DNA of 42,514 nucleotides from Acidobacteriota bacterium (lineage in GTDB: Bacteria; Acidobacteriota; Blastocatellia; Pyrinomonadales; Pyrinomonadaceae): positions 1 through 42,514 of the forward strand of contig JAKQII010000309.1 of assembly GCA_029557535.1 (NCBI GenBank). Reading direction: 5' to 3'. Positions 1-42,514 of this stretch are shown one piece after another (the stretch's first letter is position 1; each line of letters opens with the position of its first letter). The translations under genes and the position numbers were made by a program. The notes below the pieces were generated by a model. It saw only the letters and a program-made list of their open reading frames with translations. It was not told the origin of the DNA and did no database searches.

Positions 1-71
1 GAATGAACGATCTTGTGGCCGTTCTTTTCGAAGTACTTAAGGAAACTGTTTCTGATCTCTGTGCCTTTCAT
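1..71 (-). CDS. alaS: Alanine--tRNA ligase, N-terminal fragment (runs off the window)
   Basis: The minus strand from 71 reads MKGTEIRNSFLKYFEKNGH and continues off the left edge. This is the characteristic opening of alanyl-tRNA synthetase (class II core; charges tRNA-Ala in the cytoplasm). Only 23 complete codons are visible, so no catalytic motif can be checked. The ATG at 71-69 matches the usual family start. The gene runs in the same direction as recX, 650 bases upstream of it, so a separate promoter is likely. The call rests only on the N-terminal match, but that sequence is very specific. Confidence 0.88.
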   Translation of the reverse strand, partial: MKGTEIRNSFLKYFEKNGHKIVH

Positions 72-85
72 AACGATAAAGAAAA

Positions 86-94
86 ATCGTAGCA
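86..94 (-). promoter_or_regulatory. Possible extended -10 element for alaS
   Basis: On the minus strand, TGCTACGAT lies about 15 bases upstream of the alaS ATG and fits an extended -10 (TGnTAnnnT). No convincing -35 was found, as expected for extended -10 promoters. A 15-bp perfect palindrome (ATCGGG, AAG, CCCGAT; 102-116) lies just upstream. This is weak evidence from pattern alone. Confidence 0.28.
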
Positions 95-142
95 CAAAGA
101 GATCGGGAAGCCCGATTCGGATTCAAAGATTCGAGACTCAAC

Positions 143-452
143 GAGCCTGTCGGAATAACACGGGCGGTTGAGTTCAGACTGGATTCAGCGTGCGAGGCAC
201 GCGCCGTTTCGATAGCACCAGGCGAAGGCTTGGCCGAGTCTGGTGTGGGTTCGTAGCGGTAAACCCGGAGCGTGTGAAACACACGACGTCTGATGAAACG
301 TGCGAAAAGTTCGCGTGTTTCACACGCTTTGTTTGGTTCCGAATCGACACACCACGATTCGCTTCGCTCCACGTCGTGCTATCGTCCCAACGCATGCTCC
401 GCACGCAGGATCGGGCCCACGATCCGTGCTTGTGGATTATTCCGACAGGCTC
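143..452. repeat. 310-bp element with 16-bp terminal inverted repeats (AGCCTGTCGG family)
   Basis: The left end GAGCCTGTCGGAATAA (143-158) and the right end TTATTCCGACAGGCTC (437-452) are perfect inverted repeats. A second, shorter element at 3397-3526 has the same AGCCTGTCGG terminal word. No coding capacity is seen inside, so if it is mobile it is non-autonomous (MITE-like). Both copies sit in intergenic DNA next to AT-rich 'attcaagattcaa' words. No target-site duplication was recognised. Confidence 0.65.
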
Positions 453-723
453 CAAGATAGTCAAGATTCAAGACGCCAATGTCACGGTGACTCGTCGAAC
501 AAAAACTTGGAATCCGAAGTATCAGAATCCCGAAATCGTTTGGATTGGTTTTCCCGGGGGTCACGAAGCGAAGTCACAGCAGTAATCCCGGCGCGCGACG
601 CAAACCTGGGGAGAAGTCCCGGAAGATGACTCAAGCCCCTGACGACTAAAATGTCCCAAGCGTCGCTTCGGAACGGACTTCTTACGACCCGGAAATTCCC
701 GGGGTCGTCATAATGTTCGCGAC

Positions 724-1263
724 TCAACCGATCTCGTCGTCGATGCTTCGCGACGCGATCTCGCGCATCTTCGAACTGATGAGATCGTACGAAAATCCCT
801 GTCGGAGCAGGTAATCGTAAAACTTCTTCGCGTCGTCACGCGAATCGGGACGGCCTTTAAGTCTGATGCGTTTCTCGATCGCGCGGTCGATGATCTCTTC
901 TTCCGGGATCTCTTCGAGGAGTTTCTCGATCGCGCCGTCGACCGTTTCACGATCGAGTTTCTTCTGATTCAGCTTTTGCCTGAGCGCCATTTTGCCTAAA
1001 GGCTTTTGCCGCAGCTGCGACATTGCGAACGAGCGGGCAAACTGTTCGTCATTCAAGTAGCCGTAGTATTTGAGCTTCTCGATCACCTCATCGACGATCG
1101 TTTCATTCGTCCAGGGCCTTTCGAGCAGACGCGTGCGCAACTCGGTGATCGAACGCTGACGGTAGGTCAGCAGATTCACGGCGCGGTCGAACGTCCGCTG
1201 CCGGGCCTTTTCAGGATCTCCGACAACCCGTTCCGAATCGGGAATCGTCGCACGTCGTCGCAT
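724..1263 (-). CDS. recX: RecX-family regulatory protein
   Basis: This 179-residue protein matches RecX, a small all-helical protein that binds RecA filaments and modulates RecA activity. Family features are visible: AVNLLTYRQRSITELRTRL near residues 28-46, the YGYLNDEQFARSF stretch near residues 67-79, and the three-helix repeats continuing through GKMALRQKLNQKKLD to the C terminus (YDYLLRQGFSYDLI). The length fits the family's 150-260 range. The start is the ATG at 1263; it gives a basic MRRRATIPDSE leader. recA is not in the window. truB begins divergently about 60 bases away, so the two genes may share a promoter region. Confidence 0.88.
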   Translation of the reverse strand: MRRRATIPDSERVVGDPEKARQRTFDRAVNLLTYRQRSITELRTRLLERPWTNETIVDEVIEKLKYYGYLNDEQFARSFAMSQLRQKPLGKMALRQKLNQKKLDRETVDGAIEKLLEEIPEEEIIDRAIEKRIRLKGRPDSRDDAKKFYDYLLRQGFSYDLISSKMREIASRSIDDEIG

Positions 1264-1326
1264 AAGCTTTGTAGAATTCTAACCCGAAGGTCGCAAATCC
1301 GCATTCTAAAATCTAAAATCCAAAGT

Positions 1327-2370
1327 GTGAACGGGGTTTTAGTCATCGACAAACCTGACGGATTGACGTCGCACGATGTCGTCGCGCGTTGCCGGAAAAT
1401 TCTGAAAACGAAAAAGATCGGACACACGGGGACGCTCGATCCGTTCGCGACGGGGGTGATGGTGGTCCTTGTCGGAAAGGCGACGCGGCTCGCCCAGTTC
1501 CTGGACAAGGATGAAAAGGAGTACGAAGCGGTCGTCAGGTTTGGATTCGAGACGACCACAGGGGATCTGACGGGAGATAGGTCAGTGCCGCCTGCGTCAG
1601 CGGGCGGACAGGGAGATCCGCGAGCGGGAGAAGGGGAGAGCGGGCGAGTTGGAGAAGGGGAGAGTGGGGGAGTGGGAGAGATTCCCCCCATCCCCCATTC
1701 GCCTGTTCCCCCACTCGCCGCCGCGCCCGTTCCGCCACTCGTCCCTGCATCCGTTCCCGCCGCCACCGTCATCGAGGCGGCACTCGCGGCCATGACCGGC
1801 AAGATTCTCCAAACTCCGCCGATGTATTCCGCGAAGAAGGTCGACGGCAAAAAACTCTATGAGCTCGCGCGGCAGGGAATCGACATCGAGCGACAGCCGG
1901 TCGAGGTAATGATTCGCGAACTTGAGATCCTCGACGGTTCGGATCTTCCCGATACTGATCTTCGGATCCGTGTCGTTTGTTCCGCAGGAACTTATGTCCG
2001 GACGCTTGCCGAGGATCTGGCGCGGCTCGCCGGTTCGCGTGCGCACCTGGTCGGGCTACGGCGCACCCGGGCAGGGCGGTTCGGCATCGAATCCGCGGTG
2101 TCGCTCGAAGAGCTCGAGTGGATCTCGGGAGATGGGCGAATCGACAAGACGATGATCCCGATGACCGACGCGCTCGGGCATCTTCCGGAGATTCGCTTGA
2201 ACTCTGATCGAGCAGCGAAGACGCGGAACGGCTTGGCGACGAGGATCAAATTAGATGATGTTGCCGACGGGACCGCGGTCCGGATGATCGGTGAAACAGG
2301 AGAATTGTTGGCTATCGGGTCGTTCGATGCGATCAATGGCGAGATAAAACCGAGGATCGTTCTGGTGTAG
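1327..2370 (+). CDS. truB: tRNA pseudouridine(55) synthase TruB with an in-frame low-complexity insertion
   Basis: TruB converts U55 in the T-loop of tRNAs to pseudouridine. The GTG at 1327 gives MNGVLVIDKPDGLTSHDVV, the classical TruB start. The catalytic motif GHTGTLDPFATGVM carries the nucleophilic Asp at residue 38. The RNA-binding stretch PPMYSAKKVDGKKLYELAR, the sequence VRVVCSAGTYVRTLAEDLA and the LVGLRRTRAGRF segment follow in the normal order. The protein is 347 residues, longer than usual. Between TGDLTGD and VIEAALAAMTG, where roughly a dozen residues are expected, there are about 60, built of Gly/Glu/Ser/Pro repeats from palindromic repeat DNA. The flanking frame is intact, so the enzyme is probably functional with a surface loop. 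The alpha/beta hydrolase follows after 13 bases. Confidence 0.93.
   Translation: MNGVLVIDKPDGLTSHDVVARCRKILKTKKIGHTGTLDPFATGVMVVLVGKATRLAQFLDKDEKEYEAVVRFGFETTTGDLTGDRSVPPASAGGQGDPRAGEGESGRVGEGESGGVGEIPPIPHSPVPPLAAAPVPPLVPASVPAATVIEAALAAMTGKILQTPPMYSAKKVDGKKLYELARQGIDIERQPVEVMIRELEILDGSDLPDTDLRIRVVCSAGTYVRTLAEDLARLAGSRAHLVGLRRTRAGRFGIESAVSLEELEWISGDGRIDKTMIPMTDALGHLPEIRLNSDRAAKTRNGLATRIKLDDVADGTAVRMIGETGELLAIGSFDAINGEIKPRIVLV
1581..1745 (+). repeat. Palindromic and purine/pyrimidine-biased repeat DNA inserted inside truB
   Basis: The block starts with CCGCCTGCGTCAGCGGGCGG (1588-1607), which can fold on its own ends. It continues with purine-rich units (ggagaaggggagag, twice) and then pyrimidine-rich units (ccccccatcccccattc, gttcccccactcg). 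The two halves are largely complementary, so the block could form a long imperfect hairpin with its turn near 1680. It is in frame and adds about 50 residues to TruB. Base composition and strand bias differ sharply from the coding sequence on both sides. Confidence 0.7.
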
Positions 2371-2383
2371 AATCGAATTTAGT

Positions 2384-3352
2384 ATGAAGAAGAAACACAT
2401 CGCACTCGGTATCGGCGGCGCGATCGGCGGGGTTATCGCGTGGAAATTGGCGTCCCGGCCTTCGACGGTTCATTTTGAAGAGGTTGCGGATCGGGTCGTT
2501 CACGCGGAGAATTCGAATTTCATCGACGTCGATGATGTCGAGGTTCATTACCAGGAGTTTGGCGATTCTTCGAAGCCAACCTTGCTACTCGTGCACGGCT
2601 TCACAGCGTCGGTTTATGTTTGGAAGACGGTCGCGCCGATGCTCGCGGACGCCGGATTTCACGTCGTTGCGGTCGATCTGATCGGATTCGGTTATTCAGA
2701 AAAACCTGCCTGGTTCGATTACACGATCCAGTCGCAGGCGCGGATGCTCTCGCGTTTGATGGATCGGCTGGGGATCGGAACGGCGACGGTCGTTGGGAGT
2801 TCTTACGGCGGCGCGATCTCGCTCACGCTCGCGCTCGATTATCCGGAACGCGTCGGGAAACTGGTGTTGGTCGACGCGGTGATCAACGACGAACCGAAGA
2901 ATCATCCGATCCTGAAACTCGCCAACGTTCCCGGGATCGGCGAGGTGATGACTCCGTTCCTGATCGATTCGCGGACGTTCATCCGGATGAGGATGCAGAA
3001 CACGCTTGCTCCTGTAAATCATCATCTGATCACCGAAGAGCGGATCGATTCCGTAATTCGTCCGCTGGCGGCGGCCGATGGACACCGCGCCGTTCTACAG
3101 TCAGGCAGAAACTGGAAGGCGGACCGGATCGAGCACGATCTCGGGCTGATCAACCAGCCGACGCTCGTCATCTGGGGCGAGGAAGACAGGGTCGTCCCGA
3201 TCAAACACGCCGAGACGCTTTACCGATCGATACTGCATTCGCGGCTCGTTGTTCTCAAGAATTGCGGCCACGTTCCGATGGAGGAAAAGCCACCGATCTT
3301 CACCGAATTGGTAGCTGATTTCGCCGGAGAATCGCGGCAGATCAAAGAGTAG
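2384..3352 (+). CDS. Alpha/beta-fold hydrolase with N-terminal membrane segment
   Basis: This 322-residue protein belongs to the alpha/beta hydrolase superfamily. A hydrophobic N-terminal segment after a Lys-rich start (MKKKHIALGIGGAIGG, residues 1-21) looks like a signal anchor, placing the enzyme at or outside the inner membrane. The oxyanion-side HGFTAS motif is at residues 71-76, the nucleophile elbow GSSYG gives Ser140, and the other triad members are probably Asp268 (WGEEDRVVP) and His296 (NCGHVPME). The substrate cannot be deduced; relatives include haloalkane dehalogenase-like, epoxide hydrolase-like and esterase families. Asp or Cys at the nucleophile would point to a dehalogenase or dienelactone hydrolase; Ser points to an esterase-like reaction. 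It starts 13 bases after truB and is probably co-transcribed. Confidence 0.85.
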   Translation: MKKKHIALGIGGAIGGVIAWKLASRPSTVHFEEVADRVVHAENSNFIDVDDVEVHYQEFGDSSKPTLLLVHGFTASVYVWKTVAPMLADAGFHVVAVDLIGFGYSEKPAWFDYTIQSQARMLSRLMDRLGIGTATVVGSSYGGAISLTLALDYPERVGKLVLVDAVINDEPKNHPILKLANVPGIGEVMTPFLIDSRTFIRMRMQNTLAPVNHHLITEERIDSVIRPLAAADGHRAVLQSGRNWKADRIEHDLGLINQPTLVIWGEEDRVVPIKHAETLYRSILHSRLVVLKNCGHVPMEEKPPIFTELVADFAGESRQIKE

Positions 3353-3557
3353 ATTCAAAATTCAAAATTCAAGATTCAAGACTTTTGAAATCTTCAAGCC
3401 TGTCGGAGAAATGCGTCAAAGTTTGGTACTTGCCGCATGTCGACAATAAACAGGTATTGCGCCCCCGCGGGGCTCACGTGTTTATTGTCGCGAGCTCCAG
3501 ACCTGCACGATTTTCCCCGACAGGCTCCTTGAATCTTGAATATTGAAATTTGGATTC
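3353..3557. repeat. Intergenic AT-rich direct repeats flanking an AGCCTGTCGG element
   Basis: Between two convergent genes, degenerate copies of 'attcaaaattcaagattcaag' (3355-3382) face the reverse form 'cttgaatcttgaatattgaa' (3529-3548), so the AT-rich words are inverted about a central element. The centre (3397-3526) starts with AGCCTGTCGGAGAAA and ends with TTTTCCCCGACAGGCT. Inside it, cgacaataaacag near 3440 and gtttattgtcg near 3480 form a second nested inverted pair. No protein-coding frame is present. Confidence 0.65.
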
Positions 3558-4385
3558 CTAAAATTTGAGATCTTTTTTCGCTTCTTTCACGGTTGCCGGT
3601 TTGGCGAAAACCGAATCAGGGATGTTGCGGTTGTACTCGATCGTTAGGTAGTTGATCCGCGAGGTCTGCTGGCCATTCGAGAAGTGATCGATGATGTACG
3701 GCGCCTTGATGCCGTCGGTCTCGACGAACTGTGCGTAACGGTCCTCTTCCTTTGATTCTTCACCGTCCGGATTCTTGCCGGCGTAAATGGCCTTGACCGG
3801 GAATCCGGTGTCACTGAATTCGAACTCGACGACCAGTCCGTCGCTATACTCCAGTGTCACGACATCGTTGCGCTTCCCGAGGGTCGCTTCGCGCCGGCCA
3901 ACGTAGCTCAAAGTCGCTTTTCCTTTCCAGTGTCCGCGCAGCAGGTGGTCCAGACTGACGTTGAGTCCGCGTTTGAAATCCTGTACTTGTTTTTCAGTCG
4001 AACTGTTGATCACTTCGGCCGCTCCGTCGAAGATCCAGCCTGAGTCGCCGTAATTCGCCTGCGAGTTCTTGACGCCGCCGAACTTGAAATCCGTTCGTTC
4101 TTTGTCCGGATAAACAATGACGTCGGTGAACGTCTGATAGGAAAGGACCGCGCCGTCGCGAATGATGCTGTAACGTCCGGTCGCATAAAGCGATTTGACG
4201 TTCAAATAGCGCTCGCCGCCGAGGTTGCGCACGGCCTTGGCCACGATCGCTTCGGCCTTCTGCGCATCTTCGTTCTGCGCGGACGTACCAATACTCAGTG
4301 CGGCGATCAAAAGTAGAAGTATTGGCGTTCTCACGAGAATCTTTTGCAATAAGCAGTGAGCCGCAAGCGGCCTAGATCTGAACAT
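3558..4385 (-). CDS. Exported LolA-like / outer-membrane lipoprotein-sorting-like protein
   Basis: This protein of about 263-275 residues has a signal peptide (LVRTPILLLLIAALSIGTSAQ, cleavage likely after TSA). The mature part starts with QKAEAIVAKAVRNLGGERYLNVKSLYATGRY, a pattern seen in acidobacterial proteins with a LolA/LppX-like half-barrel fold. The mature chain is beta-rich and ends KPATVKEAKKDLKF. No enzyme motif is visible. The ATG at 4385 gives an unusually long pre-signal region; the in-frame TTG at 4349 gives a more typical signal peptide and may be the true start. DNA between the two resembles the GCTCACT repeat found downstream of the next gene. Function is unknown; a role in carrying lipids or lipoproteins in the periplasm is a guess from the fold. 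Confidence 0.7.
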   Translation of the reverse strand: MFRSRPLAAHCLLQKILVRTPILLLLIAALSIGTSAQNEDAQKAEAIVAKAVRNLGGERYLNVKSLYATGRYSIIRDGAVLSYQTFTDVIVYPDKERTDFKFGGVKNSQANYGDSGWIFDGAAEVINSSTEKQVQDFKRGLNVSLDHLLRGHWKGKATLSYVGRREATLGKRNDVVTLEYSDGLVVEFEFSDTGFPVKAIYAGKNPDGEESKEEDRYAQFVETDGIKAPYIIDHFSNGQQTSRINYLTIEYNRNIPDSVFAKPATVKEAKKDLKF

Positions 4386-4440
4386 CTGAACTGTCTATAT
4401 TCCCTGGTAGTTGATGACGGAAAGCTTATAGCGGATAACT

Positions 4441-4496
4441 GCTCACTGCTCACTGCTCACTGCTCACTGCTCACTGCTCACTGCTCACCGCTCACT
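4441..4496. repeat. Heptamer tandem repeat, eight GCTCACT units
   Basis: Eight consecutive 7-bp units occupy this stretch; six are exact GCTCACT, the seventh is GCTCACC, and the eighth runs into the stop codon of the Clp gene (TAG at 4497-4495 on the minus strand). A partial unit (act) precedes the array. Copy number of such an array is expected to vary by slippage. It lies in the transcribed spacer between clp and the LolA-like gene. Confidence 0.92.
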
Positions 4497-6774
4497 AATT
4501 CAGACTGAACGCGTCGATGGGCTTCACGACCAGCTCCTCGTTTTCGACATCGACGAGGAATCGCGTCGAGGCTTTCCATTGATTGGTGATCGGCAGTTTG
4601 ACCGTCTGGTCGATCGTTCGTTTCAGGAACCGGGCACCGTACGCGGGACTGAAACCTTTCCCGGTCAATGTATCTACCGCGGATTCGGTGACCTCGACGA
4701 GCTTGCCCTGCAGTTCCATGCGGCGTTTTAGTTTGCCGAGGTAGATCTGAGCGATTTGCTTCACCTCGTCCATCGTCAGCGGCGAGAAGATCACGATCTC
4801 GTCGATACGGTTGCGGAACTCCGGCGTGAAGCGTTTTTCAGCCGCCCGCATGACGTCTTGCTTGATCGCCTTCACGTCGCCGACCGACTTCGTGCCGAAA
4901 CCGAGCGGCTTTTCGTACTTCTTGAAATTCTCCGAACCAAGGTTCGACGTCATGATCACGATCGCGTCCGACAGATATACCTTTTTCCCGCGCCCGTCCG
5001 TCATCCAGCCTTCGTCGAAGGCCTGCAGGAACAGGTTCATCAGGTACGGATTCGCTTTTTCGACCTCGTCGAGAAGAAGAACCGTATAAGGATTCTCGCG
5101 GAGCTGTTCCGTCAGGATCCCGCCGCGTTCCGATCCGACGATCCCGCGCGGCATCCCGATCAGTTTTTCGATGCCGACCGTGCCCTCGCCGTATTCGCTC
5201 ATGTCGATACGGATCATCTTTTGTTCGTCGCCGAACATGAACTCCGCCACGGCCTTCGCGAGTTCGGTCTTGCCAACGCCCGTTGGACCGAGAAAAAGGA
5301 GAACGCCGTCCGGCGCGTAATGGTTCTCCTTCAGCGGACCTTTGTTAAGACGCAATCGTTCGGCGACCGCGCGAACCGCGTCCTTCTGCCCGATCACGCG
5401 GTCTCCAAGCGATTCCTCCATCGCCGAAAAACGGTCCGAAGTGTCGCGGTAGATCATGTCCTTCGGTATCCGTGATTCCTGCGAAATGACCTCGATGATG
5501 TGTTCCGGTTTAACGACGAGCGACGACGGCTCATTGATCTCGACCTTGACCGACGCGGTATCGAGCCAGCCGATCGCCTTGTCCGGCAAATGCAGGCTCC
5601 GGATGTACTTCGGCGACATTTCGAGCGCCGTATTGATTGCTTCGTCGGAGATCGTGACCGAATAGTTCTTTTCGAGACGCGGGCGAAGTCCGAGCAGGAT
5701 CTCACGCGTTTCGTCGATCGTCGGCTCTTCAACCTTGACCAGGCGGAACCTCCGCGACAGAGCCTCGTCTTCGCCGATGTATTCCTTGTATTCGGTCAGT
5801 GTGGTCGCGCCGATGATCCGCAGTTCGCCGCGCGCGAGCGCCGACTTGAACATGTTTCCCGCGTCGGACGAAGTTCCCATCGCCGCGCCGGCGCCAATGA
5901 TGGTGTGCGCCTCGTCGATGAAGAGGACGATATTCTCTTTTTCCTTTACCTCGTCGATGATGCCTTTGATCCGCTCTTCGAACATCCCTCGGAGCATCGT
6001 TCCGGCGACCAGTCCGCCCATTTGAAGCTGGACGATGTGAGCGTCGCGGAGACGCGCCGGGACCTTTTCGGGCTCGAGTTCGATGAGCCGCGCGAGTCCT
6101 TCGACGACGGCGGTCTTTCCGACGCCGGGTTCGCCGACCAGCATCGGCGAGTTTGAACGCTCGCGATGGCAGAGGATCTCGATCATCTGCCTGATCTCCT
6201 GTTCGCGGCCTATGGTCGGCGGAATTTTGTCCTGACGCGCGAGCTTGTTCAGCGAAACGCCGAAATGGCGCAGGTACGACGGCAATTCGTACTTCTGACG
6301 CACCCGTTCCTCTTCTTTCTCTCGTTTATGAATGCGGGTACGCGCTGTCTGAGCGACCTCCTCGGACGGAACGCCCAGATTCTGGAGCACGTCGTTGAGG
6401 ATGCTACGTTCGTCGTTCGAAAGCACGTAAAAGATATCGCTGGCGTCGATCACGCGACGTCCTTGCGAGCGAGCACGATCCATTGAACGCTTGAACAGTT
6501 CGGTGGTCTCCGGTGCGATCCTGAATCCCTTTCCGGTGTGCTGGCGGCCGCTTTCAATGCGCTTTTCGATCAGCAAGCGTACCGATCGCGGGTCAACCGC
6601 GAGATCGCGCATCGTTGAATTGAACAGGTCGGTTTCTTCGAGGGCGATAGCGTGCAGGATATGCTCGATCGAGATGTAATTCTGATCCCGCCGTTTTGAT
6701 TCGTCGAGCGCCGTGTCCAATATCCGCCGACCGCTTTCGCTGAATTTATCCTTGTACGCATCGATATCTGCCAT
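4495..6774 (-). CDS. ClpA/ClpC-type AAA+ unfoldase, predicted ClpP partner
   Basis: This 759-residue Hsp100 protein has two Clp_N repeats (about 1-140), AAA-1 with Walker A GEPGVGKT and Walker B LFIDEAHT, and AAA-2 with Walker A GPTGVGKT and Walker B LLLDEVEKA. It lacks the long coiled-coil M domain of ClpB, so the architecture is ClpA-like. After the sensor region MTSNLGSENF there is an LGFG tripeptide loop, in the place where ClpA/ClpC/ClpX carry the IGL/VGF/IGF ClpP-docking loop. The predicted job is ATP-driven unfolding of substrates into ClpP. The ATG at 6774 is chosen over one 12 codons upstream because TGGAG sits six bases before it. It follows hsp20, clpB and grpE on the same strand. 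clpP and clpS are not in the window. Confidence 0.87.
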   Translation of the reverse strand: MADIDAYKDKFSESGRRILDTALDESKRRDQNYISIEHILHAIALEETDLFNSTMRDLAVDPRSVRLLIEKRIESGRQHTGKGFRIAPETTELFKRSMDRARSQGRRVIDASDIFYVLSNDERSILNDVLQNLGVPSEEVAQTARTRIHKREKEEERVRQKYELPSYLRHFGVSLNKLARQDKIPPTIGREQEIRQMIEILCHRERSNSPMLVGEPGVGKTAVVEGLARLIELEPEKVPARLRDAHIVQLQMGGLVAGTMLRGMFEERIKGIIDEVKEKENIVLFIDEAHTIIGAGAAMGTSSDAGNMFKSALARGELRIIGATTLTEYKEYIGEDEALSRRFRLVKVEEPTIDETREILLGLRPRLEKNYSVTISDEAINTALEMSPKYIRSLHLPDKAIGWLDTASVKVEINEPSSLVVKPEHIIEVISQESRIPKDMIYRDTSDRFSAMEESLGDRVIGQKDAVRAVAERLRLNKGPLKENHYAPDGVLLFLGPTGVGKTELAKAVAEFMFGDEQKMIRIDMSEYGEGTVGIEKLIGMPRGIVGSERGGILTEQLRENPYTVLLLDEVEKANPYLMNLFLQAFDEGWMTDGRGKKVYLSDAIVIMTSNLGSENFKKYEKPLGFGTKSVGDVKAIKQDVMRAAEKRFTPEFRNRIDEIVIFSPLTMDEVKQIAQIYLGKLKRRMELQGKLVEVTESAVDTLTGKGFSPAYGARFLKRTIDQTVKLPITNQWKASTRFLVDVENEELVVKPIDAFSLN

Positions 6775-6884
6775 AATTACTCCAACCGTTTGATGCCCCT
6801 GACCTGCCAATTTATGCCAAGAACAATCTTATCATCTTGCCTTTGGCTGCGGGAAGAATTTTGTCCGTCCCCGAAGTCGACGAA

Positions 6885-6908
6885 GCGCAGGGCCTAGCGA
6901 CCCTGCGC
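6885..6908. other. Perfect 8-bp hairpin between grpE and the Clp gene
   Basis: GCGCAGGG (6885-6892) pairs with CCCTGCGC (6901-6908) around an eight-base loop. There is no T-run on either side, so it is not a standard intrinsic terminator. It could be an mRNA stability or pausing element. The function is unknown. Confidence 0.45.
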
Positions 6909-6954
6909 GCACCGTTCGTCCAAAGTTTTTAGTTGCTTCTATTTACGATCCTCG

Positions 6955-7036
6955 ATTCAAAAAGTCAAGGTTCAAAATTCAAGACCGAGACCAGATCGCC
7001 CGTTCTAATTCTTGAATCTTGAATATTGAATTTCGA
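6955..7036. repeat. AT-rich inverted 'attcaag' repeat next to the grpE stop codon
   Basis: The words gattcaaaaagtcaaggttc and aaaattcaag (6955-6985) are followed about 30 bases later by the reverse form cttgaatcttgaatattgaa (7014-7033), just before the grpE stop (7040 on the minus strand). This is the same vocabulary as at 3355-3382 and 3529-3548, without the AGCCTGTCGG core. Confidence 0.55.
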
Positions 7037-7039
7037 TTC

Positions 7040-7723
7040 CTATTTCGCTTTCCCGACCTGCACCCGCGCGGGCCGGAGAAGCCGTTCGCCGAATTTGTAT
7101 CCGCGCGAGAACTCGGCCGTTATCTTGCCGTCGTTTTCCTCGTCCGCCTCGACCATCTCGACCGCTTCGTGCAGTTCTGGATCGAAATCCGCGCCGACAG
7201 CGACGATCGGTTCGACACCGAGCGACAGCAACATTTGCTCGAACATCCGTGCCGTGCCCTTGACGCCCGCGAACAAATGCTCGAACGAGGTATCGGTCTC
7301 GCCGGCCTTGACCGCGAGATTCAGGTTATCGAGCACCGGCAACAGCGACGTCAGGAATTCGCTTTTCTCGATCTGCATGCGCTGTTCGTTATGGCGCTGC
7401 AATCTTTGGCGCATCTCGGCGGTCTCGCGCTCCATTTGGGCGCGCAGTTCATCGAACTTTGCCTGCACGCCGATCAGCTTGTGCTCCGCGGCCTCGCGCC
7501 GCTGACGCTCGACCGTGACTTCGCCCTCGAGCTTGGCGACGATCGGAGGGACGTGATCGTGAGCGGGTTTCTTATCGTCTTCTTGTTTCACGCGTTCTCC
7601 GTCAGCGTTGAAGGTTCGCTTGTCGACCACCGGGATCGACTCGTTTTCCTCATCCAAGAGTTCTTCGTTCTCTTCTTTCTTGATTTCTTCAGGACTCATC
7701 TTCTTTCGTTTGAACCAAGTCAT
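7040..7723 (-). CDS. grpE: GrpE nucleotide exchange factor
   Basis: GrpE is the cytoplasmic exchange factor that releases ADP from DnaK. This 227-residue protein has an acidic, poorly conserved N terminus (1-50), a long coiled coil (about 65-125, VERQRREAAEHKLIGVQAKFDEL onward) and the C-terminal beta domain with family motifs LPVLDNLNLAVKAG, GVEPIVAVGADFDPELHEAVEMV and SRGYKFGERLLRPARVQVGK. The length is in the normal range of about 180-230. It lies between clpB and the ClpA/C-type gene on the minus strand, so the block is a heat-shock cluster; dnaK and dnaJ are not in the window. A strong hairpin in the clpB-grpE spacer may reduce read-through. Confidence 0.95.
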   Translation of the reverse strand: MTWFKRKKMSPEEIKKEENEELLDEENESIPVVDKRTFNADGERVKQEDDKKPAHDHVPPIVAKLEGEVTVERQRREAAEHKLIGVQAKFDELRAQMERETAEMRQRLQRHNEQRMQIEKSEFLTSLLPVLDNLNLAVKAGETDTSFEHLFAGVKGTARMFEQMLLSLGVEPIVAVGADFDPELHEAVEMVEADEENDGKITAEFSRGYKFGERLLRPARVQVGKAK

Positions 7724-7761
7724 AAAATTGCCTGACTAGAATAGCAGACGCGACAATGGTT

Positions 7762-7793
7762 GACGAAGACCGCGCAACGGCGCGGCCTTCGTC
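7762..7793. terminator. Strong hairpin between clpB and grpE, possible attenuator or terminator
   Basis: GACGAAG, A, CCGCGC (7762-7775) pairs with GCGCGG, C, CTTCGTC (7780-7793) around an AACG loop: 13 pairs with a single A/C mismatch. It stands 29 bases after the clpB stop. No U-run follows in the minus-strand transcript, so full termination is doubtful. Partial attenuation or RNA processing is plausible. Confidence 0.45.
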
Positions 7794-7822
7794 TGTTCGT
7801 TGCTCCTCCGATCAACGGACTC

Positions 7823-10417
<2,595 letters not shown>

Positions 10418-10441
10418 ATCCTCAAGGAAAGTAAGAAGTGA

Positions 10442-10527
10442 AAAGTAAAAAGGCAAAAAGCGAGTCGAATCGACCTTAGTTTGTTCTCAATGCGATCCTG
10501 CAGCTCGTCTTTTTGCCTTTTTACTTT
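10442..10527. repeat. 19-bp perfect inverted repeat in the hsp20-clpB spacer
   Basis: AAAGTAAAAAGGCAAAAAG (10442-10460) is the exact reverse complement of 10509-10527, and the match extends a few more bases inward (cgag/ctcg). The loop is about 40-48 bases. A further partial copy (gcctttttta) follows on the hsp20 side. In RNA it gives a long stem of A/U-rich and GGC pairs, which could separate hsp20 from clpB expression. Confidence 0.75.
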
Positions 10528-10544
10528 CGCCTTTTTTACTTGGT

Positions 10545-11018
10545 TCAGGCTTTCGCCTTGATAGTTTTCGGCGCCTCGCCGACCTTGATCTCGATCCGGT
10601 GCGGCTTAGCCTCTTCGCGTTTCGCAAGCGTCAAACGAAGTACGCCGTTATCGAACAAAGCGTTCACATTTTCGCTCGAAACGGTCGGCGGAAGCGTGAA
10701 CGAGCGGGTGAAACTGCCGTATGCGCGTTCGACACGATGAAAGTTGTCATCCTCGTCCTTCTTTTCGAACCGGCGTTCCCCGTGGATCGTCAAGACGTTG
10801 TTTTCGATCGAGACGTTGACATCTTCAGGCTTCAGTCCCGGAAGTTCGGCTTCAAGAACAAGCTGATCCTTGTTCTCGAAGATATCCACATTCGGCGACC
10901 ATACGCCGCGAGCGATTTCACGGTCTTCAGGCCGTGAGTAGTTGGTCAGGAAAAGTCTGTTCATTTCGTCCTGCAAGCTCCTAAGTTCCCGAAAAGGATC
11001 ATATTTGATGATGCTCAT
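10545..11018 (-). CDS. Small heat-shock protein, Hsp20/alpha-crystallin family
   Basis: This 157-residue ATP-independent holdase has a short N-terminal arm (MSIIKYDPFRELRSLQDEMNRLF), an alpha-crystallin domain (about residues 43-140, beginning WSPNVDIFENKDQLVLEAELPG) and the family motif FTRSFTLPPTVSSENVNA followed by NGVLRLTLAKREEAKP. The C-terminal tail ends EAPKTIKAKA. Two ATGs, at 11024 and 11018, are possible; the second is preferred because GGAGG is nine bases before it and only three before the first. A near-consensus promoter and a palindrome lie upstream. It heads the clpB-grpE-clp block. Confidence 0.93.
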   Translation of the reverse strand: MSIIKYDPFRELRSLQDEMNRLFLTNYSRPEDREIARGVWSPNVDIFENKDQLVLEAELPGLKPEDVNVSIENNVLTIHGERRFEKKDEDDNFHRVERAYGSFTRSFTLPPTVSSENVNALFDNGVLRLTLAKREEAKPHRIEIKVGEAPKTIKAKA

Positions 11019-11042
11019 AATCATTTTCCTCCTAGTTACTTT

Positions 11043-11065
11043 GGCTGTATCAATCTTGATTAGCC
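11043..11065 (-). promoter_or_regulatory. Palindrome in the hsp20 leader, candidate operator or RNA hairpin
   Basis: Plus-strand GGCT, gt, ATCAA, tc, TTGAT, t, AGCC forms an interrupted 23-bp palindrome just downstream of the predicted transcription start. It could be a repressor site or, in RNA, a short hairpin upstream of the ribosome-binding site. It matches neither the CIRCE element of HrcA nor the HAIR motif of HspR. Confidence 0.5.
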
Positions 11066-11072
11066 TAAAAGC

Positions 11073-11101
11073 ATAATAAAATGTGAGCGGAAGACTGTCA
11101 A
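11073..11101 (-). promoter_or_regulatory. Sigma-70-type promoter of hsp20
   Basis: On the minus strand TTGACA (11101-11096) and TATTAT (11078-11073) are separated by exactly 17 bases. That is six of six matches at -35 and five of six at -10. The expected start is near 11066, which gives a leader of about 48 bases that ends in GGAGG. A housekeeping promoter with an operator-like palindrome suggests repression rather than a heat-shock sigma factor. Confidence 0.75.
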
Positions 11102-11351
11102 GTATTATTGCGGAAAATTTCTCCGTGTTTTGGGTTCAGTTTCCACATGACACTCAAAGCGGTTGTCGGTTATATTCACGTAGCATCTATTTAACAGTCT
11201 CGAATTTAGGGACAATCCAACTGCAGTTTTTCGCGCATGAGGGGACACGGTGTCCGGCGTGGGAGGCGTGATTGAAGATCGAGCGACTTCTTTCGAGACC
11301 CGAACCCCCCCGGGACCGGATCAGAATCCAAACGCGCGGTACTGTCAAGAA

Positions 11352-12431
11352 ATGAAAATTCTTCGTGAAATCTTGTCGCCGCTGATCGCGGTCATCGCGG
11401 CATTCATCGTCGGCGGACTGATCATCCTGGCGATCAAGGACAATCCGTTCGAAACTTATCGGATCCTGCTGGCGAACTCGTTCGGCTCGGTGAAGGACAT
11501 CGGCTGGACGCTCTTTTTGGCGACGCCGCTGATCTTCACCGGGCTCGCGGTCGCGGTCGCGTTCCGTTGCGGTCTGTTCAACATCGGTGCCGAAGGACAG
11601 CTTTACGTGGCATCATTCGCGACCGCCTGGGTCGGAATCAAGTTCGGCGGCGTGGTGCTCACGATCTTCGGAAAACAGGAAGATTGGTCGTGGACAAGTC
11701 TTCCGGCGATCATCCTCGTGCCGCTCTGCGTGCTGACGGCCGTTGTTGCCGGAGGACTTTGGGGCGCGATTCCCGGGTATCTGCGGGCTCGATTCGGCTC
11801 GAGCGAGGTGATCAACACGATCATGCTCAACTTCATTGCGATCGCGATGGTCAGCTATTTCACGCAATATCATTACAAGATCCCCGGCGATCCGATCCTT
11901 CAGACGGCGCCGATCGGTGAGGCTGCGTATATCCCGCAATTCCGCGAGTATTTTTCTTTCATTCCGCCCGATGTCCCGCTGAACGTCGCTTTTCTGCTCG
12001 CAATCCTGATGTGCGTTCTCGTTTACATCTTCTTATGGAAAACGAAATGGGGATACGAACTCCGTGCCGTGGGCCAGAACAGTTCGGCGGCCGAATACGG
12101 CGGGATCTCGCCGCAACGGCAGATGATCATCGCGATGACGATCTCGGGGGCGCTCGCGGGCATGGTCGCGGTCAACGAGGTCCTCGGTTTTCGCCACAAT
12201 TACTATGACGGTTTTTCGGCGGAACTCGGATTTCTCGGGATCGCCGTCGCGCTGCTCGGCCGGAACCATCCTCTCGGCGTCTTCGTCGCCGCGCTCTTCT
12301 TTGCCGTTCTGATGCGCGGCGAGATCTTTGTCGACGCTTTCACACGATATGTTTCGAAGGACATTGGACTGATCCTTCAGGCGGTCGTAATTCTGTTCGT
12401 CGCGAGTTTGCAGAAGTACTCGAAGAAATAG
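11352..12431 (+). CDS. ABC transporter permease, nucleoside/BMP-type (NupP/YufP-like)
   Basis: This 359-residue inner-membrane protein belongs to the branched-chain/ribose-type permease family used by BmpA-dependent nucleoside transporters (NupP/YufP in Bacillus). About nine hydrophobic segments are visible, starting with LSPLIAVIAAFIVGGLIILAI. Family signatures include AVAFRCGLFNIGAEGQLYV, ARFGSSEVINTIMLNFIAI and AVGQNSSAAEYGGIS with GFLGIAVALLGRNHPLG. ATG 11352 starts directly at MKILREILSP; an in-frame start upstream would add an unlikely polar leader. The second permease follows after two bases and nucleoside salvage enzymes follow that, which supports nucleosides as the substrate. The ATPase and binding protein usually found upstream are absent. 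Confidence 0.87.
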   Translation: MKILREILSPLIAVIAAFIVGGLIILAIKDNPFETYRILLANSFGSVKDIGWTLFLATPLIFTGLAVAVAFRCGLFNIGAEGQLYVASFATAWVGIKFGGVVLTIFGKQEDWSWTSLPAIILVPLCVLTAVVAGGLWGAIPGYLRARFGSSEVINTIMLNFIAIAMVSYFTQYHYKIPGDPILQTAPIGEAAYIPQFREYFSFIPPDVPLNVAFLLAILMCVLVYIFLWKTKWGYELRAVGQNSSAAEYGGISPQRQMIIAMTISGALAGMVAVNEVLGFRHNYYDGFSAELGFLGIAVALLGRNHPLGVFVAALFFAVLMRGEIFVDAFTRYVSKDIGLILQAVVILFVASLQKYSKK

Positions 12432-12433
12432 TT

Positions 12434-13351
12434 ATGTCCGATTTCTTAAGTTTCGCGCTTGTCTCTTCGCTGATCTTTTCGTCGATCCGTTTCGCGACGC
12501 CGCTGATATTCGCGGCGCTGGGCGGGATGTTCTCCGAACGGTCGGGCGTGATCAATATCGCGCTTGAAGGACTGATGCTTGCGGGCGCGTTCACGGCCGC
12601 GGTGGCGACCTACGAGCTCAGCAACCCCTATCTCGGGCTTATCTGCGGGGTCGGGGCCGGAGCGGTGATGGCGGCGGTCTACGCGGTTTCGGTGATCAAA
12701 TTTGAGGCCGACCAGGTGGTCGCCGGCTTTGCGATCAACTTCCTGATGATGGGCTTGCCGCAAATGATCAGCGGCGCGGTCTACGATTCGTCCGGTTCGA
12801 CTCCACAGATCGACAAGGCGTTTCTCCTTCCGCAGTTTTTCAATCAGATCTCGATCTCGTCGATCTTTGCTCTGGCATTGGTGCCGCTGTGCTGGTACGT
12901 GCTTTACAAAACACCTTTCGGATTGCGACTGAGAGCGACCGGCGAAAATCCGTCGGCGGCTGATGCGGCCGGCGTCAAGGTTCCGAATTTGCGCTACGCG
13001 GCCGTGATAATTTCGGGCGCGCTGGCGGCCGCCGGCGGAGCGTATCTTTCGATCGGGCAGAGTTCGCTGTTTACGCGAGGCATGACGGCCGGCCGCGGAT
13101 TCATCGCGCTCGCGGCGCTTATCCTGGCCAAGTGGCGTCCGGTTCCGGTTCTGCTGGCGTGCCTGTTCTTCGGATTTACGGAGGCGCTGACGATCCCGCT
13201 TGCCGGCATCCGACTCGAATCCGGCGAGACGATCCCGGTGCAATTCGTTCAGATCATCCCGTACGTTTTGACGATCATCGTATTGGCAGGATTCATCGGC
13301 CTGTCGCGTGCCCCGAAAGCGCTTGGAATTCCGTACAGCAAGGAAAAATAA
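12434..13351 (+). CDS. ABC transporter permease, nucleoside/BMP-type (NupQ/YufQ-like)
   Basis: The second permease of the pair (305 residues, eight or so membrane segments) would form the channel heterodimer with the upstream protein. Recognisable family sequence includes FSERSGVINIALEGLMLAGAF near residues 32-52, VVAGFAINFLMMGLPQMI and GLRLRATGENPSAADAAGV near 160-178, followed by ALAAAGGAYLSIGQSSLFTRGM. It starts two bases after the first permease, so the two are translationally linked. The presence of both permeases with PNP, uridine kinase and cytidine deaminase indicates uptake of purine and pyrimidine nucleosides. Confidence 0.87.
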   Translation: MSDFLSFALVSSLIFSSIRFATPLIFAALGGMFSERSGVINIALEGLMLAGAFTAAVATYELSNPYLGLICGVGAGAVMAAVYAVSVIKFEADQVVAGFAINFLMMGLPQMISGAVYDSSGSTPQIDKAFLLPQFFNQISISSIFALALVPLCWYVLYKTPFGLRLRATGENPSAADAAGVKVPNLRYAAVIISGALAAAGGAYLSIGQSSLFTRGMTAGRGFIALAALILAKWRPVPVLLACLFFGFTEALTIPLAGIRLESGETIPVQFVQIIPYVLTIIVLAGFIGLSRAPKALGIPYSKEK

Positions 13352-13367
13352 GATTGGTATCGATTCA

Positions 13368-13820
13368 ATGAACTCAGTTCGAATAACGAGAACTTTCGAT
13401 CTCATAAAGTACGGGCTATTTCTTGGCCTGAACCTTCCGCTGGTTTTGGTTCCGATCACGGTGTTCCTTTTGATTTCGAAGAGTGATCTTCTCGATTTGA
13501 TCCCGATCCTGACCATTTCCGTTGTGATCGTGTTCCTGCAGTATCCGTTGCTTCTCGTCTTTCGCGGCTGGATTCTCAAAACGATCGTGTTTTACCTGAG
13601 CATGGTGACCTTTCTGGGTTGCTACGGATTGGTTGTAAGTTGGAATTTCGCGGCCGGCGGATATGGAGCCGGAACCTGGAACGCTCGATTTTCGGGTGTA
13701 CTGGTGATTGTGTTGTTCGGCCATCTCTTCGGCGGCATTTTCCTTCCGGTGATCGTGCTCATCAACTGGCTCGCACGCAAATTGACGTTCGTTTACGAGA
13801 ACGTCGGCGAAATGCCTTGA
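13368..13820 (+). CDS. Small membrane protein of unknown function
   Basis: This 150-residue protein is mostly hydrophobic, with four likely membrane segments (about residues 13-35, 42-60, 67-88, 105-130). I recognise no family. A short cytoplasmic start (MNSVRITRTFDLIKYG) and a polar C terminus (ARKLTFVYENVGEMP) frame the helices. ATG 13368 was chosen because it lies just after the permease stop at 13351 and gives a typical membrane-protein opening. It sits within the nucleoside operon, between the permeases and PNP, so an accessory role in transport is possible but unsupported by sequence. Confidence 0.6.
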   Translation: MNSVRITRTFDLIKYGLFLGLNLPLVLVPITVFLLISKSDLLDLIPILTISVVIVFLQYPLLLVFRGWILKTIVFYLSMVTFLGCYGLVVSWNFAAGGYGAGTWNARFSGVLVIVLFGHLFGGIFLPVIVLINWLARKLTFVYENVGEMP

Positions 13821-13872
13821 CCGCGCCGAAAGAGGTATTCCTTTTTTCGAATAAGTTGATTGAATCCTCGTT

Positions 13873-14715
13873 ATGACTTACGAAAACGCGATTGAAGCGG
13901 CCGATTACATCCGGTCGCGGTTCAACAGACAGATCGAAACCGCGGTCGTTCTCGGGAGCGGGCTCGGCGCATTTGGCGACGAACTCGGGAACGCCGTCCG
14001 GATTCCTTACGAGTCCATTCCGCATTTTGCGCGATCGACCGTCGAGGGCCACGCCGGCCAGCTTGTCCTCGGCGAGATCGGTGGCGTGAAGGTCGCCGTC
14101 CAGCAGGGGCGCTTCCATTATTATGAGGGGTACGAAATGCCGCAGGTCGTCTTTCCGATACGGGTCTTCGGGCTGCTTGGCGCGAAGAACGTTATCCTGA
14201 CGAACGCCGCCGGCAGCCTGCGAACGAGTTTCAAGCCCGGAAGCCTCGTGCTGATCCGCGACCATATCAACATGATGGGGGTCAATGCCCTGCGCGGACC
14301 GAACGACGACCGTTTCGGACCTCGGTTTCCGGACATGACCGCGGTGTACGACCGCAGCCTGCAGTCGATCGCGTATGAAGAAGCGAACAATATCGCGGCT
14401 GAACGGGGGATCGCGAAATTCCTGTATCGCGGAGTTTACTGCGCGCTTTCCGGCCCGACCTACGAAACACCGTCCGAGATCAAGGTATTCAGGATGCTCG
14501 GGGCCGATCTGGTCGGCATGTCGACCGTCCCCGAAGCAGTGGCCGCGCGCCATTTTGGAATGCGCGTTCTTGGGATCTCGTGCGTCACCAATCTCGGAGC
14601 CGGACTTTCGGGCGGGATCATCCACCACGAAGAGGTCATGGAAACCGGCGCCCGTGTGGCCGAGATCTTCAAGGATCTTTTGCGGCGAACGATCAGGCGG
14701 ATTTCCGAAAGTTGA
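13873..14715 (+). CDS. punA: Purine-nucleoside phosphorylase (trimeric, PNP/MTAP class)
   Basis: This 280-residue enzyme cleaves purine (deoxy)nucleosides with phosphate to base and (deoxy)ribose-1-phosphate in the cytoplasm. Visible motifs of the trimeric class: VVLGSGLGAFGD (phosphate loop), ARSTVEGHAGQLVLGEI, QGRFHYYEGYEM, VILTNAAGSL and ALSGPTYETPSEI with VGMSTVPEAVAARH. The CVTNLGAGLS segment carries the Asn that contacts purine N7/O6 in the inosine/guanosine-preferring enzymes. The gene is part of the nucleoside uptake and salvage run, about 50 bases after the small membrane protein. The start MTYENAIEAADYI is the only ATG that fits. Symbol punA is used for the class; exact substrate range is inferred. 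Confidence 0.93.
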   Translation: MTYENAIEAADYIRSRFNRQIETAVVLGSGLGAFGDELGNAVRIPYESIPHFARSTVEGHAGQLVLGEIGGVKVAVQQGRFHYYEGYEMPQVVFPIRVFGLLGAKNVILTNAAGSLRTSFKPGSLVLIRDHINMMGVNALRGPNDDRFGPRFPDMTAVYDRSLQSIAYEEANNIAAERGIAKFLYRGVYCALSGPTYETPSEIKVFRMLGADLVGMSTVPEAVAARHFGMRVLGISCVTNLGAGLSGGIIHHEEVMETGARVAEIFKDLLRRTIRRISES

Positions 14716-14897
14716 TTTTAGATTTTCGATTTTGGATTTTGGATTGGTATCTTTAGTAGTCGCGAGTTCTGATTTGCCGGACTAAAAGATGTGGATGATT
14801 AAACAGTTGCAACCCGCGTGGGACAGCTTCGGGAGGATCGATTGTTGAGCAAAATGCACATTCGCAAATCGCAAATCGAGAATCGCAAATTCAAAAG
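14716..14897. repeat. AT-rich degenerate repeats between PNP and uridine kinase
   Basis: Directly after the PNP stop, 'tttagattttcgattttgga' and a following 'ttttggatt' form degenerate 8-9-bp units (14716-14745). Just before the uridine kinase start, 'cgcaaatcgcaaatcgagaa' and 'tcgcaaattc' (14860-14891) form the complementary style of unit. These belong to the same class of intergenic 'punctuation' repeats as those at 3355 and 6955. No gene is present. Confidence 0.5.
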
Positions 14898-15521
14898 ATG
14901 ATCATCGGTATTTGTGGGGGAACAGGATCGGGCAAAACGACAATCGCGCGGCGGATCGTGGAAACGGTCGGCGCGGAGAACGTCGTGCTCGTCGAACAGG
15001 ATTCGTACTACCGGAACCTGTCGGACATGCCGCTCGACGAACGCCATCACGCCAATTTCGACCATCCGGATTCGATCGACAGCGACCTGCTCGTCAATCA
15101 CCTGAAACGTCTGCGAAACGGACAGACGATCGATATGCCGATCTACGATTTCGTGTCGCACACGCGCAAGGACGAGAGTTCGCGGATCGAACCGAAGCCT
15201 GTCGTGATCGTCGAAGGCATCCTCATCTTCGCTGAAACGGCGATCCTCGATCTGCTCGATGTCCGCGTTTTCGTCGATACGCCCGACGACATCCGTCTGA
15301 TCCGCCGTTTGCGGCGCGACGTGCAGGAACGCGGACGGTCGTTCGAGCGGACGTTGTGGCAGTACGAGCATACGATCCGGCCGATGCATTACGAGTTCGT
15401 CGAACCGAGCAAGCGGCATGCGGACATCATCGTTCCGGAGAGCGGCAATCCGGATATCACCACGAACTTCCTGTGCGGGCTCGTGCGCGAAAAACTTCAA
15501 AAGGAAAGAGAAACGGTTTGA
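14898..15521 (+). CDS. udk: Uridine kinase
   Basis: Uridine kinase phosphorylates uridine and cytidine to UMP and CMP (pyrimidine salvage). The 207-residue protein begins MIIGICGGTGSGKTTIA; the P-loop GGTGSGKT is residues 7-14. Other family motifs: EQDSYYRNLSDMP, NFDHPDSID (substrate-binding Asp/His), YDFVSHTRKDES, VVIVEGILIF (Walker B-like) and the lid RRLRRDVQERGRSFE. The length is typical (about 210). It overlaps the downstream cytidine deaminase start by four bases. Its product fits the neighbouring deaminase and transporter: imported cytidine can be deaminated to uridine and then phosphorylated. Confidence 0.95.
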   Translation: MIIGICGGTGSGKTTIARRIVETVGAENVVLVEQDSYYRNLSDMPLDERHHANFDHPDSIDSDLLVNHLKRLRNGQTIDMPIYDFVSHTRKDESSRIEPKPVVIVEGILIFAETAILDLLDVRVFVDTPDDIRLIRRLRRDVQERGRSFERTLWQYEHTIRPMHYEFVEPSKRHADIIVPESGNPDITTNFLCGLVREKLQKERETV

Positions 15522-15910
15522 ATCAAGAAGAACTGATCGGACGCGCGATCGAGGCGCGCTCAAAGGCCTACGCACCATATTCGAATTTCAAGGTCGGCGC
15601 GGCGGTGGTCGCGGAAAACGGCGAAGTTTTCATCGGCTGCAACGTCGAGTCGGCGAGTTACGGGTTGACTGTCTGCGCGGAACGCGTCGCGATCTGGAAA
15701 GCGGTCTCCGAGGGGGCGACGAGGTTCACCGAGATCGCGGTCGTCGCCGACACCGAAGAACTCACGCCGCCATGCGGAGTGTGCCGACAGATAATCTGGG
15801 AATTCTGCGGAGATATTCCCGTTACGCTTGCGAACCTGAAGGGCAGATCCGAAACTATCCAAATGCGGGAACTCTTACCGCGGGCATTCGATACGAAGTT
15901 TTTGAAATAG
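15518..15910 (+). CDS. cdd: Cytidine deaminase
   Basis: This 130-residue homotetramer-type enzyme deaminates cytidine and deoxycytidine. Zinc ligands are Cys53 (TVCAE), Cys86 and Cys89 (PPCGVC), and the proton shuttle is Glu55. The N-terminal AYAPYSNFKVGAAV and FIGCNVESASYGLT motifs are typical. The TTG at 15518 is preferred as start: it gives MNQEELIGRAIEARSKAYAPYS, the normal family length, and it overlaps the udk stop (TTGA), which implies coupled translation. An upstream in-frame start would read through udk. It is the last gene of the nucleoside operon. Confidence 0.94.
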   Translation: MNQEELIGRAIEARSKAYAPYSNFKVGAAVVAENGEVFIGCNVESASYGLTVCAERVAIWKAVSEGATRFTEIAVVADTEELTPPCGVCRQIIWEFCGDIPVTLANLKGRSETIQMRELLPRAFDTKFLK

Positions 15911-15970
15911 CGAAATTTCGGCGAGCCACCTTCGCAATCGCAAAAACCCGCTACACAGCGCATTCTCCGC

Positions 15971-15999
15971 TTTCCACCTCATCAATAATCTCCTATACT
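15971..15999 (+). promoter_or_regulatory. Possible katG promoter
   Basis: TATACT (15994-15999) is a good -10; TTTCCA 17 bases upstream (15971-15976) is a poor -35. The -10 abuts the 21-bp palindrome, so a bound regulator would block start-site opening. The leader to katG would be about 98 bases. Confidence 0.4.
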
Positions 16000-16019
16000 T
16001 AGAATTAGACTAAATCTAA
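15999..16019 (+). promoter_or_regulatory. 21-bp near-perfect palindrome upstream of katG, candidate peroxide or iron regulator operator
   Basis: The left arm TTAGAATTAG and right arm CTAAATCTAA flank a central A. The arms match as inverted repeats except for one symmetric pair (position 6 against 16). It overlaps the predicted -10 and start of katG. AT-rich palindromes with inverted TTAnAAT-like arms are typical of Fur/PerR-family sites, and katG is a common PerR/Fur/OxyR target. The regulator itself is not in the window, so its identity is inferred. Confidence 0.6.
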
Positions 16020-16082
16020 ATAAAGAACTGCGACAATGTGTGGGTCACAATGTCTGGTTATTTTGGCAGAGAATTGTTTTAA

Positions 16083-18275
<2,193 letters not shown>

Positions 18276-18285
18276 GAAGTTGCTG

Positions 18286-18362
18286 CCCGCGAAACACGCC
18301 AAGGACGCTAAAGAGCATCACGAAACGGCGCCGTCTTTCGCGTATTTCCCGTGATTCGCGGG
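18286..18362. repeat. Intergenic inverted repeat with GCCCGCGAA core
   Basis: CCCGCGAAACACG (18286-18298) pairs with CGTGATTCGCGGG (18350-18362), 12 of 13 positions. It lies between the convergent katG and sulP genes. The core word also appears at 35881-35898 in another intergenic palindrome. No T-run follows, so it is more likely a dispersed repeat than a terminator. Confidence 0.5.
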
Positions 18363-18422
18363 TATATCCTCTTTGCGCTCTTCGGTGGGGTCCGCCGGCC
18401 AGAGATTTGCGCAAAAGGATTT

Positions 18423-20078
18423 TCAAAGGAACTTCTTCGCCATCTCGATCGCCTCGAAGACGTCTTTCGCGAACCTTTCTTTACCGCACTCGGCGACGAA
18501 TCCGCTTTTCTTCATTAACGCGAAGACAGGCGCCGAAACGCCTGAAAAGATCAGCGTACAGCCCTTTGTTTCAAGATCCCGACGAAGTTCAGAAAGCGTG
18601 TGAAGACCGGTGGCGTCGAGCGATGACACATCTCGCATCCGCAGTATCAGGACTTTTGGGTCCGCCGCGATCCGGCGGATCGCTTCCTTGAAATGCTCAA
18701 CCGCGCCGAAAAAGAGCGATCCGTAGATCTCGAACGCCTCGACACCGTCCGGCATGATGACTTTGGACATGTCGCGCGCTTCGCCATCTTCGCGCTCGCG
18801 GAAATTGTCGGTGATCTGGCGAAGCTGCGTATTCGTCGACATTCGTTGCAGGAACAGAAATGCCGCGAGCAGGACGCCGACCTGGATCGCCGTCGTCAGT
18901 TCGACGAAAACGGTCAACAGGAAGGTGATCAGCAGGACCGCGACGTCGCTCCGCGGACCTTTCAGAAGCTGCCGAAACTCGCGCCATTCACTCATGTTGT
19001 AGGCGACGACGATCAGCACTGCCGCCAGCGTCGCGAGCGGGATCATCGACGCGTACGACCCGGCGAACAAGAGGATCAGCAGCAGCACGATGCTGTGCAC
19101 GATCGCCGCCACGGGCGTTCGGCCGCCGTTCTTGATGTTTGTCGCGGTCCGCGCGATCGCTCCGGTCGCGGGAAGTCCGCCGAACGCGACCGAGGCGATG
19201 TTTCCCGCACCCTGTGCGATGAGTTCCATGTTTGATCGATGCCTTGTGCCGAGCATCCCGTCCGCGACGACCGACGACAGCAGCGATTCGAGTCCTGCGA
19301 GCAGCGCGATCGTCACGGCCGGCGAGAACATCCTTTGCGCCAGTTCCCAGCTGATCTGCGGCAAGTGCGGCGCGGGAAGCGAGCTTGGTACCGATCCGAA
19401 ACGCGACTGGATAGTCTCGACCGGCAGTTGAAACACGCTCACGACGATCGTCGTCGCGACGATCGCGATCAGCATTCCAGGGATACGGTGCGTGACCTTC
19501 GGCCAAAGCGCGATGATCGCGAGCGAAGCGCCGCCGATCGCGATCGCGTAAGGATTGACCGATCCGATGTGCTTCACGATCTCGATCCATTTGGCGACGA
19601 AGTCCGCCGGAACCGTGTCCATCGCGAGCCCGAGAAAATCGCGTACCTGCGACGAGAAGATCAGCAAGGCGATCGCGGACGTAAATCCGACGGTGACGGG
19701 ATACGGAATGAACTTGAGAAGCGCACCCATCCGCGCGAGTCCCATGACGATCAGGATCAGCCCCGCGATGAACGTTGCGGTCACAAGGCCGTCGTAACCG
19801 TATTCCTTGATGATGCCGTAAATGATGACAATAAAAGCGCCGGTCGGTCCGCTGATCTGAGCGCGGCTGCCGCCGAGGACGGCGATCACGAATCCGGCGA
19901 TGATCGCCGTGTAGAGTCCTTGCTCGGGTTTCGCCCCGGACGCGATCGCCAGCGCGATCGACAGCGGGAGCGCCACGATCCCGACGGTGGTGCCGGCGAT
20001 CAGGTCCTTCGCGAATTGTTGCCGGGTGTAACCGGCGCCGAGCAGGGTGAAAAGCTTTGGCTTAAGTTCGGTATGCAT
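18423..20078 (-). CDS. SulP-family anion transporter with STAS domain
   Basis: This 551-residue inner-membrane protein belongs to the SulP (SLC26) family, which moves sulfate, bicarbonate or other anions, often with a proton or sodium. The membrane core has the family opening FAKDLIAGTTVGIVALPLSIALAIASG (first helices) and the signature ISGPTGAFIVIIYGII. A STAS domain occupies the last ~110 residues (VEAFEIYGSLFFGAVEHF, with VLILRMRDVSSLDATGLHTL). The ATG at 20078 (MHTELKPKLF) is preferred over a TTG 24 bases upstream. The substrate cannot be read from the sequence. It is convergent with katG and divergent from the amidohydrolase, so it is probably transcribed alone. Confidence 0.9.
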   Translation of the reverse strand: MHTELKPKLFTLLGAGYTRQQFAKDLIAGTTVGIVALPLSIALAIASGAKPEQGLYTAIIAGFVIAVLGGSRAQISGPTGAFIVIIYGIIKEYGYDGLVTATFIAGLILIVMGLARMGALLKFIPYPVTVGFTSAIALLIFSSQVRDFLGLAMDTVPADFVAKWIEIVKHIGSVNPYAIAIGGASLAIIALWPKVTHRIPGMLIAIVATTIVVSVFQLPVETIQSRFGSVPSSLPAPHLPQISWELAQRMFSPAVTIALLAGLESLLSSVVADGMLGTRHRSNMELIAQGAGNIASVAFGGLPATGAIARTATNIKNGGRTPVAAIVHSIVLLLILLFAGSYASMIPLATLAAVLIVVAYNMSEWREFRQLLKGPRSDVAVLLITFLLTVFVELTTAIQVGVLLAAFLFLQRMSTNTQLRQITDNFREREDGEARDMSKVIMPDGVEAFEIYGSLFFGAVEHFKEAIRRIAADPKVLILRMRDVSSLDATGLHTLSELRRDLETKGCTLIFSGVSAPVFALMKKSGFVAECGKERFAKDVFEAIEMAKKFL

Positions 20079-20215
20079 TTGCTGTCCCAATCGCGGGAAC
20101 AAATATCTTCGGGTCTTTTCCGTGCATTGGCAAGCATCGGCCGATCCAAACGACGGAGGAGGTTGGAAAATCCGCGTGAATTGCGTTTTCCGTATCTTAT
20201 GAAGTAAATTCAGAC

Positions 20216-21619
20216 ATGGAAAAGTTGAAATTCATAGCAGTTGGTTTGCTAACCGTTCTCGTAATTCTTCCGCAATTAGTCTTCAACCAGAGAAAGCAGT
20301 CCATGTACGACCTATTGATCGTCGGCGGTACCGTGGTGACGATGGATTCAGAACGCCGTGTCATTGACGACGGCGCGATCGGGATCAGGAACGGCGAGAT
20401 CGTTTTCGTCGGCAAGCGATCCGAGGTTAAGGGCTCGGCAAAACACGTCGAGAACGCCGCCGGCAAGGTCGTCATCCCGGGCTTGATAAATACCCACACG
20501 CACGTTCCGATGGGCCTTTTCCGCGGCATCGCGGACGATCTTGATCTTCAGCAATGGCTGACGCAATACATCTTCCCGGCCGAGGCCAGGAACGTGACGG
20601 AATCGTTCGTCAGGAGCGGAACGCGGCTCGGACTCGCCGAATTCATCAAGGGCGGCACGACGACGTACTGCGACATGTATTACTTCGAGGATGCGATCGC
20701 GGACGAAACCGCCAAGGCCGGCGTCCGCGGGATCCTCGGCGAAACGCTGATCGATTTTCCGGCGCCCGACAACAAGACGTTCGACGACGCGCTGAAATAC
20801 ACCGAAGGATTCGTCAAAAAATGGAAGGGACATCGGCTGATCACTCCGGCCGTCGCGCCGCACGCGCCGTACACGGTCAGTCAGGATCATCTGATCGCTG
20901 CACGGGAACTCAGCGATCGGTTGGATGTCCCGCTCGTGATCCATCTCGCCGAAGCGAACTCTGAAACCGAGTTCATCCAACGCAATCACAAGGGGCTGCG
21001 TCCGATCGAGTACGTTGAAAAGATCGGATTTCTGAGCGACAAGACGGTTGCCGCCCATGTCATCCAGGCAAATGAATCGGAACTCGAGATCCTGAAACGA
21101 CGCGATGTCGGGATCGCGCACAATCCACAGTCGAACATGAAACTCGCGGCCGGCGTCGCCCCTGTGCCGGCGATGCTCAAACTGGGGTTGCGGCTTGGGC
21201 TCGGAACCGACGGGGCGGCATCGAACAACGATCTCAGCCTATGGGAGGAGATGGATACGGCGGCCAAACTGCATAAGGTTTTCAGCGGCGATCCGAAGGT
21301 CGTTTCCGCCGTCGAAGCGTTCGAAATGGCGACGATCGGCGGCGCGCGGGCGCTCCACATGGAAAAACAGATCGGCTCGATCGAGGTCGGAAAGCGGGCC
21401 GACATCGCGGTCGTCGAATTCGCGAGCGTGAACCAGACGCCGATGTACAACGTCTATTCCCACCTCGTTTATGCGACGAAGGCCGAAGATGTCGAAACGG
21501 TGATCATCGACGGAAAAATTGTCATGAAAGGACGTCGTTTGCTTACCCTAAATGAAGGTGTTATAAAAAAGGACGCAAACTTGATCCACCAAAGAATCAT
21601 CGACAGTTTGAAGAAGTAG
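20216..21619 (+). CDS. Amidohydrolase of the MTA/SAH-deaminase (chlorohydrolase) type, with possible export signal
   Basis: This metal-dependent hydrolase (467 residues) resembles 5'-methylthioadenosine / S-adenosylhomocysteine deaminases and related chlorohydrolases. Metal ligands are visible: HTH (PGLINTHTHVPMGLFRG), His in VAPHAPYTVS, His in VIHLAEANSE, and Asp in GLGTDGAASNNDLSLWEEMD. The C-terminal composite beta-sandwich GSIEVGKRADIAVVEF is present. If translation starts at 20216, residues 6-25 (FIAVGLLTVLVILPQLVF) form a membrane segment, which would put the catalytic domain outside the membrane. The internal ATG at 20304 (MYDLLIVGGTVVTMD) would give the usual cytoplasmic form. Neither start has a strong ribosome-binding site. 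Substrate is uncertain. Confidence 0.82.
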   Translation: MEKLKFIAVGLLTVLVILPQLVFNQRKQSMYDLLIVGGTVVTMDSERRVIDDGAIGIRNGEIVFVGKRSEVKGSAKHVENAAGKVVIPGLINTHTHVPMGLFRGIADDLDLQQWLTQYIFPAEARNVTESFVRSGTRLGLAEFIKGGTTTYCDMYYFEDAIADETAKAGVRGILGETLIDFPAPDNKTFDDALKYTEGFVKKWKGHRLITPAVAPHAPYTVSQDHLIAARELSDRLDVPLVIHLAEANSETEFIQRNHKGLRPIEYVEKIGFLSDKTVAAHVIQANESELEILKRRDVGIAHNPQSNMKLAAGVAPVPAMLKLGLRLGLGTDGAASNNDLSLWEEMDTAAKLHKVFSGDPKVVSAVEAFEMATIGGARALHMEKQIGSIEVGKRADIAVVEFASVNQTPMYNVYSHLVYATKAEDVETVIIDGKIVMKGRRLLTLNEGVIKKDANLIHQRIIDSLKK

Positions 21620-21760
21620 GTTTCGGAACGTAGTTCGCGCCATTTGCCATCGCAGCTGTCGAAACCGCATAATTGAAAGGTTAATCGCGGGTCATCTAAA
21701 GTGAGCCTTCTTGTTGTTCGCTTGACCTTTACGGAAATTTAGTCGACAGGAGGACTGAAA

Positions 21761-23053
21761 ATGCCGCTAAATGTCAGAAGGTTTTGCACTTCGTTATTTT
21801 TAGTAGTATTTGGGTTTTTTACAATTTACGCGCAAACTCCGACTTCCGGTGATGTCATGCGCGGCAGGATATCGAAGGCAAAAGCCTTGATCGCCGTCAG
21901 AAATTACAATGGGGCGATTTATGAACTAGAGAACATCCGGCGCGAGACGGGAGATCAAACCGTCCACGGCGTCGTTAACGTTTTGCTCATGAACTGCTTC
22001 CTCGAGCAGGGAGACTACAAGCGCGCTCAGACATTTCTGTCGGATCTTTTCAACGCCATCAAATCCGGCAAACCGAACGCCGCGGCCAACTATTACGCGG
22101 CTGCCGGACAGGTTATCAAAGGGGCGAAAAACCAATCGGAACGATTCAAGTCGCTAGGTTTGTCGGTGTCTGACCGGAATCTGGAACCGTTGGCGGTCAC
22201 CGATCTCGAGAGCATGCGGCAAACGCTTGAAAAGGTGATCGAAAATTCGAAGGTCGTTGCCAAGGATCCGAAGCAGACCGCCAACGCGTTTGCATTGCTT
22301 GAAGAAGCGGGGAACGCCCGCGGTTTGCTTGCCCGGGACGATTTCGATTCGAAGCGCTGGAAGGACGAAGTTGCCGATTCGCGTGAGATGCTGGCGAATT
22401 CGTCGAGTACGGTCTTCAATGCGATGGGCGATACGCAACCGACGACCGTATCCCCGAATACGGTCGCTTCGAACAATCCCGTAGTTCCGACGCCGACGCC
22501 GATCAGCGAGCCGGTTAAGTCGGAGGAGAACAGGTCGGTCAAAACTCTCCCGGTTCCGGCCAATGAAGAAAAGTCAGAGCAAAAGGTCGAGATGAAACCG
22601 GTCCCGACGCGTGCCGGAAATACAGCGGCAAAATCTGACCCTCAGCCGCAAAAAGAGGCGTTGGCGAAGAAAGACCCCGAACCTCAGCCCGCCAACGACG
22701 TGCCGGTGACACCGAAGCGAGAGCGCCGCGTCGAGGAAAAAACGGATGCGCCGGCGGTTTCGACGAATTCGGACGGATCGATCGTCGTCGGATCGTTGCT
22801 CGAATATGCTGTTCAACGAAGCACGCCGGTTTATCCCGCGAATGCACGCTCGATGCGCCAGACCGGCGTTGTCAGGGTCGAGGTTTTGATCGACGAGAAC
22901 GGCCAGGTTGCGTCCGTACAGAACACATCCGGTCCGGTCCTTCTTCAGAACGCGGCCCGAGACGCCGTCCGCAAATGGAAATTCAAGCCTTTCGTGCGCG
23001 ACGGCCAGCCGGTAAAGGCGACCGGCTATCTGAGTTTCAATTTCAATTTGTAA
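21761..23053 (+). CDS. Exported protein with TonB C-terminal domain
   Basis: This 430-residue protein has a signal peptide (RRFCTSLFLVVFGFFTIYAQ), a helical region with TPR-like character (about 30-215, including YNGAIYELENIRRETGD), a proline/lysine/glutamate-rich low-complexity linker (about 225-345) and a TonB C-terminal domain at the end (PVYPANARSMRQTGVVRVEVLIDENGQV, ending WKFKPFVRDGQPVKATGYLSF). Such TonB-C proteins can contact outer-membrane receptors, but this one lacks an obvious N-terminal inner-membrane anchor, so it may be a periplasmic protein using the domain for another contact. AGGAGG (21748-21753) gives an excellent ribosome-binding site. An intrinsic terminator follows 30 bases after the stop. 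Confidence 0.83.
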   Translation: MPLNVRRFCTSLFLVVFGFFTIYAQTPTSGDVMRGRISKAKALIAVRNYNGAIYELENIRRETGDQTVHGVVNVLLMNCFLEQGDYKRAQTFLSDLFNAIKSGKPNAAANYYAAAGQVIKGAKNQSERFKSLGLSVSDRNLEPLAVTDLESMRQTLEKVIENSKVVAKDPKQTANAFALLEEAGNARGLLARDDFDSKRWKDEVADSREMLANSSSTVFNAMGDTQPTTVSPNTVASNNPVVPTPTPISEPVKSEENRSVKTLPVPANEEKSEQKVEMKPVPTRAGNTAAKSDPQPQKEALAKKDPEPQPANDVPVTPKRERRVEEKTDAPAVSTNSDGSIVVGSLLEYAVQRSTPVYPANARSMRQTGVVRVEVLIDENGQVASVQNTSGPVLLQNAARDAVRKWKFKPFVRDGQPVKATGYLSFNFNL

Positions 23054-23083
23054 GTTGTCCGGTCACAACGTCATTGTCATTAT

Positions 23084-23114
23084 CCGCCTGAGTTGCATCA
23101 GGCGGTTTTTTTTT
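23084..23114 (+). terminator. Intrinsic terminator after the TonB-C gene
   Basis: CCGCCTGA (23084-23091), loop gttgca, TCAGGCGG (23098-23105), then nine T residues. This is a textbook rho-independent terminator. It separates the TonB-C gene from the respiratory operon, whose promoter begins seven bases later. Confidence 0.95.
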
Positions 23115-23120
23115 GAAAGG

Positions 23121-23161
23121 TGATTCAAATCATATTTGTCGCCCGCGCAGCCTAATAAAAT
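23121..23161 (+). promoter_or_regulatory. FNR/CRP-type binding site and -10 box of the respiratory operon
   Basis: TGAT, tcaa, ATCA (23121-23132) is a perfect FNR-type core (consensus TTGATnnnnATCAA; outer bases here are g and t). Its centre is 23126.5. A -10 box TAAAAT lies at 23156-23161, which places the expected start at 23168, exactly 41.5 bases from the site centre. That is the spacing of a class II activated promoter, and no good -35 is present, as expected. The leader to the first ATG is about 33 bases. Confidence 0.68.
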
Positions 23162-23200
23162 GCTTAGCAGTTTTCCGACCATTGCAGACAACAAAACGTC

Positions 23201-25117
23201 ATGCTGCCGCTCAAGGTTAAAATTCCGGACGAGGGCTACCACGGGGATCTCATCTCGTGCCAGGTCGCATGTCCAGTCCATACGGACGCGCGCGGGTACA
23301 TCCGCGCGATCGCCGAAGGGCGTTTTGAAGAAGCTTATCTGATCGCCCGCGGGCCGAATCCGTTCGCGTCGATCTGCGGACGCATCTGCGGCGCGCCGTG
23401 TGAGATCGCATGCCGCCGCGGCAAAGTGCCGAAGGTCGATGACGACGGTTTCTTTGTCGGGCAGGACCGCCCGGTTTCCATCCGAGCGCTGAAGCGCTTT
23501 GTCTGCGACCGATTCGGACCGGATTCCGATCCGCCGGATGAAGTTTTGGAAAAAGTCAAGAATTTTGTGCCGCCGATCGCAGCCGATGCTGATGAGATGG
23601 CGGCGATTTTGCGTTCTGCCGTCGACGGTCGACTCAAACTGGCCGACGGCCAAAAGGTTGCCGTTATCGGCGCCGGGCCGGCCGGACTTTCGGCCGCGCA
23701 CGATCTGGCGCTCCTTGGATTTCGGCCGACGGTCTTCGAGACCGAGCCCGTTGCCGCCGGTATGCTGGCAGTCGGCGTTCCCGCCTACCGGCTTCCCCGC
23801 GGGCTGATCAGGCAAGAGGTCGCCGTCATCGAGGCCCTTGGTGTGGAGATCAAATGCGGCGTCACCGTCGGCGGCGATATCAGTTTCAAGAAGCTCAGAA
23901 CAGATTTCGATGCGGTGCTGATCGCCGTCGGCGCCAAATCGTCGCGCGGCCTCGGCCTTGAAGGCGAGAACGGGCCCGGCGTTCTTGGCGGGGTCGACCT
24001 GCTCCGGGCCGTCTCGTTGGGCGAACCGATCGAGGTCGGGGACGGAGTTGTCGTGATTGGCGGGGGCAACGTCGCCTACGACGTCGCACGAACCGTCGTC
24101 CGCCAGATTGCGCTCGACACCGCGCGTACCGCGGCCCGGCTTGCCGGAACCTCCCACGTCACTCTCGTTTCGCTCGAGAGCACCGAAGAAATGCCGGCCG
24201 ACACGATCGAGATCGTCGAAGGCGACGAAGAAGGCATCGAACGCCGGAACGGATGGGGCCCGCAGCGTATCGTTCGCGATTCCTCGGGCAGGGTGACGGG
24301 CGTCGAGTTCCGCCGTTGTCTCCGGGTCTTTGACGATCAGCGTCGGTTTGCTCCGGTGTATGACGACCGGCAGACGATCACGGTCGCCTGCGATACGGTC
24401 CTTCTGGCGGTCGGACAAACACCGGTGCTTTCGTTCCTCGACGGCTCCGACGTCGAGCGCTTGCCGAACGGCTGGCTCAAGATCGACGGCGAGACCCAGG
24501 AAACGACCGGTCGGAACGTGTTTGTCGCCGGCGACCTCGCGCACGGGACGCGGCTGCTGATCGACGCGGTTGCGTCCGGAAAATCCGCTGCCCGCCGGAT
24601 ATATGAAACGCTGACGGGCGAACGCCTTGAGCCGTATGCGCTGACCAAGCATATCGTTCTCGAACGTTACGCTCGCGAGCGCGGGTACGAATCGGTGCGC
24701 CGCGTTCCGGTTCCCGTAATACATCCCGAGGAACGACTCGAACACCCCGAAAATGTCGTCGAATCGGGTTACACCGAGGCGCAGGCGCGCTGCGAAGCGT
24801 CGCGATGTCTCGACTGCGGCGTGACGCCGGTCTTCGACGGTTCGCGCTGCGTCCTTTGCGGCGGGTGCGTCGACGTTTGTCCGACAAGCTGTCTCAAGAT
24901 CGTGTCGCTCGACGCCATCGAATTCGAGAGCGATGTGTCGCAGCTCTTCGAACGGACGTTCGGCGATCGACCGGACCTTGGTGAAAACTCGGCGATCCTC
25001 AAGGACGAGGACCGCTGTATCCGCTGCGCACTGTGCGAGAACCGTTGCCCGACGGATGCGATCACCATGGAGCGCGTCACATTCTCGACCGTGTGGCGCA
25101 ACCCCAGAGCACTATGA
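23201..25117 (+). CDS. GltD-like flavo-Fe-S oxidoreductase with C-terminal double ferredoxin domain
   Basis: This 638-residue protein resembles the small subunit of glutamate synthase fused to a ferredoxin. The N-terminal Fe-S region has Cys20, Cys24, Cys59, Cys63, Cys67 and Cys71. Then come an FAD site (VIGAGPAGLSAAHD, about residue 155) and an NAD(P)-binding site (VVVIGGGNVAYDVA, about 285). The C terminus adds CVLCGGCVDVCP (about 550) and CIRCALCENRCP (about 606), two [4Fe-4S] clusters. It has no glutamate synthase partner here; instead it overlaps the Rieske gene by four bases (ATGA). Similar flavoproteins accompany Rieske/cytochrome b complexes of anammox bacteria, where a link between quinone and NAD(P) has been proposed. 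By analogy it may feed or drain electrons on the cytoplasmic side. No signal peptide is seen. Function is inferred from context. Confidence 0.85.
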   Translation: MLPLKVKIPDEGYHGDLISCQVACPVHTDARGYIRAIAEGRFEEAYLIARGPNPFASICGRICGAPCEIACRRGKVPKVDDDGFFVGQDRPVSIRALKRFVCDRFGPDSDPPDEVLEKVKNFVPPIAADADEMAAILRSAVDGRLKLADGQKVAVIGAGPAGLSAAHDLALLGFRPTVFETEPVAAGMLAVGVPAYRLPRGLIRQEVAVIEALGVEIKCGVTVGGDISFKKLRTDFDAVLIAVGAKSSRGLGLEGENGPGVLGGVDLLRAVSLGEPIEVGDGVVVIGGGNVAYDVARTVVRQIALDTARTAARLAGTSHVTLVSLESTEEMPADTIEIVEGDEEGIERRNGWGPQRIVRDSSGRVTGVEFRRCLRVFDDQRRFAPVYDDRQTITVACDTVLLAVGQTPVLSFLDGSDVERLPNGWLKIDGETQETTGRNVFVAGDLAHGTRLLIDAVASGKSAARRIYETLTGERLEPYALTKHIVLERYARERGYESVRRVPVPVIHPEERLEHPENVVESGYTEAQARCEASRCLDCGVTPVFDGSRCVLCGGCVDVCPTSCLKIVSLDAIEFESDVSQLFERTFGDRPDLGENSAILKDEDRCIRCALCENRCPTDAITMERVTFSTVWRNPRAL

Positions 25118-25593
25118 CCACGAAACCTGGAAATGAAGTATCGAGATTCGATCCCGAGCCGATCCCGCGGCGGGATTTCTTGGGACTCGCTGCGATCGCG
25201 ACGACCGCCGTGACGTTTCTTTTCTCGCTTTTCGGGATGCTCAAACTTCCGAAAGCGGCCGTTTCGGCATCACCGGCGAAAAAGTTCAACGTCACGCTGC
25301 CCGACGCGCTTGCGGCCGGCGAAGCGTACGTGCCGCCGGGCCGGAATGTCGCGGTCTTTCGCGACGCGGACGGCGTGTTCGCGATCTCGACCGTCTGCAC
25401 GCATCTTGGCTGCATCGTCAAAACAAGCAAGGAGGGCTTCGACTGCCCGTGCCACGGTTCCGGATTCGCGGCCGACGGAACGGTTCGGAAGGGACCCGCG
25501 CCGAAGCCTCTGCCGTGGATAAAGGTCACGAAAAGCGGATCGGCTTATGTGGTCGACGAGGAGAATACCGTTCCCGCCGGAACGAAGGTGTGA
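25114..25593 (+). CDS. Rieske [2Fe-2S] protein of a bc-type complex
   Basis: This 159-residue Rieske subunit takes one electron from quinol at the outer face of the membrane. Cluster ligands: Cys95 and His97 (CTHLGC) and Cys111 with His114 (CPCHGSGF); Cys100 and Cys113 form the structural disulfide. The N terminus IPRRDFLGLAAIATTAVTFLFSLFG is a twin-arginine signal anchor, as usual for Rieske proteins. The start at 25114 overlaps the upstream stop (ATGA), which indicates translational coupling. An earlier in-frame start would lie inside the flavoprotein gene. Cytochrome b follows after two bases. Confidence 0.95.
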   Translation: MTTKPGNEVSRFDPEPIPRRDFLGLAAIATTAVTFLFSLFGMLKLPKAAVSASPAKKFNVTLPDALAAGEAYVPPGRNVAVFRDADGVFAISTVCTHLGCIVKTSKEGFDCPCHGSGFAADGTVRKGPAPKPLPWIKVTKSGSAYVVDEENTVPAGTKV

Positions 25594-25595
25594 AT

Positions 25596-27143
<1,548 letters not shown>

Positions 27144-27155
27144 CGGAGGTCCTAA

Positions 27156-28811
27156 ATGAACAAGAATAAATACCTTCTGTTGATATCTAGCGCGGGCGTC
27201 CTGCTGCTGCTCGTGATCGCCGCCGTCTCTGAGAACTTCTTCAAGGAATGGCACGGCATTCAGGCCTCGGCGAAGAATCCGGAGGGGGCGATCGAATCCA
27301 GGCTCCGGCAGGTCGTCAATCCGAATCTGAGGACGGCCGACCGGTGTGTAACATGTCATGTCGGGATGGCTCCCGGCGAACAGATCGCGTCGTCGCTTAA
27401 GGTCGCCGCGGCTCACAAACCGGTCTTTCACTCGCCGTCCGAGATGGGCTGTACCGTCTGCCACGGCGGACAAGGCCTCGCCACGACGCGTGATGACGCA
27501 CACGGCACGGTTGCATTCTGGACCGAACCGATGTTGCCGGCGAAATACGCATACGCCGGTTGCGGCACCTGCCACACGCCGCTCGGCGTCCCGACGTCAG
27601 GCGTGCTGGCGAACGCCCGCAAATCGTTTGAGCGCCTCGATTGCTACGCGTGCCATCGCGTCGATGGACGGGGCGGAACTATTCGGGTCGGCGGCGACGT
27701 CACCGGAATGGAAGGCCCCGACCTGTCGGCGACCGGGATCAAGGGCTACAACGCCGAGTGGTACGTGGGCCACGTCGCGAAAATAGCAAGCAACGAGGCC
27801 TGGAAGAACGCCTTTCGTGAGATCCCCGACCATGAGCGTGCGGCGCTCAAGGTCTTTCTCGACACCCGCATGGGTGCCTCGCGACTGGTCGAGGCAAAGG
27901 CCGAATTCAATACGCTCGGTTGCGCCGGTTGTCACAAGGTCGGTAATTTCGGCGGGGATGCCGGCGTCGATCTTTCGCTTTCGGGATTCAAGGACCCGAA
28001 TCAGGTCAGTTTCGCGAACGTTCCGGGCGAACACAAACTCGAGAACTGGATCAAGCAGCATTTCAGGTCGCCCGTTTCGACCGTTTCCGGCTCGCAAATG
28101 CCCGCCCTTGGCTTGAAGGAAGATCAGATCGATCTGCTGACGATGTACGTCCTATCGCTTCGCCGACGAACGCTCCCGGACGTTTACCTGCCGAAGGACC
28201 GCGTGCGCGCGATGCGGTTCGGGGCACGCGAATTCGTTGCCGATGGCGAAGGAATCTACGCCGCGGTTTGCACCGCGTGTCACGGGGCGTCGGGGGGCGG
28301 AACTCGGTTTCCGGGACTCGTTCCGAACCCATCGATCACAAATCCTGACTTCCTCGAACTCGCGTCCGACGAATTCATCGCGCAAACCATCATCAAGGGC
28401 CGTTCGGGCCGTCCGATGCTCGCCTGGGGCGAGCGCGAGAACGGACTTTCGGCCGACGAAGTGGCGGCGCTCGTCGCCTACATCCGCAAGCTTGGCGGCG
28501 GCGTTCAGGCAAAGCCCGACCCGCTTCCGAGGATCTGGGCAAAAGGCGATACGACCAGCGGCGGGCGGCTCTATACGGCAAACTGCGCCGGTTGTCACGG
28601 AGCTCTCGGTGAGGGGCGTGACGGGCCGGCGATCGGAAACAAGCCATTTCTCGACATCGTTTCCGACACGTATCTCACGGAAACCATATCGCGAGGACGG
28701 CGCGGAACGACGATGCAGGGATTTGCCACAGGATCGGTGATCCGACGATCACTGACACCATCAGAGATCGAGGCGATAGTCGTGTACCTCCGCAGCATCG
28801 GTACGAAATAG
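27156..28811 (+). CDS. Heptaheme c-type cytochrome, membrane-anchored
   Basis: This 551-residue protein has a single N-terminal hydrophobic segment (YLLLISSAGVLLLLVIAAV), which anchors or exports it, and seven CxxCH haem-binding motifs: Cys64-His68, Cys99-His103, Cys136-His140, Cys163-His167, Cys256-His260, Cys372-His376 and Cys477-His481. The first four lie within about 100 residues, like small multihaem modules; the last two sit in separate monohaem cytochrome c domains, each with a downstream Met that could be a sixth ligand (RPMLAWG, TTMQGFA). It lies between cytochrome b and the molybdoenzyme genes and is the natural electron wire between them in the periplasm. This place is taken by NarI in cytoplasmic-facing nitrate reductases. 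Confidence 0.92.
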   Translation: MNKNKYLLLISSAGVLLLLVIAAVSENFFKEWHGIQASAKNPEGAIESRLRQVVNPNLRTADRCVTCHVGMAPGEQIASSLKVAAAHKPVFHSPSEMGCTVCHGGQGLATTRDDAHGTVAFWTEPMLPAKYAYAGCGTCHTPLGVPTSGVLANARKSFERLDCYACHRVDGRGGTIRVGGDVTGMEGPDLSATGIKGYNAEWYVGHVAKIASNEAWKNAFREIPDHERAALKVFLDTRMGASRLVEAKAEFNTLGCAGCHKVGNFGGDAGVDLSLSGFKDPNQVSFANVPGEHKLENWIKQHFRSPVSTVSGSQMPALGLKEDQIDLLTMYVLSLRRRTLPDVYLPKDRVRAMRFGAREFVADGEGIYAAVCTACHGASGGGTRFPGLVPNPSITNPDFLELASDEFIAQTIIKGRSGRPMLAWGERENGLSADEVAALVAYIRKLGGGVQAKPDPLPRIWAKGDTTSGGRLYTANCAGCHGALGEGRDGPAIGNKPFLDIVSDTYLTETISRGRRGTTMQGFATGSVIRRSLTPSEIEAIVVYLRSIGTK

Positions 28812-28850
28812 TTTGGATTTAAACGCGATCTTCGCGGCCATCGAGGACTT

Positions 28851-31800
28851 ATGAGCAAACAAATCAACAGACGCGAGTTTTTGGCAACGATTTCGGCGGC
28901 AGGTTTCGGCGCACTCGTCGCATCGACGAAGGCCTGGGGGCTTGAGGCGATCACGAACCCGCTTGGGGTTTATCCGAACCGCGACTGGGAAAAGGTCTAT
29001 CGCGATCTTTGGGCCTACGACTCGAAATTCACGTTCACGTGCGCTCCGAACGATACGCATAATTGTCTGCTCAACGCGTACGTCCGCCAGGGCGTGATCA
29101 CGCGCATCGGGCCGTCGATGCGTTACGGCGAGGCGACCGATCTTGCCGGCAACAAGGTCACGCACCGCTGGGATCCGCGCGTTTGCCAGAAAGGGCTGGC
29201 GTTGACGCGTCGCTTTTATGGTGACCGCCGCGTCAATCAGACGATGGTCCGCGCCGGGTTCAAACGTTGGTATGACGAAGGCTTCCCGCGCGGGAGCGAC
29301 GGTCGTCCCGACGAAAGCTACTTTCAGCGGGCCCGCGACGAATGGGTCCGAATGTCGCATGACGAGGCCGCCATGATCGTCGCCGCCGCGCTCAAGAACA
29401 TCGCCGAGACCTACACGGGCGACGAGGGGAAGCGCCGTTTGAAGGAACAACATTACGACGAGGCGACGATCGAGGCGACCGGAGGCGTCGGAACGCAGGT
29501 CTTGAAGTTCCGCGGCGGCATGCCACTGCTCGGTATTACGCGGGTTTTCGGAATGTACCGATTCGCCAATTCGATGGCGCTGCTCGACGCCAAGATCCGC
29601 GGTGTCGGTCCCGATCAGGCCATTGGCGGCAAGGGATTCGACAATTACTCGTGGCATACGGACCTCCCGCCGGGCCATCCGATGGTGACGGGACAACAGA
29701 CCGTCGAGTTCGACCTGAGCTCGGTCGAACATGCGAAAACGCTTGTTGTCTGGGGCATGAACTGGATTACGACGAAGATGCCAGACGCGCACTGGCTGAC
29801 CGAAGCCCGCGTCAAGGGAACGAAGATCGTTGTCATCGCCTGCGAGTACTCGGCGACGGCGACGAAGGGCGACGATGTCGTTGTCGTCCGGCCGGGAACG
29901 ACCCCCGCGCTCGCCCTGGGATTTGCGAACGTCATCATGCGCGACAAGCTCTACGACGACAAATACATCCGCGAATGGACCGATTTTCCGATCCTCGTGC
30001 GGATGGACAGTCTCAAATATCTCAAGGCGTCGGACGTATTCGGATCCGTCCCTGCCGAACTGAAGTCAACGTTTCTCGTGCGCGAAGGCGAGAAGGAACC
30101 GCCGCCCGCGAAGCAAACGACCCAAAACGTCGTCTCCGAAAAGCTCCGCAACGAATGGGGTGATTACGTTGTTTGGAATGCGAAAACGGGGACGCCCGAA
30201 GCCCTCAACCGCGATCAGATAGGAAAGAACTCGAAAACCGCCGACGCCCAACTCGAAGGCGCGGTCGAGGTCACGCTCGCCGACGGTACCAGGGTCAAAT
30301 GCCGTCCGGTCTTTGATCTGATCAAGGAATACGCGGCGCACTTCGATCCGAAAACCGTCGAAGAGATCACCTGGGCGCCGGCCGCGGCGGTCGAACGACT
30401 GGCGAAGCACTTCGCGGCCGAACCCGGCACGACCCTTTTTGCGGTCGGCATGGGCCCGAATCAGTTCTTCAACAGCGACAATAAAGACCGCGATACGATC
30501 CTGCTCGCGGCGCTGACCGGAAACGTCGGCAAGATCGGCGGGAACATCGGATCGTACGCCGGCAACTACCGCGTCGCGCTTTTCAACGGCGCTCCGCAAT
30601 GGATCAACGAGAATCCGTTCGACATCGAACTCGACCCGGCGAAACCGGCAAGACCGAAGCAATACTGGAAGGCCGAGTCGGCACATTACTACAACCATGA
30701 GGACCACCCGCTCCGCGTCGGCAACAAACTGCTGACCGGCAAGACCCATATGCCGTGTCCGACGAAGTCGCTGTGGTTCGCGAACGCGAACTCGATCCTC
30801 GGGAACGTGAAATGGCATTACAACCAGGTGTTCAACGCACTGCCCCGGATCGAGATGATCGCCGTCAACGAATGGTGGTGGTCGACTTCGTGTGAGTGGG
30901 CGGACGTCGTTTTCGGCGTCGATTCGTGGGCCGAACTCAAACATCCGGACATGACCGCATCGGTTACCAATCCGTTCCTGCTTGTCTTCCCGAAGACGCC
31001 TATCGAACGCATTTTCAACACCTTGGGAGATATCGAGGTCTGTGCGCTCGTCTCGTCGAAACTCGCGGAACTGACCGGGGACCAGCGCTTTAATGATTAC
31101 TGGAAGTTCGTGCGCGAGGGCCGCACCGATATTCATCTGCAACGCATCCTCGACCACTCGACGAACACCAAAGGCTACAGGTTCGAGGATCTTCACGCCA
31201 AGGCGCTCGAGGGCGTACCGATGCTTATGAACAGCCGGACGACGCCAAAAAGCGTTGGCTACGATCAGCTTACGGATACGACACCGTGGTACACGAAGAG
31301 CGGCCGGCTCGAGTTCTATCGCGAAGAGGACGAGTTCATCGAGGCGGGCGAGAACCTGCCCGTCCACCGTGAACCGGTCGATTCGACCTTCTACGAACCG
31401 AACATCATCGTTGCTCCTCAGCACGAGGCGCTGCGGCCCTCGGGACCCGAAGCTTACGGGGCGAAACGCGATGACCTGTCCTGCGAGACGCGTTGCGGCC
31501 GCAATGTTGTCTACAGTTGGGAAGAGGCGAAGAAGACCGCGCACCCGCTGATGAAAGACGGCTTCAAGTTTGTCTTTCACACGCCCAAATACCGCCACGG
31601 ATCGCACACGACACCGATTGACACCGATATGGTTGCGGTTCTGTTCGGACCCTTCGGCGACATTTATCGCCGCGACAAACGCGCTCCGTTCGTGACCGAG
31701 GGTTATGTCGATATCAACCCTCTCGACGCGCAGGAGCTCGGCGTTGCCGACGGCGACTATGTCTGGATCGATCCCGATCCGGAGGACCGGCCGTTCCGCG

Positions 31801-32282
31801 GCTGGAAAGAACGCAAGGCGGATTATGAGGTCGCCCGACTTATCTGCCGTGCCAGGTATTATCCCGGAACGCCGCGCGGCGTGACACGCATGTGGTTCAA
31901 CATGTACGCGGCGACGCCCGGATCCGTGAAAGGCCAAAAGCAACGGGCCGATGGATTGGCGAAGAACGAAACGACCAATTATCAGGCGATGTTCCGTTCC
32001 GGATCGCATCAATCGGCGACGCGTGGCTGGCTCAAGCCGACCTGGATGACCGATTCGCTGGTCCGCAAAGGACTTTTCGGACAGGCGATCGGGAAGGGCT
32101 TCGCGCCTGATATCCATTGTCCGACGGGAGCCCCTCGCGAGTCATTCGTCAAGATAACTAAAGCCGAGCCCGGCGGCATCAACGGTGAGGGCTTGTGGCG
32201 TCCCGCACAGATCGGGATCCGTCCGAAGACCGAAAGCGACGCGATGAAGAAATATCTTTCCGGCGGTTTCTTGAACAGTTAA
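28851..32282 (+). CDS. Tat-exported molybdoenzyme catalytic subunit, NxrA/pNarG-like
   Basis: This 1143-residue protein belongs to the type II DMSO-reductase family and resembles catalytic subunits of periplasmic nitrite oxidoreductases (Nitrospira/anammox type) and haloarchaeal outward-facing nitrate reductases. A twin-arginine signal is present ([18 protein letters not shown]). The FS0 cluster region [11 protein letters not shown] (Cys64, Cys72) continues to Cys112 in [13 protein letters not shown]. The probable molybdenum ligand is Asp271 in [11 protein letters not shown], corresponding to the Asp in YNSDLPPASP of NarG. The two bis-MGD domains and the C-terminal beta-barrel domain are complete. 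Length agrees with NxrA (about 1145). It converts nitrate/nitrite on the outer face; direction is not decided by sequence, and other oxyanions are possible. Its Fe-S partner follows after 13 bases. Confidence 0.9.
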
Positions 32283-32295
32283 AAAGGAGAAAAAT

Positions 32296-33444
32296 ATGGC
32301 CCGCGTATACAATTGGCAACTCGGACGTGAAATGTCCTACTGGTATCCCGAAAGCAGAGCGAGCAAACAGTTCGCCGCCGTTTTCGACATCAACAAATGC
32401 ATCGCGTGTCAGACGTGCACGCTGGCGTGCAAGACGACGTGGACATCCGGGAAAGGCCAGGAATACATGCTTTGGAACAATGTCGAGTCGAAGCCCTACG
32501 GGTTCTATCCGCTTGCCTGGGACCTGAAACTGCTCGAGATGCTCGACGGACAGAAATGGAACGAAGGCGGCGAAAAGCCGGTTTATGAAGGCAGCACGAT
32601 CTTCGAGTCGGCACCCGCCGGCGAGCGTGTCATGGGATGGCGGCCGGAAGACGAGGATTACGCGTATCCGAACGTCGGAGAAGACGATTGCGCGGGCGGC
32701 GTCGACGGCGGGGCGAACATCTTCGAAACGCACGACATGGCGTGGTTCTACTATCTCGCAAGGATCTGCAATCACTGCACTTATCCGGGTTGCCTCGCAT
32801 CTTGCCCGCGCGGCTCGATCTACAAACGACCCGAAGACGGAATCGTGCTGGTGGATCAGGGCCGCTGCCGCGGATATCAGGAATGCGTCCGCGGATGTCC
32901 GTACAAAAAGGTCTTTTTCAACATGATGACGGGGACTTCCGAAAAGTGCATCGCTTGCTACCCGAAAATGGAGCAGGGGATCCAGCCGCAGTGTTTCGTC
33001 AATTGTATCGGGAAGATCAGGATGGCGGGATTCATCAACCCGCCCGACAAGGCAAATCCCGAAAACCCGATCGATTATCTCGTCCACGTCAAAAAGGTCG
33101 CGCTGCCGTTGTTCCCGCAGTTCGGTCTGGAACCGAACGTCTATTACATTCCGCCGATCCATGTTCCGACGTCGTTCACGAAACAGATGTTCGGACCGGG
33201 CGTCGACGCTGCCGTCAAAACCTATCGCGAGGCGGCGGCGAACAAGGATGACGATCTGACCGGGCTGCTCGGGCTTTTCGGTTCGAGCGAAATGTTAATG
33301 GAGCGCTGGAAACGTGTCGGCGACAAGATCATCGGGCTCGATGCGGCCGGAAAACAGATCGTCGACGTTCCGCTCAAGGAGCCCGTTGTCGAGCGCCCGG
33401 CTTTCGACAAGCTCTATCAGATCACGCGAACGAATTGCCCGTAA
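32296..33444 (+). CDS. Fe-S electron-transfer subunit, NxrB/NarH-like
   Basis: This 382-residue subunit carries electrons to or from the molybdoenzyme. It begins [20 protein letters not shown], close to the opening of NxrB and archaeal NarH. Four cysteine clusters are visible: [12 protein letters not shown] (about 35-46), [14 protein letters not shown] (about 158-171), [15 protein letters not shown] (about 194-208) and [20 protein letters not shown] (about 219-238). In the third, Tyr occupies a position held by Trp in NarH, replacing a Cys, which suggests a [3Fe-4S] cluster as in NarH. There is no signal peptide; export would occur with the Tat-targeted catalytic subunit. AAGGAG lies six to eight bases upstream of ATG 32296. 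Confidence 0.93.
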
Positions 33445-33482
33445 GATCATTTGGGAATTCGGATTTGGGAATTGGTGTAGAC

Positions 33483-34331
33483 ATGAAATCAACGCTATTG
33501 ATCGCACTAATCGCTGTTATGATCGGAGCCGGCCCGGCTTGCCGGCGGGCGATCGTCTCGACGCCCGACGTTCAGGTCGTGTCCGGCCAGACGATCACGC
33601 TCGATGCGAACGCTTCGGTTTGGAACCCGGTGCCGGTCCATCTGTCGAAGCAGATCCAACAAGATCTGGTCGAACCGCGGCTAATGGAGGCCTCGACGCA
33701 GGAAGTCCAGATCCAGGCGATATCCGACGGAAATTTGATCGCTTTCAGGATCGAATGGCTCGACGATACGCAGGACGATCTGCCGGGTCCCGCGAGGTTC
33801 ATGGACGGTGTCGCCGTTCAACTTCCGGCTAAGATCGATCCAAACGTGCCGGCGCCGCAGATGGGCGAAACCGGCAAATCGGTCGAGATCTCGTACTGGC
33901 GGGCCGACTGGCAGGCGGTCGTCGATGGTCGCGCCGATGACATTACGAGCATTTATCCGAACGCCAAGCCGGACCATTATCCGTTCAACGCGAAACCGTT
34001 GGAGAACAATCCCGACGCACAGGCGCAGGCGGCTCAGCGATACTCGCCGGCGCGGGCGCTTGGGAACGGACGCGAAGGTCCGCGCACGGAACCCGTCGAG
34101 GATCTGATCGCCGAAGGGCCGGGCACGCTCGCTCCGGGCCCGAATGCGTTCTCAAAAGGGAAGGGCGTGAGGACGCGGACAGGCTGGGCGGTCGTGATCA
34201 CGCGTCCGCTTCCGGCGGGATTTTCGAAAGAATCGCCCTCGCAGATCGCTTTTGCCGTCTGGCAGGGTTCGCACGACGAGACCGGTGCTAGGAAAATGAG
34301 GAGCGGTTGGGTAAATTTGTTGATGAAATGA
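33483..34331 (+). CDS. Haem b-binding gamma subunit-like lipoprotein (NxrC / ethylbenzene dehydrogenase gamma type)
   Basis: This 282-residue exported protein looks like the gamma subunit found with type II DMSO-reductase enzymes (EbdC, DdhC, SerC, NxrC), which binds one haem b through Met and Lys. The N terminus MKSTLLIALIAVMIGAGPAC ends in a Cys consistent with a lipoprotein (the lipobox is not ideal). The beta-sandwich pattern includes LIAFRIEWLDDTQDD and RFMDGVAVQLPAKI, then EISYWRADWQ, and WAVVITRPLP near the end, as in the family. Candidate haem ligands are the Met in RFMDG and a C-terminal Lys, not proven. The stop overlaps the next start (ATGA). ATG 33483 is chosen because an earlier start would precede the signal peptide with a polar leader. 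Confidence 0.8.
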   Translation: MKSTLLIALIAVMIGAGPACRRAIVSTPDVQVVSGQTITLDANASVWNPVPVHLSKQIQQDLVEPRLMEASTQEVQIQAISDGNLIAFRIEWLDDTQDDLPGPARFMDGVAVQLPAKIDPNVPAPQMGETGKSVEISYWRADWQAVVDGRADDITSIYPNAKPDHYPFNAKPLENNPDAQAQAAQRYSPARALGNGREGPRTEPVEDLIAEGPGTLAPGPNAFSKGKGVRTRTGWAVVITRPLPAGFSKESPSQIAFAVWQGSHDETGARKMRSGWVNLLMK

Positions 34332-34810
34332 CTTTACCTGCCAAGAATCTGAGCATCCTGCTGGATGTCCACACCGAGCTTGAGGAACTGTTCTTTGAAC
34401 ATCAGAAACGGCTGATCAGATTCGATTTTGTCGAAGCGCTCCGGTTGCTCGAACAGTATGAAGCGTCGATCCTGAAGCATATCGAGGACGAGAACACCCA
34501 TCTCCTGCCGATCTACGAAGAACGCGGCGAACAGCAGACGGGTGCGGCCGTTCAACTTTTTTACGATGATCACGAGCGTCTCAAGGCGCACCTTGTCCAG
34601 TTTCGCGAGGAGATCGAAAGTCTGATAACCGATCCCGCTCCCGACAAGAAACTGATCTGGCTGCTCGAGCGCGAAGCGTTCTTCAAGAAACTTTGTGATC
34701 ATCATGACATCCGCGAAACCCGGTTCCTTTACCCCGAGCTCGATCGGATCACGAGCGACGCCGAAAAGGCGGAACTTCTCGGGCGGGTGACTGAGAGCTT
34801 CGCTGACTGA
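34328..34810 (+). CDS. Hemerythrin/HHE-domain protein
   Basis: This 160-residue helical protein carries a hemerythrin-like HHE pattern expected to bind a di-iron centre: His15 (DVHTELEELF), His25, the pair in LKHIEDENTHLLPIYEE, the DDHERLKAH stretch, and DHHDIRETRFLYPEL in the last helix. Such proteins sense or bind oxygen or NO, or supply iron for Fe-S repair (YtfE type). It overlaps the upstream stop (ATGA), so its translation is tied to the haem subunit gene. Start ATG 34328 is chosen for that overlap. A protective or sensory role for the oxygen- and NO-sensitive complex is inferred from position only. Confidence 0.82.
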   Translation: MTLPAKNLSILLDVHTELEELFFEHQKRLIRFDFVEALRLLEQYEASILKHIEDENTHLLPIYEERGEQQTGAAVQLFYDDHERLKAHLVQFREEIESLITDPAPDKKLIWLLEREAFFKKLCDHHDIRETRFLYPELDRITSDAEKAELLGRVTESFAD

Positions 34811-34817
34811 AAACAAA

Positions 34818-35450
34818 ATGCGAAACGAAAGTAAAGTAAACGAACTTCTGCGGGAAGCTACCGAATGGCGGCTGATCGGATTGTTCTTCGAATGCCCCGA
34901 GGGTGAGTGGAAAAAGAACGTCGAAGGTCTCGCTGGCGAGGTCGCCGATGACAACCTCAGGAAGGCCGCGGAATTCTCCAAGGCGCAGGCGGGCGAGGGA
35001 CTCTACCATGCCATCTTCGGTCCGGGCGGCCCGGCCCCGGCGCGCGAGATCAGCTATCGCGACTGGGTTCAGCCCGGCTATTTGCTGTCTGAATTGTCGG
35101 CGTATTACGACGCGTTTTCCTATTCTCCCGCAACCATCGAAATCCCCGATCATATTGCGGTCGAGGCCGGCTTTATTTCGTATCTGCGGATGAAAGAAGC
35201 CTTTGCACTGATGCGCGGCGACGAGGAAGGCGCCGAAGTGACGGCGAGTGCGTCGCGCAAGTTCATTGACGAACACCTATCGAAGATATCCGAGCGGATG
35301 GCGAAATCGCTCGCCGAATCTGAGATCGATTATTTGGTGCTTGCCTCGGACGCGCTGTTCCGTCGCGTCGGCCCGGACAGGGACGCCCGGGTGAAAAAGA
35401 TCCTTCCGGTCCTATCGAACCCTGACGAAGAAGTCGAATGCTCGATGTAA
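34818..35450 (+). CDS. TorD/NarJ-family molybdoenzyme assembly chaperone
   Basis: This 210-residue all-helical protein matches TorD/DmsD/NarJ chaperones, which hold the apo-catalytic subunit and its Tat signal until the molybdenum cofactor is inserted. The opening NELLREATEWRLIGLFFECP and the family signature region EIPDHIAVEAGFISYLRMKEAFA (about residues 110-133) are visible. It lies seven bases after the hemerythrin gene and is last in the operon, matching the usual position for narJ-like genes next to narGH. It is cytoplasmic with no signal peptide. Confidence 0.9.
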   Translation: MRNESKVNELLREATEWRLIGLFFECPEGEWKKNVEGLAGEVADDNLRKAAEFSKAQAGEGLYHAIFGPGGPAPAREISYRDWVQPGYLLSELSAYYDAFSYSPATIEIPDHIAVEAGFISYLRMKEAFALMRGDEEGAEVTASASRKFIDEHLSKISERMAKSLAESEIDYLVLASDALFRRVGPDRDARVKKILPVLSNPDEEVECSM

Positions 35451-35470
35451 GAAAAAACGAACCGGATTCC

Positions 35471-35486
35471 CGGATCGTCTGATCCG
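35471..35486. terminator. Small hairpin between convergent genes, possible terminator
   Basis: CGGATC (35471-35476), GTCT loop, GATCCG (35481-35486). It lies 20 bases after the chaperone stop and directly next to the stop of the convergent small gene. There is no clear T-run, so termination strength is doubtful. Confidence 0.35.
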
Positions 35487-35487
35487 T

Positions 35488-35805
35488 TCACTTCCGCCGC
35501 CGTCCAAGATCCCGTTCGACGATGATCTCGAGCATTGAACCGTCGTCATTCTCGTGAATCCTCGTGAAACCGATCCCGCCGCCAAGCGTCATCGAATCCG
35601 ACATTTCCCGCGGGATCGATATGGCAAGTGTCCGGTCGTCAAAGCTTGCCGCCAGCGATGAACCGCCGACCTCGAGCAGAAAGATCAGATCCATGCCCGA
35701 ACCGAACGAGCAGCTTTCACTAAGCGCGCCTTCAGAGACGAAACGCTCGATGTCTTCCTCGCTCAAGCGCAGTCTAACCGAATTGTGTTCGATCTTTAGT
35801 TTCAT
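35488..35805 (-). CDS. Small DUF7009-like protein
   Basis: This 105-residue protein opens MKLKIEHNSVRLRLSEEDIERF, a pattern I associate with the uncharacterised DUF7009 family, and has a beta-rich remainder (LIFLLEVGGSSLAASFDDRTLAISIPRE, then LEIIVERDLGRRRK). The C terminus looks shorter than in relatives I recall, which usually continue past a KDF-like motif. No catalytic motif is visible. ATG 35805 is preferred to an upstream in-frame ATG because the family starts MKL/MKI. It is convergent with the respiratory operon, sharing the hairpin in between. Function unknown. Confidence 0.6.
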   Translation of the reverse strand: MKLKIEHNSVRLRLSEEDIERFVSEGALSESCSFGSGMDLIFLLEVGGSSLAASFDDRTLAISIPREMSDSMTLGGGIGFTRIHENDDGSMLEIIVERDLGRRRK

Positions 35806-36106
35806 GCGATCACAATAGTTCATTGAACGCATTCAACTTATGATTGCGGTCATATTTATCCCAAATTACGCACTTAAGGAGAGACTTTGCCCGCGAATCT
35901 TCGCCAATCAACGCGATCAAGCAGACCGTGACCGTCGCCATTCGGTAAATGCTGGTAAAATTCAACCTATTAGAGTCTTTCCGACCAGCGATCTTCCGGT
36001 GAATCCACGGAAATTCGGGTTGATTCGCGAGAATTCGTGGGCAAACTCTCTAGCGCGTGATTCGGGTTCATCCTGACTTTTCCTGAAAAATGCTACTCTC
36101 GAATCC
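35806..36106. other. Gene-free 300-base region with a long-arm inverted repeat
   Basis: GAGACTTTGCCCGCGAAT (35881-35898) pairs with ATTCGTGGGCAAACTCTC (36033-36050), 16 of 18 positions, with about 134 bases between. The core GCCCGCGAA also occurs at 18285-18293. No real coding frame was found. The right edge holds the leader of the M20 peptidase gene, without a clear promoter. Confidence 0.5.
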
Positions 36107-37123
36107 ATGAATGTCTCGGAACTTACACTCGCATTGATGAATATCCCGTCGGTTTCGGGCGACGAAAAGGCGGTCGCGGATTATCTCGGCGGATACTTGA
36201 CCGCGCTTGGCTGGACCGTCGAACTGCAGTCCGTTTCGGATACCCAGAGCAACGTCATCGCGCATCTTAACGGGAATCCGCGCGTTGTGTTCTCGACCCA
36301 CATCGACACGGTCCCGCCGCATATTCCGCCGACCGAAGACGATGCGAAGATCTACGGCCGCGGTTCGTGCGACGCGAAAGGCATCATCGCCGCGCAGATC
36401 ACCGCTGCCGAGCGGCTTCGTTCAGACGGGATCGAAGACCTCGGATTGCTCTACACCGTTGAGGAAGAACGCGCATCGATCGGGGCGAAGGCGGCGAACG
36501 AACATCCGCTCGCGGCAAAATGCGAATATCTGATCAACGGCGAACCGACCGACAACGATCTCGCTATCGGTTCGAAGGGAAGCATGCGCGTCGTTATCCG
36601 AACGACCGGAAAAGCAGGGCACTCGGCATATCCTGAAACGGGTGAATCGGCGATCGACAAGTTACTGGACATTCTCGAAGACATCAGGCGCCTCGTCCTG
36701 CCGAAAGATGAGTTCTTCGGTGATTCGACGCTGAACATCGGAGTTCTTTCGGGTGGCGTCGGGTCGAACGTGATCGCGCCGTCAGCCGAAGCGGCGCTCC
36801 ATATTCGCATGGTGACGCCGCTCGAGCCGATCATGGAATTGCTGGAAGCGGCTGTCGACGGACGCGGCGAGATCGATGTACAGTCGTGCAGTCTGCCGGT
36901 CCGGATGGTCGAGGTCGAAGGTTTCCGGCAGAAGGTCGTCCGGTTCACGACCGATATTCCGTATCTCACGAATTGGGGAAAGCCGCTGCTGCTCGGGCCG
37001 GGCTCGATCCTCGACGCGCACACGAAACACGAATTTGTGTTGAAGAAAGACCTCGACGAAGCGGTCGAACTCTACCGATCTCTCGCGATGAATTTACTCA
37101 CCAAAAGGAATGAACCTCAATGA
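36107..37123 (+). CDS. M20-family metallopeptidase (DapE/ArgE/ACY1-like)
   Basis: This 338-residue zinc hydrolase cleaves N-acyl groups from amino acids or peptides. Metal ligands: His65 (FSTHIDTVPP, with Asp67), Asp89 (GRGSCDAKG), the catalytic Glu119/120 (TVEEER), Glu in LINGEPTDN and His in ILDAHTKHEFV near the C terminus. The lid/dimerisation domain (about 155-265, KGSMRVVIRTTGKAGHSAYP) is intact. The presence of dapB, dapA and a probable dapD downstream makes N-succinyl-diaminopimelate a reasonable substrate, but ArgE-type acetylornithine activity cannot be excluded. The stop overlaps the start of the broken GxxExxY gene (ATGA). Confidence 0.85.
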   Translation: MNVSELTLALMNIPSVSGDEKAVADYLGGYLTALGWTVELQSVSDTQSNVIAHLNGNPRVVFSTHIDTVPPHIPPTEDDAKIYGRGSCDAKGIIAAQITAAERLRSDGIEDLGLLYTVEEERASIGAKAANEHPLAAKCEYLINGEPTDNDLAIGSKGSMRVVIRTTGKAGHSAYPETGESAIDKLLDILEDIRRLVLPKDEFFGDSTLNIGVLSGGVGSNVIAPSAEAALHIRMVTPLEPIMELLEAAVDGRGEIDVQSCSLPVRMVEVEGFRQKVVRFTTDIPYLTNWGKPLLLGPGSILDAHTKHEFVLKKDLDEAVELYRSLAMNLLTKRNEPQ

Positions 37124-37531
37124 ACAAAAAATTACTCAACTCACTCACGTACGACGTTGTCGGTGCGGCGATCGAGGCCCCCTAAAGCAATTGGACCGGG
37201 ATTGCTGGCCGATGTTTATCTGGAGTGTTTGAAACGGGAATTCAACCTCAGACAGATCCGGTACCGATCAAGGATTTCGGTTCGGGTCGAATTCAAGGGA
37301 GCTCAAATCTCGACAGAGCTCTGGTGCGACTTCTTTGTCGAGTCGTGCCTCACTGTTTCGGTCCACTCGATGGCGGCGCTCGCTCCGATCCACTCGGCGC
37401 AAATGCTGGCATATATGAAACTCCTCGGCGCGCCCAAGGGGATCATCGTCAACTTTAACTGCACGAACATCTACAGCGAAGGTCAAAAGACGCTTGTTAA
37501 CGAATCGTTCCGATCTCTTCCCGATGAGTGA
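37120..37531 (+). pseudogene. Frameshifted GxxExxY-family gene
   Basis: From ATG 37120 the frame reads MNKKLLNSLTYDVVGAAIEAP and then stops at TAA (37183-37185 region). The rest of the family sequence continues in the +1-shifted frame from KAIGPGLLADVYLECLKREF to PKGIIVNFNCTNIYSEGQK and ends LPDE at 37531. The break lies at a run of five C residues followed by CTAAA; loss of one base would restore a full protein of about 135 residues. The family (small proteins with a GxxExxY motif) has a PD-(D/E)XK-like fold and no settled function. The frameshift may be real decay or a homopolymer sequencing error. Confidence 0.8.
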
Positions 37532-37564
37532 TTGACCGGACGATGTGATCGGAGGTGTGAATCG

Positions 37565-37694
37565 AACCACAAAGGCACGGAGGGAACATAGTTACCTTCG
37601 TGCCCTGATGTGTCTATGTGGTTTAGGATTTGGATCAAACCACAAAGGCACAGAGGGAACATAAGGTCTTCGTGCCCTTTTGTGCCTATGCGGT
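37565..37694. repeat. Two tandem copies of an ACCACAAAGGCAC...GTGCCTATGTGGT hairpin repeat
   Basis: Copy one (37565-37623) runs from AACCACAAAGGCACGGAGGG to tgtctatgtggttt; copy two (37638-37694) from AAACCACAAAGGCACAGAGG to tgtgcctatgcggt. Each is internally complementary end to end, with a centre reading cttcgtgccc. They lie in the 220-base gap before dapB, with no coding capacity. The two copies differ at about ten sites, mainly in the centre and right arm. Confidence 0.8.
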
Positions 37695-37753
37695 CGAGAG
37701 CGATCATTTTGCGCAATTCCCAAGCCGTGGGCGCATGTGCAAAAATACTCGAC

Positions 37754-38458
37754 ATGAAAATCGCCTTGATCGGACACGGCGCGATGGGAAGACTCATCGA
37801 GCGGCTTGCCGTCGAAAAGGGACATGAGATCGCGGTCGTCGTCGACGATGCGCAGTCGGCGTTTGCGGCGTCGGACCTTGCCGACCGTTTGCGCGGCGCA
37901 GACGTCGCCATCGACTTCACCGTTGCGACGGCTGTCCGACGAAACGTCGAGGCATGCGTCCTTGCGTCGGTTCCGTTGGTCGAAGGAACGACCGGATGGA
38001 ATGACGAACGATCTTCAATTCTTGAGATCATCGATCGCGAAAACGGAGCGTTCGTTTACGGGTCGAATTTCAGCGTCGGGGTGAATCTGTTTTTCAAGCT
38101 CGCCGATCACGCCGCTGAACTATTTTCGAAATTTGACGATTACGAGACGTTTATCGAAGAGCGCCACCATTCCCGCAAAAAGGACGCCCCGAGCGGAACC
38201 GCGCTGAAACTGAAAGATATTGTTGCGACGCACTACGGGGAAGGCTTTTCGGTCGCTGCGACCCGTGCCGGCGATATTCCGGGCACGCACATCGTCGGAT
38301 TCGACGCCGCTCCGGACACGGTTGAGTTAAGACACACGGCGCGATCACGCGAAGGCTTTGCGCGCGGCGCGATCGTCGCCGCCGAATGGATCGTCGGCCG
38401 AACCGGAATCTATGAGTTTTCGGATGTGATGGACGAGATACTATCAGGCGGACTGTGA
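37754..38458 (+). CDS. dapB: 4-hydroxy-tetrahydrodipicolinate reductase
   Basis: DapB reduces 4-hydroxy-tetrahydrodipicolinate with NAD(P)H in lysine and diaminopimelate synthesis. The 234-residue protein starts MKIALIGHGAMGRLIERLA (dinucleotide-binding GxGxxG variant), followed by DVAIDFTVATAV and EGTTGW (family motifs), SNFSVGVNLFF, and the catalytic and substrate-binding segment EERHHSRKKDAPSGTALKL with the HH pair and Lys. C-terminal GRTGIYEFSDVMDEIL matches the family. Slightly short (usual 240-270) but complete. ATG 37754 is preferred; an upstream frame runs through hairpin repeats. Its stop overlaps the GTG of the following regulator (GTGA). Confidence 0.95.
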   Translation: MKIALIGHGAMGRLIERLAVEKGHEIAVVVDDAQSAFAASDLADRLRGADVAIDFTVATAVRRNVEACVLASVPLVEGTTGWNDERSSILEIIDRENGAFVYGSNFSVGVNLFFKLADHAAELFSKFDDYETFIEERHHSRKKDAPSGTALKLKDIVATHYGEGFSVAATRAGDIPGTHIVGFDAAPDTVELRHTARSREGFARGAIVAAEWIVGRTGIYEFSDVMDEILSGGL

Positions 38459-39021
38459 ACTTCATCGATCATATTCGCACGTTCTTCCCGATCTCGGATG
38501 CCGCGGCCGAGGAATTGGTCTCCAAAAGCCGGCTTGCTTCGTTTTCGCGTCATTCTCTGCTCCACCGCGAAGGCGACGTCTGCAACGTTTTGTGGTTCGT
38601 CGAAAAGGGAATTGTCCGTTGGTACTACATCGATGAGGACGGACGCGACATTACCGACTGGTTCGCATCCGAGAATTCGTTCGTGACCGCTTTCGACAGC
38701 TTCTTTCAACGCAAGCCGAGCCGCTACTTCATCGAGACGCTTGAAGACTGCGATCTCTATTCGATGACGTACGGCGACCTTGAGTCGTCGTTCAACCGGT
38801 TCCCCGAGATCGACCGGCTGAGCAGAGTGATACTTCTCCAAATCCTCGAAGAGCAGCTCGCAAAGAACTCGGCGCTGCAGTTCCGCAAGGCCTCGCAGCG
38901 ATATCGTTTCATCATCGAGAAGCACCCTGACCTGCTCAGGAGGGTCTCCCTGGGCCACATTGCCTCTTACCTCGGCATCACGCAGGAAACCCTCAGCCGG
39001 ATTCGTGCGCGGCGATCGTAA
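38455..39021 (+). CDS. Crp/Fnr-family transcriptional regulator
   Basis: This 188-residue protein has a cyclic-nucleotide-binding-like beta-roll (about 20-115, SRHSLLHREGDVCNVLWFVEKGIVRWYY) and a C-terminal helix-turn-helix (VSLGHIASYLGITQETLSRIRARRS). The N-terminal Fe-S cysteines of FNR are missing (only two scattered Cys), so it is not an oxygen-sensing FNR. The recognition helix carries ETLSR, with Glu, Ser and Arg at the spacing FNR uses to read TTGAT (ETISR). The start is the GTG at 38455, overlapping the dapB stop. Effector unknown. Similar regulators are common in Bacteroidota and Acidobacteriota. It could bind the FNR-like box at 23121, but nothing in the sequence proves it. Confidence 0.85.
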   Translation: MNFIDHIRTFFPISDAAAEELVSKSRLASFSRHSLLHREGDVCNVLWFVEKGIVRWYYIDEDGRDITDWFASENSFVTAFDSFFQRKPSRYFIETLEDCDLYSMTYGDLESSFNRFPEIDRLSRVILLQILEEQLAKNSALQFRKASQRYRFIIEKHPDLLRRVSLGHIASYLGITQETLSRIRARRS

Positions 39022-39101
39022 ATTTTTTGACGAAAATCAAAACGGCCTGGGCGGCACACGGTTTATCTTGGGTCGACCATATTTCGATCGCGAGGTTCAC
39101 G

Positions 39102-40208
39102 ATGTTCTACGGCTCCAAGTTCGCGGTTCGGCCTTTCGCCTTGGTCGAACGGCTTGATCTTGCCTTATTCAGGTATTTGCTGGTTCTGTTGTTCCCCGCC
39201 GCAACCGCGGCCGCGTTCTTTCTTTCGGGAGTACTGACGTTCCTTCCGGCGATCATCTTTTTTGGCTTGGTATCGTTGCTCGAACTCTTTGTTCAGCCCG
39301 ATCGCGCAAATCTGTCGGATGACCGCAAGCGCGACCGTGCCAATGCCCGAATCTTCGATGGCCTGCTGTATTCGCTCGCTTTGATCCAATTCGGTTTGCT
39401 GGTGATGTTCCTCGCGACCATTTCGCGGGTTCCCGTTGCGAGCATCGAGTTCGTCGGCCGCGTCCTGTCGATGGGGATGATGTGCGGCCTTCTCGGGATC
39501 AACCTCGGCCACGAGCTGGGCCACCGTGCCGGAGCATTGCCCCGGCGAATCGCGGAGTTCGCTCTTCTGACGTCGCTCGAAAATCACTTTATGCCGTATC
39601 ACAATCTCGGACATCACCGAAACGCGGCCACTCCGGGCGATCCGGCGACGGCGCGCCGCGGAGAATCGGTTTACGCGTTCTGGTTCCGTTCGCAGATCGG
39701 AAGCTACATCGAGGCGTGGCAAATAGAAAGCGGCAGGCTCAAGAAGCGGGGAATGCGCATCGTCTCGATTCGTAATCGGATGCTGGTGTATACAATCGCC
39801 CAGATCGGGCTGTTGGCGGTCATTCTTGCGGAATTCGGTGTCGAGGCGCTCGGCGCCTTCATCGCGGCGGCCGTGATCGGCAAGATCCTGCTCGAGACCG
39901 CAAACTACATCGAACATTACGGGCTATTGCGGCGCAAGCTGGCGAACGGACGTTACGAGCGCGTCGGGCCCGAGCATTCCTGGAATTCGGATCATCCGAT
40001 CAGCCGGGCCGTGCTTTTTGAACTTTCGCGCCATTCGGACCATCATTTCATCGCAAGCAAGCATTTTCAGGTGCTCGATTCGCTTCCGACGAGTCCGCAG
40101 CTTCCGACCGGCTATCCGGGGATGATGCTGCTCTCGCTCGTGCCCCCGCTTTGGTTCCGCGTAATGGACCGCAGAATTGACAGATTGCCGCAGAACGCCG
40201 GAAACTAG
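39102..40208 (+). CDS. AlkB-type membrane di-iron monooxygenase (alkane 1-monooxygenase family)
   Basis: This 368-residue membrane enzyme carries the histidine boxes of AlkB hydroxylases: HELGHR (with preceding INLGHELGHRAGALPRR), HNLGHHRNAATPGDPATARRG, the NYIEHYGLLRR segment and SRHSDHH (preceded by EHSWNSDHP). Six hydrophobic segments are visible. It oxidises terminal C-H bonds of alkanes or other lipid-like substrates using electrons from rubredoxin; no rubredoxin or reductase lies nearby. ATG 39102 is chosen because GAGG is six bases upstream; an in-frame TTG at 39027 would add 25 residues. It follows the Crp/Fnr gene by 80 bases and may be controlled by it (inference). Confidence 0.87.
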   Translation: MFYGSKFAVRPFALVERLDLALFRYLLVLLFPAATAAAFFLSGVLTFLPAIIFFGLVSLLELFVQPDRANLSDDRKRDRANARIFDGLLYSLALIQFGLLVMFLATISRVPVASIEFVGRVLSMGMMCGLLGINLGHELGHRAGALPRRIAEFALLTSLENHFMPYHNLGHHRNAATPGDPATARRGESVYAFWFRSQIGSYIEAWQIESGRLKKRGMRIVSIRNRMLVYTIAQIGLLAVILAEFGVEALGAFIAAAVIGKILLETANYIEHYGLLRRKLANGRYERVGPEHSWNSDHPISRAVLFELSRHSDHHFIASKHFQVLDSLPTSPQLPTGYPGMMLLSLVPPLWFRVMDRRIDRLPQNAGN

Positions 40209-40212
40209 CACG

Positions 40213-40869
40213 GTGACGCCACGCATAAAAATCTGCTGTATTTCGAACGTTTCCGAGGCGACGGCCGCGGTCTCGGCGGGCGCGTCGGCGATTGGACTCG
40301 TCGGCCGGATGCCGTCGGGACCCGGCGTTATCGCCGATGAGTTGATCGCCGAAATCGCTCGTTCCGTCCCGCCGCCCGTCGGGACCTTCCTGCTCACGAG
40401 TGAATCCCGTGCCGACGAGGTCGTTGCGCATCACCGCCGCGTTCATACGGATACGATACAACTGGTCGACGCGTTGGAAGAACGTGATTACGATTCGATC
40501 CGGAGCGCGTTGCCCACGGTAAGGCTTGTTCAGGTCATCCACGTCATCGATCAAGGCTCGGTCGATGAGGCCTGCGCGGTTGCGCCGCACGTCGATGCGG
40601 TACTTCTCGATTCGGGAAATCCGAACCTTCAGGTGAAGGAACTCGGCGGAACCGGACGTGTGCATAACTGGGAACTCAGCCGGAAGATCGTCGAGACCTG
40701 CGGGAAGCCGGTCTTTCTCGCCGGCGGGATCAAGGCTTCGAACGTGCGGGAAGCGTACGAACGGGTCGGGCCGTTCGGATTCGATCTTTGTTCAAGCGTC
40801 AGGACCGACGGCAGGCTCGACCCGCGCAAGCTCGGCGAGTTCTTCGAAAGTTTGGAGTTCCGCCTTTAG
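40213..40869 (+). CDS. Phosphoribosylanthranilate isomerase (TrpF)-like protein
   Basis: This protein of about 218 residues has the TIM-barrel pattern of TrpF. The N-terminal KICCIS corresponds to the catalytic KICG(I) motif (Cys retained, the following Gly changed to Cys). The second acid lies in AVLLDSGNP, and the phosphate-binding end reads ELGGTGRVHNWELS and PVFLAGGIKASNV, then FDLCSSVRTDGRLDPRKL. The usual FDW after GGTG is HNW here. No other trp gene is nearby. It may be a genuine TrpF or a paralogue with another substrate. The GTG at 40213 just after the alkB stop is preferred; a TTG at 40177 lies inside alkB. Confidence 0.8.
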   Translation: MTPRIKICCISNVSEATAAVSAGASAIGLVGRMPSGPGVIADELIAEIARSVPPPVGTFLLTSESRADEVVAHHRRVHTDTIQLVDALEERDYDSIRSALPTVRLVQVIHVIDQGSVDEACAVAPHVDAVLLDSGNPNLQVKELGGTGRVHNWELSRKIVETCGKPVFLAGGIKASNVREAYERVGPFGFDLCSSVRTDGRLDPRKLGEFFESLEFRL

Positions 40870-40878
40870 GCGGCTTTT
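40860..40878 (+). terminator. Weak hairpin at the end of the TrpF-like gene
   Basis: CCGCC (40860-40864), TTTA, GGCGG (40869-40873), then CTTTTCC. The hairpin overlaps the stop codon and is followed by four T residues, a modest intrinsic terminator. Confidence 0.4.
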
Positions 40879-40996
40879 CCGGTTTCATTCAAATTTCCGG
40901 TGTCGTCTCAAATCAATAGTCAGTGAAGCAGAAGAGCCGGGTTCAATCCGGCCCAAAAGGATCTTTATGACATCTATAAACAACTCCAATGCGTTT

Positions 40997-41026
40997 TTGT
41001 AAGTTCTTTCGTGATAAGCATATACT
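40997..41026 (+). promoter_or_regulatory. Candidate sigma-70 promoter for dapA
   Basis: TTGTAA (40997-41002) and TATACT (41021-41026) are 18 bases apart; the expected start is near 41033, about 27 bases before the dapA start codon. A small hairpin (GCCGG, GTTCAAT, CCGGC) lies upstream near 40937. No lysine riboswitch is recognisable. Confidence 0.5.
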
Positions 41027-41059
41027 TTCTCTTGATTCAGCGATAGGAATTTTTTGCGT

Positions 41060-41956
41060 ATGACGATGAAACTAGACTGGCTGCGAGGATGCGGCACGGC
41101 GCTTGTAACCCCTTTCAAAAAGGATGGTTCGGTTGACGACGGATGTTTCCGCGATCTCGTGAAACGACAGATCAAAAACGGCGTCAAGATCCTGATCCCG
41201 TGCGGGACCACCGGTGAGGCGGCGACAATGGACGAGTCTGAGCGTCTGAACGTCATCGCAATGACAATCGAGGAAGCGCACAAGCTCAAGGCAAAGGTCA
41301 TCGCGGGCACGGGAAGCAACAGCACCGCCGCGACGATCGATTTCACGCGCAAGGTTCGCGAGCTCGGCGCCGACGGCGCGCTCGTCGTTGCGCCCTATTA
41401 CAACAAACCGACGCAAGAGGGGATGTTCGCCCATTTCGGAGAGATTGCGAAATCCGTAAAGCGTTTTCCGATAATGCTTTACAATGTTCCGTCGAGGACT
41501 TCTTCGAACATCTCGGCTGAAACGACGCTGCGGCTCGCCGAGAAATTCGAGAACATCGTCGCGACCAAGGAAGCGTCCGGAAACTTTTCGCAGATCATGG
41601 CCATCTGCGCGCATCGCCCGAAGAATTTCCGCGTGTTTTCGGGCGACGACGCGACGACGCTACCGATGATCTCGATCGGCGCCGACGGGTTGGTTTCGGT
41701 CTGCTCCAACGAAATCCCCAAAGAGACGTCGGCAATGGTCGAAAAGGCGCTCGACGGCGCCTGGACCGCGGCCCGCAAGATCCATTACAAGATCTTGCCG
41801 CTGATGGAAGCGAACTTTATCGAAGCATCGCCCGCGCCGTGCAAGTTCGTGATGAAGGAAATGGGTCTGCTCGAGGAGAATCTCAGGCTGCCGCTCGTTC
41901 CGGTCACGGAACCGACAAGGAAGAAATTGCGCGAACTACTGAAAGATCTCAATTGA
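41060..41956 (+). CDS. dapA: 4-hydroxy-tetrahydrodipicolinate synthase
   Basis: DapA condenses pyruvate with aspartate semialdehyde at the entry to lysine/diaminopimelate synthesis. This 298-residue TIM-barrel protein has RGCGTALVTPFKKDGSVD at the start, the ILIPCGTTGEAATMDESE loop (family GTTGE), VVAPYYNKPTQEG (with the Tyr of the proton relay), MLYNVPSRTSSNIS and the Schiff-base Lys in NIVATKEASG, followed by FSGDDATTLPMISIGADGLVSV. ATG 41060 (MTMKLDWLRGCG) is likely; a TTG two codons upstream and a further ATG two codons downstream are also possible. It follows its own promoter-like sequence. Confidence 0.95.
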   Translation: MTMKLDWLRGCGTALVTPFKKDGSVDDGCFRDLVKRQIKNGVKILIPCGTTGEAATMDESERLNVIAMTIEEAHKLKAKVIAGTGSNSTAATIDFTRKVRELGADGALVVAPYYNKPTQEGMFAHFGEIAKSVKRFPIMLYNVPSRTSSNISAETTLRLAEKFENIVATKEASGNFSQIMAICAHRPKNFRVFSGDDATTLPMISIGADGLVSVCSNEIPKETSAMVEKALDGAWTAARKIHYKILPLMEANFIEASPAPCKFVMKEMGLLEENLRLPLVPVTEPTRKKLRELLKDLN

Positions 41957-41982
41957 TCAGCGGGTGAACGAAGGAGCGAACT

Positions 41983-42429
41983 ATGACGAGGATATTCTTG
42001 GTTTTGCTGATTTCCGCATTCGTATTATCGCTGACTGCTTGTTCGGTCCGGTATGATTTCATGATCGTCAACGAAACGGACGCGCCGCTTGAAATCGGGC
42101 TGAAATGGAACGATGTTCTGAAAGTACCGCTTAGAACGTACTCGTACCTTAGCTTCGACGGCAAAAAGTTCGAACAGCTTGAGCTCATACACACGAGCGA
42201 TGTTGGGGAGAAGCAGGAGATCCGTGTCGTGCTCGAGCCGAAACAGGCGCTTTCGGTTCACAGCATCGACGAATGGCCGCGCGAGGCGATCAGGAGAATG
42301 GTCGATTCCGAATATCGCATCTACCAGATCGATCTCAAAGGATCAAAGGGCGAGATTCACCTCAGCGGCGAGCAAACGTGGAATCAGTTCCGCGAGATGG
42401 ACGGCGGGTATTTCTTAATTTACCGATAA
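41983..42429 (+). CDS. Small lipoprotein of unknown function
   Basis: This 148-residue protein has a lipoprotein signal peptide (IFLVLLISAFVLSLTAC, lipobox LTAC with Cys20). The mature part SVRYDFMIVNETDAPLEIGLKWNDVLKV is beta-rich, ending in GGYFLIYR. I recognise no family. AAGGAG lies ten bases before ATG 41983, 26 bases after dapA, so the two may be co-transcribed. The coding sequence is followed immediately by the dapD-like start. Confidence 0.7.
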   Translation: MTRIFLVLLISAFVLSLTACSVRYDFMIVNETDAPLEIGLKWNDVLKVPLRTYSYLSFDGKKFEQLELIHTSDVGEKQEIRVVLEPKQALSVHSIDEWPREAIRRMVDSEYRIYQIDLKGSKGEIHLSGEQTWNQFREMDGGYFLIYR

Positions 42430-42514
42430 ATGAATTTACAAGACCAGATCGAAGAACTTTTGACGAAATCCGAATTTGACGCCGCCGACCGCGCGGTTTT
42501 CGAGGCTTTCAAGG
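42430..42514 (+). CDS. dapD: Probable tetrahydrodipicolinate N-succinyltransferase, N-terminal fragment
   Basis: ATG 42430 opens MNLQDQIEELLTKSEFDAAD and continues RAVFEAFK before the window ends. The ADRAVFEAFK segment resembles the N terminus of DapD-type succinyltransferases, which often read DRAVFEEFKAALN. Only 28 residues are visible, so the call depends on this match and on the neighbouring dapA, dapB and DapE-like genes. No ribosome-binding site is evident; it begins a base after the lipoprotein stop. Confidence 0.5.
   Translation, partial: MNLQDQIEELLTKSEFDAADRAVFEAFK

Follow-up and report, generated by a model that had tools for sequence, protein, structure and literature searches.

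Nitrite oxidoreductase-type enzymes are reversible, and metagenomic genes of the NxrA type are commonly read as nitrite oxidation. At the class II promoters of Escherichia coli, FNR and CRP act from an operator centred at -41.5 that is accompanied by a poor -35 region and a good -10 box. In the DNR regulon of denitrifying proteobacteria (Rodionov 2005, PMC1274295), the activator lacks N-terminal Fe-S cysteines, is linked to nor genes and recognises a palindrome with a 4-base spacer, and dnrN/ric and nor genes are among the nitrogen-oxide regulon members. In the same comparison, loss of Arg180 was linked to loss of the G in the outer half-site.

These features bear on a respiratory operon in the window, by which we mean the whole 42,514-nucleotide stretch of Pyrinomonadaceae DNA analysed here (contig JAKQII010000309.1; Table 1). 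With a probability of roughly 0.78, we propose that the promoter of the operon depends on a class II activator, with an upstream palindrome as its operator, that a DNR-like protein would activate not only this NxrA-like operon but also norZ, nrfA, ric and a DUF7009 gene, and that the encoded enzyme would reduce nitrate. The proposal draws on the observed site, its spacing and conservation, a common set of targets, and the linkage and presence of the regulator gene.

Table 1. Promoter elements and genes of the NxrA-like operon and of the adjoining DUF7009 locus (positions in the window)
Feature	Position	Strand	Remarks
Intrinsic terminator of upstream tonB-like gene	23084-23114	+	8-pair stem, T9 tail
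Crp/Fnr-type palindrome GGTGATTCAAATCATA	23119-23134		core TGAT-N4-ATCA at 23121-23132; counterpart in 18/18 family promoters
-10 hexamer TAAAAT	23156-23161	+	22 bp behind 14-mer; predicted +1 at 23168; spacing to TAnnnT 22 or 23 bp in 18/18 promoters
GltD-like FAD/NAD(P) oxidoreductase with 4Fe-4S domains, first gene	23201-25117	+	Fer4_20, Pyr_redox_2, Fer4
Rieske iron-sulfur protein, Tat signal	25114-25593	+	sequence matches
Cytochrome b, bc1/b6 type	25596-27143	+	sequence matches
Multihaem cytochrome c	27156-28811	+	sequence matches
NxrA-like molybdopterin subunit, Tat signal RREFL	28851-32282	+	full-length match to Kuenenia NxrA 7b04, E 3.7e-258
NxrB/NarH-like iron-sulfur subunit	32296-33444	+	sequence matches
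Haem b gamma subunit (EB_dh / DMSO reductase II gamma)	33483-34331	+	sequence matches
Hemerythrin-like (HHE) protein	34307-34810	+	Pfam match below gathering score
NarJ/TorD-type chaperone	34818-35450	+	sequence matches
DUF7009 protein (PF22668), predicted regulon member	35488-35805	-	own operator copy at 35840-35853
Second palindrome copy ATGATTGCGGTCAT, before DUF7009 gene	35840-35853		TATTGT -10-like box at 35812-35817, 22 bp behind

Promoter geometry ahead of the operon

The core of the palindrome, TGATTCAAATCA, is centred at 23126.5, and the transcription start implied by the TAAAAT box places this centre at -41.5, the exact geometry of a class II promoter. The hexamer at the -35 position (23133-23138) is TATTTG, which matches TTGACA at only one of six bases, and no two-box sigma-70 promoter was found in the region 22900-23300. 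The locus has the combination by which Crp/Fnr class II promoters are recognised, namely an operator centred at -41.5 or -42.5, a -10 box and a poor -35. The sequence-only reading of this DNA had placed TGAT-N4-ATCA and TAAAAT at these positions with 41.5 bases from site centre to start, and the sequence bears this out. Its assignment of a class II Crp/Fnr-type site without a good -35 is likewise upheld by the geometry, by the TATTTG hexamer and by the conservation in the family described below.

The conserved element is longer than TGAT-N4-ATCA and extends over 23119-23134, with the family consensus (T)ATGAYYYRRRTCATA. The copy in the window departs from this consensus at its left edge, which is GG instead of TA, and in its left arm, which reads GTGAT instead of ATGAT. 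Directly 5' of the palindrome, the upstream TonB gene ends in an intrinsic terminator, and this predicted terminator insulates the operon promoter. TGAT-N4-ATCA is found once in the window against an expectation of 0.71, a chance level at which a single site by itself proves nothing, and most of the 152 copies found genome-wide need not be sites.

Conservation within the Pyrinomonadaceae

The operon was found in 21 of 119 Pyrinomonadaceae genomes, and the 18 homologous family operons with readable upstream DNA were used for comparison of the promoters. The palindrome (T)ATGAY-N4-RTCATA precedes a TAnnnT box in all 18, which represent fewer than 18 independent cases because some of the promoters are closely related (near-duplicates L010, L013, L020 and L066). 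The spacing between the two elements is 22 bp in 15 promoters and 23 bp in the other three, corresponding to 41.5 and 42.5 bases from centre to +1; for L014 and L015 the -10 box was taken as TAGCCT at 22 bp, and TATAGC is also present at 20 bp. The mean pairwise column identity over the 18 promoters amounts to 0.79 for the 14-mer, 0.29 and 0.27 for its flanks and 0.33 for the spacer. Across the family, operator and start codon are separated by distances that differ by more than 160 bp, whereas the -10 box stays at 22 or 23 bp. Conservation upstream of homologous operons, the check that had been suggested for this site, is thereby seen in 18/18 promoters of close relatives.

A chance match of the 12-mer was the null reading until the relatives were aligned, and the conservation could conceivably arise from something else, such as a terminator or RNA structure. 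The frequency expected for the bare 12-mer would fit such an origin, as would one locus (L017) where the palindrome sits inside a larger inverted repeat. It is contradicted by the conservation in 18/18 promoters with divergent flanks, by the fixed -10 spacing and by the recurrence of the palindrome before unrelated genes of one pathway, and we consider it hardly tenable.

Other copies of the operator

Across 20 operon genomes, the motif ATGAYYYRRRTCAT has 43 occurrences, and a reversed control has 3. Outside the operon, copies in these genomes lie upstream of genes for RIC, MoaA, a MobA-like protein, NorZ, NrfA, a NapH-like protein and DUF7009; the remaining copies are mostly in coding DNA. 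The looser pattern ATGAYNNNNRTCAT has 33 matches in the window's own genome, and four intergenic matches precede norZ, nrfA, ric and the DUF7009 gene; all four are followed by TAnnnT at a spacing of 22-23 bp. One-mismatch matches in this genome are mostly coding and were left out of the counts.

The DUF7009 mRNA may be leaderless, as the transcription start predicted for the gene coincides with its ATG. In relatives, DUF7009 genes recur beside ric and the operator. The operator-bearing nrfA of the operon genomes adjoins a gene for a NarK-like transporter. In the relative G060 (L049, 1-3900), an operator precedes a NapH-like gene that adjoins a canonical narG cluster with an Rrf2-type regulator. 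A literature search found no description of a Pyrinomonadaceae TATGA regulon.

The candidate regulator

Two clear Crp/Fnr proteins are encoded in the window's genome. The first, here called DNR-like (C101:8913-9551; also L002:1492-2133), has a Crp/Fnr helix-turn-helix (HTH) and is without N-terminal FeS cysteines. Its gene adjoins norZ and a globin-like gene in this genome, and in 14 relatives it is located 3-11 kb downstream of the operon. At E<1e-30 the protein is present in 21/21 family operon genomes versus 28/98 others, a distribution that is confounded with phylogeny. Among the 41 genomes that have the operon without belonging to the family, none of which carries the family motif, no close orthologue was found; the best match has an E value of 1.5e-27 at about 30% identity. 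The recognition helix is TETTIR in the window's genome and [T/L]ETTIR in the family, with Glu181 and Arg185 kept and Arg180 lost; the absence of Arg180 makes the outer base A of the TATGA half-site consistent with this helix.

The second protein, an FNR-like paralogue (L001; C103:2788-3519), has an intact N-terminal C-x2-C-x8-C motif and a CRP-like helix, RETVTR. Were it the activator, the operon would answer to oxygen loss itself. The protein is present in 19/21 family operon genomes, and the GTGAT left arm in the window is nearer to a CRP-type half-site, as an FNR-like reading would have it. However, a helix of this kind predicts half-sites of the form TGTGA, and the outer G is A in the family consensus. 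The protein was also not found at E<1e-30 in the operon genomes G073 and G079, the former of which is 97% complete and yet carries the palindrome before its operon, and the FNR-like gene was not found linked to the operon. An activator of this kind seems quite improbable, and the best candidate is likely the DNR-like protein and not the cysteine-bearing FNR-like one. The sequence-only reading had named an FNR-, Dnr- or CRP-like binder; the Crp/Fnr type stands, and within it the DNR-like protein appears likelier than FNR or CRP from its neighbourhood, its presence and absence among genomes and its recognition helix. A third, Crp-like protein, encoded at 38455-39021, was rejected as the regulator, since no counterpart was found close to the operon at those loci of relatives that were tested. 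It has a cNMP-binding domain and a short HTH (...ITQETLSR), and its gene lies between dapB and a desaturase gene.

The half-site TATGA is not the TTGAT of FNR and DNR, and the operator differs from the DNR box TTGAT-N4-ATCAA in having A and not T as its outer base. The match of the DNR-like protein to the DNR structure (3dkw) has an E value of 1.6e-11, which is weaker than for several other Crp/Fnr proteins in the PDB, and no NCBIfam cut-off is reached. Genes of NO reduction and related functions (norZ, ric and nrfA) are preceded by the operator in the window's genome, and they would be under the control of the DNR-like protein. The regulator most likely acts like DNR by its predicted role, yet we do not class it as DNR, given that its predicted site differs from the TTGAT box and that a specific kinship to DNR is uncertain.

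The enzyme and the direction of catalysis

The similarity of the large subunit to NxrA extends over its full length and exceeds that to NarG (E about 1e-35), and the narG NCBIfam model returns 141 bits against a cut-off of 1084 bits. By sequence comparison, the large subunit belongs with nitrite oxidoreductase NxrA and not with NarG, a classification that does not settle the catalytic direction. The operon could conceivably serve aerobic nitrite oxidation, with the Crp/Fnr element merely providing induction with nitrite or NO. The best structural match, the exported catalytic subunit and the general reversibility of such enzymes would all agree with this. Against it, the operator is common to nrfA, norZ, ric, moaA and mobA-like genes, and RuBisCO, the only carbon-fixation route searched, was not found in the window's genome. 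No copper nitrite reductase was found in this genome either, and with both enzymes missing, conversion of nitrate to ammonium fits better than autotrophic nitrite oxidation. We regard nitrite oxidation as unlikely; with an operator shared by nrfA and norZ, reduction of nitrate to ammonium is the favoured direction. The earlier preference for anaerobic nitrate reduction over nitrite oxidation gains support from a regulon of nitrogen-oxide reduction, and is tempered by an NxrA-like enzyme whose direction is predicted from its context.

The hemerythrin-like gene occurs in many, though not all, of the relatives' operons, and its product may bind NO or oxygen. A catalase-peroxidase-like gene is located upstream of the operon region, at 16104-18275.

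Proposed mechanism and distribution

In the mechanism we propose, a dimer of the DNR-like protein most likely binds the TATGAY-N4-RTCATA palindrome centred at -41.5, where it would overlap the missing -35 and recruit sigma-70 RNA polymerase to the TAnnnT -10 box. Activation would most likely call for nitrogen oxides, probably NO, at low oxygen, and would induce norZ, nrfA, ric and DUF7009 along with the NxrA-like operon. The NxrA-like enzyme, fed by the Rieske/cytochrome b/c module of the operon, most likely reduces nitrate, and NrfA would carry nitrite on to ammonium. We hold the odds to be even for a broader proposal, that a lineage-specific nitrogen-oxide regulon of the Pyrinomonadaceae (TATGA, [T/L]ETTIR) controls an NxrA-type respiratory nitrate reductase feeding NrfA via Rieske/cytochrome b, and that DUF7009 is an unrecognised nitrogen-oxide-response protein.

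The operon itself is more widespread, being found in Acidobacteriota and Planctomycetota beyond the family. The family operator was not found before the operons of Bryobacterales and Planctomycetota, where its absence is often explained by another reading frame that abuts the first gene. Differing palindromes stand at similar positions in operons outside the family (L166, L168, L199 and L194), ATGACGRCCRTCAT-like at three loci and TTGACCTAAGTCAA at one from Verrucomicrobiae, which suggests other Crp/Fnr specificities.

Comparison with known systems

An operator common to nitrite- and NO-reduction genes provides a sequence-based reason to read this Acidobacteriota clade as nitrate-reducing. It also offers a testable regulator, site and signal for the Pyrinomonadaceae, which are abundant and little cultured in soil and wastewater, would tie DUF7009 to the nitrogen-oxide response, and would add a new pair of half-site and recognition helix to the Crp/Fnr code. 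The CRP consensus is like the family AAATATGAYYYRRRTCATATTT except for the outer-arm G, which is A in the family.

Compared with the DNR regulon (PMC1274295), the half-site here is TATGAY instead of TTGAT and the predicted targets are the NxrA-like operon, nrfA and DUF7009; from its PDB matches, the DNR-like protein is also not specifically close in sequence to Pseudomonas DNR. The HcpR regulons (PMC1274295) similarly cover nrfHA and a nar operon outside the classic denitrifiers, with motif shifts that are tracked by residues 180 and 181, but their motifs are TTGAC, GTAAC and TGTGA and their core target is hcp. Kuenenia NxrAB(C) (PDB code: 7b04) shares with the present enzyme the full-length NxrA similarity, an Fe-S beta subunit, an EB_dh-type gamma subunit and a Tat-exported alpha subunit. 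Unlike the Kuenenia system, the operon described here adds a Rieske protein, cytochrome b, cytochrome c and a GltD-like flavoprotein, and is placed by its operator in a predicted regulon of nitrogen-oxide reduction.
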